Positions 1 through 64,000 of a stretch of 64,000 nt of DNA are shown one piece after another. The notes under the pieces were generated by a model. That model worked only from the letters and a program-made list of their open reading frames with translations. It made no database searches and was not told the origin of the DNA. The translations under genes and the position numbers were made by a program. Each line of letters begins with the position of its first letter. Position 1 is the stretch's first letter. The stretch comes from Ethanoligenens harbinense YUAN-3 (lineage in GTDB: Bacteria > Bacillota > Clostridia > Oscillospirales > Ethanoligenentaceae), in the NCBI RefSeq assembly GCF_000178115.2, contig NC_014828.1, positions 1,209,310 to 1,273,309 of the forward strand, in the 5' to 3' direction.

Positions 1-45
1 TACCATGCGGTATTTCCGCAGGGTTATTTTCTCCACTCTGGTCAC
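1..45 (-). CDS. Start of an unidentified protein, cut by window edge
   Basis: Only the first 15 codons are inside the window, starting at a GTG at 43-45 on the minus strand and reading V-T-R-V-E-K-I-T-L-R-K-Y-R-M-V. A GGAGG ribosome-binding site at 53-57 sits 7 nt upstream and a TATAAT -10 lies further up (109-114). The fragment is too short for a function to be assigned. The open frame, the Shine-Dalgarno site and the promoter element together are the reason for calling it a gene. Confidence 0.45.
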   Translation of the reverse strand, partial: MTRVEKITLRKYRMV

Positions 46-108
46 GTTCCGGCCTCCAGATGCAAAATCATGCCGCGCATGCACGGCATGGGCTTTTTTG
101 TGCCTTCT

Positions 109-114
109 ATTATA
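109..114 (-). promoter_or_regulatory. -10 element for the gene leaving the left edge
   Basis: On the minus strand a perfect TATAAT is read about 65 nt upstream of the GTG start at 45. No good -35 at 16-18 nt is visible, so the promoter is only partly supported. Confidence 0.4.
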
Positions 115-220
115 CCATATTACGCGCGGCAGGGTATGTCTTTGCAAGGAAAAATGGATGAAATCTTTTGGCGGCATGAAAACGGCCGGCTGCACGCCTG
201 CATTGTGTTGCAAAACAAAA

Positions 221-243
221 AGAGGGACGATAAACGTCCCTCT
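221..243 (-). terminator. Bidirectional intrinsic terminator after glnN
   Basis: A 9-bp stem (AGAGGGACG at 221-229 with CGTCCCTCT at 235-243) and a 5-nt loop are flanked by a T-run on one side and an A-run on the other. It lies 40 nt past the glnN stop. Confidence 0.85.
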
Positions 244-283
244 TTTTTTGCAAACGTGCAGTAGAAAAATTCGCTGAAACAGA

Positions 284-2380
284 TTACACTCTGAAGAGCA
301 GGTCGGTATAGACCGGAACCGGCCAGATGTCGGCAGGAACGATGGGTTCCAGCGTGTCGATATCCGAACGCAGGTCGTTCATCGCCGAAAGGACATTTTC
401 GCGATAGGCAAGCGCGGAATCAAAGTTGGTTTCCAGCGCGCCGGCAGCTTCGGCAGCCGCTTTGAGAGCTTCCGCCTTGGCAACGATGGATTTGGACAGG
501 CCCAGCACTTTTTCCAGATACGCGGTGTTGCCGCTTACATCCACACCGGCTGCCTTGAAGGAAGCGATGGAATCCGAAAGGGTCTTGGCATATTTGAATG
601 CCGCGGGTACCAGCTGACGGAACGTGATGTCCACCAGTGTGAGCGCTTCGATGTTGATGATCTTCGCATAGTTTTCGAGCAGGATCTCATAACGGGCGTC
701 GATCTCTTTGCCGACCAGCACACCGTGTTTCTCAAGCACATTGCGGTTTTTCTCATCAAGCAGCGCCTTGATGGCCAGCACGGTGTTCTTGATGTTGGGC
801 AGGCCGCGTTTTTCCGCTTCCGCAACCCACTCGTCGGAGTAGCCGTTGCCGTTGAAGATGACGCGTTTGTGGGCTTTGAAGATTTCGCCGGCAAGCGTGA
901 GCGAGGCTTTTTCGATATCGCTGGTGCTTTCCAGGCGGTCGGCGATCTGGCTCAGGGCCTCGGCCACGATGGTGTTGAGGACGAAGGCCGGGCCGGCGAC
1001 ATTGGCGTAAGAACCGCACATGCGGAATTCGAACTTGTTGCCGGTGAATGCAAACGGCGAGGTGCGGTTGCGGTCGGTTTTATCTTCCGTGATGACAGGC
1101 AGGGAAGAAACATCCAGATTAGTCTTTTTGGCTTCCGGAGAGGTGAACTTTTTGCCTTCTTCCACCGCGTCGATCAGGCTTTCGAGTTCCTCACCGACGA
1201 ACACGGAGATGATGGCGGGAGGCGCTTCGTTGGCTCCCAGACGATGGTCGTTTCCGGCGCTCGCCACAGACGAGCGGAGCAGCTCGGCGTATTCATCCAC
1301 CGCTTTGATGACCGCCGCGAGGAAGATGACGAACTGCGGGTTTTTGCCCGGATCGTCCGTCGGGTCGAGGAGGTTTTCGCCTTCGTCGGTGGAGAGGGAC
1401 CAGTTGATATGCTTGCCGTTGCCGTTGACGCCCGCGAACGGTTTTTCGTGGACCAGGGCGGCAAGACCATGCTGTTCAGCGGTCTTCTGGAGCAGTTCAA
1501 GCACCAGTTGGTTGTGGTCGACGGCGACATTGGCCGGGTCAAAGATCAGCGCAATCTCATGCTGGGCCGGAGCCACTTCATTGTGCTTGGTTTTGGCGGT
1601 GATGCCCAGTTCCCACAGCCGCTCGTCGAGATCGTGCATGAAATCGACGATCTTGGTGCGCAGGGTGCCGAAATACTGGTCGGCGAGCTCCTGGCCTTTC
1701 GGCGGCTGCGCGCCGAACAGGGTGCGGCCGGTGAGAACCAGGTCAAGGCGCTGGTTGTACAGGTCGCGGTTGACGATGAAATATTCCTGTTCCGGGCCGA
1801 CGGTGGCGGTCACTTTTTTCACGCCGGATTTGCCGAAAGCGGCCAGCACGCGGCGGGCCTGCTTGTCAAGCGCTTCGTTTGCGCGGAGGAGCGGGGCTTT
1901 TTTATCAAGGATCTCGCCGGTGTAAGAGAAGAACGCGGTGGGTATGTAGAGCGAACCCTCTTTTACAAAAACCGGAGAGGTGGTGTCCCATGAGGTGTAG
2001 CCACGGGCGGCGGAGGTTTCACGCAGGCCGCCGGACGGGAAAGAAGACGCATCCGGCTCGCCTTTGATCAGCTCTTTGCCGGAGAACGAAAGGATGACTT
2101 TGCCGTCGCCGGTGGGAGAGATGAAGGAGTCGTGCTTTTCGGCGGTCAGGCCGGTCATCGGCAGGAACCAGTGGGTGAAGTGGGTGGCGCCCAGGTCGAT
2201 GGCCCACTCTTTGATGGCGGCGGCCACTTCATCGGCAATGGATGTATCCAGCGGTTCACCGAGCTCGATGGTCTTTTTCAGACTCTTATAAGTCGCCTTA
2301 GACAAGCGTGTTTTTGCCACAGCGTCACTGAAGACGTATTTACCGAAAATTTCGGCTGGGTTTGTTTTTGCGTTTCCCAT
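284..2380 (-). CDS. glnN: Type III glutamine synthetase
   Basis: The 698-residue product makes glutamine from glutamate, ammonia and ATP. Its length is that of the GSIII family (about 700) and far above type I enzymes (about 450). Family signs include the catalytic stretch with VGPEQEYF near residue 200, the HNEVAPAQHEIA stretch, NGNGKHINWS, and AGNDHRLGANEAPP near residue 380. The ATG at 2378-2380 follows AGGAGG with 10-nt spacing. It is monocistronic: a promoter and a leader terminator lie upstream and a terminator lies downstream. GSIII enzymes are usually controlled by nitrogen status; here the leader hairpin at 2425-2459 suggests control by attenuation. No PII or other nitrogen gene adjoins it. 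Confidence 0.95.
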   Translation of the reverse strand: MGNAKTNPAEIFGKYVFSDAVAKTRLSKATYKSLKKTIELGEPLDTSIADEVAAAIKEWAIDLGATHFTHWFLPMTGLTAEKHDSFISPTGDGKVILSFSGKELIKGEPDASSFPSGGLRETSAARGYTSWDTTSPVFVKEGSLYIPTAFFSYTGEILDKKAPLLRANEALDKQARRVLAAFGKSGVKKVTATVGPEQEYFIVNRDLYNQRLDLVLTGRTLFGAQPPKGQELADQYFGTLRTKIVDFMHDLDERLWELGITAKTKHNEVAPAQHEIALIFDPANVAVDHNQLVLELLQKTAEQHGLAALVHEKPFAGVNGNGKHINWSLSTDEGENLLDPTDDPGKNPQFVIFLAAVIKAVDEYAELLRSSVASAGNDHRLGANEAPPAIISVFVGEELESLIDAVEEGKKFTSPEAKKTNLDVSSLPVITEDKTDRNRTSPFAFTGNKFEFRMCGSYANVAGPAFVLNTIVAEALSQIADRLESTSDIEKASLTLAGEIFKAHKRVIFNGNGYSDEWVAEAEKRGLPNIKNTVLAIKALLDEKNRNVLEKHGVLVGKEIDARYEILLENYAKIINIEALTLVDITFRQLVPAAFKYAKTLSDSIASFKAAGVDVSGNTAYLEKVLGLSKSIVAKAEALKAAAEAAGALETNFDSALAYRENVLSAMNDLRSDIDTLEPIVPADIWPVPVYTDLLFRV

Positions 2381-2424
2381 AAAAAGTAATCCTCCTTAAT
2401 ATTGGAACATGCAGATAAAAATAA

Positions 2425-2459
2425 AAAGGCGCACGGCAATAAAGCCGCGAAACGCCTTT
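2425..2459 (-). terminator. Leader terminator (attenuator candidate) upstream of glnN
   Basis: Read on the minus strand, AAAGGCG (2453-2459) pairs with CGCCTTT (2425-2431), with an inner CGGC/GCCG stem and a 6-nt loop. A T-rich tail (TTATTTTTATC) follows. It sits after the glnN promoter and about 45 nt before the glnN ATG, so it would end transcription before the gene unless antitermination occurs. The loop does not match the A1/G4 hexaloop of ANTAR targets, so the controlling factor is unknown. Confidence 0.65.
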
Positions 2460-2480
2460 GTTCCGCATTGGACTTTTCAA

Positions 2481-2509
2481 ATTTTATCATACAAAGGGGG
2501 GCAATGCAA
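2481..2509 (-). promoter_or_regulatory. glnN promoter
   Basis: Minus-strand -35 TTGCAT (2504-2509), 17-nt spacer, -10 TAAAAT (2481-2486). The expected start near 2474 gives a leader of about 95 nt that includes the terminator hairpin. Confidence 0.7.
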
Positions 2510-2576
2510 GAGGGTGGGCGCGGGCATCTTTCTCAAAACATAAAAAAAGCTGCTGAAAATCCTGGTATCCGGCGCG

Positions 2577-3890
2577 TCATGGCTGCAAGCGACCGGTATC
2601 ACGCGGGAACAGGGAAGCCTCGCGCACGTTTTTCAGCCCCATCAGTTTCATGACCAGGCGCTCCAACCCGATGCCGAGACCGCCGTGCGGCGGCAGGCCG
2701 TATTTGTGGGCCATGAGGTATGACGCGAAATCGGCCGGATCGAGGCCCATGCGGCGCATCTTGTCAACCTGCTCGTTGTAGTCGTGGATACGCTGGCCGC
2801 CGGTGGTGATCTCCAGCCCGCGGAACAGCAGGTCGAAGCTGAGTGCAAATCGTTCGTCCGTGGGGTCGTCCATCGCATAAAAAGGCCGTTTGGCCGCTGG
2901 AAAATGCGTGATAAAAACCAGATCGCTGTCGCATTCCCGCTTGACATGGTCGCAGAGCGCCACTTCGTCATCCGGCTCCAGATCCCATTTGCCGGGTTTG
3001 CGGCCGAGCTTTTCGATGATCTCGCGCGCCTGCATGAAGGTAAAGGCCGGAATCTTGTCAACGACAGGCACATCGACCTTCCACATCGCCAATTCTTCCA
3101 GACAATGCGCCTGAACATAGGCGAACAGGTGCCGGAGCATGGCGGTTTCCATCGCCATCACGTCTTCCATGCCGCTGATGAAGCCCATTTCAAAATCCAG
3201 CCCCACATACTCGTTGAGGTGGCGGGAGGTGTGGTGCTTTTCGGCGCGAAAGACCGGCGCAATCTCAAATACGCGCTCAAACACGCCCACCATCATCTGC
3301 TTGTAGAACTGGGGACTTTGGTTCAGAAACGCCTTGGTGTCGAAATAATCCAGATGGAAGATGTTGGCGCCGCCCTCCGCGCCCGCGCTTACGATCTTGG
3401 GCGTGTGCATCTGGGTAAAGCCGTTCTGACGCATGAAATCGGCAAACCCATCGGCCACCGCTTCCTGAATTTTGAAGATGGCGCGCTGGCGCGGGTTGCG
3501 CAGCGTGAGCGGGCGATGGTCGAGGTTGGTATCGATGTTGAGGTTGAGGTATTTTTTATTGATGGCGAAGGGGTATTCCTCAGCGGGGGAGGAGATGACG
3601 GTGAAATCAACGATGTGAAGCTCGAAGCCGTTCTGCGCGCGCGGCTCGTCCACTGCCTCGCCACACACCTCGATGCAGGTGCCCTCGCGCAGCCCGTCCA
3701 GCGGAGTTTTGGAATAGGTGGGGTTATATACGCATTGCAGCGTGTAGGCGCCGGTGCGCAGGATGAGGAACGAAAATTCGCCCATATCCCGGATGTTGTG
3801 TACAAACCCCTTGATGCGCGCGTTTTTCCCTGCCTGCCGGAGGGTTTGCAGATCTACCGGCTGTTCGACACTGCCGTCAATAAAGGTCAT
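2577..3890 (-). CDS. aspS: Aspartyl-tRNA synthetase, archaeal type, probably non-discriminating
   Basis: This class IIb synthetase charges tRNA-Asp and probably tRNA-Asn with aspartate. The 437-residue length is typical of the short archaeal-type enzyme, not the ~590-residue bacterial form. It shows an N-terminal OB fold, motif 2 (FRAEKHHTSRHLNEY), and motif 3 near the C-terminus (GGLGIGLERLVM), ending in FPRD as the archaeal type does. The position in GFVHNIRD that is Trp in strictly discriminating archaeal enzymes is His here, which from memory is the relaxed state. It is the last gene of the gatC-gatA-gatB-aspS operon, so its Asp-tRNA-Asn product would go straight to GatCAB. The ATG at 3888-3890 is chosen because GGAG lies 10 nt upstream; the ATG at 3899 touches that site. 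Confidence 0.9.
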   Translation of the reverse strand: MTFIDGSVEQPVDLQTLRQAGKNARIKGFVHNIRDMGEFSFLILRTGAYTLQCVYNPTYSKTPLDGLREGTCIEVCGEAVDEPRAQNGFELHIVDFTVISSPAEEYPFAINKKYLNLNIDTNLDHRPLTLRNPRQRAIFKIQEAVADGFADFMRQNGFTQMHTPKIVSAGAEGGANIFHLDYFDTKAFLNQSPQFYKQMMVGVFERVFEIAPVFRAEKHHTSRHLNEYVGLDFEMGFISGMEDVMAMETAMLRHLFAYVQAHCLEELAMWKVDVPVVDKIPAFTFMQAREIIEKLGRKPGKWDLEPDDEVALCDHVKRECDSDLVFITHFPAAKRPFYAMDDPTDERFALSFDLLFRGLEITTGGQRIHDYNEQVDKMRRMGLDPADFASYLMAHKYGLPPHGGLGIGLERLVMKLMGLKNVREASLFPRDTGRLQP

Positions 3891-3955
3891 CGTTCCCATT
3901 CTCCTTCACCAAAACGCCGTCCGGCGTTTCCGTATATGATCTTGCATTTGCAGAT

Positions 3956-5377
3956 TTATCTGTTGTTCAAACTTTCGGTCAGCTTGGCGCGCAACGCGGC
4001 GGGGTCGGCCTTGCCGCCCAGAATGCGCATGCACTGCCCCATGAGAAAGCCGAAAGCTTTTTCCTTGCCGTTCTTGAAATCAGTGATGGATTTCGGGTTG
4101 GCGTCCAGCGCCTGCTCCACCGCCTTGCCGATGGCATCCGCGTCGCCCACCACGCGCAGGCCGTATTTTTTCACCAGAGCGGCGGGCGCAGCCTGCTCGT
4201 CAAACAGCAGGCCGAACACCTTTTTGCCGGATGCCGCCGTAATCTCGCCCTTCTGGCACAGCACGATTAGATCGGCCAGATAAGCGGGCGGGAAGGGGAT
4301 GGCTTCCGGCTCGAGGCCGCGGTCCTTGAGCTGGCGCATCATCTCGCCCACGATCCATTTGGCGGCTTCTCTACCGTCACTCTGCGCGGCGGCCTGTTCA
4401 TAAAAATCGGCCAGCGCACGCGACGCGGTGATGATGACGGCGTCGTCTTTGGCAACGCCGGTCCGCACGTAGTCTTCCACACGGGCGGCGGGCAGCTTGG
4501 GCAGGGTGGCACGGATGTTCTCAATGCGCGCGTCGTTCAGCTTGACGGGTACCACGTCCGGCTCGGGGAAGTAGCGGTAATCGTCCGCTTCCTCTTTGCT
4601 GCGCATCACGCGGCTGGCACCCTTGTTGTCATCCCACCGGCGGGTCTGCTGAACGATATGCCCGCCCGCTTCCAGTTCCTCGATCTGCCGTTTGCTTTCG
4701 CCGAGCACGGCGCGGTAGATGGCGCGCAGCGAGTTGATGTTTTTCATCTCGGTGCGGGTGCCGAACGCTTCCGCGCCTTTGCGCCGCACGGAGAGGTTCA
4801 CGTCCGCACGCAGGGAGCCTTCTTCCATGCGGCAGTCGGACACGTCGGCATACAGCAAAATCGCGCGCACCTTTTCGACATATTCATGCACCTCTTCCGC
4901 CGAACGCATGTCCGGTTCGGAGACGATCTCGATGAGCGGTACGCCGCAGCGGTTGTAGTCTACAAACGTGCGGCGGGAGACTTTGTCGTGCACCAGCTTG
5001 CCCGCGTCCTCCTCAATGTGGATGCGGGTGATGCCGATCTTTTTGCCGCTGTCCAGCGTGACGTAGCCGCCTTTGCAGAGCGGCAGGTCAAACTGAGAGA
5101 TCTGATAGGCTTTGGGCAGATCGGGATAAAAATAGTTTTTACGGTCGAGCTTGGAGAAATGCGCGATCTCGCAGTCCATGGCAAGCCCTGCGCGCACGGC
5201 GTATTCCACCACTCGCTCGTTGAGCACGGGCAATGTGCCGGGCATACCGGTGCAGACCGGGCAGCAATGGGTGTTCGGTTCGCCGCCGAACGTAGTCTCG
5301 CAGCCGCAGAAAATCTTGGTTTTGGTGGAGAGTTCGGCGTGGATCTCAAGACCCACCACGATTTCATATTCAGCCAT
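3956..5377 (-). CDS. gatB: Asp/Glu-tRNA amidotransferase subunit B
   Basis: The 473-residue tRNA-binding and kinase subunit of GatCAB activates the misacylated Asp-tRNA-Asn or Glu-tRNA-Gln. It begins with the family pattern YEIVVGLEIHAEL and carries a zinc-type cysteine set (CGC...CCPVC) near residues 24-43. It ends with the YqeY-like tail domain that binds the tRNA elbow. The start has a strong GGGGGG site 5 nt upstream. It follows gatA by 11 nt and precedes aspS by 65 nt in one minus-strand operon. Confidence 0.96.
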   Translation of the reverse strand: MAEYEIVVGLEIHAELSTKTKIFCGCETTFGGEPNTHCCPVCTGMPGTLPVLNERVVEYAVRAGLAMDCEIAHFSKLDRKNYFYPDLPKAYQISQFDLPLCKGGYVTLDSGKKIGITRIHIEEDAGKLVHDKVSRRTFVDYNRCGVPLIEIVSEPDMRSAEEVHEYVEKVRAILLYADVSDCRMEEGSLRADVNLSVRRKGAEAFGTRTEMKNINSLRAIYRAVLGESKRQIEELEAGGHIVQQTRRWDDNKGASRVMRSKEEADDYRYFPEPDVVPVKLNDARIENIRATLPKLPAARVEDYVRTGVAKDDAVIITASRALADFYEQAAAQSDGREAAKWIVGEMMRQLKDRGLEPEAIPFPPAYLADLIVLCQKGEITAASGKKVFGLLFDEQAAPAALVKKYGLRVVGDADAIGKAVEQALDANPKSITDFKNGKEKAFGFLMGQCMRILGGKADPAALRAKLTESLNNR

Positions 5378-5388
5378 AGTTGCCCCCC

Positions 5389-6849
5389 TTACGCGATGAC
5401 CGGCTGTTTGTGCGCATCCGGCGTGGCTTGCTCGTACGCGTATGCCGCCTGAAGCAGCGCCGGCTCGCCGAACGCGGGCCCGATGAGCTGCATCCCGATG
5501 GGCAGGCCGTCCTCGTCGTAGCCGCAGTTGATGGAGAGCGCGGGCAGGCCGGCGATGTTCACCGGCACCGTGTAGATGTCACCGAGGTACATGCTCAGCG
5601 GGTCGCCGCTCTTTTCGCCCAGTTTGTAGGCGGTGGTGGGCGCCGTGGGGCCGAGGATCAGATCATAGTCCGCAAAGACCGAGTCGAATCCGTTTTTGAT
5701 GATGCGGCGCACCTGCAGCGCTTTTTTGTAATAGGCGTCGTAGTAGCCCGCGCTCAACGCATAGGTGCCCAGAATGATGCGGCGCTTGACCTCGCGCCCG
5801 AAGCCTTCGTCCCGGGTGCGGGTGACGAGCTGCGCGAGTGTTTTGCAGCCGTCCGCCGCAAAGCCGTATTTCACACCGTCATACCGAGCCAGGTTGGAAC
5901 TGGCTTCCGCGGAGGAGATGAGGTAGTAGGCGGGCACGGCGTATTCGGTGGCGGGGAGGGATACCTCCTCGCAGACCGCGCCGAGCTTTTCCAGCTCCTT
6001 CGCGGCGGCAAGAATCGCGTGTTTCACAGAAGGGGCAAGCCCGTCGCCGAGGTATTCTTTCGGCAGGGCGATCTTCATGCCTTTGATGCCCTTGCCCAGC
6101 GTGGCCGTATAGGACGGATGAGCGTAATCGGCGCTGGTGGAGTCATGCGCATCCCGTCCGCAGATGGCGTCGAGCACCACGGCGGTGTCTTCCACATTGC
6201 GCGTGATGGGGCCGATCTGGTCAAGCGAGGAAGCGAATGCGACCAGTCCGTAGCGGGAGACCGCGCCATAGGTGGGTTTGAGCCCGACGACGCCGCAGAA
6301 CGCGGCGGGCTGGCGGATGGACCCGCCGGTATCCGAACCGAGTGCAAACGGGGCTTCGCCCGCCGCCACGGCTACCGCCGCGCCGCCGGAGGAGCCGCCG
6401 GGCACGCGCGTAAGGTCCCAAGGGTTAGCCGTTTTTTTGAAATAGGAAGTCTCGGTCGAACCGCCCATGGCGAACTCGTCCATATTCAGCTTGCCAAGGG
6501 TGACTGCGCCGGCCGCGCCCAGCTTCTCGACCACGGTGGCATCGTAGGGCGGGGTGAAATGCTCGAGCATTTTGGAAGAGCAGGTGGTGGTGGCTCCGCT
6601 GGTGCAGATGTTGTCCTTGATGCCGCCCGGCACGCCCAGGAGCGCGCCGCTCTCCCCGTCGTCGAGCCGTTCCTGCGCGGCGGCGGCCTGCTTTTCGGCC
6701 AGTTCCGGGCAGACGGTCACATAAGCGCCGGTTTTGCCGTCCACCCCCTCGATGCGTGTGAGCAGGGCGTCGGTCAGTTCGGGCGCGGAGATTTCACGTG
6801 CGGCCAGCAGCCTGCCGGCTTCGCGCGCGCCCAGTTTCCATAATTCCAT
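5389..6849 (-). CDS. gatA: Asp/Glu-tRNA amidotransferase subunit A
   Basis: The 486-residue amidase subunit releases ammonia from glutamine for the transamidation. The Ser-cisSer-Lys triad regions are visible: [10 protein letters not shown] (Lys), [11 protein letters not shown] and [12 protein letters not shown]. An upstream in-frame GTG at 6856-6858 overlaps the gatC stop but has no room for a ribosome-binding site. The ATG at 6847-6849 has AGGAG 8 nt upstream and is preferred. It is translated right behind gatC and ahead of gatB. Confidence 0.96.
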
Positions 6850-6854
6850 CCGGT

Positions 6855-7145
6855 TCACTCCTGTTCCACCGCGAGCGGCACGTCGTAATAGCCGTCCTCG
6901 GTCTTGGGTGCGCAGCCCAGCAGCCGGGCGCGGTCATACGACGGCACGGGCTTGTCCGTGCGCAGCACGTTGGAAAGCCCCAGCACATGCTCCATGGGCT
7001 CCACGCCGGTGGTATCGATTTTGGAAAGCACGTCCATATAGCCGATGACCGCCGTCAGATCGTGTTCCAACACGGCCTTCTCTTCATCGCTGAGTTCAAT
7101 CTGCGCAAGCCGCGCGATGCGCTCGATATCGGGTTTCTGATCCAT
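6855..7145 (-). CDS. gatC: Asp/Glu-tRNA amidotransferase subunit C
   Basis: The 96-residue helper subunit wraps GatA and GatB together. It reads [20 protein letters not shown] at the N-terminus, the usual GatC pattern, and matches the family length of about 95. An open frame extends to 7208, but the ATG at 7143-7145 follows GGGAGG at a normal distance and matches the family start. First gene of the operon. Confidence 0.93.
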
Positions 7146-7220
7146 TGCGTCCTCCCGTTCAGAAAATGCCGGCCGGCCTGGCGGCCGATCCAACGATTCT
7201 GCATGCAATACATACCCAAT

Positions 7221-7248
7221 AGTATAACATATTTGTGCAGCAATTCAA
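7221..7248 (-). promoter_or_regulatory. Promoter of the gatCAB-aspS operon
   Basis: Minus-strand -35 TTGAAT (7243-7248), 16-nt spacer, -10 TATACT (7221-7226), about 75 nt before gatC. The gene-free stretch 7146-7464 holds only this promoter and the divergent cheW promoter. Confidence 0.7.
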
Positions 7249-7379
7249 TAGTGCGAAAAAGCGTGGGGCTGTTTTAGACGATATGCACATCTTTTTGAGG
7301 AAATACCGGCGGATATTTGCAAAAAATGATAAAATTCTGGGATTTGACAAAAGATTGTTTGGCAAAAGACAAACGCGGA

Positions 7380-7408
7380 TTGACAAGCTGCTCCCGGAGA
7401 GGTATGCT
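7380..7408 (+). promoter_or_regulatory. cheW promoter
   Basis: Perfect -35 TTGACA (7380-7385), 17-nt spacer, -10 TATGCT (7403-7408), about 55 nt before the cheW start. No flagellar sigma-28 pattern is seen. Confidence 0.75.
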
Positions 7409-7464
7409 GAAACCATCACCATAACGGTAGAGATACGGTTTTATAACGACGAGGGGGAGACGGC

Positions 7465-7959
7465 ATGCAGGAAACAGCGCTTGAAACGGACAGAGAAGAA
7501 GGAGAAAACCTGTTTTTGACCTTTTTGCTGGGGCGGGATGCGTTTGCCATCGCCATCGATTATGTCAGCGAGATCGTGCAGCTGCAGCCCATCGTTCCCG
7601 TGCCGCAGCAGCAGGTGTTCATGAAGGGCGTGATGAATCTGCGCGGCGACATCATCCCCGTGATCGACCTCAAGCAGCGCCTGCGCGGCGAGGAAACGCA
7701 GCCGTCCGACCGTACCTGCATCATTGTTACCAACATTGGCGGAGAGCGTGCGGGCATGATGGTGGACAATGTCTCCGAGGTGGCCAATGTCCCCCCGGCG
7801 GATATTCTGCCTGTGACGGACAGCGGCACAAATGGGGACGGCTGCATCTGCGCCATGGCCAAAAGCGGCGAAAGCGTGAAAATGGTGCTGGACTGCGGTG
7901 CGGTGCTGGGGCAGGGCGCTTTCGGAACGGGCGGCGCTTCGCCTTTGTTGACGGAATGA
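7465..7959 (+). CDS. cheW: CheW-type chemotaxis coupling protein
   Basis: A 164-residue single CheW domain (residues about 15-150) that would link chemoreceptors to the CheA kinase. The NLRGDIIPVIDLKQRLRG stretch is the family's strongest signature; FAIAIDYVSEIVQ and GMMVDNVSEV also fit. The start follows GAGGGGG. It stands alone, with its own promoter and a strong terminator, away from any cheA, cheY, receptor or flagellar gene. That suits a CheW serving a system encoded elsewhere. Confidence 0.88.
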   Translation: MQETALETDREEGENLFLTFLLGRDAFAIAIDYVSEIVQLQPIVPVPQQQVFMKGVMNLRGDIIPVIDLKQRLRGEETQPSDRTCIIVTNIGGERAGMMVDNVSEVANVPPADILPVTDSGTNGDGCICAMAKSGESVKMVLDCGAVLGQGAFGTGGASPLLTE

Positions 7960-7984
7960 TGTATTCTGACAGATGAAAACAGCG

Positions 7985-8017
7985 GCGCCCCGCATGCATC
8001 CTGCGCATGCGGGGCGC
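7985..8017 (+). terminator. Terminator after cheW
   Basis: A perfect 13-bp GC-rich stem (7985-7997 with 8005-8017), 7-nt loop, then TTTTT. Confidence 0.92.
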
Positions 8018-8115
8018 TTTTTCTCGCCGTTTGGCGGCGCATAATCTTCCAGAGCGTGCCATATGGTATAACGTTGATGCCGCGGGATGCAGCATTGTGG
8101 AAAGGGGGCGATGCG

Positions 8116-8886
8116 TTGACCGGACCGGAACTGTTTGTGAAAGGGATGCAGATTGTTTTCCTCAACCTGGTGCTTTCCGGCGATAACGTCGGTATGATCG
8201 CGCTGGCCATCCGCGATCTGCCGCCGCGCAGGGCAAAATGGGCCAATCTGCTTGGCGGATGTGCCGCAGTGGTGCTTCGCATCCTGTTCATCTCCATGCT
8301 GGGGGCCATCCTGTCGTTCCGCTTTCTGCATCTGCATTTTGCCGGCGGCGTGCTGCTGTTGTTTATTACATACCACATGCTGGATGGAAAGAAACCCGCG
8401 CACGGCGGTAAAGCGCCGTCGGGCAGCCTGCCCAAAGCGGTGGCGTCCATTGTGGCGGCGGATCTGAGCATGAGTTTTGACAACGCGCTCGCGGTGGCAT
8501 CCGTTGCGATGGCGGGCGGAGGCAGGCTGGACGCACAGAAAATGGGCCTGATCATCATCGGCCTGATCGTCTGCCTGCCGGTGATTTTCTGGGGAGGAAA
8601 AGCGGTGGCGCAGCTGATGGATCGCCGTCCGGTCTTTATTCACCTGTGTGCCGCGGTCCTGATCTATACAGCGGTGGGCATGATCTTTGAAGACGATTTT
8701 TTTGCCGCTTCGCCCTACAGCGGCTGGAGCGGCATTGTCTGTGGGCTGGTCTGCGCGGCGCTGACGTTTTTCTACGGAGTGGTTTCCGAACGGGAAAAAC
8801 GTGCCGCCGTTCCCCGTCCGCGCAGAAAACATGCCGTTTTGCGGCATTCACACACAGCAAAAGATACAGGCGGTGTGGTGCGATGA
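8116..8886 (+). CDS. TerC/YjbE family integral membrane protein
   Basis: A 256-residue membrane protein of the TerC superfamily, thought to handle metal ions (Mn2+ or Ca2+) or help load exported metalloproteins. About seven hydrophobic segments are seen. The two family motifs with acidic residues inside the membrane are present: NLVLSGDNVGMIALA near the N-terminus and a second half-motif DLSMSFDNALAVA in the middle. The frame is open from 8056, but the TTG at 8116 with AAAGGGGG just upstream is the likely start. The C-terminal 35 residues are basic and cytoplasmic. No manganese riboswitch is recognised upstream. Confidence 0.82.
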   Translation: MTGPELFVKGMQIVFLNLVLSGDNVGMIALAIRDLPPRRAKWANLLGGCAAVVLRILFISMLGAILSFRFLHLHFAGGVLLLFITYHMLDGKKPAHGGKAPSGSLPKAVASIVAADLSMSFDNALAVASVAMAGGGRLDAQKMGLIIIGLIVCLPVIFWGGKAVAQLMDRRPVFIHLCAAVLIYTAVGMIFEDDFFAASPYSGWSGIVCGLVCAALTFFYGVVSEREKRAAVPRPRRKHAVLRHSHTAKDTGGVVR

Positions 8887-8974
8887 CGGATGACTTTTTT
8901 GTCTTTGGGGTGTGATGAAAAAGCCGCTATTTTGAAATCTGCGAACTTTGTTTTACAAAAATCCTTGTGAATTT

Positions 8975-8993
8975 ACCGGGGATTAGCCCCGGT
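8975..8993 (+). terminator. Weak terminator after the TerC-like gene
   Basis: A 7-bp stem (ACCGGGG with CCCCGGT) with a 5-nt loop followed by CTTTGTTT. Confidence 0.5.
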
Positions 8994-9071
8994 CTTTGTT
9001 TGATCTGATGAGAAAATCGCGTTTGATTCCTGTATGACTTTGCTTTCCCTTTTCATACTGTGGAGATAAAC

Positions 9072-9104
9072 AAGAGGCCGAACGCGGAAAGCGTTCGGCC
9101 TCTT
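9072..9104 (-). terminator. Terminator of the feo operon
   Basis: A perfect 14-bp stem (9072-9085 with 9091-9104). Read on the minus strand it closes the feo operon just after the FeoB-associated gene. Confidence 0.88.
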
Positions 9105-9121
9105 TTGTTTTGGGAAGATGT

Positions 9122-9334
9122 TCAGCGCTTGCTCACAGCGGGCTTTACCGCAGAGGATGCGGAGCATCCGTGGCAGGAGGCGCAGCTGCCGCCGCAACTT
9201 CCCTGCATTTTGGCGGCCCTGCAGCGTTTGCTGCCGGGGCAGCCTCCGCAGGAGCCGTTTTTCACGACATAGCGGATGGCGAAAGCAAGCGCGACCACTA
9301 TAGGGATCAAAACCAGCAAGGTCGATAGATTCAT
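9122..9334 (-). CDS. FeoB-associated Cys-rich membrane protein
   Basis: A 70-residue protein with one N-terminal membrane helix (residues about 4-24) and a short cytoplasmic tail rich in cysteine (CGGCPGSKRC, CGGSCASCHGC). This layout and its place right after feoB define the FeoB-associated family. The cysteines may bind iron or a cluster passing through FeoB, but that role is inferred. GAGGAGG lies 7 nt before the ATG. Confidence 0.88.
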   Translation of the reverse strand: MNLSTLLVLIPIVVALAFAIRYVVKNGSCGGCPGSKRCRAAKMQGSCGGSCASCHGCSASSAVKPAVSKR

Positions 9335-9367
9335 TGCAGACCCTCCTCAGATGGAACGGGAACAGTC

Positions 9368-11506
9368 TTATACGCCGGCGGCCGCATGTTTCAGGTTGGA
9401 TCTCTTGTTGTGCGCCGGGCGTACCAGCAGATAGATGCCGACGATGACAACGCCGATGGCCAGCACAGTGGGGATTCCGAAGCTGCCGCCAAAGAACAGG
9501 AAGGAGCCTAATTGGTAGCAGACGAACGCCATGCTGTACCCCAGCAGCAACTGGTATCCGATTGCGGCAGCTGTCCATTTGGCACTGCCCATTTCGCGCG
9601 CGGTGGTGCTCATGGCCACGATGCAGGGTGGATTGAACAGGTTGAAGATCATATAGGAGAAAGCGGCGATGGGGGTGAACATATGCTGGATGCCGGACAT
9701 CACGGCATAGGTGTTGTTGCTGTCGGCTACGCCGTTGAGCACAGCCAGTGTGCTCACAGCCGTTTCCTTGGCGGTCAGGGCGTTGATGGAAGCGACCGCC
9801 CCCTGCCAGTTGCCGAACCCGAGCGGTATGAAGAACCAGGCGACCGCGTGGCCGATGTCGGCCAGAATGCTCTGGGAGATGTTACCCACGGGCTGGAGCA
9901 GAATGCTGAAAGAGGACAGGAACCAGACGATGGCGGAAATGATGAAGATGATGGTGCCGGCCTTGACCATGAACGCGCGGGAACGCTCCCACATATGGGT
10001 GAGCACACCTTTGATGGAAGGCATATGGTAGGGCGGCAGTTCCATGACAAAGGGCGCGGGATCGCCGCTGAATGCGCGTGTCTTTTTGAGCACGATGCCG
10101 GAAAACACGATGACGCCGATGCCGAGGAAATACATGGCGGGTGCCATGATGAACGAATTTGGAAAGAACGACGCCACCATCATGCTGATGATCGTCAGTT
10201 TGGCGCTGCACGGCATGAACGTGGTGACCATGATGGTCAGGCGGCGGTCCTGCTCACTTTCGATCGTGCGGGTGCCCATGATGCCCGGCACACCGCAGCC
10301 GCTGCTGATGAGGATGGGGATGAACGATTTGCCCGAAAGCCCGAAGCGGCGGAAGATGCGGTCCATGATGAACGCAATGCGCGCCATGTAGCCGCAGTCC
10401 TCCAGAAACGAAAGAAAGAAGAACACGATGAGCATCTGCGGCACGAAGCCGAGCACGGTACCCACGCCGCCGATGATGCCGTCCACGACCAGGCTCCGGA
10501 GCCAGTCTGCGGCGCCGATGGCCTGTAGGCCTGCAGTGGCGCCGTTTGTGACCCAGTTGCCGAACACGGTGTCGTTGATGAACTTTGTTGCGATTGAACC
10601 GACGGAACTGACGGCAATATAATAGATGAGGAAGATGATGCCGGCAAAGATCGGCAGTGCCCAAATGCGGTTGGTCACCACCCGGTCGATTTTGTCCGAA
10701 ACGTTGTCGCCCCGACCGCTCTTATGCAGGCATTTGGAGATGAGTTCGGCAATATAGTCATACCGCTCATTGGTGATGATGGTCTCGCTGTCGTCTTCCA
10801 GTTTTTCCTCTACAGGTTTGATAATGCGTTCAAGGTGTTCCATCTCGTCTGCTGAAAACTGCAGCGCCGCCAGGACTTTTTCGTCCCGCTCAAACAGCTT
10901 TACGGCATACCAGCGCATGCGCTGGGGTTCCACGGCTTCCTTCACGAAACCCGCAATTTCGGCAAGCGCCTGTTCCACATCCGGACTGTAGGCGTGGCGG
11001 GGGACGGCATGGGAATCGGATTTTGCGAGATGAATCGCTTTTTCGGTTGCTTCGAAGGAACCGGTGCCTTTGAGCGCGGTGGTTTCCACTACCTCGCAGC
11101 CGAGAGCGGCACCGAGTTGCTCTTTGTCGATTCGGTCGCCGGAGCGTTTGACGATGTCCATCATATTCAGCGCGAGAACGACCGGGATGCCGAGCTCCAG
11201 AAGCTGGGTGGTGAGGTAAAGGTTGCGCTCCAGATTGGTGGCGTCTACCACATCAATGATCGCGGCGGGATGGTCGTGTATCAGATAGTTGCGGGTTACC
11301 ACTTCTTCCAGTGTGTAAGGAGAGAGGGAATAGATGCCCGGCAGATCGGTGATGATGATGCTTTTATGACCCTTGAGCTTCCCCTCCTTTTTTTCCACTG
11401 TAACGCCCGGCCAGTTGCCCACATACTGGGTGCTGCCGGTCAGGTCGTTGAACATGGTGGTTTTCCCGCAGTTGGGGTTGCCGGCCAGCGCGATCTTGAT
11501 TTCCAT
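9368..11506 (-). CDS. feoB: Ferrous iron transport protein B
   Basis: A 712-residue GTPase-coupled Fe2+ transporter. The N-terminal G domain shows G1 GNPNCGKTT, G3 DLPG and G4 NMMD. A helical GDI-like spacer follows, then two Gate domains with conserved cysteines (SGCGVPGIMGTR and the MPCSAKL segment) in the membrane part. The frame extends to a TTG at 11524 with no ribosome-binding site; the ATG at 11504-11506 has GAGG upstream and gives the usual start MEIKIALAGNPNCGKTT. Operon order is feoA-feoA-feoB-FeoB-associated gene, under the Fur-box promoter at 12255-12320. Confidence 0.96.
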   Translation of the reverse strand: MEIKIALAGNPNCGKTTMFNDLTGSTQYVGNWPGVTVEKKEGKLKGHKSIIITDLPGIYSLSPYTLEEVVTRNYLIHDHPAAIIDVVDATNLERNLYLTTQLLELGIPVVLALNMMDIVKRSGDRIDKEQLGAALGCEVVETTALKGTGSFEATEKAIHLAKSDSHAVPRHAYSPDVEQALAEIAGFVKEAVEPQRMRWYAVKLFERDEKVLAALQFSADEMEHLERIIKPVEEKLEDDSETIITNERYDYIAELISKCLHKSGRGDNVSDKIDRVVTNRIWALPIFAGIIFLIYYIAVSSVGSIATKFINDTVFGNWVTNGATAGLQAIGAADWLRSLVVDGIIGGVGTVLGFVPQMLIVFFFLSFLEDCGYMARIAFIMDRIFRRFGLSGKSFIPILISSGCGVPGIMGTRTIESEQDRRLTIMVTTFMPCSAKLTIISMMVASFFPNSFIMAPAMYFLGIGVIVFSGIVLKKTRAFSGDPAPFVMELPPYHMPSIKGVLTHMWERSRAFMVKAGTIIFIISAIVWFLSSFSILLQPVGNISQSILADIGHAVAWFFIPLGFGNWQGAVASINALTAKETAVSTLAVLNGVADSNNTYAVMSGIQHMFTPIAAFSYMIFNLFNPPCIVAMSTTAREMGSAKWTAAAIGYQLLLGYSMAFVCYQLGSFLFFGGSFGIPTVLAIGVVIVGIYLLVRPAHNKRSNLKHAAAGV

Positions 11507-11584
11507 TCCCACAGATCCTCTCAAAAAATTAGAGTATTATAACTTTTGTGACAAAAAATTTTTGCTTTTATCCAATGCATGGAA

Positions 11585-11806
11585 TCAGGCAACGTCAATG
11601 TTTTGCGCTTCGTCTTTGCGGATGGACAGTTCATAGCCTCTGACGGTGATCTCAATAGGGTCGCCCAAAGGCGCTACCTTGCGGACAAACACCGTTGTGC
11701 CGCGGGTGATGCCCATATCCATGATGCGGCGCCGGAGTGCGCCGGTGCCGTTCAGTTTGGTGACGGAAACCGTTTCGCCGGGCTTGACATCTTTCAGTGT
11801 TTTCAT
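11585..11806 (-). CDS. feoA: FeoA-type SH3-like protein (second copy)
   Basis: A 73-residue SH3-fold protein that regulates or assembles FeoB on the cytoplasmic side. It carries LRRRIMDMGITRGTTV and ITVRGYELSIRKDEA, both typical FeoA stretches. GGGAGGG precedes the ATG. It is directly upstream of feoB and 40 nt downstream of another feoA-like gene. Confidence 0.92.
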   Translation of the reverse strand: MKTLKDVKPGETVSVTKLNGTGALRRRIMDMGITRGTTVFVRKVAPLGDPIEITVRGYELSIRKDEAQNIDVA

Positions 11807-11846
11807 ATTGAACCCTCCCGCTCTTCTATTCTGCGGACCGCGCGGT

Positions 11847-12140
11847 TCAGGCGGTCAGCACACGGCTCGCCATGGCTTTGCTGATGGCGAGCCGTGTGCC
11901 TTTGATGTTGACGATCACATTGCCGCCCATTTCGGAAACGACGGACACGGTCGCGTCTTCCACGAGCCCCAGGTTGCACAGGAACCGGCGGGTATCGTCC
12001 TTGCCGGAGATGGAATGGATGGTGACGTGCTCTCCGGCGCGCACCATGCTCAGCGGGACGACGTTTTTGGCGTGGTCTCTGCGCGGACTGCATACACAAA
12101 GATTTTCATCCAACGAGACGACGGTGTTCAGTTTTTTCAT
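11847..12140 (-). CDS. feoA: FeoA-type protein (first copy, longer)
   Basis: A 97-residue FeoA-domain protein with about 25 extra N-terminal residues containing CVCSPRRDHAKN. The domain itself reads RRFLCNLGLVEDATVSVV...NIKGTRLAISKAMASRVL. The N-terminal Cys pair is not part of ordinary FeoA and could be a metal or redox sensor, which is inference. AAGGAG lies 10 nt before the ATG. It is the first gene after the Fur-box promoter. Confidence 0.87.
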   Translation of the reverse strand: MKKLNTVVSLDENLCVCSPRRDHAKNVVPLSMVRAGEHVTIHSISGKDDTRRFLCNLGLVEDATVSVVSEMGGNVIVNIKGTRLAISKAMASRVLTA

Positions 12141-12254
12141 AAAACAGTCACTCCTTCATGAATGCTGTGGCCGCGGCACCGTCTTTTGGGGCGGATGCGG
12201 GCGCAACGTTGGTTTATGGCAACATGCGGGGCATGTTTCACGCAGAAAAAACGG

Positions 12255-12273
12255 CATAATGAGAATCACTATT
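12255..12273 (-). promoter_or_regulatory. Fur box
   Basis: The 19-bp site matches the classic Fur palindrome at 15 of 19 places and lies just downstream of the expected feo transcription start, where a repressor would block RNA polymerase. Confidence 0.8.
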
Positions 12274-12291
12274 TCGTTCGTTCTGTCTAAC

Positions 12292-12320
12292 ATTTTATGC
12301 TTCCCACAGCCTTTTGTCAA
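12292..12320 (-). promoter_or_regulatory. feo operon promoter
   Basis: Minus-strand -35 TTGACA (12315-12320), 17-nt spacer, -10 TAAAAT (12292-12297). The gene-free stretch 12141-12451 holds this promoter, the Fur box and the LCP terminator. Confidence 0.85.
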
Positions 12321-12386
12321 TGCCTTCTAACAAATTCATACAGAACACCAAAAAGTGCTGGAAAAACGTGCTTCTGTGTGTATAAA

Positions 12387-12418
12387 AAATCGGAAAGAGC
12401 AAGCGCTCTTTCCGATTT
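12387..12418 (-). terminator. Terminator of the LCP gene
   Basis: A perfect 14-bp stem (12387-12400 with 12405-12418), 4-nt loop, followed on the minus strand by TTTT. Confidence 0.92.
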
Positions 12419-12451
12419 GGTGAGGTATGGCTTTGTGCGGCGGGAAGGCAT

Positions 12452-13486
12452 TCAACTTCCGTAGATGAAATTCTGCAGCTTGGAGACCTCTGCGGGCCAG
12501 TTGAGATCCCAAAACCAGATGGGGGACGTTTCGGTGGTGTAAAGGCCGTCGTCCTCAGTGGGAATGGAAATCTGCTGAATGTTGTTCAAACTGCTTTCGA
12601 ATGCGAGCAGCGTGCCGGTCAACTCCGTGGTGGGAATATTGGTTTTGAAATACCCCGTGCACTGGTTCAAAACGGATGCCTTCGTGACCAGATCGGCCGT
12701 TTTGAATTTGTTGTAAATTGCCATCATGACATTGCGCTGGCGCTGCGTGCGCATGAAATCGGTATCGATCTTGCGCGTGCGGGCGTAACCCAAAGCGTGC
12801 GCACCGTCCAATATATACGTGCCGGCTGTTTTACCCACATTGATGGAGGAATAACTGGCTTCTTCGGCCGTAAGGGTAATGGGCACGCCGCCGACCGTGT
12901 CGATGATGTGCGAAAACCCGTCAAAATCGAACAGCATGTATTTTTGAATATCCAACTTGTAGGCATAATTTACAATATCAATCTGCAGCCCGATGCCTCC
13001 ATAGGAGAACGCTGCGTTCAATTTATGGTTGCTTTGCGTGTTGGGAAAATAGGTCTTTGTGTCGCGCAGGAGGGAGGCAATCTTCAGCGTATTGGTCTTT
13101 CTGTTGATGCTCAGGACCATGATGCTGTCCGCCCGGTTGGCGCCGTAACTGCCTTCGCCGCCGTTGCCCTGTGTCGCGTCGATACCCACGAGCAGGATGT
13201 TCTCAATGTTTGGATCTTTTTGTTTTACCTGAATAATGGGATAGTCTTTGGAGTTGCCGCTTGGAAAATTGCCGGCATCAATCTGGTCCAGTCCCTGTTG
13301 AGCGCTGGAGGTGTTGTCCTGCGCGGTGCTGGTGACCTGACTCCAGTTGCTCACATATTTGACGGTTTTATGTATCCGGGAGGACGTGTAGGCATAGATA
13401 GACGCTGCGGCAACTGCGAGCACCACAACGATAAGAATCGGAATAAACCACCAGTGGAACCTTCGTTTGGTCTTGACAGATGACAA
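12452..13486 (-). CDS. LytR-CpsA-Psr family cell-wall ligase
   Basis: A 344-residue LCP enzyme that would transfer polymers or sugars from an undecaprenyl carrier to peptidoglycan on the outer face of the membrane. A basic cytoplasmic tail and one membrane helix (FIPILIVVVLAVAAAS) are followed by the LCP domain with NILLVGIDA, RADSIMVLSIN, SLLRDT and NHKLNAA, and the R-x-R-x-D cluster YARTRKIDTDFMRTQRQ. The frame is open to 13723, but the TTG at 13484-13486 has a perfect AGGAGG (13496-13501) 9 nt upstream. The ATG at 13504 lacks such a site. It is divergent from a polyprenyl sugar transferase, its likely partner pathway. Confidence 0.9.
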   Translation of the reverse strand: MSSVKTKRRFHWWFIPILIVVVLAVAAASIYAYTSSRIHKTVKYVSNWSQVTSTAQDNTSSAQQGLDQIDAGNFPSGNSKDYPIIQVKQKDPNIENILLVGIDATQGNGGEGSYGANRADSIMVLSINRKTNTLKIASLLRDTKTYFPNTQSNHKLNAAFSYGGIGLQIDIVNYAYKLDIQKYMLFDFDGFSHIIDTVGGVPITLTAEEASYSSINVGKTAGTYILDGAHALGYARTRKIDTDFMRTQRQRNVMMAIYNKFKTADLVTKASVLNQCTGYFKTNIPTTELTGTLLAFESSLNNIQQISIPTEDDGLYTTETSPIWFWDLNWPAEVSKLQNFIYGS

Positions 13487-13553
13487 ATTAGCTTTCCTCC
13501 TCATTCGAACGCCGGGAACTTTTTTGAGCAATGCGTTTCTACAATACGCAATG

Positions 13554-13582
13554 ATTATATCATTCCCTCCCTCTTTTTTCAA
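13554..13582 (-). promoter_or_regulatory. LCP gene promoter
   Basis: Minus-strand -35 TTGAAA (13577-13582), 17-nt spacer, -10 TATAAT (13554-13559). The gene-free stretch 13487-13876 holds this and the divergent promoter only. Confidence 0.8.
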
Positions 13583-13761
13583 GTTTGGAGACGATGCCCA
13601 AGAGAATTCAACCAAAATCGACAGGGACATCATAGTAAAATAGTGGAAATCAATGCGGATGTGGATAAAACTGCATCTTGCGGCCGCCTGCGCAGTGTGG
13701 TAAAATTGTCTTTGTGTCCACACGCGGCGGCGCGTGAAGAAAAAAGTTTACAAATGACGTA

Positions 13762-13790
13762 TTGCATTTATATACCCTCCATACTATAAT
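13762..13790 (+). promoter_or_regulatory. Sugar transferase promoter
   Basis: -35 TTGCAT (13762-13767), 17-nt spacer, -10 TATAAT (13785-13790). Confidence 0.75.
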
Positions 13791-13876
13791 AAAGCGCGTG
13801 AATGGACATAGTTGTGCATGCTGCGGCAATCGGCTCCAGCTTTTAATGAAATTGAACAGATACGGGAAGTGTTGAT

Positions 13877-14536
13877 GTGATCGATCATTTTAACCGGACG
13901 AGCAGCGATTTTTCCGTGCTGGCCTATGATGTCCGTGAAGAAAACGAAAATGCCGGCTGGTATGCCCGATATGGCAAACGCCTGTTTGACGTATTGGTGG
14001 CTCTGGCCGGCTGTGTGCTGTTGAGCCCGCTGATGCTGATCGCGGCGGTGGGCATCCGTCTGGAATCCAAGGGCCCTGTTATTTTCAAGCAGGAGCGCCT
14101 TGGCCTCGGCGGCAAAACGTTTGTAATCTACAAGTTCCGCTCCATGCGCATTGACGCGGAAGCGAGCGGCCCCGCTTGGGCGAAAAAGAACGATATACGC
14201 ATCACGCGGTTCGGCCGCTTTTTGCGCAAATACCATGTGGATGAGCTGCCGCAGCTGGTCAACATTCTGCGGGGGGATATGTCCATGGTGGGGCCCCGCC
14301 CGGAGAGAGCTTATTTTTATGCACAGTTTGAGCGGGATATCCCGGAATTCCGGGATCGTTTGGCTGTGAAGCCCGGGTTGACGGGCTGGGCGCAGGTCAA
14401 CGGCGGCTACGATATCGGGCCGAAGGAAAAATGTCGGTATGACAAGACCTATATCCGCCGCCTGTCGTGGCGGATGGATCTGTTGGTCCTGTTCAAAACC
14501 GTGACGGTGGTTTTCCAGGGACTTGGGGCGCGCTGA
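13877..14536 (+). CDS. Polyprenyl-phosphate sugar-1-phosphate transferase
   Basis: A 219-residue monotopic transferase that starts exopolysaccharide or wall-glycan synthesis by placing a sugar phosphate on undecaprenyl phosphate. It has the short catalytic form (PglC/WcaJ C-terminal type): one hydrophobic segment near residues 36-60, then KRLFD at its front, [40 protein letters not shown] and [10 protein letters not shown]. The start is a GTG (13877-13879) with a modest GGGAAG upstream; this is the weakest part of the call. A terminator follows within 65 nt, so it is monocistronic. Confidence 0.9.
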
Positions 14537-14560
14537 AGATCGGCAAAAGAAAAGATGTCA

Positions 14561-14600
14561 AAGAGACCGGGTGACCGCGTTTGCGGGCGCCCGGTCTCTT
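14561..14600. terminator. Bidirectional terminator between sugar transferase and SDR genes
   Basis: An 11-bp stem (AAGAGACCGGG, 14561-14571, with CCCGGTCTCTT, 14590-14600) flanked by A-rich and T-rich ends, placed between convergent genes. Confidence 0.8.
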
Positions 14601-14632
14601 TTGCAAACGGGACCGACCGGGCGGCCGGCAGA

Positions 14633-15532
14633 TTACGAGCCGACGATGACGCCGCCGTTGACATGCAGAACCTGTCCGGACATAAATCCGGAATCGTCGC
14701 TGGCCAGATAGATATAGGCCGGTGCCAATTCAAACGGCTGTGCCGCACGCTTCATGGGCGCGCCGGTGCCAAACGCTTTGATCTTGGCGGGTGCGAAGCT
14801 GGCCGGAATGAGCGGCGTCCAGGTGGCTCCCGGCGCCACGGCGTTGACACGGATGCCCAGCGATGCCAGAGACAACGAGAGCGAGCGCGTGAACGAAACC
14901 ACCGCGCCTTTGGTCGCGGAATAATCCAGCAGTTCCTGGTGACCCTCATACGCTGTGATGGATGCGGTGTTGATGATGGATGCTCCGTTTTTCAAAACCG
15001 GAAGCACCGCCTTGGTCAGATAAAACATGGAAAACACATTGGTTTCAAATGTGCGGTGCAGTTGGTCGGATGTGATGTCGAGGATGCTATCCTGCGGATA
15101 CTGTACCCCGGCGTTGTTGATGAGGACGTCGATCTTGGAAAACTGACGGACGGTTTCCTCCGCGACAAAAACGGAAAAAGCCTCCTGCTGGACATCTCCG
15201 CGCAGCGGCAGGCATCTGCGGCCGTAATGTTCCACAAGCGATTTGGTTTCACCCGCATCTTCCTCCTCGGAGTAATAGAGGATGACGACATCCGCGCCTT
15301 CTTTGGCACAGGCGATGGCAACTGCGCGCCCGATGCCGCTGTCGCCTCCGGAGATGAGCACCACGCGGTTTTCCAGTTTTCCAGAACCCTTGTAGTCGGG
15401 GTTGTCGCTGATTGGTCTGGGGTTCATAAGGTTCTCGAGCCCGGGCTGGGTGTCCTGATGCTGCGGTTCAAATGTGACCGGCTTGTTGACGCTGATGGTT
15501 TCATGACCGACATATTGATATCCGGGATACAT
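14633..15532 (-). CDS. Short-chain dehydrogenase, general-stress type
   Basis: A 299-residue NAD(P)-dependent SDR oxidoreductase like the Bacillus YhxC/YdaD/GspA39 group, which has a ~45-residue extension before the Rossmann fold. Seen are the cofactor loop SGGDSGIGRA, NNAG, a catalytic Ser in NTASITAYEG, and the Tyr-x-x-x-Lys motif YSATKGA, with the SDR end GQVLHVNGG. The substrate is unknown. The frame is open to 15658, but the ATG at 15530-15532 has GGAAG 8 nt upstream and matches relatives that start near MYPGY. Confidence 0.88.
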   Translation of the reverse strand: MYPGYQYVGHETISVNKPVTFEPQHQDTQPGLENLMNPRPISDNPDYKGSGKLENRVVLISGGDSGIGRAVAIACAKEGADVVILYYSEEEDAGETKSLVEHYGRRCLPLRGDVQQEAFSVFVAEETVRQFSKIDVLINNAGVQYPQDSILDITSDQLHRTFETNVFSMFYLTKAVLPVLKNGASIINTASITAYEGHQELLDYSATKGAVVSFTRSLSLSLASLGIRVNAVAPGATWTPLIPASFAPAKIKAFGTGAPMKRAAQPFELAPAYIYLASDDSGFMSGQVLHVNGGVIVGS

Positions 15533-15697
15533 CCCGCACACTTCCTTCCCTTGTTCGCATGGAAAAAGGCCGCCCGCAGACCCGCTGCGGATTGGGCATA
15601 TAGGACTAGTGTGCGCCGTTTTGGCCGTTTCATGCGGCAGCGTACCTTTCGCGTTCATAAAAATGTATCCGCTGTGTGGGCAAGGAAAAAACAGACG

Positions 15698-15726
15698 TTG
15701 ACTATTTGCATCACTTGGGCTACAAT
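15698..15726 (+). promoter_or_regulatory. Promoter of the DUF1292 gene
   Basis: -35 TTGACT (15698-15703), 17-nt spacer, -10 TACAAT (15721-15726). Confidence 0.75.
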
Positions 15727-15822
15727 AGGTGCAAATCGGATCGCAAATGGTGGTCCGACGAATAATGGAGATGGCGGTTCCGCCGTCCGCATGCCGTCCA
15801 CCACGGCAAGGAGGGGTTTCTT

Positions 15823-16143
15823 ATGCCGGAAGAACCCGAAGGAAAGCTGATCTCGCTTTTGGATGAAGAAGGCAATGCCCATGAGTTTGAGCATCTCGCC
15901 ACCGTGGAGTATGCCGGTGCGTCCTATGTGGCGCTGACGCCGGTGTATGAACGGCCGGAAGACCTGCTGGAAGGCGATGCTGAGCTGGTGATCCTGAAAA
16001 TCATCGAAGATGAGGAAAGCGGTGAGGAAATGCTGGCCGCCCTGGAGGATGATTCCGAGTTTGAGGCGGTTTCTCAGGAGTTTGAAAAAATTCTTGGGGA
16101 AGACTACGATTTCATCGAGGAAGAAGACCCGGGAAACCCTTAA
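15823..16143 (+). CDS. DUF1292 family acidic protein
   Basis: A 106-residue very acidic protein of the DUF1292/YrzB family. The domain (residues about 8-80) begins ISLLDEEGNAHEFEHLATVEYAGASYVAL and the tail is a run of Glu and Asp. In many Firmicutes this family sits with yrrK and yrzL; here it has its own promoter between a stress oxidoreductase and the 6S-like RNA. The function is unknown. AAGGAGG precedes the ATG. Confidence 0.88.
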   Translation: MPEEPEGKLISLLDEEGNAHEFEHLATVEYAGASYVALTPVYERPEDLLEGDAELVILKIIEDEESGEEMLAALEDDSEFEAVSQEFEKILGEDYDFIEEEDPGNP

Positions 16144-16177
16144 TGAACAGCCTCCGGCGATATACCATAAAATCCAC

Positions 16178-16206
16178 TTGAAATTTGCGGCTGGTTTGTG
16201 TATAAT
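16178..16206 (+). promoter_or_regulatory. Promoter of the 6S-like RNA
   Basis: -35 TTGAAA (16178-16183), 17-nt spacer, perfect -10 TATAAT (16201-16206), an unusually strong sigma-A promoter with no coding frame close behind it. Confidence 0.82.
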
Positions 16207-16212
16207 AGTCAC

Positions 16213-16465
16213 AGAAGCCCTGCTGCGTGCGTGATTCTCTGGCTATTATAACCCTACAAGCATATGAAAAGGGAATCTTTACTCCCGTGGAGGATTGCAG
16301 ACCTCCCGGCTTTGCCGGAGGAAGGGAGCGTGAACCCACGGGGAGATGCCCACCTGCAATTACGGCAGGTTATCATGTGCCCGGAACACGGCTTGGCGGG
16401 GATTCTATTGCACATTCGTCGTATTTTTCGGTTGCGCCGTCTGCTTTTGCAGGCGGCGTTTTTTA
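16213..16465 (+). ncRNA. Structured RNA, 6S RNA-like (alternatively a riboswitch leader)
   Basis: A strong promoter and a strong terminator bound about 250 nt with no gene. The RNA can fold as a rod. GUGC (from 16227) pairs with GCAC near 16410 and a CUCU/GGGG helix follows. Next is a large open bubble whose 3' strand holds a small CCG-GAACA-CGG hairpin. Then come an 8-bp helix (16260-16267 with 16373-16380), a 9-bp helix (CUCCCGUGG with CCACGGG(G)AG) and an apical hairpin (about 16301-16321). A side hairpin (ACCTGC/GCAGGT) sits near 16352-16370. A closing stem, central bubble with a small 3' hairpin, and apical arm are the hallmarks of 6S RNA, which binds the sigma-A polymerase. The alternative is a leader controlling the TauE pair, because the terminator lies about 85 nt before it. 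The 6S name is inferred from the fold, not from an alignment. Confidence 0.5.
16435..16464 (+). terminator. Terminator of the 6S-like RNA
   Basis: A 10-bp stem (16435-16444 with 16449-16458, one G-U pair), TTTT loop, then TTTTTT. Confidence 0.92.
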
Positions 16466-16551
16466 TGTGCTCTTTTTGCATATCCGTCGCCCCGGCATGG
16501 AAAGATGGACAAAGGATGCAAATCATCGGACGATGAACAGGGGGCGCAGAA

Positions 16552-16908
16552 ATGGGAAAGAAACAGTTGACGGGCGGCGCGGCCGGTTTTATCGCCGGCG
16601 TACTCAACGGCTTGTTGGGCGCCGGGGGCGGCACGGTTATCGTGCCCATGCTGGAAAAGTGCGGGCTGCCGCCTCAACGCGCGCATGCGACATCCATTGC
16701 CGTCATTGTGCCGCTGTGCGCGCTCAGCGCTGTTTTTTACCTCAAGAACGGTAGCTTTTCCCTGCGCGATTTGTTGTATTATGTTCCGGCTGGGTTTGGC
16801 GGGGCATATGCGGCTTCTCTGGTGCTGCCGCGAATCCCGGCCAAACTTCTGCGCCGAATTTTCGGAGTGTTCCTGCTCTATGCGGCCTATCGGCTGCTCA
16901 CGCGATGA
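16552..16908 (+). CDS. TauE/SafE family half-transporter (first half)
   Basis: A 118-residue protein with about four membrane helices, equal to one half of a normal TauE/SafE (DUF81) exporter of ~250 residues. The GFIAGVLNGLLGAGGGTVIVPML stretch, shown here in part as GLLGAGGGTVIVPML, is the family's repeat motif. TauE/SafE proteins are thought to export sulfite, sulfoacetate or related anions. GGGGG lies 7 nt before the ATG. Its stop overlaps the start of the second half (ATGA), so both are translated together and probably pair in the membrane. Confidence 0.85.
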   Translation: MGKKQLTGGAAGFIAGVLNGLLGAGGGTVIVPMLEKCGLPPQRAHATSIAVIVPLCALSAVFYLKNGSFSLRDLLYYVPAGFGGAYAASLVLPRIPAKLLRRIFGVFLLYAAYRLLTR

Positions 16909-17333
16909 GCGGGGCGCTGGTCGGCTGCCTGGCGGGATTCCTGGCCGGGTTTATCGGTGGGCTTGGCTTGGGCGGCGGTGGAGTGCTTGTGCTGTTTCTG
17001 ACACTGTTTGCCGGGGTAGGGCAGCTGCGTGCTCAGGGGATTAACCTCGCGTTTTTTATCCCGGTCGGGCTGTTTGCGCTTGTTTTCCATATCCGCAACC
17101 ATCTGGTGGATTTTAAGGCCGCGTGGCCCGCAATCTTGCTGGGGCTTGGCGGCGCGGCGTTGGGCAGCCTGATTGCCGGTCATATCGGTGCGCAGGCGGT
17201 GGGAAAATTATTCGGTGCGCTGCTGTTGGCGTTGGGCGGCTGGGAAGTGTTTGCGCCCCACAAGGAGAAAAAAGCCGCATCTCCGGCAGATCGGCCCGGC
17301 GCTGATGATTCCAAACGGAGAAAAAGTGTGTGA
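16905..17333 (+). CDS. TauE/SafE family half-transporter (second half)
   Basis: A 142-residue partner of the preceding gene, again about four membrane helices with the same repeat motif (GFIGGLGLGGGGVLVLFL). It adds a basic cytoplasmic tail of about 28 residues. The ATG overlaps the previous stop by 4 nt. Two half-size proteins replacing one internally duplicated transporter is a known but less common arrangement; the exported substrate cannot be told from sequence. Confidence 0.85.
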   Translation: MSGALVGCLAGFLAGFIGGLGLGGGGVLVLFLTLFAGVGQLRAQGINLAFFIPVGLFALVFHIRNHLVDFKAAWPAILLGLGGAALGSLIAGHIGAQAVGKLFGALLLALGGWEVFAPHKEKKAASPADRPGADDSKRRKSV

Positions 17334-17348
17334 ACGTGCAAATAAAGC

Positions 17349-17377
17349 TTGACAGCATGCTTGATTCTGCGTATACT
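17349..17377 (+). promoter_or_regulatory. Upstream promoter (P1) before tRNA-Pro
   Basis: Perfect -35 TTGACA (17349-17354), 17-nt spacer, -10 TATACT (17372-17377). The next gene is the tRNA, about 130 nt on. Confidence 0.7.
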
Positions 17378-17465
17378 ATAAAGGTCGCTTTCAAGAAGAT
17401 GTGCGATTTTGAAGCGCGCCGTATCCATGCAGACAGCAAAATTTTGTGTTCGGCATCTGTTTTTA

Positions 17466-17494
17466 TTGACATTGCGTCGATATGGTAGTATAAT
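17466..17494 (+). promoter_or_regulatory. Promoter (P2) of tRNA-Pro
   Basis: Fully consensus promoter: TTGACA (17466-17471), 17-nt spacer, TATAAT (17489-17494), 15 nt before the tRNA. Confidence 0.88.
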
Positions 17495-17509
17495 GATCCA
17501 GCATGATTT

Positions 17510-17586
17510 CGAGATGTGGCTCAGTTTGGTAGAGCGCTGCGTTCGGGACGCAGAGGCCGCAGGTTCGACTCCTGTCATCTCGACCA
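17510..17586 (+). tRNA. tRNA-Pro (anticodon CGG)
   Basis: A 77-nt cloverleaf: acceptor stem CGAGATG/CATCTCG, D arm with GGTAGAGC, anticodon stem CTGCG/CGCAG around loop TTCGGGA (anticodon CGG, reading CCG), T arm with GGTTCGACTCC, A73 and an encoded CCA end (17584-17586). A truncated integrase gene ends about 220 nt downstream, pointing at it. Confidence 0.95.
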
Positions 17587-17611
17587 GCGGGTAGTGCCCG
17601 CGGACAAGACA

Positions 17612-17635
17612 CGCCCTTCACTTATGTGGAGGGCG
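17612..17635 (+). terminator. Terminator after tRNA-Pro
   Basis: A 10-bp stem with one G-U pair (17612-17621 with 17626-17635), loop TTAT, then CTTTGCTTTG. Confidence 0.65.
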
Positions 17636-17691
17636 CTTTGCTTTGTACCCGCGATTATGTTATATCTTTTATGACTACACCTGCCATATAA

Positions 17692-17735
17692 AAACCGCCG
17701 ACATTTGGCTTAACAAGGTCATTTGTCGGCGGTTT
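17692..17735. repeat. 12-bp inverted repeat at island edge
   Basis: AAACCGCCGACA (17692-17703) and its perfect complement (17724-17735) around a 20-nt loop. The plus side continues TCGCTTTG. It may be a terminator or an end of the decayed element. Confidence 0.5.
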
Positions 17736-17751
17736 CGCTTTGTTCTGAAAT

Positions 17752-17783
17752 ATTCGTTTACCCTTTACAAAGGGTAAACGAAT
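17752..17783. repeat. Perfect 15-bp palindrome
   Basis: Positions 17752-17766 and 17769-17783 are exact reverse complements separated by 2 nt. There is no T-run at either side, so it is not a standard terminator. It lies between the tRNA and the integrase remnant. Confidence 0.6.
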
Positions 17784-17808
17784 GCTCGCGCCGCGAAGCG
17801 TGGTTTTT

Positions 17809-18244
17809 TTACTGCCCAGACAAAGACGGCAGGCCCTCGATGTACGCCTGTATCCGCTGGGCGCTGTCCTTCGCATCTGCTCTGTGACGTGGGCATACAC
17901 GTCCATCGTGAAGGCCACGGGGGCATGCCCGAGGTTTTCCGAAATGGTCTTGATGTCGTCCCCGGCCCGGATGGACGCCACCGCATAGGTGTGCCGGAGA
18001 TCGTGGAAGTGCATGTTCAGAAAGCCGACGGATTTCACAGTGCTTTTAAGAACCGGTAAAGTGTGCGCGAATACATATGGTGTTCCAGTTCATTTGTGAA
18101 CGCAAAGCCGCTTTCCAGACATACCGGTCCGGCCAGTAGCTTCCATTCGTTTTGTTGCTTGCGCTGCTCTCGCAGCAGGTTCATCACGAATGAGGGCCGT
18201 TCAGTAACGGGGATGCCTCTGACGCAGATCGGCATTTTTACCAA
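17809..18244 (-). pseudogene. Tyrosine recombinase (integrase) remnant
   Basis: Three frames together spell the C-terminal catalytic part of a Tn916/phage-type integrase. It reads LLREQRKQQ...ESGFAFTNELEHHMYSRTLYRFLK, then HFHDLRHTYAVASIRAGDDIKTISENLGH (in pieces) with the catalytic Tyr in MDVYAHV, then QRIQAYIEGLPSLSGQ and a TAA at 17809. A base appears lost from an A-run near 18044-18047, and a second frameshift lies near 17871-17878. The N-terminal arm and core-binding domains are missing upstream. The gene points towards tRNA-Pro, the usual layout for an element integrated at a tRNA 3' end, but no duplicated tRNA end was found. Confidence 0.85.
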
Positions 18245-18334
18245 TTTCCATGTCGGAAGTACACATCTAAAAGTCAGAGAAAGTCACAATCGGTGAGCTC
18301 CTTGAAAACGTAAATCCCATGAAAATAATATGCC

Positions 18335-19222
18335 TTATGCGCAAGTATCCCGAATATAATCGGTAAAAGTTTGGGCGGCCAGAGATGACCGTATATTCTT
18401 CAAATGGACGATTCCGATATTTCGTTTTGGAATATCGGGATCTACTTTGATTTCAAGCAACCGTCCATCCGTTAATTGAACACTGACAAATTCTTTGATT
18501 ACACAGGCAATTCCCATGCCTATTTCGGCCAGAGAAATCAAAACATCCATATCTCCGCTTTGAATGTCGGGTGTCACCTGAATATGGTGCTGGCCAAAAT
18601 ACTGCTCGATATACTGCCGTGAAATATTGTCGGATTCCAAAAGCATAAAGCTTCCGCTCGGAAAAACTCCATTTCCGGGGGAATATTGTATTTGGTTTAG
18701 ATAGATTTGATTTGCTACAAATACATCGTGGATACTCGTTATCTTGATAAAATCGTAAGTTTCGTCCTTTGGCGGCTCACTGACCAGGCAGATATCGACA
18801 AACCCTTTTTGCAGTAACTGTAAGGTCTCCAGCGTCGTTTTATTGATAATCTGGATTTTATAATTTGGGTACGTTTTTTTAAACAGATCCAGCTTTGGGA
18901 GAAGGTAGTGCTTGCAAAGTGTGGTACTGACGCCGATCCGGATGCTTCCTTCGTCATGGTGCTTTAATTTCTCCAGCATCCCTTCGCCGGTATCAATCCA
19001 GTCAAGGGCTTTTTCAACATATGTGAATAATACGTTTCCTTCATGGGTTAAAGACATTCCATGCGGGGTTCGGTCAAACAGGACGATATCCAGCCGTTTT
19101 TCCAATTTCGCAATGGATTTGCTGAGTGCCGGTTGGCTTATATACAGCGCCTCAGCGGCTTTGGACAAACTGCCGGTGCGTGCCACATCATAGAAAACAC
19201 GATATAGATTCAAATCGGTCAT
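18335..19222 (-). CDS. LysR family transcriptional regulator
   Basis: A 295-residue regulator with an N-terminal winged helix-turn-helix (residues 1-60, SLSKAAEALYISQPALSKSIAKLE, here quoted as AAEALYISQPALSKSI) and a C-terminal effector domain of the periplasmic-binding fold. It is divergent from the methyltransferase/OsmC operon with a 100-nt AT-rich gap, the classic LysR arrangement, so it probably controls that operon. Codon use and base content are clearly more AT-rich than the flanking housekeeping genes. The effector is unknown. Confidence 0.92.
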   Translation of the reverse strand: MTDLNLYRVFYDVARTGSLSKAAEALYISQPALSKSIAKLEKRLDIVLFDRTPHGMSLTHEGNVLFTYVEKALDWIDTGEGMLEKLKHHDEGSIRIGVSTTLCKHYLLPKLDLFKKTYPNYKIQIINKTTLETLQLLQKGFVDICLVSEPPKDETYDFIKITSIHDVFVANQIYLNQIQYSPGNGVFPSGSFMLLESDNISRQYIEQYFGQHHIQVTPDIQSGDMDVLISLAEIGMGIACVIKEFVSVQLTDGRLLEIKVDPDIPKRNIGIVHLKNIRSSLAAQTFTDYIRDTCA

Positions 19223-19285
19223 GCCATAACCTCTGATTATAGTATATATGAAATATAGATAATATGATTATATCACATGGTTGGG

Positions 19286-19291
19286 TATAAT
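19286..19291 (+). promoter_or_regulatory. -10 of the methyltransferase/OsmC operon
   Basis: TATAAT lies about 32 nt before the first start codon. The position 17 nt upstream reads TATGAT, a poor -35, as expected where a LysR activator is needed. GATTATA is repeated at about 19235 and 19266 in the same gap. Confidence 0.55.
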
Positions 19292-19322
19292 GATAGCAAA
19301 CAACGTGCATGGAGGAATCGTG

Positions 19323-20111
19323 ATGGAGCATTTTGATTTTGACGGCAGCTTATATCGACAGGCTTCGGCCCATCAGAGAAAGTGGGGGCACAAAATCATT
19401 GAGGAACTGAAAATCAAGGAAAGCGACTGGATCCTCGATCTTGGCTGCGGCGATGGGTCATTAACAAAAGAGTTTACGCGTTATCTAAAGACCGGAAAAG
19501 TAATCGGACTGGATGCGTCGCCTGGTATGCTTGAAAAAGCGAATGAATTTTCCAGTCCCAAACTTCAGTTTATTCTGAAAGACGTCGATTCCCTGCGCTA
19601 TGAAAACCAATTTGACTTAATTTTTTCCAATGCAGCTCTGCATTGGGTTTTCGACCATAAACGTCTTCTGGAAAATTGCTATAAAGCGTTAAAACCTGGT
19701 GGGAAAATCCGATTCAATTTTGCATCGGAAGGAAACTGCAAAACCTTATACGCCGTGATCCGGCAGACTATACGAGAAGATGTCTTTTCCCCCTGTTTTA
19801 GTGGTTTCCGATGGCCGTGGTATATGCCATCGCTGGAAGAATACCGGCTTTTGCTGTCCCAAACGCCTTTTTTAAATATTTCCGTTTGGACAGAAGATAC
19901 CAGTCGCTTTTTTCAAAGCCAGGATGAGATCACAAAATGGATTGACCAACCCTGCCTTGTTCCGTTTCTTCAGGCAATTACAAATGAAACGGAAAAGAAG
20001 AATTTCCGGGACGTAGTAGTAAAGCGCATGCTTAAGCAGTCCTTGCAACCGGACCATACTTATTTTGAGACATTTATTCGCTTGAATGTAAAAGCGGAGA
20101 AACCATCATGA
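19323..20111 (+). CDS. SAM-dependent methyltransferase, class I
   Basis: A 262-residue methyltransferase with SAM-binding motif I WILDLGCGDGSLTKEF, acidic motif II (IGLDASPGMLEKA), then FDLIFSNAALHWVFD and LKPGGKIRF. This is the trans-aconitate/malonyl-ACP methyltransferase-like branch, but the substrate cannot be named. The ATG follows GGAGG; the frame also extends to 19281. It is the first gene of a three-gene operon divergent from LysR, and its stop overlaps the OsmC start (ATGA). Confidence 0.88.
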   Translation: MEHFDFDGSLYRQASAHQRKWGHKIIEELKIKESDWILDLGCGDGSLTKEFTRYLKTGKVIGLDASPGMLEKANEFSSPKLQFILKDVDSLRYENQFDLIFSNAALHWVFDHKRLLENCYKALKPGGKIRFNFASEGNCKTLYAVIRQTIREDVFSPCFSGFRWPWYMPSLEEYRLLLSQTPFLNISVWTEDTSRFFQSQDEITKWIDQPCLVPFLQAITNETEKKNFRDVVVKRMLKQSLQPDHTYFETFIRLNVKAEKPS

Positions 20112-20515
20112 AAGAAGGAAATGATATGGTGACATCCATTTCGGAGCAAGCGCGGTATAAAACCCGTGTGGAAGGAAACCACGCTCTGCAAGTATATGCG
20201 GATGTATCGGAGCAAAAAGGAGGAAAGAGTAATGGATTCCGCCCGCACGACTTGTTATGCGCCAGTTTGGCGGCTTGTTTGAATATTACGGTGCGCATGC
20301 TTTTGGAAGAGTTGGCGCTTTCATATGACTCGGTAAAAGTCGTTGTGGATTTAAAGCGCGAAAATCCCCTCAAAACTACTTTCCTTTATCATGTAGATAT
20401 TGAGGGAAAAATGAGTGAAGATATGAAAGAAACCGTTATTAAAAAAGCCGCCGACTGCTCGATCCATCAGACACTGTCTGGTCCAATCTCTTTTGAGCAA
20501 GTGAGTTCTTTATAA
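20108..20515 (+). CDS. OsmC/Ohr family peroxide-reducing protein
   Basis: A 135-residue OsmC-fold protein. Cys57 in SLAACLNITVRM and Cys117 in ADCSIHQTLSGP occupy the two redox-active cysteine places of the family, so it may reduce organic hydroperoxides or a sulfur species. An extra Cys51 lies nearby. The start overlaps the previous stop; a second ATG at 20126 with GAAGG upstream is also possible. Being between two methyltransferases is unusual for this family. Confidence 0.88.
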   Translation: MKEGNDMVTSISEQARYKTRVEGNHALQVYADVSEQKGGKSNGFRPHDLLCASLAACLNITVRMLLEELALSYDSVKVVVDLKRENPLKTTFLYHVDIEGKMSEDMKETVIKKAADCSIHQTLSGPISFEQVSSL

Positions 20516-20536
20516 AATTTTGTGAGGGATATTCCG

Positions 20537-21217
20537 ATGAATACTGACAACGCAACGGCCCATGCGTCTAAAAATTACGATGTGCAGATCCGGCAAACAA
20601 TTCCGTATTACAATGCATTCCATCAGCAAAGCATCGAATTGGTATCTGTTTACAATCCACATCCACATATCTGGATTGATACCGGATGCGGAACGGGCAC
20701 TCTGGTTTTAAAATTTCTGCCCGTTTTTCCACATACACAGTTTGTTCTTGCTGATCCGTCCGCCCAAATGCTTGAAATCGCCAAAGAAAAATTGTCTTCG
20801 TATGCGCCGCAGGTTTCTTTATTGAGCCCGGTTAAAACGCAGAACCTTTCATTAAACCAGAAAGCGGATGTTATCACGGCAGTTCAGTCTCACCATTATC
20901 TTTCCCATGTGGAGCGCAAACAGGCCGTGGAAAATTGCTATGATTTGTTGGCAAATTCCGGAATCTTCATTGTTTTTGAAAATATTTCACCCGAATCACA
21001 AACCGGTATTCATCTTGGCAAACAGATGTGGGGGAATCATCAAATCGCCGGCGGAAAAAGCATGGAGGAAGTTCAATCCCATCTGGAACGGTTTGGCCGC
21101 AGCTATTATCCCATTTCTGTTGCAGAGCATTTAGCTTTATACAAAGAGTGCGGATTTAGGAGCGTGGAAATATTATGGTACTCCTATATGCAGGCCGGAT
21201 TCTATTGCATTAAATAG
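20537..21217 (+). CDS. SAM-dependent methyltransferase, class I (second)
   Basis: A 226-residue methyltransferase with motif I WIDTGCGTGTLVLKF, motif II VLADPSAQMLEIAKEKL and a post-motif segment ADVITAVQSHHYLSH. The His-rich SHHYLSH takes the place of the usual aromatic substrate loop. It ends the LysR-linked operon. The ATG at 20537 follows GAGGG by 9 nt; a GTG at 20522 is the alternative. No close relation to the first methyltransferase is obvious, so this is not a simple duplication. Confidence 0.85.
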   Translation: MNTDNATAHASKNYDVQIRQTIPYYNAFHQQSIELVSVYNPHPHIWIDTGCGTGTLVLKFLPVFPHTQFVLADPSAQMLEIAKEKLSSYAPQVSLLSPVKTQNLSLNQKADVITAVQSHHYLSHVERKQAVENCYDLLANSGIFIVFENISPESQTGIHLGKQMWGNHQIAGGKSMEEVQSHLERFGRSYYPISVAEHLALYKECGFRSVEILWYSYMQAGFYCIK

Positions 21218-21546
21218 GTAGGTCCGTAATAGAGACTGATGGATGGTATCGACGGCTGCTTACAAAATACGTTCCGGGCGACTCGCGTTTCTCTCAAACA
21301 CGAGTGGGTTGGCAATAGAATCAATTAGATTGGATGTGGAAATGGTAGTAGCCCTCATATTCTACATATGAATGCTTTTTTGATTCTGGCTAAAAGGAAA
21401 CCGCTATCATACGTTTTCAGGCACTGATTTTCCATAATCGTGGCGATTTCGGGTATGGGATAACTCAGCATATTTAGCTCTCGATGAAATTCTTTTGTGT
21501 TCCGATGAGCGCGGACCATATTTTCCATCCGTCCGGGTAACCATAG
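21218..21546. other. Gene-free AT-rich stretch
   Basis: No convincing gene, RNA or terminator is seen. A 65-codon minus-strand frame (21355-21552) has no ribosome-binding site and no recognisable motif. The base composition matches the island and suggests decayed sequence. Confidence 0.5.
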
Positions 21547-21753
21547 CCGCACGTCCTGTTTACACGACTCCGCATCTCGGCAGATTTTGTCTATCAGTTG
21601 CAGGAAAGAATCATTTTATGCGGCATTTCATTAACCATTGGAATGCTGCTTGTTTTCCGCGGCTTAGAGGCATTGTATGGCGCGATAATGATTTCAGCCA
21701 ACAGTGCGATCATGGTCAATCCTGCCAATAAAAATCAAGGGTTTATTCAGTAG
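21547..21753 (+). pseudogene. Possible remnant of a membrane protein
   Basis: An open frame of about 68 codons with no start codon at its front reads VLFTRLRISADFVYQLQERIILC and continues into a hydrophobic helix (GISLTIGMLLVFRGLEALYGAIM), both parts quoted separately. It ends at TAG 21751-21753. The amphipathic lead followed by a membrane helix looks like real protein, but the family is not recognised and the upstream part is lost. Confidence 0.3.
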
Positions 21754-21791
21754 ATCCGCCCTGTTTTCGTTGTGATGAACTTAACAAATGA

Positions 21792-22850
21792 TTACTTTTT
21801 GTGTGAGTTCGCAACATCATGACCATGGTTTGCATTGCTGGTTGCTCCCGCATGATTGCCGTTTGACGCGTTGCTGGATTCTTCAGTATTTGTATCGGTA
21901 TCGGTATCGCTTCCGGACCGGTTGCTTGCAATGCTTGAAGATGAGGTGCCTGCATCCGGTTTTGTCTTTGCGTTCTGATCGGATTTGCTGTTGTCCGATT
22001 GAGCATGTGACTGTGCTTCAGATGCTTTTTCGCTTTCATTTGAAGACGTCTGGGAAGCGGCTTTGGAATGTTCGCTGACAGGGGACGAAGATGAATTGTC
22101 GCCGTCATTTCCTTGATTCGATAGGGTTTCTTTTTTGAGTTCTACGAATTTCTTCGTAATATCCGTTACTTTCGCATCTTTATACGCGTCAACTGTAATG
22201 GAAGGATCAAGCACCTGAAGTTTCTGGATCAGATTGAGCTTGCCGGGTGTAATCCCCAGCTTGCGGGCTTCATCCCGCCGTTCAAGGGCAACATTTTCTT
22301 TTTGAATCGTCGCAGTATCGTCCCCCGATTCCACGGCGGAATCGGCACCCTGCTCGGCGGCGTCTTGGAGTGCATCAGCCGTTGTGTGGTTGTCGGTTTC
22401 AGAGGTGACGGCGATAACGGTTGACCCATCTTTTGCAACAAAGCCTTTTTGCATGGCCGATTTGACCAATGTGTTGACAGCGTTTTTTACATCTGAGCCC
22501 ATTACATTTTGTCCATCAAGAATTGTTTTACCGTCGTTGTTATAGGCCGTTATGGAGATAACCTTACCGAAAGTATTCACGCCAAGCTCTACACTGGGGT
22601 TAATATCCAGGCTTAAGTAGGATGTGGGAGTCTTATTATAATATGCATATGCACCGATCGAAGTTGCGCACACCAAAACTGCTGCGCAGGCCACCGCGAC
22701 CACTTGTTTTATCAGACGCGTCTTTATCCTGGCCGAGCCTGAAGCGGATGAGACGGTCAGTAAATGTTCCATCAGGTATTCCTCCGTTTTTCTTTTTGTG
22801 TTTTCTTTAGCTCGAATGTGACTTACAGCCGACTTAAAAATAGTTTCCAT
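21792..22850 (-). CDS. RsgI-like transmembrane anti-sigma factor, chimeric N-terminus
   Basis: A 352-residue membrane protein. A cytoplasmic head of about 45 residues is followed by one membrane helix (near 46-68) and an outside domain opening with YLSLDINPSVELGVNTFGKV. This is the RsgI middle domain, whose Asn-Pro bond is known to self-cleave in SigI-RsgI pairs. The last ~120 residues are a low-complexity Ser/Asp/Asn/His tail typical of a wall-spanning linker. The head does not look like the RsgI N-terminal domain. It overlaps the ECF sigma gene by 17 nt and surely partners it. The ATG at 22848-22850 is 8 nt after GAGAGG. Confidence 0.82.
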   Translation of the reverse strand: METIFKSAVSHIRAKENTKRKTEEYLMEHLLTVSSASGSARIKTRLIKQVVAVACAAVLVCATSIGAYAYYNKTPTSYLSLDINPSVELGVNTFGKVISITAYNNDGKTILDGQNVMGSDVKNAVNTLVKSAMQKGFVAKDGSTVIAVTSETDNHTTADALQDAAEQGADSAVESGDDTATIQKENVALERRDEARKLGITPGKLNLIQKLQVLDPSITVDAYKDAKVTDITKKFVELKKETLSNQGNDGDNSSSSPVSEHSKAASQTSSNESEKASEAQSHAQSDNSKSDQNAKTKPDAGTSSSSIASNRSGSDTDTDTNTEESSNASNGNHAGATSNANHGHDVANSHKK

Positions 22851-23334
22851 CTTCAAAACCTCTCAGTCTGTTCTTCAAAATTGCTTTCGCTCTGCGCAAA
22901 TGAGCATGAACGGTGTTTTCCTTCTTGCCAAGGATTTTTGCGATTTCAGAAATCTGATAATTCTCATAATAATAGAGATAAATTGCGTTCCGATATTTCT
23001 GCGGCAGCAGCAATACCTCCCATAACACACCTTCTTCAGTTTTATCTTCTGTAGGAATTTCGAGGTCGTCAATGGAACAGACGTGTTTGCGAAAAAAAAT
23101 TTTGTGGAAGTCTTTGCATTGATTAATGGTTACTCTGCAAAGCCAGGCCTTTTCATGTGCTGCATTTTCAAATGGCTCTTTATGCTGTAAAAGTTTCAGA
23201 AAAACATTCTGAAATATATCTTCGATATCCGCCTCGTTTTTCAGATACATCAAGCAGATTCTGCGGACCATATCGGAATATGTGTTGAGCGCTTTTACTA
23301 CGATATCGTTGGTGCCGGACGATGTGTTTTCCAT
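22834..23334 (-). CDS. ECF-type RNA polymerase sigma factor
   Basis: A 166-residue sigma factor with region 2 (residues about 15-80, including DIEDIFQNVFLKLLQ) and region 4 (about 105-160, LPQKYRNAIYLYYYENY then ISEIAKILGKKENTVHAHLRRA). Region 3 is absent, as in ECF factors. GGAGGG lies 10 nt before the ATG. Its 3' end overlaps the anti-sigma gene, so the two are made together. A TATAAT (minus strand, 23363-23368) lies 29 nt upstream with no consensus -35, leaving room for self-regulation. Confidence 0.9.
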   Translation of the reverse strand: MENTSSGTNDIVVKALNTYSDMVRRICLMYLKNEADIEDIFQNVFLKLLQHKEPFENAAHEKAWLCRVTINQCKDFHKIFFRKHVCSIDDLEIPTEDKTEEGVLWEVLLLPQKYRNAIYLYYYENYQISEIAKILGKKENTVHAHLRRAKAILKNRLRGFEDGNYF

Positions 23335-23682
23335 TTCGTCTGCTCCCTCCTTTTATAATACGATTATAATGGGAAAAAACTTTCAACAAATTTTAAATAG
23401 GAATCCGCAAAAACTCCGACTGATTTTACATCTGCCGGAGTTTTATCATTCAAGAACCATCACCGGCTGAAAACCGACAGTGCCTCAGCGGTATGAAGTC
23501 ACATCCACGTTTGGCAGTCAAAGGAATCAAGGGCATTCGGACAGCCATGCACCAGGGGGACTTTGTGTGTCTGGAGGACATAGGGCAGGGACTTTCCCAA
23601 ACGCTCGTTCATCAGATTTTAATCCGGAGATGATATGATACAATCGAAATCGTCGCATTGGTCTGCAAAAGGAAGTGTATGT
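23335..23682. other. Gene-poor stretch with one hairpin
   Basis: It holds the sigma-factor promoter area and a 9-bp hairpin with T-run on the plus side (23410-23444, AAAACTCCG/CGGAGTTTT). A 46-codon frame at 23493-23633 has no ribosome-binding site. No convincing gene is seen. Confidence 0.5.
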
Positions 23683-24465
23683 ATGCCGTCCTCTATCAAT
23701 CGGGACATCAAGCGGGACATGCTGTGCAAAGTCCCGGAAGTTACGCTGTTTTTCTGGATCACCAAGATCCTGACCACCGGCATGGGAGAAGTCTTTTCGG
23801 ATTATCTTGCCCACACGCTGGCACCGGTGAAAGCGGTTTGCCTGGGCGCACTGGGCCTGTTTGTCGCTTTGGTACTCCAGCTCGCTGTGAAAAAGTATAT
23901 CGCCTGGGTGTACTGGCTGGCGGTCGTGATGGTCAGCGTGTTCGGCACCATGGCCGCCGACGTGCTGCACGTTGGATTCGGCGTGCCCTACGTGGTTTCT
24001 ACGGCCGGTTTCCTGACCGCGTTGGCGATTGTTTTTATCCTTTGGTACCGATTTGAAAAGACGCTTTCCGTTCACAGCATCTTCACCCATCGGCGGGAAT
24101 TTTTCTATTGGGCCGCCGTACTTGTGACGTTTGCGTTGGGCACGGCGGCCGGCGACCTGACCGCCACCACGCTGCATCTTGGCTATTTCATGTCTGGCGT
24201 GCTGTTTGCGGCAGTATTCGCTATTCCAGCCATTTGTGTGCGTTTCTTCGGCATGAACCGTATTTTTGCTTTCTGGTTCGCCTATATCTTTACCCGACCG
24301 CTCGGCGCGTCATTCGCCGACTGGATGGGTGTCTCCCGTGTGCGCGGAGGGCTGGAATGGGGTACCGGGCCGGTCAGCCTCGTGCTCACGATCCTGATCG
24401 TTACGCTGGTCGGTTACCTTTCTATTTCCAAACGGGATGTGGCCGTGGAACAGGCGACAGAATGA
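23683..24465 (+). CDS. COG4705-type multi-spanning membrane protein
   Basis: A 260-residue protein with about eight membrane helices. It carries a repeated polar-in-membrane pattern: KVPEVTLFFWITKILTTGMGE near the N-terminus (quoted in part as VPEVTLFFWITKILTTGMGE) and LGTAAGDLTATTLHLGY in the middle, ending with FTRPLGASFADWMG. These match the uncharacterised membrane family COG4705. Acidic and Thr residues in the helices suggest ion transport, which is inference. The ATG at 23683 follows GGAAG; the frame extends to 23635. It is convergent with the two-component genes that follow. Confidence 0.78.
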   Translation: MPSSINRDIKRDMLCKVPEVTLFFWITKILTTGMGEVFSDYLAHTLAPVKAVCLGALGLFVALVLQLAVKKYIAWVYWLAVVMVSVFGTMAADVLHVGFGVPYVVSTAGFLTALAIVFILWYRFEKTLSVHSIFTHRREFFYWAAVLVTFALGTAAGDLTATTLHLGYFMSGVLFAAVFAIPAICVRFFGMNRIFAFWFAYIFTRPLGASFADWMGVSRVRGGLEWGTGPVSLVLTILIVTLVGYLSISKRDVAVEQATE

Positions 24466-24483
24466 GCCTCTGGCGGCTCCGGT

Positions 24484-25872
24484 TCATTGCGGAAATACGA
24501 TATGCACCGATGTGCCGTGCCCCGGCACACTCGCCATTTTGATCGTGCCATGATGCGCTTCCACAATGCCATGCACGATGGCAAGCCCCAGTCCGCTTCC
24601 CCCTTGTGCACGGGAGCGGGCTTTGTCAACTCGGTAAAAACGGTCGAACACATGCGGCAGGTCTTCCGGAGGAATACCGATGCCGGTGTCTCGTACCGTT
24701 AGAGAGACGCCGTCCGGTGATTGACACGCCTCGATGGAGACGCTGCCTTCTTCCGGCGTGTATTTAACGGCGTTGTCCGTCAGCGCGCGCAGCATTTGTT
24801 TGACAAGAGCACGATCCGCCGTCAGCATGATCGTACCCGGTATCCGGATATCCACAGAGCGCCCGAAAACAAACCGTGTTTCGTCCGCTACTTCCCGGAG
24901 GACAATTCGCAGATTGAAGCACTCCAACCGGAGCTGCATGTTTCCATCGCTGCTGCGCGCCAGAAAAAGCAAGCGTTCCACCAGCGCTTGCATGCCTTCG
25001 GTTTCGCTTTTGACGGACTCTACGGCTTCACGCAAAACGGCCGGGTCGTTTTTCCCCCAGCGTCCAATCAGATCCGTGTAGCCCTGGATGACGGCAATCG
25101 GTGTGCGCAATTCATGCGAGGCGTCCGAAACAAAGCGTTTCTGCCGTTCAAACGCACGTTGCAGCCGTTCGATCATGTGGTTGAACGTTTGCGCAAGGCG
25201 CGAAAGTTCATCGTCCGTTTCCTCAACCGTTACCCGTCTGGTCAAGTCGCTGCCGCTGATGGCCTGTGCCGCCGACGTAACGGCGTCGATAGGCCGCAGC
25301 GCACGCCGGCTGATAAACGCGCCCGCCGCCATGGAAAACAGGATACCCGCCGCATCCGCCCCCGCCATCATGAGCGAAAGCAATTTCAGAAAATGGTATT
25401 CCGCCCGCATGTTGTAGGTTACCTGCAAATAGCCGATCAACTGCCCATTCTGGATGACGCGTGCGTTTTCCAACAGAATGTGCTGGTCTTTGAGCTCCAG
25501 CACCTGTGTTTCACCAAAATGTCCATTCAGCGCCGGCAGGCCGGCAGGCGGCGTGCCTACGGAATGGACCGTTTGCCCCGTTGTGGATATGAACCGGATA
25601 CCCGTCTCGAGGTAGTTCTCCGGTTCGGCGGTCAAGTCGTTATAGGCCTCATCCCATCCGCTTTTTTCCAAGTGTTCCAGCACGGCCTGTGTTGTGCCCT
25701 GCACCTGCACCCGGATCTGTCGAATGAGATAATAGCGCAAGCCGAAGAGAATGCCCGCGTTCAGCGCAATCAGTACGGCAGAAAACAGTACGGCGTAGAT
25801 AAGCGTCAGCTTCCAGGACAAACGGCGCGGCCACAGTCTTCTAAGAATCGGTATTTTTTTTATCCAGTACAT
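24484..25872 (-). CDS. Sensor histidine kinase (OmpR-type partner)
   Basis: A 462-residue kinase with two membrane helices around an outside sensor of about 130 residues. A HAMP domain follows (RRALRPIDAVTSAAQ), then HisKA with the phospho-acceptor His in SDASHELRTPIAVI. The HATPase part has the N box DNAVKYTP, G1 DTGIGIP, F box and G2 GSGLGLAI. The ATG at 25872 follows GAGGAG by 6 nt; the gene overlaps the response regulator by 32 nt. The signal is unknown, but undecaprenyl-diphosphatase and a membrane protein flank it. Confidence 0.93.
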   Translation of the reverse strand: MYWIKKIPILRRLWPRRLSWKLTLIYAVLFSAVLIALNAGILFGLRYYLIRQIRVQVQGTTQAVLEHLEKSGWDEAYNDLTAEPENYLETGIRFISTTGQTVHSVGTPPAGLPALNGHFGETQVLELKDQHILLENARVIQNGQLIGYLQVTYNMRAEYHFLKLLSLMMAGADAAGILFSMAAGAFISRRALRPIDAVTSAAQAISGSDLTRRVTVEETDDELSRLAQTFNHMIERLQRAFERQKRFVSDASHELRTPIAVIQGYTDLIGRWGKNDPAVLREAVESVKSETEGMQALVERLLFLARSSDGNMQLRLECFNLRIVLREVADETRFVFGRSVDIRIPGTIMLTADRALVKQMLRALTDNAVKYTPEEGSVSIEACQSPDGVSLTVRDTGIGIPPEDLPHVFDRFYRVDKARSRAQGGSGLGLAIVHGIVEAHHGTIKMASVPGHGTSVHIVFPQ

Positions 25873-26533
25873 ATCCCACTCCTCGAACTGTGTGAAGCAA
25901 TTTGGGCTCGAACGCGTCGTCCATTTTACCGCGCAGATAGCGGATGTATACATCCACAATGTTTGCTTCGCCCTCATAGGTCTCGCCCCAGACATGATCC
26001 AGAATCTGCCCGCGCGTCAGGACGATACTGCGGTTGCGCATCATATATTCAAGCAGATCGAACTCACGTTTGGTAAGCTCGATTTCCGTATCATCGCGGC
26101 AGACGGTATGCTTGAACGGATCAAGGGTAAGATTCTGTACAACAAGCAGCGGCGTTTGCCCAGGCGAATCATTGCCGCGAAGAGCCGCGCGCATGCGCGC
26201 CAGAAGCTCTTCCATCTGGAATGGTTTTGTGATGTAGTCGTCGGCGCCGCTGTCCAGCCCTTCAACTTTATCGACCGTCTCTCCCTTGGCCGTCAGCATC
26301 AGGATCGGCACGGAAGAAAACAGACGTACGTTCCGGCATACTTCCACTCCGTCCATCCCCGGCAGCATACGGTCGAGCAGGATGAGATCGGGTTCCCAGA
26401 AACGAACGGAGCGTAACCCCTGCGTTCCGTCGCACTCGCAACGTGATTCATAGCCCGCGTGTTTCAGTTCCAACTCAAGCAGCCGTGCGAGACGTTTGTC
26501 ATCCTCAACGACCAGCACTTTTGTTTGTCTCAA
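25841..26533 (-). CDS. OmpR/PhoB family response regulator
   Basis: A 230-residue regulator: receiver domain (residues 1-120) with acidic pocket EDD, phospho-acceptor Asp in LILLDRMLPGMDG, Thr in LMLTAKG and Lys in DDYITKPF; then a winged-helix DNA-binding domain with LTKREFDLLEYMMRN and RGVGYVLD. It starts at TTG (26531-26533) behind GAAGG. First gene of the pair with the kinase that overlaps it. Confidence 0.94.
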   Translation of the reverse strand: MRQTKVLVVEDDKRLARLLELELKHAGYESRCECDGTQGLRSVRFWEPDLILLDRMLPGMDGVEVCRNVRLFSSVPILMLTAKGETVDKVEGLDSGADDYITKPFQMEELLARMRAALRGNDSPGQTPLLVVQNLTLDPFKHTVCRDDTEIELTKREFDLLEYMMRNRSIVLTRGQILDHVWGETYEGEANIVDVYIRYLRGKMDDAFEPKLLHTVRGVGYVLDKKNTDS

Positions 26534-26732
26534 GCAGAGATCGCCTTCTTTCTATATCAAAATATAAAAACAGGATAATACCGGCAGATGAAAAATGGAT
26601 GAGAGCCGTTCTTTTCTACAGCATAACGATAATCGGCGTAAAACGCAACTACCGGCTGTTGCACGCGTTTCATGTGATTTTAATCCGCCTCTGTTATGCT
26701 GGTCTGGCAAATGAATGGAGGAGGACTTGTTT

Positions 26733-27551
26733 TTGAATATCTTGCAGACCATCGTTCTGGCTATCATCCAGGGCATCTCGGAGCTGTTCCCGGTCAGCAG
26801 CGTTGCACATTCGGTCATCGCACCGTATGTGTTTGGCTGGAAACTGGACCCGACTTTTCTGAAGCAAAACTTTCTGGAGTTTGTCGTGATGATGCACCTT
26901 GGCACCACTGCCGCGCTGCTTGTTTATTTTCGGAAGGACTGGGCAGAGATCATACGGTCGATGTTTGTGCGAGGACAATCAAAAAAGACGCTGTTGCTGC
27001 TCGCCGCCGGCTCGGTGCCGGCTGCCGTACTGGGGTTGATTTTTGAAAAGAAGATCACCAGCGTGTTCAGCAATGTGACGGTTGCCGCCGCCTTTCTCAT
27101 CGCCAACGGCGTGCTGCTGTTTCTCGGCGAGCGGCTGCGCCGGAAGGGGACCAAAACGATCGAAGACCTGACATGGAAGCAGGCGGGCGTGATCGGCCTG
27201 TTCCAGTCGCTTGCGCTTATTCCGGGGTTTTCACGCTCCGGTTCGAGCATGACGGCAGGATTTTGGGTGGGACTTTCGAATGAGGAATCCGCCAAGTTTT
27301 CCATGTTGCTGGCAGCACCGGCCATTCTGGGCGCGGGTTTGTTCGAAGTCCCCAAAATGGTGCGGGTGCATACGCCCGGCCTGTTGCAGTTATCGCTGGT
27401 CGGCGGCATCGTTGCGGGAGCTTTCGCGTTTCTCAGTGTGTTTTTGTTGATGAAGTGGTTTCACCGCAAAGAGATCAACACCATGGCACCGTTCTCCGTC
27501 TATTGTGCCGTTGTCGGCCTGCTGGTGCTCGGGTCGCGTTTCCTGTTTTGA
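26733..27551 (+). CDS. uppP: Undecaprenyl-diphosphatase (BacA/UppP)
   Basis: A 272-residue membrane enzyme that turns undecaprenyl diphosphate into the monophosphate carrier and gives bacitracin resistance. The two active-site motifs are GISELFPVSSVAH (usually GxTEFLPVSSTGH, here slightly variant) and PGFSRSGSSM. The ATG at 26715 contains the Shine-Dalgarno site, so translation more likely begins at TTG 26733, 8 nt after AGGAGG, giving the usual N-terminus NILQTIVLAIIQG. It is divergent from the adjacent two-component system, a possible regulatory link. Confidence 0.93.
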   Translation: MNILQTIVLAIIQGISELFPVSSVAHSVIAPYVFGWKLDPTFLKQNFLEFVVMMHLGTTAALLVYFRKDWAEIIRSMFVRGQSKKTLLLLAAGSVPAAVLGLIFEKKITSVFSNVTVAAAFLIANGVLLFLGERLRRKGTKTIEDLTWKQAGVIGLFQSLALIPGFSRSGSSMTAGFWVGLSNEESAKFSMLLAAPAILGAGLFEVPKMVRVHTPGLLQLSLVGGIVAGAFAFLSVFLLMKWFHRKEINTMAPFSVYCAVVGLLVLGSRFLF

Positions 27552-27590
27552 TCGGTTGCCCTTTTCGATCTTGCACGGTTCATGCGCACA

Positions 27591-27628
27591 AAAACAGCCT
27601 GCCCAAAGAAAGAGGGGCGGGCTGTTTT
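27591..27628 (+). terminator. Terminator after uppP
   Basis: A 14-bp stem with one G-U pair (27591-27604 with 27615-27628), ending in TTTT. Confidence 0.8.
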
Positions 27629-27713
27629 GCGGTTTGCTTCTGCCTGTTTTCATAGGTTGGATTGATATACACAGGGAATCAACTACTACGGAATAGAATA
27701 ATTCCGATGTTTT

Positions 27714-28541
27714 TCAGTGCCGGTGACGTTGTGCCACACGGACACTGGAAAAATCTGCTCGGCTGAATTTGTAGACACAGAGCGCCAGAAACACCAGACC
27801 GATTGCAATAATGATGAAAAAGCCGAGAACCGGCGTGATGATGAACCCATGCACATTGAAGGCGACACCGAGCTTTACCAGCTTAGCGGTCGCTGTGCCG
27901 TCCAGCTTCAGGGTGATGTAACGGAAAATCGATGTGATGTAGGTCAGCGGGTTGAGGTAGATGACCGGTTTGAGGAAGGAGGGCATGACGGTTGTGGGAA
28001 TATAGGCGCCGGAAAGGAAAGTGAACGGCATAACCACAATGGTAATCACGATTTGGAACGCCGAGGAATTGCGTGCGATGGTCGCCAGAAACAGCCCGAT
28101 GGAGCCGAACGTGACGCCGGCCACCGCCATGACGCCGATCATGATAAGAAAATGCGCGGCGTCCAGATGCAGACCCATAAAAAGCCCCAGCACCGAGACC
28201 AGCAGCCCCTGCAATATGGCGATAACTGAGGAGGAAAGAATCTGCCCAATGGCAATCTCGACCCGGGAGATAGGCGCAACCATGATTTCTTTCATAAAGC
28301 CGCTTGCGATATCCGACAGAATGTCGTTGGAATTGTTCAGGCTTGCCTGAAACACGGTCATGATGATGACGCCGGAAATCAGATAATTCATCGGTTGTGT
28401 CAGCCCGTTTACGGCGGACTTCATCACGAATGAAAACACGAACAGAAAAAACAGGGACATCAGCAGCGTGCCGAACAGCCGCGCTTTATCCCGTGAGAAA
28501 TTCAACAGGTTCCTGCTCAAAATTGCACCGATTGCACTCAT
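27714..28541 (-). CDS. ABC-2 type transporter permease
   Basis: A 275-residue permease with six membrane helices of the ABC-2 (drug/polysaccharide/antibiotic export) type. It carries the family pattern with FLSGAYIPTTVMP and LNPLTYITSIFRY near the C-terminus. Its ATG overlaps the stop of the ATPase gene (28538-28541), so the two form one exporter. The divergent histidine kinase/regulator pair at 29663-31727 probably senses the exported compound. The substrate is unknown. Confidence 0.9.
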   Translation of the reverse strand: MSAIGAILSRNLLNFSRDKARLFGTLLMSLFFLFVFSFVMKSAVNGLTQPMNYLISGVIIMTVFQASLNNSNDILSDIASGFMKEIMVAPISRVEIAIGQILSSSVIAILQGLLVSVLGLFMGLHLDAAHFLIMIGVMAVAGVTFGSIGLFLATIARNSSAFQIVITIVVMPFTFLSGAYIPTTVMPSFLKPVIYLNPLTYITSIFRYITLKLDGTATAKLVKLGVAFNVHGFIITPVLGFFIIIAIGLVFLALCVYKFSRADFSSVRVAQRHRH

Positions 28542-29452
28542 ACCCGGATCTCCTTCCCTGTGACCTTCAAAAAGACGTCGTTGAGCGTCCCTTTGGTCAT
28601 TTCAAAATCCGTGACCTGTTCCCGGTTGTGTTCCAGCAGTTCCAGCGCCGCGCGGCTGTCCGGTACGGTCACCGTCCATTTTCCTTTTGCCGGTTCACAG
28701 GGGAACCCTTTCGCCTTGCATTCCGTCTCCAGGGCGGCAAGCCGCGTCCCATAAACGATCAGCATCGAATGGGTATACTGCTTTTTCAGGTTCTCCGGCG
28801 TATCGAATGCGATGATTTTGCCATGGTCCATGATGGCGACGTGCGCGCAGATTTCCGCCTCGTCCATATAGTGGGTGGTGAGGAATATGGTGATGTTCTT
28901 CTGTTTCTGCAGTTTTTGGATGTATTCCCAGACGTTTGCGCGTGTCTGCGGATCCAGACCCGCGGTGGGTTCGTCCAGAAACAGGACCTTTGGATAATGG
29001 ATGAGCGCGCGCGCGATCTCCACGCGCCGTTTCATACCGCCGGACAGGCCGCCTACCGGCGTTTTTCGCCATTCCTGCAGGTCCACCAGGTCCAGCACGA
29101 AATCCACGCGCTCGGCTACTTCCTGCTTGGGTACCTGATAGAACCGGCAATGGAAGCGCAGGTTTTCCTCCACGGTCAGTTTGGCATCCAGTGTGGATTC
29201 CTGAAAAACAATGCCGATGTCTTTGCGTACCGCGCTTTGTTCCGCGGAAACGTCATGCCCGCCTATCCGCATGTCTCCTGCCGTTTTATCCAGAATGGTG
29301 CATAATGTGTTGATGGTGGTACTCTTGCCCGCGCCGTTTGGACCGAGGAACGCAAAGATCTCGCCTTCCTCGACACAGAACGAAATGTCATCCACCGCTT
29401 TGAAATCGCCATACGATTTGCTGAAATGGCTGACCCGGATGATTGGCTCCAT
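28538..29452 (-). CDS. ABC transporter ATP-binding protein (DrrA-like)
   Basis: A 304-residue ATPase with Walker A GPNGAGKSTT, Q-loop FQEST, signature LSGGMKRRVEIARAL, Walker B VLFLDEPTAGLD and H-loop TTHYMDEAE. A C-terminal extension of about 80 residues, as in DrrA/daunorubicin-type exporters, follows. The ATG at 29450-29452 follows GGGGG by 7 nt; an upstream frame to 29518 is unlikely to be translated. It is cotranscribed with the ABC-2 permease. Confidence 0.93.
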   Translation of the reverse strand: MEPIIRVSHFSKSYGDFKAVDDISFCVEEGEIFAFLGPNGAGKSTTINTLCTILDKTAGDMRIGGHDVSAEQSAVRKDIGIVFQESTLDAKLTVEENLRFHCRFYQVPKQEVAERVDFVLDLVDLQEWRKTPVGGLSGGMKRRVEIARALIHYPKVLFLDEPTAGLDPQTRANVWEYIQKLQKQKNITIFLTTHYMDEAEICAHVAIMDHGKIIAFDTPENLKKQYTHSMLIVYGTRLAALETECKAKGFPCEPAKGKWTVTVPDSRAALELLEHNREQVTDFEMTKGTLNDVFLKVTGKEIRV

Positions 29453-29599
29453 GTGGATTCCCCCTTTTGTAAGTTCAGTGTCAGTATACAGGGGGTTTCT
29501 AAAAACGGAGGAAAACAATCGTAAACAGTTTATAAACGGCGGATAAAAGAAGCGGAAACCCCTATGTTTATAAAACGTTTATCTTTTTGTTAACGGTAC

Positions 29600-29628
29600 T
29601 TGAATGTCCGGCCGTATCCTTATAGAAT
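29600..29628 (+). promoter_or_regulatory. Promoter of the kinase/regulator pair
   Basis: -35 TTGAAT (29600-29605), 17-nt spacer, -10 TAGAAT (29623-29628). The divergent ABC genes have a TATACT on the minus strand near 29480. Confidence 0.6.
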
Positions 29629-29662
29629 AAGAAAATAAAAGCCTGTGAGATTGGAGACGGCG

Positions 29663-31021
29663 ATGGATTGGATGCGGCAATGGCGGAAACTGTGCGCGCA
29701 GCGGAAGCGTCACCTTCGGCAGGAAAGGGAAGAACGCCGGGAGGCACTGAAAACTCACCGGGAAATGACGCTGCGGCGAGAGCGCCTGCATCGGCAGCAG
29801 CAGGATCTGTCCATGCGGCTTCGCCTGCTGCGGAAAACCGAAAACGGCAACTTGTCTCCGGAGCAAAAAGAGCTGCTGGACCAGCTCGCCTCCGTCCGTT
29901 CCGAACTGCACGATATTCATATCCGACGGCACCTGCACGCCTACGGCGACGAAGACGCCATGTTCGACCGGTACTACCGTCATATCCGGCTGTCAAGGCC
30001 GTTTGTGCTTGCAATCAATGCGGCGCTCTGGATCTTACTGTTTTGGTTCGGGGGCGCTTCCGTTGGCCTGAAAATTCTGATTTCTTTTTTGGCAATTCTC
30101 GCCACCGTCGGTACGCTGTACGAGATACTTTTTCTCATGCGCATCAAAGACCGCATTCTGCTTCCGGTCGACCGCCTGCGCAAGGGCGTCCGCTCTATCA
30201 CGGCGGGGCAGTATGACGTTTCGGTCGAAAACGAGAGCGCCAGTGAGGTAAGCAGCCTCATCACGGCCTTCAACCAGATGGCGCAGAAATTGCAGGAGAA
30301 CGAACGGCTCAAGATCGAATACGAGAATAACCGCAAGGCACTCATCAGCAATATCTCGCATGACCTCAAAACGCCGATGACCTCCATCCAGGGGTATCTG
30401 GAGGCGATCACAGCCGATGCGGGAATGCCCGCCGACAGGCAGGCCCGTTATTTGAAGATCATCCAGAGCAACAGCGCATATATGAACCGTTTGATCGATG
30501 ATCTGTTCCTGTTTTCCACGCTGGACCTGCAAAAGCTGGAATTCCATTTTGCCCCGGTCTCCATTCGGCCGTTTCTCCGCGATATGATGGAGGAATTCCG
30601 GTTGGACCTGGAAGAGCGAGGTGCCTTGTTTCGGTATGAAGACGCGCTGGACAGGGAGTACACTGTCGATCTGGACCCGAAACGGTTCCACCAGATCCTG
30701 CGGAACCTTATCGGAAATGCTGTGAAATATGGGCCGAAACAGGGGCTTGCGGTGCGTGTCAAAGCGTATGTGATCGAAGAGAATCTCCGTCTCGCGGTAA
30801 AGGACAACGGCCAGGGCATACCGGCCAAAGACCTGCCCCACCTGTTTGAACGTTTTTACCGGGCCGATCCCGAGCGCACCAAGGATTTTTCCAGTACCGG
30901 GCTCGGCCTTGCCATTGCGCAGGAGCTGGCGCAGGCGCACGGCGGAAAAATTACCGTCGCCAGCGAAATCAATGCGGGAAGCTGCTTTACCGTTTCCATC
31001 CCCTGCCGGGCACAGGCGTGA
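29663..31021 (+). CDS. Histidine kinase with long basic coiled N-terminus
   Basis: A 452-residue kinase. The first ~110 residues are highly charged (Arg/Glu/Gln-rich) and read like a coiled coil. Two membrane helices with almost no outside loop follow (near 115-160), then HAMP, HisKA with the His in SNISHDLKTPMTSIQGY, and HATPase (GNAVKYGP, DNGQGIP, STGLGLAIA). The lack of an outside sensor places it with intramembrane-sensing kinases that watch transporters. The ATG at 29663 is 6 nt after GGAG; a GTG at 29645 is less likely. The regulator gene follows at 20 nt. Confidence 0.92.
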   Translation: MDWMRQWRKLCAQRKRHLRQEREERREALKTHREMTLRRERLHRQQQDLSMRLRLLRKTENGNLSPEQKELLDQLASVRSELHDIHIRRHLHAYGDEDAMFDRYYRHIRLSRPFVLAINAALWILLFWFGGASVGLKILISFLAILATVGTLYEILFLMRIKDRILLPVDRLRKGVRSITAGQYDVSVENESASEVSSLITAFNQMAQKLQENERLKIEYENNRKALISNISHDLKTPMTSIQGYLEAITADAGMPADRQARYLKIIQSNSAYMNRLIDDLFLFSTLDLQKLEFHFAPVSIRPFLRDMMEEFRLDLEERGALFRYEDALDREYTVDLDPKRFHQILRNLIGNAVKYGPKQGLAVRVKAYVIEENLRLAVKDNGQGIPAKDLPHLFERFYRADPERTKDFSSTGLGLAIAQELAQAHGGKITVASEINAGSCFTVSIPCRAQA

Positions 31022-31040
31022 CTTCGAAAGGACAGACCGG

Positions 31041-31727
31041 ATGAAAAAGATTTTGATTGTTGAGGACGATGAAAACATAGCGGAACTCGAGCGCGATTAT
31101 CTGAAGCTGAACGGATATCGAGCCGATATCGAACCCGACGGGCAGAAAGCCTGCCAGAAAGCGCTGGGCGGTGGCTATGCCGCCCTGATCATCGACCTGA
31201 TGCTGCCGGGGAAAAACGGCTTCGACATCATCCGCGACGTGCGAAGCACACAGGAGGTGCCGATCATCGTAGTCTCAGCCAAGGCCGAAGATATCGACAA
31301 GATTCGCGGCCTGGATGTCGGCGCCGACGATTACCTGACGAAACCGTTCAGCCCTGCGGAATTGATTGCCCGTGTCCAGTCACATATCCGCCGTTATGAG
31401 CGCCTGAAAGGAAACAAAACACAGGAAGAAATTCTGTCTTTTCGCGGGTTGGAAATCCACCACGCCGCGCGCAGGGTCACTGTGAGCGGCCGGGAAGTGC
31501 AACTGACAGCGAAAGAATATGACCTGTTGTATTTTCTTGCGTCCAATCCCAACATCGTGTTTACCAAAGAGCACCTGTTTGATACCATCTGGGGTGTGGA
31601 CGATTACGGTGATCTGGCGACGGTCCCGGTGCACATCCAGCGGATCCGGAAAAAGATCGAGAAAGACCCGTCCAACCCGGACTATATTGAAACGCTCTGG
31701 GGCACCGGCTATCGGTTCCACGGGTAA
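31041..31727 (+). CDS. OmpR family response regulator
   Basis: A 228-residue regulator with receiver motifs VEDDENI, phospho-Asp in LIIDLMLPGKNG, SAKAED and DDYLTKPF. A winged-helix domain with LTAKEYDLLYFLASNP and GTGYRF follows. GAAAGGAC precedes the ATG. It works with the kinase just upstream and probably controls the divergent ABC-2 exporter. Confidence 0.94.
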   Translation: MKKILIVEDDENIAELERDYLKLNGYRADIEPDGQKACQKALGGGYAALIIDLMLPGKNGFDIIRDVRSTQEVPIIVVSAKAEDIDKIRGLDVGADDYLTKPFSPAELIARVQSHIRRYERLKGNKTQEEILSFRGLEIHHAARRVTVSGREVQLTAKEYDLLYFLASNPNIVFTKEHLFDTIWGVDDYGDLATVPVHIQRIRKKIEKDPSNPDYIETLWGTGYRFHG

Positions 31728-31860
31728 GCCGGCTGTCGGCCTGTGTACCGCCTGGCTGGCGGGGGCCTAGCCGTGCAGTGAAGAATGGGGGAGTGTCCCC
31801 CTTCCGCACGATTCTTGACTTTTCTATTTATCCGTTGTAGATTCCTTTATATTTTAATGG

Positions 31861-31866
31861 TATAAT
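31861..31866 (+). promoter_or_regulatory. -10 element before the P-type ATPase
   Basis: A perfect TATAAT lies about 53 nt before the TTG start, without a clear -35. Confidence 0.45.
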
Positions 31867-31918
31867 ACTAGAAGATAACAAACGTAAATGAAAATCATGG
31901 CAATAGGGGCATATCAGA

Positions 31919-34017
31919 TTGGAAATACGAAAACATAAGCGGCGGGATCAAGATAGAAACAGAAATGCCGAACCGAACGTCGTGCGCTATTTCTCTGATT
32001 ACAAAATAGGGTTGACGGCGGAACAGGTGGCGGAACGAATGCATTCCCGCCTCCATAACAGCGCGCCCAAAACCCTGACACGATCGGTTTCTCAAATCAT
32101 TCTGGGAAATATTTTCACTCTTTTTAATATTCTGAATATCGTGTTGGCTGTCTTCATCGTGGCGGTGGGGCACTGGGCCAATACCATTTTTCTGCTGGTG
32201 GTCGTCTGCAACACGGTCATTGGAATTGTTCAGGAACTGCGCGCCAAACGGACCATCGACAACCTGTCCATCATCGCCCGCACCAGAGTAACGGTGATAC
32301 GGGACGGAAACGCCGTTGAGGTCGATCAAGAGGAATTGGTTCTGGACGATATCCTGCGGCTCAAAGCCGGCGATCAGGTCTGTGTGGACGGCGAAATCGT
32401 TTATTCGGAAGGATTGGAAGCGGACGAATCGCTGCTGACCGGGGAGTCCGACACCATCCAGAAGGCTGCCGGGTCGAAGGTTATGTCCGGTAGTTTTATC
32501 ACAGCGGGAAACGGCTGTATGCGCGTCCTCGCAGTTGGCAGCAACGGCTATGCAGCCAAACTTGCGCTGGAGGCCAAACAGGAAAAGAAACAGAAATCCG
32601 AGCTGATCAATACCCTCAATAATATCATTCGCATCCTCACCGTCGTCATCATTCCGGTCGGCGGCATCCTGTTCTATGCTCAATTTGAAAAACACGTCGG
32701 GTTGAGCGCGGCTGTGCTGGGTACTTCCGCAGCCATGCTGGGCATGATTCCGGAGGGCCTGATCTTTTTGACCAGTATCACGCTTGCGGTGGGCGCGATG
32801 AATTTGGCGCGGCGGAAAACACTGGTGCAATCTCTGCCCTGCATCGAAACACTGGCGAGGGCCGATGTTCTTTGCCTGGACAAAACCGGTACGATCACCG
32901 ATGGCAGTTTGAAAGTGGTCGATCTGCTTCCGGTCAACGGTTATCCGGGGGAGCAAGCTCCCCAGGCGATTGCGGAGCTGATGAATGCTTTGCGGGATGA
33001 GAACCCTACCGCCGAAGCACTGCGCACCGCATTTCCTGAAAAACCGACTTGGCCGTGCACGCATGCCGTCCATTTTTCTTCGCGCCGGAAATGGAGCGGC
33101 GCTTCGTTTGGGGAAAAGGGCAGCTATCTTCTTGGAGCGCCCGAGTTTCTTTCTCCGCATCTGGACCCTTCGCTTGCGAAGCGGATCGCCTTCCATACGA
33201 AACAGGGGTTTCGCGTGATTTGCCTCGCATATGCCAAAACGCCGATGGAAACGGACACGGTTCCCGCCGACACACGCCTTTGCGCGCTTATCATCCTGTC
33301 GGATACCATTCGAAAAGATGCATCCCAAACGTTTCGTTATTTTGCGGAACAGGGTGTCACAATCAAAGTGATATCCGGCGATAACGCTGCGACGGTTTCA
33401 AACATTGCTGCTCGGGCCGGCTTGAAGCACGCGGAACGCTATATCGATATGAGTCGGATCGCGGATGAAACGGACTTGTGCGGGATCGTGGAAGAGAACA
33501 CCGTTTTCGGCCGTGTTTCGCCCTATCAGAAACGGAAGCTGATCCAGGCCCTCCAAAAAAACGGGCACACCGCCTGTATGACCGGTGACGGCGTAAACGA
33601 CGTGCTGGCACTGAAAGAAGCGGATTGCGGCGTCGCCATGTCCGGCGGCGCGGATGCCGCGCGGAGCGCCGCCGATTTTGTTCTGCTCCAGTCCAATTTT
33701 TCCGCGATGGTCGAAGTGTTGAAAGAGGGGCGCCGTGTCATCAACAATATTGAGCAGGTGGCCTCCCTGTATTTAGTCAAAACCATCTACTCCACCATCC
33801 TGTCGATATTGTTTACCTTTTTGCCCTTTGTTTTTCCGTTTGCTCCGCTTCAGTTGACCCCGGTCAATCTGCTGGCCGTCGGCATCCCTTCGCTCGTTCT
33901 GGCGTTGCTTCCCAACTACAAACGGCCGCATGGAAAATTTGCCGCCAACATTCTGGAAAATTCCTTTCCCGCGGCCATCATTGTCGTGTGCAATATTTTA
34001 ATCTCTGAGGGTTTAAT
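31919..34017 (+). pseudogene. P-type cation ATPase, N-terminal part (split by insertion)
   Basis: This encodes about 700 residues of a CtpE-like P-type ATPase. It has TGES in the actuator domain, the membrane motif MIPEGLIFLTS, the phosphorylation site DKTGTITDG and the hinge TGDGVNDVLALKEADCGVAM. The mobile element enters right after 34017, adding a few foreign codons before a stop at 34037-34039. The missing last helices are at 34603-34951. Relatives of this kind move Ca2+ or other cations; the specificity is inferred. The start is TTG (31919) behind AGGGG. The truncated protein lacks its last transmembrane helices and is probably inactive. Confidence 0.9.
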
Positions 34018-34602
34018 TCCCCGCCGCTTGCGGCGTTAAATAAAAGGGTATAAAATTGGTATAACAAAAAACGAGAAGAGGGAAGAGATGAGTGAGTATA
34101 TTCATAAATCTCACAATGTCTCAGTGCTGATGTACCATTTTGTATGCCCCGCTAAATATCGCAGAGCGATATTTAGCGAAGAAGTTACCAAAACACTCGT
34201 AGAAGTGTGCGGAGGAATAAGCGAACGATTTGAGATGTACTTTGTTGAAATAGGTACAGATAAAAATCATGTGCATTTTCTAATACAATCAGTACCCAAG
34301 TACAGCCCGACGAAAATAATCACAACAGTGAAAAGTATAACAGCACGAGAAATATTTTCTAAACATCCGGAAGTAAAAAAACAATTATGGGGTGGAGAAT
34401 TATGGACGGATGGATATTTTGTGAATACGGTAAGCAAATTTGGCAGTGAAGAAGTAATAAAAAGATACTTGCAGAATCAGGGTAAGACAGAGGAGTATAA
34501 ACAACTTTACAAAGTTGAAACAATAGAACAACTCACGTTGTTTTAGCAAGGGTAGGGTTAGCATTGGATACCCCGCCGCTTGCGGCGGGGTGATTCATTT
34601 AT
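34018..34602 (+). mobile_element. IS200/IS605-family insertion sequence, about 585 bp
   Basis: The element carries one tnpA and no tnpB. Both ends hold a CCCCGCCGC-TT-GCGGCG hairpin (about 34019-34035 and 34571-34590), the subterminal structures recognised by TnpA. The left cut follows TTTAAT and the right end is TTCATTTAT. There is no target duplication, as is usual in this family. Deleting 34018-34602 joins GGTTTAAT to CCAG and restores the ATPase reading frame. The exact edges can shift by 1-2 nt. Confidence 0.88.
34088..34546 (+). CDS. tnpA: IS200/IS605 TnpA transposase (HUH, Y1)
   Basis: A complete 152-residue single-strand DNA transposase. The HUH metal site is HVHFLIQ (residues about 61-67) and the catalytic Tyr lies in IKRYLQNQ near residue 127. 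The length matches IS200-type TnpA. GAGGG precedes the ATG. It is markedly more AT-rich than the genes around it, a sign of recent arrival. Since the gene and both end hairpins are intact, the element may still be mobile. Confidence 0.95.
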   Translation: MSEYIHKSHNVSVLMYHFVCPAKYRRAIFSEEVTKTLVEVCGGISERFEMYFVEIGTDKNHVHFLIQSVPKYSPTKIITTVKSITAREIFSKHPEVKKQLWGGELWTDGYFVNTVSKFGSEEVIKRYLQNQGKTEEYKQLYKVETIEQLTLF

Positions 34603-34951
34603 CCAGTTGGCCGGCATTTGGTTCGGGCTGCGCCATGCTGAGATCTCAACCATGAACGTATTTTTGATCGGAGTGGTGGGATTTGTACTGCTGTTCGAGA
34701 TCGTGAAGCCGCTGACCTATAAAAAGGTTTTGATGCTGATCGGGCTGGCCGTTGCGTTTCTGGCGTTTTTCCTGATGCTTGGGCAGTATTTTATGCTGAG
34801 TTCTCTTTTGACCCGCAATGTTTTCTTTTATCTGCCGCTGGCACTGGCAAGCCGGCCGGTGTTCCGTATTTTGAAAACCGGCGTATTAAACGCGCAGAGG
34901 CTTTATCAAAGAATCGCCGTCAAATTTTTAAGCAGGGCGCATTCCCATTGA
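34603..34951 (+). pseudogene. P-type cation ATPase, C-terminal part
   Basis: In the frame that joins the N-terminal part this codes for about 115 residues with the last membrane helices (MNVFLIGVVGFVLLFEIVKP, then KVLMLIGLAVAFLAFFLML and a third). With the upstream part (2099 + 349 nt) it makes 816 codons including the stop, a normal length for the family. A TTG at 34580 inside the element end could start translation of this piece alone, but that product would have no catalytic domain. Confidence 0.9.
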
Positions 34952-35007
34952 CCGCCGTGTCGATCAGATCGGTCGATCATACCCATGATCCGTTAGGAGG
35001 GCAACCT

Positions 35008-36171
35008 GTGCCGTCAAATGTGCGTATTCTTATGCATACCGTCAGTTATATTGCCTTTTGCATTGCGCTGTTTGCCGCGTCGCTCCTGAACCCGCAGGCG
35101 CGTTTTCTTCTCCTCCTGCTTTCCTTTGGGTTTTTGAGCAATTACACCATCCACACCTTTTTGCTGTATGAAAAGTATACGGCTTGTTGGCTTTCTTCGT
35201 TGGTCGATTTGATTTTTATTTGTATGATCATGGGATTGGATCATTCGGGTGCGAGTTTGTTGTTGGGCCCATTTCTGATTGGAGATGCCATCCTGGATCT
35301 GCGTTCCAAGGCTGCCGCTCTGGTAATCTGTGCGGATTTTGGTCTTTGTGTCGTGATGCTGTTCCGTCTCCAGCATGGCCGGATGGCGTTGTTTCTGCCC
35401 GGCCTGCTGCTTTGTATCGCGGCTTTTTTGCTTTTTTCCGTGATCTTTATGCTCATCAAACGTCTCCGAACACAAAACACACGGCTGGAACATGCCTTAC
35501 GGGAAAGCATGGTGGAAAAAGTACAGGCGCAGGCACGCAGGCGCGAACTGGAGGCGGTCTATGAACAGGCTGTCCAGGCTTCGGCGGTCAATGAACGTAA
35601 CCGCATCGCCCGTGAGATACACGATACGGTGGGGCACACGCTCACCACGGTACTGGTGGAACTGGAAGCGTCCCGCCGGCTGACCGGGCGGGATCCCGCC
35701 CGCGCGGTGGAAAAACTGAAGCTGGCGCAAGAACAGGTGCGCGAGGGGCTGCAGGCTATCCGTTCCTCTGTGCGCGTGCTGGAGGACGACAAGCGGCTGC
35801 TTGATCCGTTTGACGCGATGGAAACCTTGCTGCGGGACTGCGCCGCCCATACCGGTATCGCTGTCGCCTGCCACATCGACCGCAGTGTTGCTCTTTCCCC
35901 GCAGGCAGGGGATATTCTCTATACCTGCTTGCGGGAAGGGCTGACCAACAGCCTGCGTCATGGGCACTGCACGGCGGTGGACTGCGCGCTTGCACGGAAA
36001 GACGGCAGCATCCATTTTTCCCTGCGGGACAACGGCACAGGAGCCACTGTCGTAGCGCCCGGCTTCGGTTTGCGCGCCATGCGGTCCCGGCTGGAACAGG
36101 CAAACGGCTCGTTGCACATCCAGACCGAGAAGGGAAGAGGATTTTCCATCCGGATCCGGTTGCCGGCCTGA
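35008..36171 (+). CDS. NarL-type sensor histidine kinase (HisKA_3)
   Basis: A 387-residue kinase with about five membrane helices in its first 160 residues, a coiled linker, then HisKA_3 with the His in NRIAREIHDTVGHTLT and a HATPase part with EGLTNSLRHG, DNGTG and GFGLRAMRSRLE. The multi-helix sensor is like those watching the membrane. The GTG at 35008-35010 is 7 nt after TAGGAGG. The regulator gene follows by 34 nt, and a three-gene ABC exporter follows that. Confidence 0.92.
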   Translation: MPSNVRILMHTVSYIAFCIALFAASLLNPQARFLLLLLSFGFLSNYTIHTFLLYEKYTACWLSSLVDLIFICMIMGLDHSGASLLLGPFLIGDAILDLRSKAAALVICADFGLCVVMLFRLQHGRMALFLPGLLLCIAAFLLFSVIFMLIKRLRTQNTRLEHALRESMVEKVQAQARRRELEAVYEQAVQASAVNERNRIAREIHDTVGHTLTTVLVELEASRRLTGRDPARAVEKLKLAQEQVREGLQAIRSSVRVLEDDKRLLDPFDAMETLLRDCAAHTGIAVACHIDRSVALSPQAGDILYTCLREGLTNSLRHGHCTAVDCALARKDGSIHFSLRDNGTGATVVAPGFGLRAMRSRLEQANGSLHIQTEKGRGFSIRIRLPA

Positions 36172-36205
36172 TTGGTCTATTTATGCTGTCCACATGGGAG
36201 GTTCT

Positions 36206-36841
36206 ATGATACAGGTGCTAATCGCAGATGACCAGACGTTGATGCGAGATGGGTTGAAAACCATTCTCGAACTTGAGCCGGACATTGCCGTGACCGGACT
36301 GGCGGCAGACGGAGAGGAAGCCTGTGCCATTTGTGACACGCGAAAACCCGATGTCGTACTGATGGATATCCGCATGCCTGTCATGGATGGCGTGGCAGCC
36401 ACAGCGGCTATCAAAAAACGGCATCCGTCCATCGCCGTGCTGGTTCTCACCACATTTGACGACGACGAGAGTATTGTGCAGGCACTCAAAAACGGAGCCA
36501 TCGGTTATCTGCTGAAGGACATTGAGGCCGACCGGCTCATCCAAACCGTTCGTGACGCCGCACAAGGGCAGTTTACATGGCCCGCCATGCTGGCCGCCAA
36601 GCTTACGAAGCATCTGTGCGCCAACGTGCCTGCTTTGTCCGGTAGATTGGCGGCATTGACCGGGCGTGAACGCGACGTGGCAAATCTGTTGGCCGGCGGC
36701 TATACCAATCGCCGGATTGCCCAGATGCTTTACCTGTCCGAGGGCACGGTGAAAAACCATGTGAGCAGTATTTATTCCAAACTGGGTATTTACGACCGCA
36801 CTGCCGCCGCGCTGGCTCTGCGGCGGGCGCTTGATAAGTAA
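36206..36841 (+). CDS. NarL/LuxR family response regulator
   Basis: A 211-residue regulator: receiver with ADDQ, phospho-Asp in VVLMDIRMPVMDG, LTTFDDDE and LLKD; then a LuxR-type helix-turn-helix with LTGRERDVANLLAGGYTNRR and LSEGTVKNHVSSIYSKL. GGAGG lies 4-5 nt before the ATG at 36206; the in-frame ATG at 36194 overlaps that site. It pairs with the kinase upstream and likely controls the ABC operon at 37026-39975. Confidence 0.93.
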   Translation: MIQVLIADDQTLMRDGLKTILELEPDIAVTGLAADGEEACAICDTRKPDVVLMDIRMPVMDGVAATAAIKKRHPSIAVLVLTTFDDDESIVQALKNGAIGYLLKDIEADRLIQTVRDAAQGQFTWPAMLAAKLTKHLCANVPALSGRLAALTGRERDVANLLAGGYTNRRIAQMLYLSEGTVKNHVSSIYSKLGIYDRTAAALALRRALDK

Positions 36842-36911
36842 AAGCCCCGGTTATACGGAGTGCCGTTATCCGTTTTATCCGGATACTTTGGCGCACAGGG
36901 GAACGGCTATG

Positions 36912-36942
36912 ACCGCAGTCATGGGTAAATCATGACTGCGGT
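36912..36942 (+). terminator. Terminator after the NarL regulator
   Basis: A 12-bp stem (36912-36923 with 36931-36942), 7-nt loop, then TACTGTTTTAT. Confidence 0.72.
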
Positions 36943-37025
36943 TACTGTTTTATAGGCATGTTTTCCGATAAACTGGAAGCATATCGAACGCAAGACAGAC
37001 CATAACCCACGAAAGGTGTGAAACG

Positions 37026-38162
37026 ATGCAGCCGCTCTCTCCCATCCTGTATTTTCGCCGCAACAAACGGCGATTCTTCGCTTCCGTCACGTCTATCGTC
37101 ACCGCTATCTGTTTTCTGTACATCATGGAAAGCTTCGTGCACTCCATCATGCAGTCGGTATTGGCCACCGACGGCGCGTATCTGCAAGTTGCCATGGATG
37201 TTTTTCCAAGCAGCACCGTTCCGCAGGTGCCTGCCAAGACCATACGGGATCTGGAGAACAACCCACATATCGACCGGCTGATTCCGGTTTCGGAGCAGAC
37301 CATCAGCTTCAACATTCCCGGTACCTCCAACGGCATCTCGGTCTACGGCGTGAGCAACAGCGATCGCGCCTATTTTCTCTCAAAGTTCGGTATCCATGTT
37401 CTGCAAGGCCGCCTACCGCAAAACGGCCGAAACGAAATCGCCGTGGATGAACGCATTGCTCTGAACAACCATCTGCATGTCGGCAGTCATGTGGGATCCG
37501 ATCTGGACAAGACACAGGATCTGCAAGGCAATTACACGGTGGTTGGCATCCTGCGCGGCAACAGCAGCCTGAGCCTGATGGGTTCCCCATATCCTGAGCA
37601 ACAGCAAGCCGACCGAGCCGCCCAACTGGCAAACGGTTTTCTGGTCTTTCCCAAAAGCGGACAGATGGCTAAAGCAGAAAAAGCGGTGCAGCCGCTTATC
37701 CGCCAGAACCTGATCGCCTGGACACCGTCGCGCGCGGCTGCGGAGTTCGAGGCCACAACGCAGTCGGTCAATATTCTGGACGGGTTCGCGGTGTTGTCCA
37801 TTTTTGTAATGGTGGTCTGTCTGGTTTGCTCAAAATACGCACAGTATTTTGAGCGGCGCGGCGAATTCGGCGTGCTCAATGCCATGGGCTATACGCGCGG
37901 CGATTTGCTGCGCCGCGTGTTTTGGGAAATTACAATCACCAACCTGTTCAGTTTCGCGCTGGGCATGGTGTTTGCGGTCGTGCTCTGCCGCATCGTTACC
38001 TACAACGCGTTTGAGCGCATCGGTGGTGTCGGAATTTATCTGTATGGCAAAGCCGCCGTGGTGGCGCTGCTTGCGCCGCTGTTTACCACGCTGTTTACAC
38101 TGATCCCGGTTTTTCGGCTTATCGGGCGTGTGGACGCAATATCCATCATCGAAAAAAATTAA
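37026..38162 (+). CDS. FtsX/MacB-type ABC permease (first)
   Basis: A 378-residue permease with one N-terminal helix, a large outside domain (about residues 45-255) and three C-terminal helices. The FtsX pattern ERRGEFGVLNAMGYTRGDLLRRV, quoted here as EFGVLNAMGYTRGDLL, is clear. This MacB/LolC fold works by moving an outside domain (mechanotransmission), not by a channel. First gene of a permease-ATPase-permease operon behind a NarL-type two-component system. Confidence 0.9.
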   Translation: MQPLSPILYFRRNKRRFFASVTSIVTAICFLYIMESFVHSIMQSVLATDGAYLQVAMDVFPSSTVPQVPAKTIRDLENNPHIDRLIPVSEQTISFNIPGTSNGISVYGVSNSDRAYFLSKFGIHVLQGRLPQNGRNEIAVDERIALNNHLHVGSHVGSDLDKTQDLQGNYTVVGILRGNSSLSLMGSPYPEQQQADRAAQLANGFLVFPKSGQMAKAEKAVQPLIRQNLIAWTPSRAAAEFEATTQSVNILDGFAVLSIFVMVVCLVCSKYAQYFERRGEFGVLNAMGYTRGDLLRRVFWEITITNLFSFALGMVFAVVLCRIVTYNAFERIGGVGIYLYGKAAVVALLAPLFTTLFTLIPVFRLIGRVDAISIIEKN

Positions 38163-38173
38163 GGAGGGGCAAT

Positions 38174-38860
38174 ATGACCTTTACACTGGAAAACGTCAAC
38201 CTGATCTACGATATTGAAAAAGAGGTACAGACACTGGCGCTGCGCGATGTGAACCTTACACTCAGCGGCAACAAACTCATCGGCATTTTGGGCCCCTCCG
38301 GCAGCGGCAAAAGTTCGCTGCTGTATGCCATGGCCGGCTTGCGCCGCCCAACCAGCGGCAATGTGGCGTATAATGACAGAACCTATGGGTCGCTCAGTGC
38401 GCCCGCGCTGGCTACGCTGCGGCGCAAAGAATTTGGTTTTGTATTCCAGCGCCATTTTCTCATCAACTATATGACCGTGCTTGAAAACCTGCTCACACCA
38501 CTGAATAAAAACACCGGGCCGGTGAGGGAAAAAGCGCTTTCGCTGCTGGAACGGCTGGGCATTGTCCACGCGGCAGGCAAACGCCCCTACCAGCTCTCGG
38601 GCGGGCAGCGTCAGCGTGCCGCCATCGCCCGCGCCCTAATGAACGACCCGCAAGTGATTTTCGGCGACGAACCCACCGCTGCCCTTGACCATCAGAGCGC
38701 TCGCGAGGTCATGTCTTTGCTGGAGGAGTACACCGCCCATGCCATGGTCATTATCGTCACGCACGACGAAAGCATCCTCGAAAACGCGGACACCATTATC
38801 CGCATCTGGGATGGTTCGATCGCCGAAATCGCTTCCCCGAAAGCGGAGGGACAGCCATGA
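38174..38860 (+). CDS. ABC transporter ATP-binding protein (LolD/MacB type)
   Basis: A 228-residue ATPase with Walker [12 protein letters not shown]-loop FVFQRH, signature LSGGQRQRAAIARAL, Walker B VIFGDEPTAALD and H-loop IVTHDESI. The second residue before the Walker B Asp is Gly-Asp rather than the usual Ala-Asp or Leu-Asp. It sits between two permeases and its stop overlaps the next start (ATGA, 38857-38860). Confidence 0.93.
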   Translation: MTFTLENVNLIYDIEKEVQTLALRDVNLTLSGNKLIGILGPSGSGKSSLLYAMAGLRRPTSGNVAYNDRTYGSLSAPALATLRRKEFGFVFQRHFLINYMTVLENLLTPLNKNTGPVREKALSLLERLGIVHAAGKRPYQLSGGQRQRAAIARALMNDPQVIFGDEPTAALDHQSAREVMSLLEEYTAHAMVIIVTHDESILENADTIIRIWDGSIAEIASPKAEGQP

Positions 38861-39975
38861 AGCCGCTTTCCCCGCTGCTTTATCTGAAAAATAACGTCAA
38901 ATCCGCACTCACCGTCTTCTTTGCGATGGTGATCGGTGTGTTTCTGTTCAGTTTCTACGGACTGTTCAGCGCCACCACCACGGAAGCATCGTTAGACGGC
39001 ACGCTGAACCTGATGAAAACCGGCACGGAAGTCTATTCCACAGACAATACGGTGCTGCCAGCCGCCTTTTTGCAGAAACTGGATGAACAAAAAGACGCGG
39101 ACCCTCTGCCGGTGCGCAACAACCTCAGCGGCGGCCTGCTTTACAAACGCGGCATGTCCAGCAATAGCATCACCATTTTCAATATGTACGCCGCCGATGC
39201 CGCAACGCTTCTGAACACCTATCATATGCGCATGGTTCAGGGCCGGATGCCGCGCGATAACGCACATGAGATTCTCGTTACGCGTGACTTCGCGCTGCAA
39301 AACGGCTTGAAAGTGGGCGACGCCGTGGGTACCGAGGTGGCGGACAAATACCAGTTGCCCGGGCGCTACACCATCACCGGCCTGCTGGAAGGCCCGCTCG
39401 TATTTGCGGTAGCCTGCCAGCCGGGCAATATTACGCGCGACCAGATGCGGCAGTATTCGCTCATCTACCGCATCGACCATATGTCCGTCCAGACGCAGAA
39501 AGCACTGAAAGCGCTGCTGCCCAAAAAGGTCATGGTGTTGGATTATGATACGTTTTCCAATCAGCTTTATGGGCAGTTGCAGATGATGCAGACGCTCGCC
39601 GTTATCATCACTGTGATAATGGTGGTGATCCTGTGCATCGCGCTGGGCAATCTCAATGTCATCACGTTCGCCACCCGCCAGGAGGAATTCGCCATCCTGC
39701 ATGCGATAGGCTATTCCAAGCAGCGGTTGGTGCGCAAACTGTGGGAAGAGACCGTGCTGACCTGCTTCCTTGGTTACACGGCGGGGTCGTTGCTCACACC
39801 GTTGGTGGCGTGGCTGCTCAACCAGACGGTCTATGACCCGCAAGGAGCGCCATTGTTGCTTTTTAATGCGCAGGGAACCCTGGCGGCGTTGGCCATCCCT
39901 CTGTTTGTTTCGGCCTTCAGTATTTTGCCAGGCGTTTTACACAATTTTTCCAGGCACGCGGATTTCAGTGTGTGA
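38857..39975 (+). CDS. FtsX/MacB-type ABC permease (second)
   Basis: A 372-residue permease of the same fold as the first: N-terminal helix, outside domain, and three C-terminal helices with RQEEFAILHAIGYSKQRLVRK. The two permeases would form a heterodimer served by the one ATPase. No adaptor protein gene adjoins. The likely job is export of, or protection from, a lipid or peptide antibiotic, by analogy only. Confidence 0.9.
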   Translation: MKPLSPLLYLKNNVKSALTVFFAMVIGVFLFSFYGLFSATTTEASLDGTLNLMKTGTEVYSTDNTVLPAAFLQKLDEQKDADPLPVRNNLSGGLLYKRGMSSNSITIFNMYAADAATLLNTYHMRMVQGRMPRDNAHEILVTRDFALQNGLKVGDAVGTEVADKYQLPGRYTITGLLEGPLVFAVACQPGNITRDQMRQYSLIYRIDHMSVQTQKALKALLPKKVMVLDYDTFSNQLYGQLQMMQTLAVIITVIMVVILCIALGNLNVITFATRQEEFAILHAIGYSKQRLVRKLWEETVLTCFLGYTAGSLLTPLVAWLLNQTVYDPQGAPLLLFNAQGTLAALAIPLFVSAFSILPGVLHNFSRHADFSV

Positions 39976-40090
39976 TTGCAGAACCGATTCATGTGAAACA
40001 GACGGCCGCGTGCAAATGCATGCCTTTTACCGGTTCGGCTGCTCGCTTGTCACCGTTTAGGGGCTTCTTGTCCGATACAGTATTAACAAA

Positions 40091-40126
40091 AAAAGAGCAG
40101 GGTACGGCTTGATACCCTGCTCTTTT
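40091..40126. terminator. Bidirectional terminator between ABC operon and pcrA
   Basis: A perfect 14-bp stem (AAAAGAGCAGGGTA, 40091-40104, with 40113-40126), 8-nt loop, A-run and T-rich flanks. Confidence 0.9.
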
Positions 40127-40178
40127 GCTTTTGCTTTTGATTTTGGTTTGCTGCCGTATGGATGCGGATGCGCCAGAC

Positions 40179-42527
40179 TCAGAGTTTTTTGAGCCTGGCA
40201 AAGTTGGCCATCAGTTTTTTTGTGCCGCAGGTGTCGAATGCAATCTCGAGCAGCGTGTCGCCGCCCATTGTTTTGGCGGAAAGCACCATCCCGCGGCCGA
40301 ACGTGCCGTGTCCCACGGTATCGCCCGGAGCAAACACGGCCTTGGACTGCACCGGGCGGGATACGCCGGGGCGTTCGAGCCGGATCGGTGCGGCCGGCGC
40401 GGCGCGGCGCGGCTGGGGGCGCTCGAAATGCGGGCGCATGTCCTGCGCGTCCTTGAGATTGTTCGGGATCTCATCCAGGAAACGGGATGGGCGGTTGCGC
40501 ACGGTGGCGCCAAAGAGCATGCGCGAGCCCGCGCAGGTAAGGTTCAGTTTGCGCTTGGCGCGCGTGATGCCCACATAAGCGAGGCGACGCTCCTCCTCAA
40601 GCTGCTCGGGATAGATCATAACGCTCTGGCCGGGAAAAACGCCTTCCTCCATCCCCGCAATGAATACGGCGGGGAATTCCAGCCCTTTGGCGGCATGGAT
40701 GGTCATCATCACCACGGTATCCGCCTGCCCGTCGTAATTGTCGATGTCCGTCATCAGGGCCGCTTCTTCCAAAAAGCCTTCCAGGGTCGGCTCGTCGGCG
40801 TTTTTCTCATAGTCGGCGGCGTTGGAGATGAGGGTACTCAGGTTTTCCTTGCGGCTTTTGGCTTCCTCGTCGTCTCCCAATGAGGCGAGGTAGCCGCTTT
40901 CTTCCATCACGGTGCGAATGAGCTCATGCGGCAGTATCTCGGTGCGCAGCTCCCGCATGTGTTCCATGAAATGCATAAACGATTCGATGCGCGCGGTTTT
41001 TTTGGAGAAATATTCGTATTCCTGACAGTGCAGAAACACCTCGTAGAGTGTCTGCCCCGTCTGCTCGGCGATCTGCTGCACGGCGGCCATGGTTGCGCTG
41101 CCGATGCTGCGCTTGGGCGCGTTGACGATCCTCGTGAAATGCAGATTGTCTCCCGGGTTGTTGATGACACAGAGATAGGCCATCAGGTCCCGGATCTCCA
41201 TGCGGTCGTAGAAACGGTGTCCGCCAATGATGCGGTAGGGGATACCCATCCGTACGAATGCCTTTTCGATGGGGCCGGACTGCGCGTTCATCCGGTAGAT
41301 TACGGCCTGGTCGGCAAACTTCATGCCGTCTTTCACGTTTTCCAGAATGGTGTTGGCGATGAAGAGCGCCTCGGTGGCCTCGTCTTCAAAGCGGCGGACT
41401 TTCACCGGGTCTCCGTCGGGGTTTTCCGTCCAGAGTTTTTTGCTCTTGCGGCCGGTGTTGTTGGCGATGACGGCGTTGGCCACGCCCAGGATGGCGGAGG
41501 TGGAGCGGTAGTTCTGTTCCAGCTTGATTACCCGTGCATGCTTAAACTGCTTTTCAAAGCTGAGGATGTTTTCAATGGTGGCGCCGCGGAATTTATAGAT
41601 GCTCTGGTCATCGTCGCCCACCACGCAGAGGTTCTGGTGCCCGCCGGCGAGCAGACTGATAAGCTGGTACTGCACGGGATTGGTATCCTGATATTCGTCC
41701 ACCAGCACATAACGGAAGCGTCTTGCGTAATGATCGAGCACATCGGGATTTTTCTCAAAGAGCATGACGGTCAGGCGCAGCATATCGTCGAAATCGAGCG
41801 CGTTGGCCTGCCGCAGCGCCTGCTGGTATTTATAGTAGACGCTGGCGATTTTCTGAAGACGGTAATCCCCGCTCGCGGCCGCTTCGAATGCGGCGGGGCT
41901 CATGTTCTGCTCCTTGGCGCGGCTGATGGCGGGCAGCGCCGTTTTATTGGCGAAATTGCGGTCGTCCCCGGCGACGTCACGGCAGCATTCGCGCAGTACG
42001 CGCAGGCTGTCGTCGGTGTCGTAGATGGTGAACGAGCGCGAATAGCCGAGCTCCAGCTTGTCAATTTCCCGCCGCAGAATGCGGGAGCAGGCGGAGTGGA
42101 ACGTGCACGCCCAGATGTCGAGCGCCTGCTCGCCCAGCATCTGCTCCAGGCGGCTTTTCATTTCGCCTGCGGCCTTGTTGGTAAACGTGATGGCCAACAG
42201 CGCCCAGGAAGGCGGCGCATCTACCGCCAGCAGTTCACGCAAACGCTCGTCGCCAAACGACCTTTGCGCCAGGCAGTTTTGCAGATAGGACAGGTCCTCT
42301 GCGGTCAAACCGGATGGGACGGCATCGCTTTCATACGCCGCGCCATATTTCAGAATGCAGGCAACGCGGTTTACCAGCACCGTGGTCTTTCCGCTGCCGG
42401 CCCCGGCCAGAACCAGAAGCGGCCCTTGTGTTGCAAGGACCGCCTGCCGCTGCCGGTCGTTCATGCGGGAAAATTCCGCCTCTATGATCTTTTTGCGTAA
42501 CGCAAGGAATTCGCTGTGCATATCCAT
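40179..42527 (-). CDS. pcrA: UvrD/PcrA family ATP-dependent DNA helicase
   Basis: A 782-residue superfamily 1A 3'-5' helicase used in nucleotide excision repair, replication restart and removal of RecA. Motifs: NDRQRQAVLATQGPLLVLAGAGSGKT (Q and I, quoted in part as GPLLVLAGAGSGKTT), Ia ITFTNKAAGEM, II VLVDEYQDTN, III VVGDDDQSIYKFRGA, IV QNYRST, V MTIHAAKGLEF and VI VGITRAKR. The C-terminal ~60 residues hold a PcrA-like tail (DTVGHGTFGRGMVLS) that contacts RNA polymerase in relatives. Start ATG 42527, 10 nt after GGAG; a second ATG is 6 nt on. Its promoter is at 42600-42628. Confidence 0.95.
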   Translation of the reverse strand: MDMHSEFLALRKKIIEAEFSRMNDRQRQAVLATQGPLLVLAGAGSGKTTVLVNRVACILKYGAAYESDAVPSGLTAEDLSYLQNCLAQRSFGDERLRELLAVDAPPSWALLAITFTNKAAGEMKSRLEQMLGEQALDIWACTFHSACSRILRREIDKLELGYSRSFTIYDTDDSLRVLRECCRDVAGDDRNFANKTALPAISRAKEQNMSPAAFEAAASGDYRLQKIASVYYKYQQALRQANALDFDDMLRLTVMLFEKNPDVLDHYARRFRYVLVDEYQDTNPVQYQLISLLAGGHQNLCVVGDDDQSIYKFRGATIENILSFEKQFKHARVIKLEQNYRSTSAILGVANAVIANNTGRKSKKLWTENPDGDPVKVRRFEDEATEALFIANTILENVKDGMKFADQAVIYRMNAQSGPIEKAFVRMGIPYRIIGGHRFYDRMEIRDLMAYLCVINNPGDNLHFTRIVNAPKRSIGSATMAAVQQIAEQTGQTLYEVFLHCQEYEYFSKKTARIESFMHFMEHMRELRTEILPHELIRTVMEESGYLASLGDDEEAKSRKENLSTLISNAADYEKNADEPTLEGFLEEAALMTDIDNYDGQADTVVMMTIHAAKGLEFPAVFIAGMEEGVFPGQSVMIYPEQLEEERRLAYVGITRAKRKLNLTCAGSRMLFGATVRNRPSRFLDEIPNNLKDAQDMRPHFERPQPRRAAPAAPIRLERPGVSRPVQSKAVFAPGDTVGHGTFGRGMVLSAKTMGGDTLLEIAFDTCGTKKLMANFARLKKL

Positions 42528-42599
42528 GTTTCGATTACTCCTGCCAAGCACGATCTTTTCTGCAGGCTGCGCACAGAGCCGCAACATACAATACTCTCT

Positions 42600-42628
42600 A
42601 TTTTATGCTTTTTTCCGGTAAAAATCAA
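42600..42628 (-). promoter_or_regulatory. pcrA promoter
   Basis: Minus-strand -35 TTGATT (42623-42628), 17-nt spacer, -10 TAAAAT (42600-42605). Confidence 0.7.
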
Positions 42629-42768
42629 ACCCGCACAGGCTCAAAAGCAAAAGATTTTCGTCTGGGTGTCCGCGCCCAAATACCGCTGCAGGATGTCCCC
42701 CACAAGATTGGCGGCGATGAGCGGCCTGCTATAAGGCGTATTTACGGCGTTTCCGCGCGCGTCGGGTT

Positions 42769-43410
42769 CTAATCGTCGTTTCTTGCCCCGGGGCAGGACG
42801 GAGCAAACGGGCAGTCCGCGCAGTCCGGCCGTTTCCGGCAGACGGTAGCTGCGTGGCGCACGATGAGTGCATGGTATTCGTTATAGAGTGCCGGGTCCCG
42901 GGGAAGATTTTCTTCAAAGAAGCGGCGGAACACCTCGTATTCGGACGGTACGGCGAATCCCAGACGCGCAAACACGCGCCGCGTATAGGCGTCGATGACG
43001 AAAACCGGTTTTTGGAGGGCATACAGCAGGATGGAATCGGCGGTTTCCCGTCCCACGCCTTTGAGGGCGAGCAATTCCATGCGCAAGGTATCCGTTCCCT
43101 GCGCTCTGGCGGTTTCGATGTCGTACCGGTAGCGTGCGTACCACCCGGTCAGCGTTTTCAGACGCGCGGCTTTTTGCCGGAAAAAGCCGCTGGGGCGAAT
43201 GATCTCCTCCAGTTCGCCGTCGGAGATTTCCGTTACGAATGCGGGCGTGAGTTTTTCACCAAAATTTGCGATGGCTTTTTTCACATTTGCCCAGGCGGTG
43301 TTTTGGGTCAGGATAGCGCCAACCATCATTTCATAAGGCGATTCCGCGGGCCACCAGTGCTGCGGGCCATAGTGCCGGAAAAGCAGACGGTACAGTGTGT
43401 GTAATTCCAT
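42769..43410 (-). CDS. Endonuclease III-like DNA glycosylase with Fe-S cluster
   Basis: A 213-residue HhH-GPD base-excision enzyme. The helix-hairpin-helix reads LLALKGVGRETADSILLYA, the catalytic Asp is in VFVIDAYTRR, and a 4Fe-4S loop ends the protein (CRKRPDCADCPFAPSC). In E. coli Nth the hairpin holds a catalytic Lys (GVGRKTA); here that place is Glu, so it is probably a glycosylase without Nth-type AP lyase action. It belongs to the branch with ESPYEMMVGAILTQNTAW. GGGAGGGG precedes the ATG at 43410; the open frame runs to 43512. Confidence 0.88.
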   Translation of the reverse strand: MELHTLYRLLFRHYGPQHWWPAESPYEMMVGAILTQNTAWANVKKAIANFGEKLTPAFVTEISDGELEEIIRPSGFFRQKAARLKTLTGWYARYRYDIETARAQGTDTLRMELLALKGVGRETADSILLYALQKPVFVIDAYTRRVFARLGFAVPSEYEVFRRFFEENLPRDPALYNEYHALIVRHAATVCRKRPDCADCPFAPSCPGARNDD

Positions 43411-43507
43411 GTGATCCCCTCCCTGCCTGTCCAGTATAGCGGGGGGGCGGGGTTTCTGGCAAGCTTTTAAAAAGCGGCATGGTTGCAGATTCAACGTTTC
43501 AAGAAGC

Positions 43508-43550
43508 TTCACGCGCTTTTCACAGATTCTTCACAATTCTTCCATATACT
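43508..43550 (+). promoter_or_regulatory. TTCAC direct repeats and -10 of the MacAB-like operon
   Basis: TTCACG (43508), TTCACA (43519) and TTCACA (43530) begin exactly 11 bp apart, one helical turn. They run up to a -10 TATACT (43545-43550) that has no -35 hexamer. This is the layout of OmpR/PhoP-type activator sites (TTCACA-N5-TTCACA), so one of the OmpR-type regulators could switch on the efflux operon that starts 60 nt downstream. Confidence 0.65.
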
Positions 43551-43609
43551 AAGAATTGGTTTTGCAAGTATTTGCGCGGATTCCAGCGTAAAAAACGGGG
43601 GAGTATTAC

Positions 43610-45544
43610 ATGAAAAAACCTTGGGGCACCAAAAAAGCGCCCGGCGGCGCCGTGCCGCAGCCTGTTGTGCAGGCGGGCAGGACCAAATGGTATCGGAAGA
43701 CCTGGTTCCGGATCACGGCTGTGGTGGTGGTGGTGGCCGTTGTGGGCGGCGGTTTCGCCATTTACCATGTTATGGCTTCGAACAACATGCCCACCTCCAC
43801 GACGACGTTTCGACTCATGCAGGCGCGGACCGGATCGGTGGAAAAGACCGTTTCCGGTACCGGCACGGTTTCCAATTCCGCGGAGGAAACGCTCACGGCG
43901 CCGGATGCTGGCACGGTGGACAGCGTTTCCGTTAAAGACGGCGATACGGTGAAGCAGGGGCAGGTACTTGCGCACATCAACAGCCCCACGGCGCAGCAGA
44001 CGCTTGAATCCAAACAGACAGCGCTGACACAGGCGCAGAACACGCTGGCGAGCGCGCAGGCTTCGTTGAGCAATCTGTACATCACCGCTCCGCTGGCAGG
44101 CCGCATCAAAGCGGTGCAGGTATCCGCCGGGGACACATCTTCGACCGTCAATGCGCTGGGTTTCCTGTGCTATCTTTCCACCAGCCGCTCCATGACGCTG
44201 ACGATTTCCGGCGCGCAGACATCGGTGACCAATAACGAAGGGGTCAACGTAACGCTGAGTGACGGCAGCACGGTCGCCGGCACGGTGACCGGCGTGAGCG
44301 GCGGGCAGAGCAGTTCCAGCGTGACGGTTACCATCGGCACCGACACCCCCGCCGTGGGTTCCACTGCCACGGTAACAACGACGGACGGCAAAACGGTGGG
44401 CAGCGGCACGCTGGCGCTCGTCAACTATTATAAGATCACATCGTCCGGCGCTTCCTCCGTTTCCACGGGGTCGAGCAGCGGGTCCAGCGGCAGCTACGGC
44501 AGTGGTTCCGGCAGCACCGGGTCCAGCAGTTCGGGGACGATCACCAATGTGTATGTAGCGGAAAACCAGATGGTGAGTAAGACGCAGAACCTCTTTAAGT
44601 TGGACGGCACGTCGCTGAACAGCACAATCACTGCCGACCAGCAGGCGGTGACGAACGCGCAGAACGACCTCGCTTCGGCACAGGCCGCAGTGGATGCCAA
44701 CAACATCACCAGTCCGGTCAACGGCACGGTGACGGCGGTGGATGTAAAAGTGGGCGACAGTGTGGCCAGCGGCGGCAATGTCGTGGGTGTGATCGACCCC
44801 ACCCAGATGCAGACGCAGGTGACGGTGAATGAGTCCGATATCGACAGCGTGAAGACGGGGCAGACCGTGCATGTCACGCTCAGCGCCCTTTCGGGCACGG
44901 CGTATACCGGCACCGTGACGGATGTCAACACCATCGGGACCAATTCCAACGGTGTGGCCACGTTCAACGTTACGATCGGCATCAGCAACCCGACCAACAT
45001 TCTGGTGGGCATGTCCACCAATGTGGAGATCGTGACCCAGAGCGTACAGAACGTCGTGACCGTGCCCGCGGCTGCCATTCTGGAAAAACGGGGCAGCACG
45101 GGCTATGTCATCCCGGCTTCGAGCGTGACGGACTCAAGCGGCAAATCCAAGACCCTGAACAACATCAACACGATGCAGTTGGTGCAGAAATACGGGAAGG
45201 AAGTTACCATTGGACTTTCTACCACCAGCACGGTGGAGATCAAGAGCGGCCTGAGTGACGGTGACCGCGTTGCGGAACCCGTTACCATCAATCTGGCGGC
45301 AATCAAGAGCCTGACCAGCGGTTCTACCTCCAGCCTGAGCACCCTGCTCGGCGGTGGCATGGGCGGATATGGCGGCGGCATGGGTGGCGGCATGGGCGGC
45401 GGCACGGGCGGCTATACACGCCGTAGCACGGGTGGCACCGGAAACACCGTCGGCGGCGGCACCACGTCCGGAGGGACAACGACCGGCGGCACCACTTCCG
45501 GCAGCACTGCCAGGACAACAACCGGCGGGGGGAACAACGGATGA
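43610..45544 (+). CDS. MacA/HlyD-type adaptor with duplicated core and Gly-rich tail
   Basis: A 644-residue membrane-anchored adaptor for the ABC pair that follows. After a cytoplasmic start and one helix (near 27-49) come a first lipoyl/coiled-coil/lipoyl unit (GTGTVSNSAEETLTAPDAGTV, in part; hairpin TALTQAQNTLASAQASL) and a Ser/Gly linker near 285-310. A second lipoyl and hairpin unit follows (TADQQAVTNAQNDLASAQAA), then a beta-barrel and membrane-proximal domain. The last ~70 residues are a Gly/Thr repeat tail. Normal adaptors are about 400 residues with one hairpin. The promoter area has TTCAC repeats. Confidence 0.9.
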   Translation: MKKPWGTKKAPGGAVPQPVVQAGRTKWYRKTWFRITAVVVVVAVVGGGFAIYHVMASNNMPTSTTTFRLMQARTGSVEKTVSGTGTVSNSAEETLTAPDAGTVDSVSVKDGDTVKQGQVLAHINSPTAQQTLESKQTALTQAQNTLASAQASLSNLYITAPLAGRIKAVQVSAGDTSSTVNALGFLCYLSTSRSMTLTISGAQTSVTNNEGVNVTLSDGSTVAGTVTGVSGGQSSSSVTVTIGTDTPAVGSTATVTTTDGKTVGSGTLALVNYYKITSSGASSVSTGSSSGSSGSYGSGSGSTGSSSSGTITNVYVAENQMVSKTQNLFKLDGTSLNSTITADQQAVTNAQNDLASAQAAVDANNITSPVNGTVTAVDVKVGDSVASGGNVVGVIDPTQMQTQVTVNESDIDSVKTGQTVHVTLSALSGTAYTGTVTDVNTIGTNSNGVATFNVTIGISNPTNILVGMSTNVEIVTQSVQNVVTVPAAAILEKRGSTGYVIPASSVTDSSGKSKTLNNINTMQLVQKYGKEVTIGLSTTSTVEIKSGLSDGDRVAEPVTINLAAIKSLTSGSTSSLSTLLGGGMGGYGGGMGGGMGGGTGGYTRRSTGGTGNTVGGGTTSGGTTTGGTTSGSTARTTTGGGNNG

Positions 45545-45593
45545 CAGCCTGCACGAATCATCGCGGCGTGACCGCGGATAGGGAGGGATCGCA

Positions 45594-46286
45594 GTGGCGG
45601 CTATCATAGAGATTGAACACCTTGTAAAATCCTATGTGATCGGCGACAATGTGGTGCATGCCCTGAACGATGTTTCCCTGTCGGTGTCGGAGCGGGAGTT
45701 TGTCGCCATCGTCGGCCCGTCCGGCTCGGGCAAATCCACGCTGATGAACATCATTGGCTGCCTGGATATTGCAACGTCTGGCAGTTATAAACTCAGGGGA
45801 CAGGAGATCAGCCTGTATACGGAGGACGAACTGTCCGAATTCCGCAACCGGATGATCGGGTTCATTTTTCAGCGCTTCAATCTGCTCAACAAACTCAATG
45901 CGGTGGAAAACGTAGAACTGCCGCTGGTCTATCAGGGTATTTCGTCCAAAGAGCGGCGTGAGCGCGCGGTGGCCGCGCTGGAGAAGGTGCGCCTGGCCAA
46001 CCGCATGCTGCACACCCCGATGGAACTTTCCGGCGGCCAGCAGCAGCGTGTTGCCATTGCGCGGGCACTCATCACCGATCCTCCGGTCATTCTCGCGGAC
46101 GAACCCACCGGCAATCTGGACAGCACCACCGGTAAGGAAGTCATGCAGATTCTGCAGGGGCTTGGCAGCGCCGGGCACACCATCGTCCTCATCACTCATG
46201 ATATGAACATTGCCAAACAGGCGCGCCGCATCGTCCGCATTTCGGATGGCCGGCTGGTTTCAGATGAGGAGGTGAGCCGGTCATGA
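45594..46286 (+). CDS. MacB-type ABC transporter ATP-binding protein
   Basis: A 230-residue ATPase with Walker [12 protein letters not shown]-loop FIFQRFN, signature [15 protein letters not shown], Walker [13 protein letters not shown] and H-loop LITHDMNI. This is the typical MacB/YknY form. It starts at GTG behind GGGAGGG. Its stop overlaps the permease start (ATGA). With the adaptor and permease it makes a YknXYZ-like exporter of toxic peptides or lipids. Confidence 0.94.
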
Positions 46287-47470
46287 GATTTTCACAGGCG
46301 CTGCGTATGGCGTTCAAGGCCATCGCTTCCAACAAAATGCGTTCCTTTCTCACGATGCTGGGTATTGTCATCGGTATTTCATCGGTCATCATCATGCTGG
46401 CAGTAGGCAACGGTTCCAAACAGGCGATCACCAGTTCCATCGAGGGGATGGGCACCAACTTGTTGACATTGTCGCTGACAGGGACCAAAACGACAACGCT
46501 CACAAGCAGTGATATCTCAACCCTTACCAAAAGCAAGAACATTGCCAATGTCGCATCGGACCTAACAGGGACCGCCACGGTCAAATCCGGCGATGAAAAT
46601 GAGACCGCCAGCGTGGAGGGTACGGTTCCCAGTTATTCCGATGTGCGTGATGTCACGGTGGCCTACGGCCGGTTCATCACACAGGATGACGTGGATAACC
46701 ACTATCAGGTTCTGGACATCGGGCCGGAAGTGATCCAAAACGTTTATCCGAATCTGAGCGTCAAACAGTATCAGTCACTGGTTGGGCAGACGATTCAGGT
46801 GAACGGCGCGAATTTCCTGATCGTCGGCATTCTGGAGAGCAAGGGAACGTCCACCACGGGGTCAAGCGACAATCGGGTCATCATGCCTGTGACGACCGCC
46901 GAGCGCCTGGAAGGCACGACGAGCGTGCGGACCTATTATGTGGAGGCCGCGTCCGCAGGCAAGATCGACGACGCGACCACCGACCTCAATAACTTGATGT
47001 ATGATAAATTCTCGGGCGACACCACCCAATATCGGGTGCTGAGTGAGAGCGAACTGCTGCAGACCTCCACCCAGACCACCTCTACCATGACGAATATGCT
47101 GACGGCGGTAGCGGCCATCTCGCTGGTTGTCGGCGGTATCGGCATTATGAACATCATGCTGGTATCCGTGGTGGAGCGCACAAGGGAGATCGGCATCCGC
47201 AAAGCCATCGGCGCCAAGCGGCGGGATATCATGCTTCAGTTCCTCATTGAGGCAGTGGTGCTCAGTTGTCTCAGCGGCGCCATCGGTGTTATCATCGGCG
47301 TGGTTGCCTGCCTGATTATGCCGCAGTTTACCAAACAGGCAATGGTCATGTCCGGTGGAGTAATGCTGATTGCGTTCCTGTTTTCGGTGGCGGTGGGCAT
47401 TGCCTTCGGTCTGTATCCTGCCGCAAAAGCTTCCAAGCTGCGCCCCATCGATGCGTTGCGGTATGAATGA
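46283..47470 (+). CDS. MacB-type ABC permease
   Basis: A 395-residue permease: N-terminal helix with NKMRSFLTMLGIVIGI, an outside domain (about residues 45-270) and three C-terminal helices with IGIMNIMLVSVVERTREIGI and RKAIGAKRRDIMLQF. The start overlaps the ATPase stop by 4 nt. It would work with the upstream adaptor, and the downstream lipoprotein may be an extra part. Confidence 0.94.
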   Translation: MRFSQALRMAFKAIASNKMRSFLTMLGIVIGISSVIIMLAVGNGSKQAITSSIEGMGTNLLTLSLTGTKTTTLTSSDISTLTKSKNIANVASDLTGTATVKSGDENETASVEGTVPSYSDVRDVTVAYGRFITQDDVDNHYQVLDIGPEVIQNVYPNLSVKQYQSLVGQTIQVNGANFLIVGILESKGTSTTGSSDNRVIMPVTTAERLEGTTSVRTYYVEAASAGKIDDATTDLNNLMYDKFSGDTTQYRVLSESELLQTSTQTTSTMTNMLTAVAAISLVVGGIGIMNIMLVSVVERTREIGIRKAIGAKRRDIMLQFLIEAVVLSCLSGAIGVIIGVVACLIMPQFTKQAMVMSGGVMLIAFLFSVAVGIAFGLYPAAKASKLRPIDALRYE

Positions 47471-47536
47471 TCCGGTTTTTGCTCACCCTTCCGCGCGGTG
47501 CGCGGTGCAGATATGCTTTTTGCAAAGGAGTTATCT

Positions 47537-48052
47537 ATGAAATCATTCCGTTTGGCTGCTGTTGTCGCTGTTACGGTCTCGACCGCCGTGCTGTTGGTCA
47601 CGCTTTCCGGGTGCAGTAAAAAAGCATCGGCTTCCACAGCTTCGGGTACCGGCGCAACGTCCGGGCAAAACGCTCGCGGCAACTTTGGAAACATGGAACA
47701 GCGCGTAAAGGATGGTTTGTCCGAGTTGGTTTCCGCGGGCACCATCACGCAGGCGCAGGCTGACAAGATCCAGACCGCGCTGACCCAGAACCTTGGCCAG
47801 CGCATGCAGAATGCCAGCGGTGCAGGCGCCCCTTCGGGGAGTGGCAGCCGCCCGCAGTGGAATGGCAGCGGGCCCAGTGGTTCGGGTGAACCCAACGGCA
47901 GCGGCAGGGGCGAACGTCAGTCGCAGTTGCTGGATTCGCTGGTGTCGGATGGTACCATTACCCAAGAGCAGGCCGACGCCGTGATCCAGAAGCTGTTCAG
48001 CTTCAATCGGGGCAGCCAGTCAGGCGATCAGAGTGTCTCCTCGCAGTCCTGA
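47537..48052 (+). CDS. Small lipoprotein with two linker-joined repeats
   Basis: A 171-residue exported protein. The signal peptide ends in the lipobox LSGC (Cys about residue 27), so it is lipid-anchored outside the cell. Two related helical segments, LVSAGTITQAQADKIQTAL and LVSDGTITQEQADAVIQKL, are joined by a Gly/Ser/Pro-rich linker of about 60 residues. This repeat resembles the Ser/Thr-Ile-Thr-x-x-Gln-Ala-Asp units of other Firmicute surface proteins whose role is unknown. AAAGGAG precedes the ATG. Last gene of the MacAB-like operon. Confidence 0.85.
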   Translation: MKSFRLAAVVAVTVSTAVLLVTLSGCSKKASASTASGTGATSGQNARGNFGNMEQRVKDGLSELVSAGTITQAQADKIQTALTQNLGQRMQNASGAGAPSGSGSRPQWNGSGPSGSGEPNGSGRGERQSQLLDSLVSDGTITQEQADAVIQKLFSFNRGSQSGDQSVSSQS

Positions 48053-48070
48053 CAAATAGAAACGCTCTCC

Positions 48071-48095
48071 AATCCACCGGTATATCCGGTGGATT
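48071..48095 (+). terminator. Terminator of the MacAB-like operon
   Basis: A perfect 10-bp stem (48071-48080 with 48086-48095), TATAT loop, then TTTTTT within the stem end. Confidence 0.88.
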
Positions 48096-48386
48096 TTTTG
48101 TATGTACGAGATTCACCGGTTGTGCCGGTGGTACGAAAAAAGGGTTGGCGGGAAAAAGACAGAAAACTCTTTTTTATAATTGGAGCTGCGGTCTGCCAAC
48201 TGCAACAGCCGATATCAAAAGTTTGACGCGTCTTCATACGTTTGTCCGCAATATGCCTTTTAGGGTTCGGGCCACCGGTTCGACCGGCGGGTTTGATTTG
48301 GAGACAAATGCCGCCAAAACGGGCTTGTTTTCCTCTTTTTCACACAATTCTTTACTGGGCATACGCTGAACAGGAAGGTGATGGAT
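48096..48386. other. Gene-free stretch before asnB
   Basis: It holds a small CACCGG/CCGGTG hairpin near 48114-48130, a TATAAT at 48175-48180 without a good -35, and a CACCGGTTCGACCGGCGG stretch near 48270. No T-box signature was found, so how asnB is controlled is unclear. Confidence 0.45.
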
Positions 48387-50228
48387 ATGTGCGGTATCGC
48401 TGGATGGGTGAATTTTACCGAAGATATTGAAGAAAACAAACAGATCATCAAACAAATGACCGATACGCTCAAAGAGCGCGGGCCGGACAGTGAAGGGTAT
48501 TATGAGAGCCGTCATGTCCTGTTCGGACACCGGCGGCTGATTGTTGTGGACGCCGAGGGCGGCAAGCAACCCATGCGCAAAACGATAGACGGCCGAACCT
48601 ATGTGCTGATTTACAACGGCGAGCTGTATAACACCGAAGACCTGCGGCGCGAATTACTGGCAGACGGATTCACATTCGACGCATATTCCGACACCGAAGT
48701 CCTGCTGACGGCCTATATCCGTTGGGGCGCGGGCTGCCTGCAAAAATGCAATGGGATTTTCGCTTTTGCCATTTGGGACGAAGCAGCGCAGACGGTGTTC
48801 CTCGCGCGTGACCCGCTGGGTGTGAAGCCGCTGTTTTATGCATGGCGTGGCAATTCGCTGATTTTCGGGTCGGAGATCAAGACCCTGCTCGCGCATCCCG
48901 ATGTCCAACCGGTAATCGACCGTGACGGGCTGACCGAACTGTTTGCCCTTGGCCCCGCTACCGCGCCGGGCAGCGGCGTATTGAAAGGCGTGCATGAAGT
49001 GCCTCCGGCGTATTTTCTGAAAGTGACGCCGGACACCTCGCTCCTGCATGAATACTGGAAACCCAAGGCCAAAGAAAATTATGAAACGGAAGCTGAAGCT
49101 GCGGAACACCTGCGCAGTCTGTTTGTCGATGCGGTGGAGCGCCAGTTGGTGGGCGATGTGCCGCTCTGCACATTTCTTTCAGGCGGACTGGATTCCTCCG
49201 GCATCACCGCCGTGGCGGCCCGCGCCTTTGAAAAGCGTGGTAAAACGCTGGAAACTTATTCGATCGATTATGCCGAGAACGATAAATATTTCAAGGCCAG
49301 CCTGTTCCAGCCCACGCCCGATCAGGTCTGGGCGGAAAAAATGGCAGCGTATGCCCGGACACGCCACCATACTTACATCACGGAACACGCCGCACTGGCC
49401 GACGCATTGGAAAACGCGGTCATTGCGCGTGATTTGCCCGGCATGGCGGATGTCGATTCATCCTTATACCTGTTCTGCAAAGAGATCCGGAAAAACTATG
49501 TCATCGCGCTTTCGGGCGAATGTGCCGATGAACTGTTTGGTGGTTACCCGTGGTATACGCATGACGAGATGATCTACGCAGACACATTCCCCTGGTCGCG
49601 TTTTGTAGGCGACCGGTGCGCGATCCTTTCTCCCGCCCTGCAAACGCTGGACATCGAAGGCTGTGTGCGCCATCAGTATCTCGACACGCTCCGGCAGGTT
49701 CCGCATCTGGACGGAGAGAGCAAACGCGACTATCGGATGCGGGAACTGTTCTATCTGAACATCAAATGGTTTATGGTCAACCTGCTCAACCGCAAGGACC
49801 GTATGAGCATGTCCAATTCTCTGGAAGTGCGGGTGCCGTTTGCCGATTACCGGCTTGTGGAATATGCGTTCAACCTGCCATCCGCTCTTAAGTTTGCTGG
49901 CGGGCGGGAAAAGGGGCTTCTGCGCCTTGCGCTGTCCGGTATCCTGCCTCAAGACATCGTTGAGCGGAAGAAAAGTCCCTATCCCAAAACGCATAATCCG
50001 GTCTATACCGATATCGTATGCAGCCGCATGGACGCCGTTTTGAAAAACACCGAATCCCCCTTGCTGGAACTCATTGACCGTAAGAAAGTGCGCGAGATCG
50101 TGGATACCCGCGGCGCGGCCTATAAGAACCCGTGGTTTGGTCAACTGATGACCGGCCCGCAGTTGCTGGCATATTTGCTCCAGGTGGATTTCTGGCTCAG
50201 GCACTATGACATCCGGCTGGAAAGGTGA
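48387..50228 (+). CDS. asnB: Asparagine synthetase (glutamine-hydrolysing)
   Basis: A 613-residue enzyme making asparagine from aspartate, glutamine and ATP. The class II amidotransferase begins MCGIAGWVNF with the nucleophile Cys2; RGPDSEGYY and YNGELYN follow. The synthetase half has the ATP pyrophosphatase loop FLSGGLDSS and SGECADELFGGYPWY. The start at 48387 is fixed by Cys2 and has AAGG upstream; the ATG codons at 48378 and 48381 would block the nucleophile. It makes free Asn, adding to the tRNA-dependent route encoded at 2577-7145. Confidence 0.95.
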   Translation: MCGIAGWVNFTEDIEENKQIIKQMTDTLKERGPDSEGYYESRHVLFGHRRLIVVDAEGGKQPMRKTIDGRTYVLIYNGELYNTEDLRRELLADGFTFDAYSDTEVLLTAYIRWGAGCLQKCNGIFAFAIWDEAAQTVFLARDPLGVKPLFYAWRGNSLIFGSEIKTLLAHPDVQPVIDRDGLTELFALGPATAPGSGVLKGVHEVPPAYFLKVTPDTSLLHEYWKPKAKENYETEAEAAEHLRSLFVDAVERQLVGDVPLCTFLSGGLDSSGITAVAARAFEKRGKTLETYSIDYAENDKYFKASLFQPTPDQVWAEKMAAYARTRHHTYITEHAALADALENAVIARDLPGMADVDSSLYLFCKEIRKNYVIALSGECADELFGGYPWYTHDEMIYADTFPWSRFVGDRCAILSPALQTLDIEGCVRHQYLDTLRQVPHLDGESKRDYRMRELFYLNIKWFMVNLLNRKDRMSMSNSLEVRVPFADYRLVEYAFNLPSALKFAGGREKGLLRLALSGILPQDIVERKKSPYPKTHNPVYTDIVCSRMDAVLKNTESPLLELIDRKKVREIVDTRGAAYKNPWFGQLMTGPQLLAYLLQVDFWLRHYDIRLER

Positions 50229-50289
50229 AGAATTCCCGCACACACAAAGCCCGAACGTTCGTGTGAACTGCCCCGGGTCGAGCGGATGG

Positions 50290-50328
50290 CACAATGGCCC
50301 TCCCGGCTTCGCCGGGGGGGCCATTGTG
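50290..50328. terminator. Long hairpin between convergent asnB and purL
   Basis: An 18-bp stem with one G-U pair (50290-50307 with 50311-50328) and a TTC loop. It lacks a long T-run but lies exactly between the two stop codons. Confidence 0.65.
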
Positions 50329-50337
50329 TGGAATCTT

Positions 50338-53300
50338 TTACAGTGCGAAATAATCCACGCCGGCCCGGAAAATGGGCTGGTCCTTGAGGCCGTCGATGTT
50401 CTTGCTGATGTATTTGCCGCAGCGTTCGCTATGCGCCATCTTGCCGAAGACCCGTCCGTCCGGGGAAAAGATGCCTTCGACCGCATCTACCGATGCGTTG
50501 GGGTTGAACGCGATATCGCCCGACGGATGGCCGTTGAGATCGACATACTGTGTGGCTACCTGCCCGCTTTCCTCCAGTTCGGCCATCACCTCGGGCGTGG
50601 CAACAAACCGACCCTCGCCGTGGGAAACCGGGATGGTGTAGACATCGCCGATGTTGCAGTAGGTCATCCACGGAGATTTGACCGAGGAAACCCGTGTGCG
50701 CACCATGGTAGCCTGATGGCGGCCAATGGCGTTGAAGGTGAGAGTGGGGCAGTCCGCGTCCATGTCGCGGATCTCACCGTAAGGTACCAGCCCCAGTTTG
50801 ATGAGCGCTTGGAACCCGTTGCAGATGCCGAGCATCAGGCCGTCACGTTGCTTCAGCAATTCTGTTACCGCTTCTTTAACGCGCGGATTGCGGAAAAACG
50901 CCGTGATGAATTTTCCGGAGCCATCCGGCTCGTCACCACCCGAAAAGCCGCCCGGAATCATGATGATCTGGCTGTTCTTGATGCTTTTTTCAAAGGCAAG
51001 CACCGATTCGGCAATGTCGTTCGCGGTTTGGTTGCGAATTACGAACGTCTCGCAGACAGCGCCGGCTTCCGTAAATTTGCGCGCCGTATCATACTCGCAG
51101 TTGGTGCCCGGAAACACCGGGATGAGCACGCGCGGCGCGGAGAGGCGCGCGGCGGGTTTTTGTTTGATGCGTGCGGGGCAGGTATAGGTCTTGGCGGTGG
51201 ATTGCGTGGCTTTGACATGGGTGGGGAAGATGTTCTCCAGCGGCTCCGTCCATGCTTTTTCCAGTTTCTCCAGCGGCAGCGTGAGCCCGCCGATCTCGAT
51301 GGACGGCCGATCGGTCAGATATCCGAGCAGTTTGCCGCCGATGAACGCGCGGGGCTCCGCTTCCAGCAGAAAACCGCCGTAGCACTGGTCGAACAGGGTG
51401 GAATCGTCCAGCCCATGTTCCGCGGTGAACCCGATACCGTTGCCAAGCGCCATTTTGGTGATGCCCTCTGCGATGCCGCCCGTGGAGAGCGCCCAGACGG
51501 CGCGCACCTTGCGGGCGGAGATCAGCCGTTCTACTTTGGTGAACAGGCGGCGCAGGTCGCCGAAGACGGGCAGGCCGTTGCGGTCGTATTTGGGCTTGAG
51601 CAGCACAAGTTTGTTGCCTGCCGTCTTGAATTCCGGTGAAATGACCCGCTGCGCGTTGGTCACGCCGCAGGCGAACGAGAGAATGGTGGGCGGCACATCC
51701 AGCTTTTCAAACGAGCCGGACATGGAGTCTTTGCCGCCGATGGCGGCCAGTTTCAGGCCCAGCTGTGCATCAAACGCGCCGAGCAGTGCCGCCAGCGGTT
51801 TGCCCCAGCGTGCGGGTTCGTCGCGCAGGCGCTCGAAGAATTCCTGGAAAGAGAGCCATGTCTTTTTCAGGCTGCCGCCGCTTGCAATCAGCCGCGCGAC
51901 GGATTCTACCACTGCGACCACGCCGCCGTGGTAGGGGCTTTTTTCCGCGATATACGGGTTGCCGCCCCAAGCCATCAGGGAGCAGGTAGTGGTGTCTCCG
52001 TCCGGCACCGGCAGTTTCGCGGCCATGGCCTGCGCGGGGGTGAGCTGCCTCCGGCCGCCGTAGGGCAGCAGAACGGTCGCACCGCCGATGGTGGAATCGA
52101 AGCGGTCGCCCAGCCCTTTTTGCGAGCAGATGTTCAGGTCGCCCAGCATCTCATTCCACTGTCGGCCCAGGTCACGCACCGAATCGGCCAGATACAGGCC
52201 GGAAAGATCCGGTGCCTCCACCGATGCCCGCGCGTGTTTGGGCGCGCCGTTGGAGTTCAGAAATTCCCGGGAAATATCCACAATGCAGGCGTCGTTCCAG
52301 TGCATCCGCAGGCGCGGTTCTTCCGTTACGCGTGCCACAACGGAAGCCTCCAGATTTTCCGCCCGCGCCTTTTGGATGAATGCATCCACGTCTTTTTCGG
52401 CAACCACCACGGCCATGCGCTCCTGTGATTCCGAAATGGCCAGCTCGGTGCCGTCCAATCCTTCGTATTTGCGGGGCACGGCGTTGAGGTCAATGTCCAG
52501 TCCGTCGGCCAGTTCTCCGATGGCGACCGACACGCCGCCGGCGCCGAAATCGTTGCAGCGCTTGATGAGACGGGTGGCGTTCGGGTTGCGGAACAACCGC
52601 TGGATCTTACGTTCTTCGGGCGGGTTGCCCTTCTGCACTTCCGCGCCGCAGTTGGTCAGCGAACTGAGGGTATGCGATTTGGAAGAGCCGGTGGCGCCGC
52701 CCATGCCGTCTCGCCCGGTGCGCCCGCCCAGAAGGATGACCACATCGCCCGGCTGTGGGCGCTCACGCACTACATTGGCGGCGGGCGCAGCGCCCACCAC
52801 CGCGCCGGTCTCCAGCCGCTTGGCCACATAGCCGGGGTGGTAGATCTCGCTCACCTGCCCGGTGGCAAGGCCGATCTGGTTGCCGTAGGAGCTGTACCCC
52901 ACCGCAGCGCCCAGCGTGATCTTGCGCTGGGGGAGCTTGCCGGGCAGTGTTTTGTCCACCGGCAGACGCGGGTCCGCCGCGCCGGTCACCCGCATGGCCT
53001 GATAGACATAGGAGCGCCCCGAAAGCGGGTCGCGGATGGCGCCGCCCAGACAGGTGGCCGCGCCGCCGAACGGTTCGATCTCGGTGGGATGGTTGTGGGT
53101 CTCGTTTTTGAACATGAGCAGCCAGTCTTCTTCTTTGCCGCCCACATCCGCCTGAATCTTCACCGAGCAGGCGTTGATCTCCTCGGACTCGTCCAGGTCG
53201 GGCAGCGCGCCTTCGGCTTTGAGCTTCCGCGCTCCCATGGTGGCCACGTCCATCAGTGTGATCGGTTTGGTGCGGTTTTTATAAAGCTGCTCCCGGCAGG

Positions 53301-54060
53301 CCATGTACTTCTTATAGGTTTTGCGGATATAGTCCGGCTCGATCTCCACATCGTCCAGTTCGGTGAGGAAGGTGGTGTGGCGGCAGTGGTCGCTCCAATA
53401 GGTGTCGATCATCCGCAGCTCGGTAACGGTCGGGTCGCGCTTTTCCACTTCGCTGAAATAGCGGCGGCAGAACTCGATATCGTCCACATCCATGGCCAAT
53501 CCAAAGTGTTTGGCAAATTCCTCCTGCTGCTCACGGTTGAGCGCACAGAAATTTTTTAAAATTTTTACCTTGCCGGGCAGCTCAAACTCGTCTTTAAGGG
53601 TCTCCGGCTTTTCCAGCGACGCTTCTCTGGATTCCACCGGGTTGATGAGATAGGCTTTGATCTTTTCGAATGCTTTGTCGGTGCACGTGCCGCCCAGAAT
53701 GAAAACGTGTGCGGTCCGCACGGCGGGTTTGTCTCCCTGTGTCAGCAGCGCGATGCACTGCGCGCAGGAGTCGGCGCGCTGGTCGAACTGCCCCGGCAGA
53801 TATTCCATGGCGAACATGCGCTCGTTTTCAGCGGGCTGCGCTGGTTCCAGCGAGGTTACATCCACCTGCGGTTCGGAAAATACGGTGGGGATAGCCGCCT
53901 GAAACGTTTCTTCGGAGATTCCCTCCACATCATAGCGGTTGAGGATGCGCAGGCTATCCAGGCCTTCCAGCCGCAGCGAGGTCTTCAGGTCGGCGAGCAC
54001 ACCGGTCGCTTCTACGGCAAACGGGGGGCGTTTTTCGACAAAGATTCTGTAAACGGGCAT
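50338..54060 (-). CDS. purL: Phosphoribosylformylglycinamidine synthase, fused form
   Basis: A 1240-residue single-chain enzyme of purine synthesis that turns FGAR and glutamine into FGAM. The order is a PurS-like N-terminal domain, two FGAM synthase halves (THNHPTEIEPFGGAATC in the first, GGKDSMSG in the second) and a C-terminal class I glutamine amidotransferase. In the last domain the Cys sits in GICNGFQALIKLGL and the His in VSHGEGRF. Many Firmicutes split this into PurS, PurQ and PurL; the fused form is common in Clostridia. The ATG at 54058-54060 has GGAG 9 nt upstream. A 10-bp hairpin (54090-54115) lies in its leader. mtaB is upstream on the same strand. Confidence 0.96.
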   Translation of the reverse strand: MPVYRIFVEKRPPFAVEATGVLADLKTSLRLEGLDSLRILNRYDVEGISEETFQAAIPTVFSEPQVDVTSLEPAQPAENERMFAMEYLPGQFDQRADSCAQCIALLTQGDKPAVRTAHVFILGGTCTDKAFEKIKAYLINPVESREASLEKPETLKDEFELPGKVKILKNFCALNREQQEEFAKHFGLAMDVDDIEFCRRYFSEVEKRDPTVTELRMIDTYWSDHCRHTTFLTELDDVEIEPDYIRKTYKKYMACREQLYKNRTKPITLMDVATMGARKLKAEGALPDLDESEEINACSVKIQADVGGKEEDWLLMFKNETHNHPTEIEPFGGAATCLGGAIRDPLSGRSYVYQAMRVTGAADPRLPVDKTLPGKLPQRKITLGAAVGYSSYGNQIGLATGQVSEIYHPGYVAKRLETGAVVGAAPAANVVRERPQPGDVVILLGGRTGRDGMGGATGSSKSHTLSSLTNCGAEVQKGNPPEERKIQRLFRNPNATRLIKRCNDFGAGGVSVAIGELADGLDIDLNAVPRKYEGLDGTELAISESQERMAVVVAEKDVDAFIQKARAENLEASVVARVTEEPRLRMHWNDACIVDISREFLNSNGAPKHARASVEAPDLSGLYLADSVRDLGRQWNEMLGDLNICSQKGLGDRFDSTIGGATVLLPYGGRRQLTPAQAMAAKLPVPDGDTTTCSLMAWGGNPYIAEKSPYHGGVVAVVESVARLIASGGSLKKTWLSFQEFFERLRDEPARWGKPLAALLGAFDAQLGLKLAAIGGKDSMSGSFEKLDVPPTILSFACGVTNAQRVISPEFKTAGNKLVLLKPKYDRNGLPVFGDLRRLFTKVERLISARKVRAVWALSTGGIAEGITKMALGNGIGFTAEHGLDDSTLFDQCYGGFLLEAEPRAFIGGKLLGYLTDRPSIEIGGLTLPLEKLEKAWTEPLENIFPTHVKATQSTAKTYTCPARIKQKPAARLSAPRVLIPVFPGTNCEYDTARKFTEAGAVCETFVIRNQTANDIAESVLAFEKSIKNSQIIMIPGGFSGGDEPDGSGKFITAFFRNPRVKEAVTELLKQRDGLMLGICNGFQALIKLGLVPYGEIRDMDADCPTLTFNAIGRHQATMVRTRVSSVKSPWMTYCNIGDVYTIPVSHGEGRFVATPEVMAELEESGQVATQYVDLNGHPSGDIAFNPNASVDAVEGIFSPDGRVFGKMAHSERCGKYISKNIDGLKDQPIFRAGVDYFAL

Positions 54061-54168
54061 TTTCAACAACTCCTATATGACGCGTTCCAGCCGGCGTTTG
54101 CAGAGAAACGCCGGCCGAACGTCTAAGCTTTCTTTTTCTATCTTCAACAGCATGCGGGTGTGGGGCGG

Positions 54169-55452
54169 TCACAGCCGGCCCAGGCAGCCCGCCGCCTGGA
54201 TTTCTTCCATGTATACGTTGCGGATAGCGCCGTGCAGGTCTTCGTCCGCCTGTACAAAAACAGGCACATACTGGGGCGTCAGCCCTTCCCACAGACCGTT
54301 TTCCGCGCGCTGCTCAAACAGCACCGGCACCCGCCGTCCCACAAACCGCTGCCGGAACGCCTGTTGTGTTCGGGTGCAAAGGGAGATGAGCGCATGCGCG
54401 CGGCGTTCCCTGATGTTTTTCGGTACCTGCCCGTCCATGGCGGCGGCGCGGGTTCCGTCCCGGCGGGAATAGGGGAAGACGTGTGCCTGCGAAAAACCGA
54501 TCTGTTTCACAAAGTCCAGCGTCTGCGCAAATTCTTCCTCGGTTTCTCCGGGGAACCCGGCGATAATGTCGGTGGTGATACTGCAGTCCGGAAACGCGCT
54601 GCGCAGGCGATGAACGGTGTCGGCGAACGCATCGGGAGTGTAGCGTCGGTTCATCCGCGCCAGTGTGTCGACGCAGCCGCTTTGCAGCGACAGATGAAAA
54701 TGTGGGCAGAGCGACGGACAGCGGGCGGCGCGCGTAATGAATTCGTCCGTGACGGCGAGCGGCGAGAGGGAGCCGAGACGGATGCGGGCAAGGCCGACAC
54801 GTCCGGCGGCGTCCACCGCGTCGGCCAGTGTGCGACCCAGATCGCTGCCGTAGGCCGAAAGGTTGATGCCCACCAGCACGGCTTCGGCATAGCCCTGTTC
54901 GCGCAGCGTCGCCAGCTCCGCGGTGATTTCCTCCGGCGGTTTCGAGCGCACCGGCCCGCGCGAAAACGGGATGATGCAATAGGTGCAGAAATTCCGGCAG
55001 CCGTCCTCGATCTTGACGAATGCGCGCGTGTGCCCTTCCAGCCCGCGGGCCTGCATCGGCTCAAACAGTTCCCCCTGCTCAAATGAGGGAACATGCGTCA
55101 GCCGTTCTTTTTCCCGCATGGACTGCAGAATCAGTTTGGCAATGTCTCCCCGGTCGCGCACGCCAGCGATGATGTCCGCCTCCGCGATGGCGGCAGCCTT
55201 TTCGGGTGCGGCCTGCACGTAGCAGCCGCAAAGCACGGCGATGGCGGCGGGGTTGCGCTTTTTCATCCGCCGCAGCATCTGTCTGGTCTTGCGGTCGCTT
55301 TCAGCGGTCACCGTGCAGGAATTGACAATGAAGACATCCGCCGGGTCTTCTGGCGGCACAATCTCGAAGCCGGCGTCGCGCAGCGACTGCTCCATGATCT
55401 GGGTCTCGTATTGGTTGACTTTGCAGCCGAGTGTATAAAAAGCAGCCTTCAT
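54169..55452 (-). CDS. mtaB: tRNA t6A37 methylthiotransferase
   Basis: A 427-residue radical SAM enzyme that adds a methylthio group to t6A at position 37 of tRNAs. The N-terminal UPF0004 domain has three cluster cysteines (TLGCKVNQYE, VNSCTVT, LCGCYVQ). The radical SAM cluster is CRNFCTYCIIPFSRG, and the C-terminal TRAM-like part is present. The start TLGCKVNQYE separates MtaB from MiaB and RimO. The ribosome-binding site is weak (GAGGG only 3 nt away). It is expressed from a promoter at 55536-55564, possibly with purL behind it. Confidence 0.93.
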   Translation of the reverse strand: MKAAFYTLGCKVNQYETQIMEQSLRDAGFEIVPPEDPADVFIVNSCTVTAESDRKTRQMLRRMKKRNPAAIAVLCGCYVQAAPEKAAAIAEADIIAGVRDRGDIAKLILQSMREKERLTHVPSFEQGELFEPMQARGLEGHTRAFVKIEDGCRNFCTYCIIPFSRGPVRSKPPEEITAELATLREQGYAEAVLVGINLSAYGSDLGRTLADAVDAAGRVGLARIRLGSLSPLAVTDEFITRAARCPSLCPHFHLSLQSGCVDTLARMNRRYTPDAFADTVHRLRSAFPDCSITTDIIAGFPGETEEEFAQTLDFVKQIGFSQAHVFPYSRRDGTRAAAMDGQVPKNIRERRAHALISLCTRTQQAFRQRFVGRRVPVLFEQRAENGLWEGLTPQYVPVFVQADEDLHGAIRNVYMEEIQAAGCLGRL

Positions 55453-55535
55453 GGTCCCTCTGCGATGCCTGCGCGGACGGTATATCCGTCCGCCAATGTG
55501 GATTTTCTCAAAAACGGAATGGGTCTCTTTTGTAT

Positions 55536-55564
55536 ATTATAATAAAATTGCACACGAAATACAA
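55536..55564 (-). promoter_or_regulatory. mtaB promoter
   Basis: Minus-strand -35 TTGTAT (55559-55564), 17-nt spacer, -10 TATAAT (55536-55541), back to back with the HPr-like gene promoter. Confidence 0.75.
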
Positions 55565-55571
55565 TTGTCTG

Positions 55572-55600
55572 TTGACTATCCTTTGGCGGACTGCTATATT
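55572..55600 (+). promoter_or_regulatory. HPr-like gene promoter
   Basis: -35 TTGACT (55572-55577), 17-nt spacer, -10 TATATT (55595-55600). Confidence 0.75.
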
Positions 55601-55643
55601 AAACTCAGATCAAGTTTTTCTGAAATGCAGGGAGGTTTTTGCT

Positions 55644-55874
55644 ATGGCAACTGTTAATATTTCCTTGACCACGATCGATGATGTCAAAAAATTTGTCAAT
55701 GCGGTGTCCAAATACGATTTTGAGATCGATCTGACATCCGGCCGGTATGTGATCGACGCAAAATCCATCATGGGGATTTTCAGCCTGGATCTCTCCAAAC
55801 CGATTAAGCTCACGGCCGGCACGGACGAAAAATCGCCGTTTTTTGAAGACATCAAACCATTTATCGTGGAATGA
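55644..55874 (+). CDS. HPr/Crh-like protein lacking the active histidine
   Basis: A 76-residue HPr-fold protein. The stretch DAKSIMGIFSLDL matches the HPr regulatory-serine region (KSIMGxxSL), putting Ser41 where HPr has Ser46, the target of HPr kinase. The N-terminal part where HPr has GxHARP with His15 reads TIDDVKKFVNAVS and has no His. It therefore cannot carry phosphate for sugar uptake and may act in regulation, like Crh of Bacillus. GGGAGG precedes the ATG. It is monocistronic with its own promoter and terminator. Confidence 0.82.
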   Translation: MATVNISLTTIDDVKKFVNAVSKYDFEIDLTSGRYVIDAKSIMGIFSLDLSKPIKLTAGTDEKSPFFEDIKPFIVE

Positions 55875-55898
55875 TGCGACGGAATATCCGTTTTCAGA

Positions 55899-55924
55899 AG
55901 CCTGCGGCATATGCCGCAGGCTTT
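55899..55924 (+). terminator. Terminator after the HPr-like gene
   Basis: A perfect 13-bp palindrome half-site (AAGCCTGCGGCAT and its complement) followed by TATCTTT. Confidence 0.78.
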
Positions 55925-55952
55925 ATCTTTGTGCATGACCGCCCCCCGTTTG

Positions 55953-55995
55953 TGCATATATTACACCAGCTATAGGCTGTTGTAATATATGCACG
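55953..55995 (+). promoter_or_regulatory. 14-bp inverted repeat over the likely dacF promoter
   Basis: GTGCATATATTACA (55953-55966) and its perfect complement (55982-55995) flank 15 nt. A possible -35 TTACAC (55962-55967) and -10 TAATAT (55984-55989), 16 nt apart, lie inside the repeat, so a dimeric regulator could cover the promoter. Confidence 0.5.
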
Positions 55996-56051
55996 TGTGC
56001 GGTGCAGGGCTGCCTGACTGCCGCGCAGGGGCTTGCGGGGGGCTTTGTATC

Positions 56052-57311
56052 ATGAAAAAATGGAAACACGGGGCGGTGGCTTTGCTGGCGGCGGCCGTTC
56101 TGTTTGCCTGTACGTCCGGCGCCGGTGCCGCTGCGTCTGCCGCGGTTTCTTCCGGCGGCAGTGCGTCCGGTGCCGCTTCCGGGACGGCCGGCGCAGGAAG
56201 CGGTTCCTCCGGCGGCGCACAGAGCGGCGCGTCAGGCTCCGCCGCCACGCCGCCCGCGGTGACCACTACCGCAAAATCGGCTGTACTGGCGGAGCAGTCC
56301 ACCGGACGCATTTTGTATGAAAACAATCCGCACGAAAAAATGTATCCGGCAAGCATCTCCAAGATCATGACCGAGCTGCTGGTACTGGAGGCCATCGAGA
56401 ACGGCAAGTTGCATTTTACCGATAAAGTGAGCGTCAGCGCGCATGCGTCGTCCATGGGCGGATCGGATATCTGGCTGGAGCCGGGTGAGGTGATGACCGT
56501 GCTGGATCTGTTTAAGGCCATGGTGGTCAACTCCGCCAACGACGCCGCCGTGGCGCTCGCGGAAAAAGTGGCGGGCTCCGAGCCGGCATTTGTCAACCTG
56601 ATGAACCGTAAAGCAAAAGAACTGGGCATGAACGACACCAATTTCACCAACGCCACCGGTCTGGATGCGGACGGCAATCTCACCTCAGCGTACGATGTGA
56701 TGCTGATGTCCAGAGAGCTGCTCCGTCATAAGGAAATCTTCAATTACACCACGATCTGGATGGATTCATTGCGCGGCGGCAAAACGGCGCTGTTCAACAC
56801 CAACCGGCTCATCCGCTTTTATCAGGGCGCCAACGGCCTGAAGACCGGATCGACCGGCAAAGCGGGATATTGCCTGTCGGGCACCGCCCTGCGGGACGGT
56901 ATGCAGCTCATTGCCGTGGTGATGAACTGCCCCACCCTGCAGGAGCGTTTCACCGCCGCCGGCACTTTGCTGGATTACGGCTTTGCCAACTGGTCGTGTG
57001 TCACGCCCAAAAAGCTTTCCAAGCCGCTGTATGTGGATGTGCTGCACGGGGCGCAGGACAAAGTGGAAGCGGTGGCGGACGGCAACCCCTCGGTTGTGAT
57101 CGAAAAAGGAAAAGAGGATGGTATCCAGCAGAAAGTGAGCCTGGCGCAGAACGTGATGGCGCCGGTGGAGAAAGGGCAGGTGCTTGGGCAGATTACGTTC
57201 TGGATAGACGGGCAGAATGCCGGTAATGTTCCGCTGCGTGCCGGACAGGGCGTGGGCAGGCTGACGTTCGGCGGTGCGTTCGGACGTATTTTCTCGGCAA
57301 TTTCCCACTAA
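56052..57311 (+). CDS. D-alanyl-D-alanine carboxypeptidase (DacF-like PBP)
   Basis: A 419-residue class C low-molecular-weight penicillin-binding protein that trims the last D-Ala from peptidoglycan stems. A signal peptide is followed by a ~60-residue Ala/Gly/Ser-rich linker and the peptidase domain with ASISKIM (Ser-x-x-Lys), VVNSANDAA (SxN) and LKTGSTGKAGY (KTG). The C-terminal PBP5-like beta domain follows. A Cys in the signal region (FACTSG) could serve as a lipobox, though LFAC is not the best fit. GGGGGG lies before the ATG; upstream codons to 55989 are less likely. Confidence 0.92.
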   Translation: MKKWKHGAVALLAAAVLFACTSGAGAAASAAVSSGGSASGAASGTAGAGSGSSGGAQSGASGSAATPPAVTTTAKSAVLAEQSTGRILYENNPHEKMYPASISKIMTELLVLEAIENGKLHFTDKVSVSAHASSMGGSDIWLEPGEVMTVLDLFKAMVVNSANDAAVALAEKVAGSEPAFVNLMNRKAKELGMNDTNFTNATGLDADGNLTSAYDVMLMSRELLRHKEIFNYTTIWMDSLRGGKTALFNTNRLIRFYQGANGLKTGSTGKAGYCLSGTALRDGMQLIAVVMNCPTLQERFTAAGTLLDYGFANWSCVTPKKLSKPLYVDVLHGAQDKVEAVADGNPSVVIEKGKEDGIQQKVSLAQNVMAPVEKGQVLGQITFWIDGQNAGNVPLRAGQGVGRLTFGGAFGRIFSAISH

Positions 57312-57358
57312 TTTCATGGTTGTCAGGACAAAAAAATAGCGTTTTTTCCCATTGCAGG

Positions 57359-57387
57359 TTGCAATACCCGGCGCTTTCCAGTACAAT
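57359..57387 (+). promoter_or_regulatory. pgi promoter
   Basis: -35 TTGCAA (57359-57364), 17-nt spacer, -10 TACAAT (57382-57387). Confidence 0.7.
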
Positions 57388-57393
57388 AAAAAA

Positions 57394-57582
57394 GGTGAGA
57401 AGTCCAGACCTGGGTGGCCGCAGGGAGTGCATGCCGGTCTCCTTGTGTTTTTGGTGAAAACGGCAGTTATTTGGATTCCTTGCGATCCTTTTCGCAGAAC
57501 CGGTACGGCCGGTTCGCAGCCTGGCTTTTAACCGTATTTTGCTCCCGGTGTCCGGGAGTGTTAGAGCAGGGAGGACGTATTG
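57394..57582 (+). promoter_or_regulatory. Long folded 5' leader of pgi
   Basis: The leader is about 190 nt. AAAACGG (57457-57463) can pair with CCGTATTTT (57532-57540), enclosing two hairpins (TGCGA/TCGCA at 57481-57496 and GAACCGG/CCGGTTC at 57497-57515). A third hairpin CTCCCGG/CCGGGAG (57542-57558) sits about 12 nt before the ribosome-binding site. This could be a cis-regulatory RNA acting on translation. No known riboswitch class was recognised. Confidence 0.4.
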
Positions 57583-58923
57583 ATGTCTGTTACATTCAAT
57601 GGAAAATATCTGGAACCTTTTATTGGCGCGCACGAATACGATGCTTTGCAGCCGCAGGTCACGGCCCTGCACAAAGTGTTGCATGAAGGCACCGGCCTCG
57701 GAAACAAATTTCTGGGTTGGATCAATCAGCCCGAAACATACGACCGCGAGGAGTTTGCCCGCATCAAGGCCGCGGCCGAAAAAATCAAAAAAGATACCGA
57801 AGTGTTCATTGTGATCGGCATCGGCGGCTCCTACCTCGGTTCGCGCGCGGTGGTGGAGCTTTTGCAGTCACCGTTTTACAACAATCTGAAAAAAAATACG
57901 CCCGACATTTATTTTGTGGGCAACAACATCAATTCCGGTTACCTAAACGAAGTGCTGTCCCTCTGTGAGGGAAAAGAGGTGTCGGTCAACATCATCTCCA
58001 AATCCGGCACGACCACCGAGCCGTCCATCGCGTTTCGTGTTTTCCGCGAACTGCTTGAAAAGAAATATGGCAAGGAAGGCGCCAGAGGCCGTATCTATGC
58101 GACGACCGACCGCGCCAAGGGCACACTGAAAAAACTGGCGACCGAAGAAGGCTACGAAGCCTTTGTGGTGCCGGACGATATCGGCGGGCGATATTCGGTG
58201 CTCAGCGCCGTGGGTCTGCTGCCCATCGCCGTTTCGGGTGTGGACATCGACGAGCTGATGGCCGGTGCCAAAGCCGCAAAGGATGCGTTGGCAACCGACG
58301 ACCTTTCTCAAAACGACAGTTACAAATACGCCGTGGCGCGCAACATCCTGGCGCGCAAGGGGAAAGACATCGAGATCCTCGTCAGCTATGATCCAGCGTT
58401 TGCGATGATGAACGAATGGTGGAAGCAGCTCTTCGGTGAAAGCGAAGGCAAAGACGGCAAAGGACTTTATCCGGCGTCCGCCGTTTTCTCCACCGATCTG
58501 CATTCGCTGGGGCAGTTCATCCAGCAGGGAAGCCGCACGATGTTTGAGACGGTCGTGCACTTCGGCGAAGCCAAAACCCCGCTCACCATCGGGAAGCTGG
58601 ACGAGGATATCGACGGGCTGAACTTCCTTGCGGGCAAAACGCTCGATTTTGTGAATGACCGTGCATTCGAGGGCACCGTGCTGGCGCATACCGACGGCAA
58701 TGTGCCCAACATCGTGCTGGAAGTGCCAAAGATCAGCGCGCATGAAGTCGGTTATCTCATCTATTTCTTCTGGAAAGCCTGCGCGCTTTCCGGTTATCTG
58801 GTCGGTATCAACCCGTTCGACCAGCCCGGCGTGGAAAGCTACAAGAAGAATATGTTCGCTTTGCTTGGCAAGCCGGGCTATGAAGAGCAAAAAGCGGCGC
58901 TGGAGGCCCGTTTGGGTCGCTGA
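57583..58923 (+). CDS. pgi: Glucose-6-phosphate isomerase
   Basis: A 446-residue glycolytic enzyme interconverting glucose-6-phosphate and fructose-6-phosphate. Seen are [29 protein letters not shown], the catalytic Glu region [12 protein letters not shown] and the C-terminal [14 protein letters not shown] with the catalytic Lys. The length fits the Firmicute type (about 450) and not the 550-residue proteobacterial type. The ATG at 57583 is 8 nt after GGGAGG. A long folded leader lies upstream and a P-loop gene follows by 44 nt. Confidence 0.96.
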
Positions 58924-58967
58924 GCCGTTCAAAACATTTAGAATTTGAAAACTTTGGAGGAAAGACA

Positions 58968-59390
58968 ATGTTGCAGTTGATTGCAGGGAGCAAAGGGACC
59001 GGGAAAACCAAAAAGATCGTGGGACAGGCCAAAGCGGCGGTTTCCCAGACCGACGGGAAAGTGGCTTTTATTGAAAAAGGCGCCGAGCTTACCTACGATC
59101 TTCCGCATGACGTGCGCCTGTTCAACACCGATGATTATGACATCGGCGGGGCTGAGGCGTTTTACGGGTTTCTGGCCGGCATTGCTGCTTCCGATTATGA
59201 TGTGAAACATATTTTTGTCGATTCCGTCGTCAAGATCGTGGGAGACAATACCGCGCTGGTTACGGAATTTGTTGAAAAAGTTGATCGACTGGCCAGAAAA
59301 CAGGAGATCGAGATCGTGATGACGCTTTCGCGCGATGCGAGCGAATTTTCCGAGAATATCAACCGGTTCATTGTCACCAACCTGGCCTGA
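58968..59390 (+). CDS. Small P-loop ATP-binding protein of unknown role
   Basis: A 140-residue protein with an N-terminal Walker A GSKGTGKTKKI (residues 7-17) and a Walker B-like strand HIFVDSVV near residue 84. A late strand IVMTLSRDASE may be a sensor. It is close to a minimal P-loop fold with no extra domain. Similar short ATP-binding proteins are conserved in Clostridia without a known function. GGAGG lies 9 nt before the ATG. It follows pgi by 44 nt and shares its transcript, ending at the terminator 59411-59451. Confidence 0.8.
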   Translation: MLQLIAGSKGTGKTKKIVGQAKAAVSQTDGKVAFIEKGAELTYDLPHDVRLFNTDDYDIGGAEAFYGFLAGIAASDYDVKHIFVDSVVKIVGDNTALVTEFVEKVDRLARKQEIEIVMTLSRDASEFSENINRFIVTNLA

Positions 59391-59410
59391 TTGCACGGCT
59401 CTTGCATCCC

Positions 59411-59451
59411 AAGCAGCAGAACGCCGCCTGAACCGGCGGATTCTGCTGCTT
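59411..59451 (+). terminator. Terminator of the pgi operon
   Basis: An 11-bp stem (AAGCAGCAGAA, 59411-59421, with 59441-59451), inner CGCCG/CGGCG pairing, then TTTTT. Confidence 0.9.
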
Positions 59452-59576
59452 TTTTGTAAGATGCCGCCTTTGCATACGGTGCGCCTGCGTCAGGGCGCGT
59501 ATGGGTGGAAAAACGGGCGAAATCCGGACCAATGCGCACACATTTTGGTTTCTTGCGGATTTTTTATCAGAAATGC

Positions 59577-59605
59577 TTGACATCCATCAGGCGATTGCCT
59601 ATACT
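59577..59605 (+). promoter_or_regulatory. Promoter of the yceD-rpmF operon
   Basis: Perfect -35 TTGACA (59577-59582), 17-nt spacer, -10 TATACT (59600-59605). Apart from this and the pgi terminator, the gene-free stretch 59391-59740 shows nothing. Confidence 0.85.
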
Positions 59606-59740
59606 ATATAGGCGGCTTATCCGCGGTGCGCCGTTTGCCTGTGGGCTTCCCCAACTCTCCCGGAATCCGAAACGCGGGAAACACAGCAACGGTCATGGAT
59701 TCGCATTTGTTTTTTTGGATTCCGCCAATGAGGAAATACC

Positions 59741-60232
59741 ATGCTGGTCAATCTGAAAGACATTTTTGTGGGCGGTGCGCCGATTACGATCGGGTATGCG
59801 ATGGACCTTTCAAAGGAAGAGGTGCCGGGCGGCGGTTTTCCGTTTTCCGAGCCGGTGCGGGTGTCCGGGCGCATCGAAAACCGCGCAGGCGTCGTGCAGC
59901 TGCACGCGGCCGTGCATGCCGTTCGGCATACGGTGTGCGACCGCTGCCTGTCTCCTATCAGCCAGCCGATGCATGTGGAGTTTGAAAACGTGCTGGTGAC
60001 CGAATCGCAGGGGGATGACAGCGACGAGCTGCTGGTCTGCTCTGAGCAAACGCTGGATATGGACGCGCTGGCAAAGACCAATCTGTTCCTGTCGCTGCCC
60101 ATGAAAGAGTTGTGCCGGCCGAACTGCAAGGGAATCTGCCCGCAGTGCGGGAAGAATCTCAACGACGGCCCCTGCGGCTGCAAACCGCAAGGGCATCCGG
60201 CTTTTTTGAAATTGCGGGAGTTCCTGCAATAA
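59741..60232 (+). CDS. YceD family (DUF177) protein
   Basis: A 163-residue protein of the YceD family, which is tied to 23S rRNA and ribosome assembly and is nearly always next to rpmF. A Cys pair in VCDRCLSPI and a second set in LCRPNCKGICPQCGKNLNDGPC, quoted here as NCKGICPQCG, suggest a zinc site. GAGGAAA precedes the ATG. It is about 100 nt ahead of rpmF in the same transcript. Confidence 0.88.
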   Translation: MLVNLKDIFVGGAPITIGYAMDLSKEEVPGGGFPFSEPVRVSGRIENRAGVVQLHAAVHAVRHTVCDRCLSPISQPMHVEFENVLVTESQGDDSDELLVCSEQTLDMDALAKTNLFLSLPMKELCRPNCKGICPQCGKNLNDGPCGCKPQGHPAFLKLREFLQ

Positions 60233-60329
60233 AGGATCGGCATCTGTATGCAGGCCGCGTGTTCGCTGGGCAGACGCGGCTTCATTTTAGTTTTGACGCG
60301 GGCGACGCCCGTTAGGGAGGAAATGGATT

Positions 60330-60512
60330 ATGGCAGTACCCAAACGCAAAGTATCGCGGGCGCGGCGTGACAAACGCCGCTCGAATGTCTGGAAGCTGGT
60401 AGCGCCGGAGCTGGTGAAATGCCCGCAGTGCGGCGAGCTGAAAATGCCCCACCGGGTTTGCGGAAATTGCGGTTATTACAACGGCAAAGAGATCGTAAAA
60501 AAAGAGGCATGA
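60330..60512 (+). CDS. rpmF: 50S ribosomal protein L32
   Basis: A 60-residue ribosomal protein with the family start MAVPKRKVSRARRDKRRS and a zinc ribbon CPQCGELKMPHRVCGNCG. The four cysteines mean it is the zinc-binding form. GGGAGG precedes the ATG. Standard yceD-rpmF pair. Confidence 0.97.
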   Translation: MAVPKRKVSRARRDKRRSNVWKLVAPELVKCPQCGELKMPHRVCGNCGYYNGKEIVKKEA

Positions 60513-60588
60513 GACCGGGAGTGGGGAAGGATGTGTCCTGATGATGCATCCCTCCCCATTTTCCGCTCAGGCTTTGCGGGAGGGTGCC

Positions 60589-61899
60589 ATGGGCGCGCAG
60601 ATTACCGGTGTGGAGCCGGGCAGCCCGGCGCATCGGGCGGGTCTCCAATGCGGGGAAACGCTTTTGCGCATCGGGGCACATCCCATTACGGATGTGCTGG
60701 ATTACCAGTTTTATATGACCGACAAGCGCCTCTTGCTTGAGGTGGCCGACTCAAACGGGCGGGTCAGAAAAATCCGTATCCGCAAGGAGCCGTATGAAGA
60801 TCTCGGCCTGTCTTTTGAGACATATTTGATGGACAAAAAGCGCAGGTGTCAAAACCACTGCGTTTTTTGTTTTATAGATCAGCTCCCGAAAGGCCTGCGC
60901 AAAACGCTGTATTTCAAGGATGATGACGCGAGGCTCTCCTTTCTGATGGGCAACTACATCACGCTGACCAACCTGACGGAACAGGATGTAGACCGCATCA
61001 TCGACATGCACATCAGCCCGATCAATGTATCGGTGCACACCACCAATCCGGCCCTGCGCGTCCGTATGATGGGCAATTCCCACGCGGGCGAGGCGCTTGT
61101 CCATTTCTATCGCCTGGCTGAGGCGGGCACCAAGCTCAATTGTCAACTGGTGCTTTGCCCCGGACTGAACGACGGTGCGGAGCTGGCGCGCTCGCTCGCC
61201 GACTTGGGGGCGCTTTTTCCGGCGGTGCAGAGCATTTCGGCAGTGCCGGTGGGTATCTCGCGCTATCGGGAAGGGCTGTATCCCCTGCGCTCGTTTACCA
61301 AAGAGGAAGCAGGGGAAGTTGTCCGGCAGATCGAGATGTTTGGAAAGGCTTTTTTCAAAAAAAACGGAACAAGGCTTGCATTTGCCGCGGATGAGTTTTA
61401 TATTAAATCTGAGAACCCTTTCCCGGATGTTTCGTTTTATGAGGATTTTCCGCAGTTGGAGAACGGCGTGGGGATGGTCGCCTTGCTCACCTCACAGTTC
61501 CGGCAGGCGCTGGATGCCTATGACGGCCATCCGCTTGCCGCGCCGCGCCGCGTGGTAATTGCCACTGGCGAAGCGGCGCGGCCCTATCTGGAAGATATGG
61601 CGCACGCCGCCGAGGTGCGTATCTCCGGGCTTTCCTGTGAGGTGCGGGCGATTCGCAACGACTTTTTCGGCGCGGAGATCACCGTGGCAGGGCTGGTCAC
61701 CGGTGGCGATCTGTTGGCGCAGTTGGGCTGCAATCTGGACTGTGACGAATTGCTTTTGCCGACGGCGATGCTTCGCGCCGAAGGCGATCTGTTTTTGGAT
61801 GATGTGTCGCTCGCGGAGGTCCGGCGGGCACTGGGCGTAAATGTGCGTCCCGTAGAGAACGACGGATACGCCGTTCTGGATGCGTTGACGGGGGAATGA
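60589..61899 (+). CDS. PDZ-radical SAM protein of the DUF512 family
   Basis: A 436-residue protein with an N-terminal PDZ-like domain (VEPGSPAHRAGLQCGE), a radical SAM-like cluster motif RCQNHCVFCFIDQLP near residue 85, and the DUF512 C-terminal domain. The family is widespread in Clostridia, often just before der, and its reaction is unknown. GGAGG lies 5 nt before the ATG at 60589; an ATG at 60541 would add 16 residues. Its stop is 2 nt before der, so the two are coupled. Confidence 0.88.
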   Translation: MGAQITGVEPGSPAHRAGLQCGETLLRIGAHPITDVLDYQFYMTDKRLLLEVADSNGRVRKIRIRKEPYEDLGLSFETYLMDKKRRCQNHCVFCFIDQLPKGLRKTLYFKDDDARLSFLMGNYITLTNLTEQDVDRIIDMHISPINVSVHTTNPALRVRMMGNSHAGEALVHFYRLAEAGTKLNCQLVLCPGLNDGAELARSLADLGALFPAVQSISAVPVGISRYREGLYPLRSFTKEEAGEVVRQIEMFGKAFFKKNGTRLAFAADEFYIKSENPFPDVSFYEDFPQLENGVGMVALLTSQFRQALDAYDGHPLAAPRRVVIATGEAARPYLEDMAHAAEVRISGLSCEVRAIRNDFFGAEITVAGLVTGGDLLAQLGCNLDCDELLLPTAMLRAEGDLFLDDVSLAEVRRALGVNVRPVENDGYAVLDALTGE

Positions 61900-61900
61900 G

Positions 61901-63226
61901 ATGGGCAGACCAATCGTAGCGATTGTAGGCAGGCCGAATGTGGGCAAGTCCACACTCTTCAATAAGCTGGTGGGCCGGCGTATCTCCATTGTGGAGGATA
62001 CGCCCGGCGTGACGCGCGACCGCATTTATGCGCCCTGCGAATGGTGCGGCCATACGTTTTTGCTGGCCGACACCGGCGGTATTGAAATGAAATCGGACGA
62101 TGTGTTTCTGTCCGGCATCCGCGAACAGGCAAAGGCGGCTATCGACACCGCCGATGTCATCATTTTTATGACCGACCTGCGCAGCGGCGTGACCGCGCAG
62201 GACAATGAGATTGCCGACATGCTGCGCCGCAGCCACCGGCCGGTGGTGCTCTGTGTGAACAAAGCCGACACGCTCGGCAACACGCCCTCCGAAGTTTATG
62301 AATTCTATAACCTCGGCCTGGGTGATCCGTTCCCGGTCTCTTCCGTTCACGGGCATGGCACGGGCGATTTGCTGGATCATGTGGTGGAGCTGCTGCCCGG
62401 CGAGGGTGACGGAGAAGAAGACGAAGCCGTGCGCGTGGCGGTGATCGGCAAGCCCAACGCGGGCAAATCGTCGCTGGTCAACCGGATCGCCGGAGAAGAG
62501 CGCATGCTGGTCTCGGATATTCCCGGCACCACCCGCGATGCGGTCGATACCCGCATAGAAAATGAATACGGCACATTTGTTTTTGTAGACACCGCCGGTA
62601 TTCGCCGCCACAGCAAAGTGCAGGAAGCCGTGGAGCGCTACAGCGTGATGCGTGCGTTTTCCGCGGTGGAGCGCGCTGATGTCTGCGTGATGATGATCGA
62701 CGCCACCACCGGCTTTACGGAGCAGGATTCTAAAATTGCAGGATATGCTCACGAACAGGGCAAGGCCTCCATCATCGCGGTGAACAAATGGGATCTGGTC
62801 GAAAAAACCGAAAAGACCATGGATGCGTTCCGCAAAAAGTTGGAGCAGGATTTCAGCTTCATGTCGTATGCGCCGATCCTGTTCCTTTCCGCCAAGACGG
62901 GAAGAAATATTGACAAACTGTTCCAAATGGTGCAGCGTGTCCGCGTGGCATACGAGCGGCGTATTCCCACAGGGCAGCTCAACGATGTGCTGGCAGATGC
63001 GGTGGCCCGCGTGCAGCCGCCGACCGACAAGGGCAAACGGCTGAAGATCCTCTATATGACCCAGCCGACGGCCTGTCCGCCGACGTTTGTGGTATTTGTC
63101 AACCGCGCGGCGCTCTTTCATTTTTCGTATCAGCGTTATCTGGAAAACCGTATCCGTGAGACGTTTGGACTGGAGGGCACACCCATCCGGTTTATCATAC
63201 GTGAACGAGACAGAGAAAAAACATAA
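61901..63226 (+). CDS. der: Ribosome biogenesis GTPase Der (EngA)
   Basis: A 441-residue GTPase needed for 50S subunit assembly. It has two G domains in a row (G1 GRPNVGKSTL at about residue 8 and GKPNAGKSSL at about 184; G3 DTGG and DTAG; G4 NKAD and NKWD) and a C-terminal KH-like domain. The order der-plsY-gpsA is a common Firmicute arrangement. Confidence 0.97.
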   Translation: MGRPIVAIVGRPNVGKSTLFNKLVGRRISIVEDTPGVTRDRIYAPCEWCGHTFLLADTGGIEMKSDDVFLSGIREQAKAAIDTADVIIFMTDLRSGVTAQDNEIADMLRRSHRPVVLCVNKADTLGNTPSEVYEFYNLGLGDPFPVSSVHGHGTGDLLDHVVELLPGEGDGEEDEAVRVAVIGKPNAGKSSLVNRIAGEERMLVSDIPGTTRDAVDTRIENEYGTFVFVDTAGIRRHSKVQEAVERYSVMRAFSAVERADVCVMMIDATTGFTEQDSKIAGYAHEQGKASIIAVNKWDLVEKTEKTMDAFRKKLEQDFSFMSYAPILFLSAKTGRNIDKLFQMVQRVRVAYERRIPTGQLNDVLADAVARVQPPTDKGKRLKILYMTQPTACPPTFVVFVNRAALFHFSYQRYLENRIRETFGLEGTPIRFIIRERDREKT

Positions 63227-63290
63227 ACGGGAGGACGTCCGCCGTCACCTGTGCGCCGGACGGTTTCTCCGATTTTGGGGAGGAATTTGC

Positions 63291-63944
63291 TTGACAACAC
63301 CGGAAATACTGCTTCCGCTTTTTCTGGTCGCCATTGCTGCCTATCTGATCGGCAGCGTTAGTTTCTCCATTATTTTTACAAAGCTGTTTACCGGAAAGGA
63401 CGTGCGCGACCAGGGTAGCGGCAACGCGGGCACGACCAACACGCTGCGTGCGGCCGGAAAATTGCCTGCCCTTTTGACGTTTGCCGGCGATTTTCTCAAA
63501 TGTGTGGCTGCGATCTTGTTGGCACGATTCATTTTGGTCCTGTTTGGCGGTGCAGTGCTGGATACGATGTTCATCGCGTTCGTAGCCGGAATTTTCTGCA
63601 TATTGGGACATATCTATCCGATCTTTTTTGGTTTCCGGGGCGGTAAGGCGGTCGCCTCCACCGGCGCGTTGGTGCTCATGGTGGACTGGCGGCTGTTCCT
63701 GGTCGCTTTTGTGGTGTTTGCCGTGGTGTTCGCCGTTACACACATCGTATCGATTTCGAGCATCATTGGCGTTTTATCGGTGCCGTTTACAACTTACGCG
63801 GTCGCCACTGCGCGGCACCAGTATTTTGTGTGGCTGGATACGCTTTTTGCCGTGATCGTGGCAGGTATCCTGATTTATAAGCACCGCGCCAACATCCAGC
63901 GGCTGCGCAACGGCACCGAGCCCAAAATCGGAGGAAAAAAATAA
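63291..63944 (+). CDS. plsY: Acyl-phosphate glycerol-3-phosphate acyltransferase
   Basis: A 217-residue membrane enzyme with five helices that acylates glycerol-3-phosphate from acyl-phosphate, the first step of phospholipid synthesis. The loops IGSVSFSIIFTK, GSGNAGTTNTLRAAG and GFRGGKAVASTGA are the three family motifs. The frame is open from 63087 inside der, but the TTG at 63291-63293 is 8 nt after GGGGAGG and gives the normal start. Confidence 0.94.
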   Translation: MTTPEILLPLFLVAIAAYLIGSVSFSIIFTKLFTGKDVRDQGSGNAGTTNTLRAAGKLPALLTFAGDFLKCVAAILLARFILVLFGGAVLDTMFIAFVAGIFCILGHIYPIFFGFRGGKAVASTGALVLMVDWRLFLVAFVVFAVVFAVTHIVSISSIIGVLSVPFTTYAVATARHQYFVWLDTLFAVIVAGILIYKHRANIQRLRNGTEPKIGGKK

Positions 63945-63969
63945 CGGTGCGAAGGGCGGGAAAAACATT

Positions 63970-64000
63970 ATGGCCAAAATAGCGGTTTACGGCGCGGGTG
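63970..64000 (+). CDS. gpsA: Glycerol-3-phosphate dehydrogenase, first codons
   Basis: Only MAKIAVYGAG is inside the window. It matches the start of the NAD(P)-binding fold of GpsA, and the position right after plsY agrees. GpsA supplies glycerol-3-phosphate to PlsY. A GGGCGGG-type site precedes the ATG. Confidence 0.75.
   Translation, partial: MAKIAVYGAG

Follow-up and report, generated by a model that had tools for sequence, protein, structure and literature searches.

The single 6S RNA gene of Ethanoligenens harbinense YUAN-3 and its linkage to a DUF1292 gene in related Clostridia

The structured RNA encoded on the plus strand at positions 16214-16406 of the window (the whole stretch of 64,000 nucleotides of Ethanoligenens harbinense YUAN-3 DNA analysed here) is almost certainly the product of the single 6S RNA gene (ssrS homologue) of this clostridial, Oscillospiraceae-like bacterium. 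6S RNA, a mimic of an open promoter that sequesters RNA polymerase, is common among bacteria and present in nearly all of them. When the entire window was searched against all 4227 Rfam families, two matches exceeded their threshold, one tRNA and one 6S RNA (RF00013), the latter matching the covariance model end to end (model positions 1-187 of 187) with 74.5 bits, compared to a gathering threshold of 46.4, and an E-value of 7.7e-13. With a loose cut-off (up to E 10), no other family, riboswitches included, came near its threshold within 16100-16600. This search supports the proposal of a preliminary description, made from the letters alone, that the RNA is a 6S RNA. As the bit score lies below that of many other Firmicutes 6S RNAs, which reach about 120 bits, the 6S RNA of this clade is divergent; a clade model (R1) scores 154.8 bits on the same positions, R1 having been built partly from that sequence. 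A single copy was found in the genome (3,008,576 bases, one contig), and a second was detected neither with RF00013 nor with R1. No evidence contrary to 6S membership turned up, and judged by sequence the RNA is a genuine 6S RNA and an ordinary member of the known family, for which polymerase binding, pRNA synthesis and growth-phase behaviour would follow by homology. A search for small-RNA literature on Ethanoligenens returned nothing relevant.

The region 16213-16410 folds as a rod of -76.6 kcal/mol (z = -2.70, equalled by 2 of 200 shuffles), and with the terminator included the fold reaches -98.9 kcal/mol (z = -3.12, equalled by none of 200 shuffles). In the predicted rod a central bubble opens, with a small hairpin on its 3' strand, and an apical arm completes the structure, such that folding reproduces the shape put forward in the preliminary description. 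The small hairpin (ACCUGC/GCAGGU, 16352-16370, plus strand), in which 16352-16357 pair with 16365-16370, is present in both the minimum-energy and the centroid fold and corresponds to helix 9 of the consensus, where 92% of cells are paired and two of the three pairs show two-sided changes; a 3' bubble hairpin of the Firmicutes 6S-1 type is thus found in fold and consensus alike. For this consensus we used an alignment (A2) of sequences from 29 relatives, all in sense orientation, on which RNAalifold predicts 35 pairs; at 24 of these, both partners change. Paired cells amount to 88.5% compared to 73.3% in shuffled alignments, two-sided changes to 173 compared to 62 and the covariation score to 0.452 compared to 0.186 (each 0 of 500 shuffles), and all five covariation measures exceed every one of the 500 shuffles, which leave the relatedness of the aligned sequences to one another uncorrected. 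Sliding the partners by 1-3 columns makes the measures drop far lower, a control that retains relatedness but favours the consensus structure, itself derived from the same 29 sequences. The closing stem, the large central bubble and the apical arm are conserved with covariation, and sequence motifs are kept across the 29 relatives.

The 5' strand of the central bubble (16244-16257, plus strand) is the predicted template for pRNA synthesis, as judged from column conservation in the 29 relatives. Here a near-invariant A-x-C-C-x-A-C-A is found, with A16251 and C16253 identical in 29/29 sequences, C16257 and A16258 in 28/29, and C16254 and A16256 in 27/29. By projection, the pRNA is predicted to start opposite C16257 and to read 5'-GUAGGGUUAUAAUA, beginning GUAGGG. 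Across bacteria, pRNAs are marked by GG at positions 4/5 or 5/6 and by an adenine next to the start (PMC8414754); at the projected start site both hallmarks are found, with GG at positions 4/5 and an adenine adjoining the site. According to the fold, the bubble is further bridged by an additional 8-bp helix (16260-16380, plus strand), in which GCAUAUGA (16260-16267) would pair with UCAUGUGC (16373-16380). Over the 29 relatives these segments pair better with their own partners (mean -3.6 kcal/mol) than with swapped ones (mean -2.3 kcal/mol), a result matched in 0 of 5000 permutations, and the predicted helix is strongest in the window's own family, with -10.7 kcal/mol in the window itself.

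The gene possesses its own near-consensus sigma-A type promoter (TTGAAA-17-TATAAT, 16178-16206, plus strand, 11 of 12 consensus positions), of which the -10 box ends 7 nt 5' of the start of the Rfam match, placing the probable transcription start around 16213. Four promoter-like sites are present in the 1.4 kb scanned, compared to 0.7 +/- 0.9 in shuffles. Downstream lies an intrinsic terminator (16434-16465, plus strand) with an 11-bp stem (16434-16459) containing 8 G-C pairs and followed by a T run; a terminator at most 110 nt 3' of 6S is found in 21 of 30 loci, compared to 12% in Markov-resampled sequence. The promoter, the strong terminator and the stretch without a gene between them were all noticed beforehand and are indeed there. 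The extent of the RNA had been given as 16213-16465; the 6S RNA proper covers 16214-16406 only and 16407-16465 is a 3' tail with the terminator. Transcription from 16178-16206 would yield an RNA of about 250 nt ending at the terminator (16465), and trimming probably shortens this RNA to about 193 nt. Another promoter-like site (TTGACT-17-TACAAT, 10 of 12, 15698-15726, plus strand) precedes the upstream gene, which codes for a DUF1292 protein of 106 amino acids (15823-16143, plus strand, PF06949, E 4.7e-20) and of which the stop lies 70 nt from 6S. A scan of the plus strand between DUF1292 and 6S revealed no terminator-like site, so that read-through from 15698-15726 into 6S is possible. The DUF1292 mRNA may also run into 6S and provide a second, longer precursor.

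This DUF1292 gene is the conserved neighbour of 6S in the order. RF00013 was found in 48 of 59 relatives. Of the other 11, seven yield a 6S match with R1, the model built from A2, and the four genomes with neither match are incomplete or contaminated assemblies. Under strict filters RF00013 misses the 6S RNA of G008, G013, G018, G022, G023, G035 and G043, and R1 recovers all seven. In 46 of the 48 relatives with an RF00013 match, the DUF1292 gene ends just upstream of 6S on the same strand; in the two exceptions (G004 and G046, both of family f2) DUF1292 and 6S are on separate contigs and 6S has a strong promoter. Five of the seven 6S genes found with R1 only are located directly behind DUF1292 (G008, G018, G022, G035, G043), and in the other two (G013, G023) 6S and DUF1292 are on different contigs. 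The genes flanking the pair differ between families, so that a larger conserved operon around DUF1292 was rejected. In a sample of the class outside the order, both genes occur on the same strand and no more than about 250 nt apart in 15 of 74 genomes (assessed by eye). Such adjacency was seen in families f123, f126, f127, f134, f142, f144 and f158 of the class-wide samples, and as several families outside the order possess it, the linkage may have an early origin in the class. In a phylum-wide sample outside the order, no DUF1292-6S adjacency was seen by eye among the matches listed, where the two are usually found on different contigs or separated by thousands of bases. A search of literature available without subscription found no paper mentioning both 6S RNA and DUF1292.

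To compare promoters, we considered 45 loci with readable flanks and counted a -10 box when at least 5 of 6 positions matched no more than 30 nt from the start of 6S. The DUF1292 stop lies 1-27 nt from the 6S start in 23 loci from 13 families (tight loci) and 33-38 nt away in three, while in the remaining 19, from 9 families, the gap is at least 40 nt or 6S lies on another contig than DUF1292. A -10 box is present in 18 of these 19 wide or unlinked loci (shuffled expectation 0.29) and in 7 of the 23 tight ones, no commoner than chance (shuffled expectation 0.27), a difference with a Fisher p of 2e-5, relatedness uncorrected. The window's own 6S gene is one of the wide loci, and with 11 of 12 matches its promoter ranks among the best of the set. 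For the tight loci, which have no excess of -10 boxes, the simplest reading is a single transcript comprising DUF1292, 6S and terminator from which 6S is cut out, and 6S may thus be cut from the DUF1292 mRNA in tight-gap genomes; a promoter within the DUF1292 frame, starting a longer precursor, is a possible alternative.

The same tight linkage, with a gap of 1-27 nt in 23/45 loci being too short for a promoter, could be taken to mean that the RNA mainly provides the DUF1292 mRNA with a structured 3' end, serving stability or termination, and has lost its polymerase-binding 6S role. We consider this very improbable, given that only 6S function requires the pRNA template and the central bubble, both of which are near-invariant, that the window's copy has its own near-consensus promoter, and that in the two family f2 genomes the RNA is found on a different contig from DUF1292 with a strong promoter.

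Downstream of the 6S gene, TauE/SafE is encoded as two overlapping half-size genes of 118 and 142 amino acids (16552-17333, PF01925); the position before a TauE/SafE pair had led the preliminary description to keep a riboswitch as the alternative. That the RNA is a riboswitch or leader governing the TauE/SafE pair could be suggested by the 87 nt between the terminator end and the TauE start codon, an interval in which no promoter-like site was found, and by the presence of TauE 3' of the RNA in two same-family relatives (L013, L025). Over 30 loci, though, TauE follows 6S in these two and in one other only (L004, where it lies further away); elsewhere 6S precedes YchF, polyphosphate kinase, ThiF, a germination protease, MatE and others. 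With the same RNA preceding unrelated genes in relatives, with a full-length 6S match and no riboswitch match, and with DUF1292 rather than TauE as the conserved neighbour, the riboswitch reading falls and can be regarded as hardly credible. The split TauE/SafE arrangement is kept in same-family genome L025, and its first half also in L013; among named relatives, the protein closest to TauE (80% identity, L031) comes from an Oscillospiraceae bacterium. Further downstream lies a tRNA-Pro (CGG) gene (17510-17586), beside which a minus-strand open reading frame (17655-18038, 127 amino acids) resembles by eye the C-terminal part of a tyrosine recombinase (HDLRHTYA ... LGH ... Y) and may be left over from an element that inserted at tRNA-Pro. 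Rods of such shape may resemble each other, but a chance look-alike, or another kind of RNA that binds polymerase (e.g. Ms1), is hardly credible in view of the E-value of 7.7e-13 over the full library, with no other family above threshold there, and of the motifs conserved across 29 relatives.

Compared to characterised systems, the 6S RNA of the window resembles Bacillus subtilis 6S-1 (bsrA; PMC8876501, PMC8414754), sharing the closing stem, central bubble and apical arm of the Firmicutes type, the small hairpin pre-formed on the 3' side of the bubble and a pRNA with GG near positions 4-6. It differs in being present as a single copy, whereas B. subtilis has both 6S-1 and 6S-2, and in having DUF1292 instead of rarA as its neighbour. 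The predicted extra 8-bp helix resembles the central bubble collapse helix of B. subtilis (PMC8876501) but in another place, involving the 3' bubble strand as opposed to the P2 strand. E. coli 6S (ssrS) is matched end to end by the same RF00013 covariance model; in contrast to it, the 3' bubble hairpin of the window's RNA is predicted to form already in the free RNA, and whereas ygfA follows ssrS, here 6S is followed by an intrinsic terminator and TauE and preceded by DUF1292. The 6S RNA of Clostridium acetobutylicum, likewise a clostridial 6S with an asymmetric bubble, is strongly expressed and yields several processed bands by Northern blot (PMC3879012). Gene order near 6S is conserved in other groups as well, e.g. 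rarA-uspA in lactic acid bacteria (PMC8414754). 6S RNA itself, its maturation from longer precursors and the conserved gene order around it in other groups are already known.

By analogy with the family, the rod with its open central bubble would mimic an open promoter and bind the sigma-A RNA polymerase holoenzyme, and the bound 6S RNA would lower housekeeping transcription on nutrient exhaustion. On recovery, polymerase would use the 5' bubble strand as template, starting at about C16257, to make a short pRNA (5'-GUAGGG...), and this pRNA would refold the 6S RNA and free the polymerase.

The RNA of the window adds one further 6S RNA to the family, next to which the DUF1292 linkage is a side observation worth testing: a family without known function is linked to 6S across the order despite shuffled flanking genes, and many of the DUF1292-linked 6S genes of the order show no promoter. 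With rather more doubt than confidence, we propose that in about half of the order's examined genomes (13 families) 6S RNA lacks a promoter of its own and is cut from the 3' UTR of the DUF1292 mRNA, such that both form a conserved expression unit in which the supply of 6S would be coupled to expression of DUF1292, and DUF1292 might have a role in the pathway of 6S and RNA polymerase. If 6S is indeed cut from the DUF1292 mRNA, this would be an uncommon way of making a global transcription regulator, and if DUF1292 and 6S do form a unit, it would provide a first hint of the role of DUF1292.
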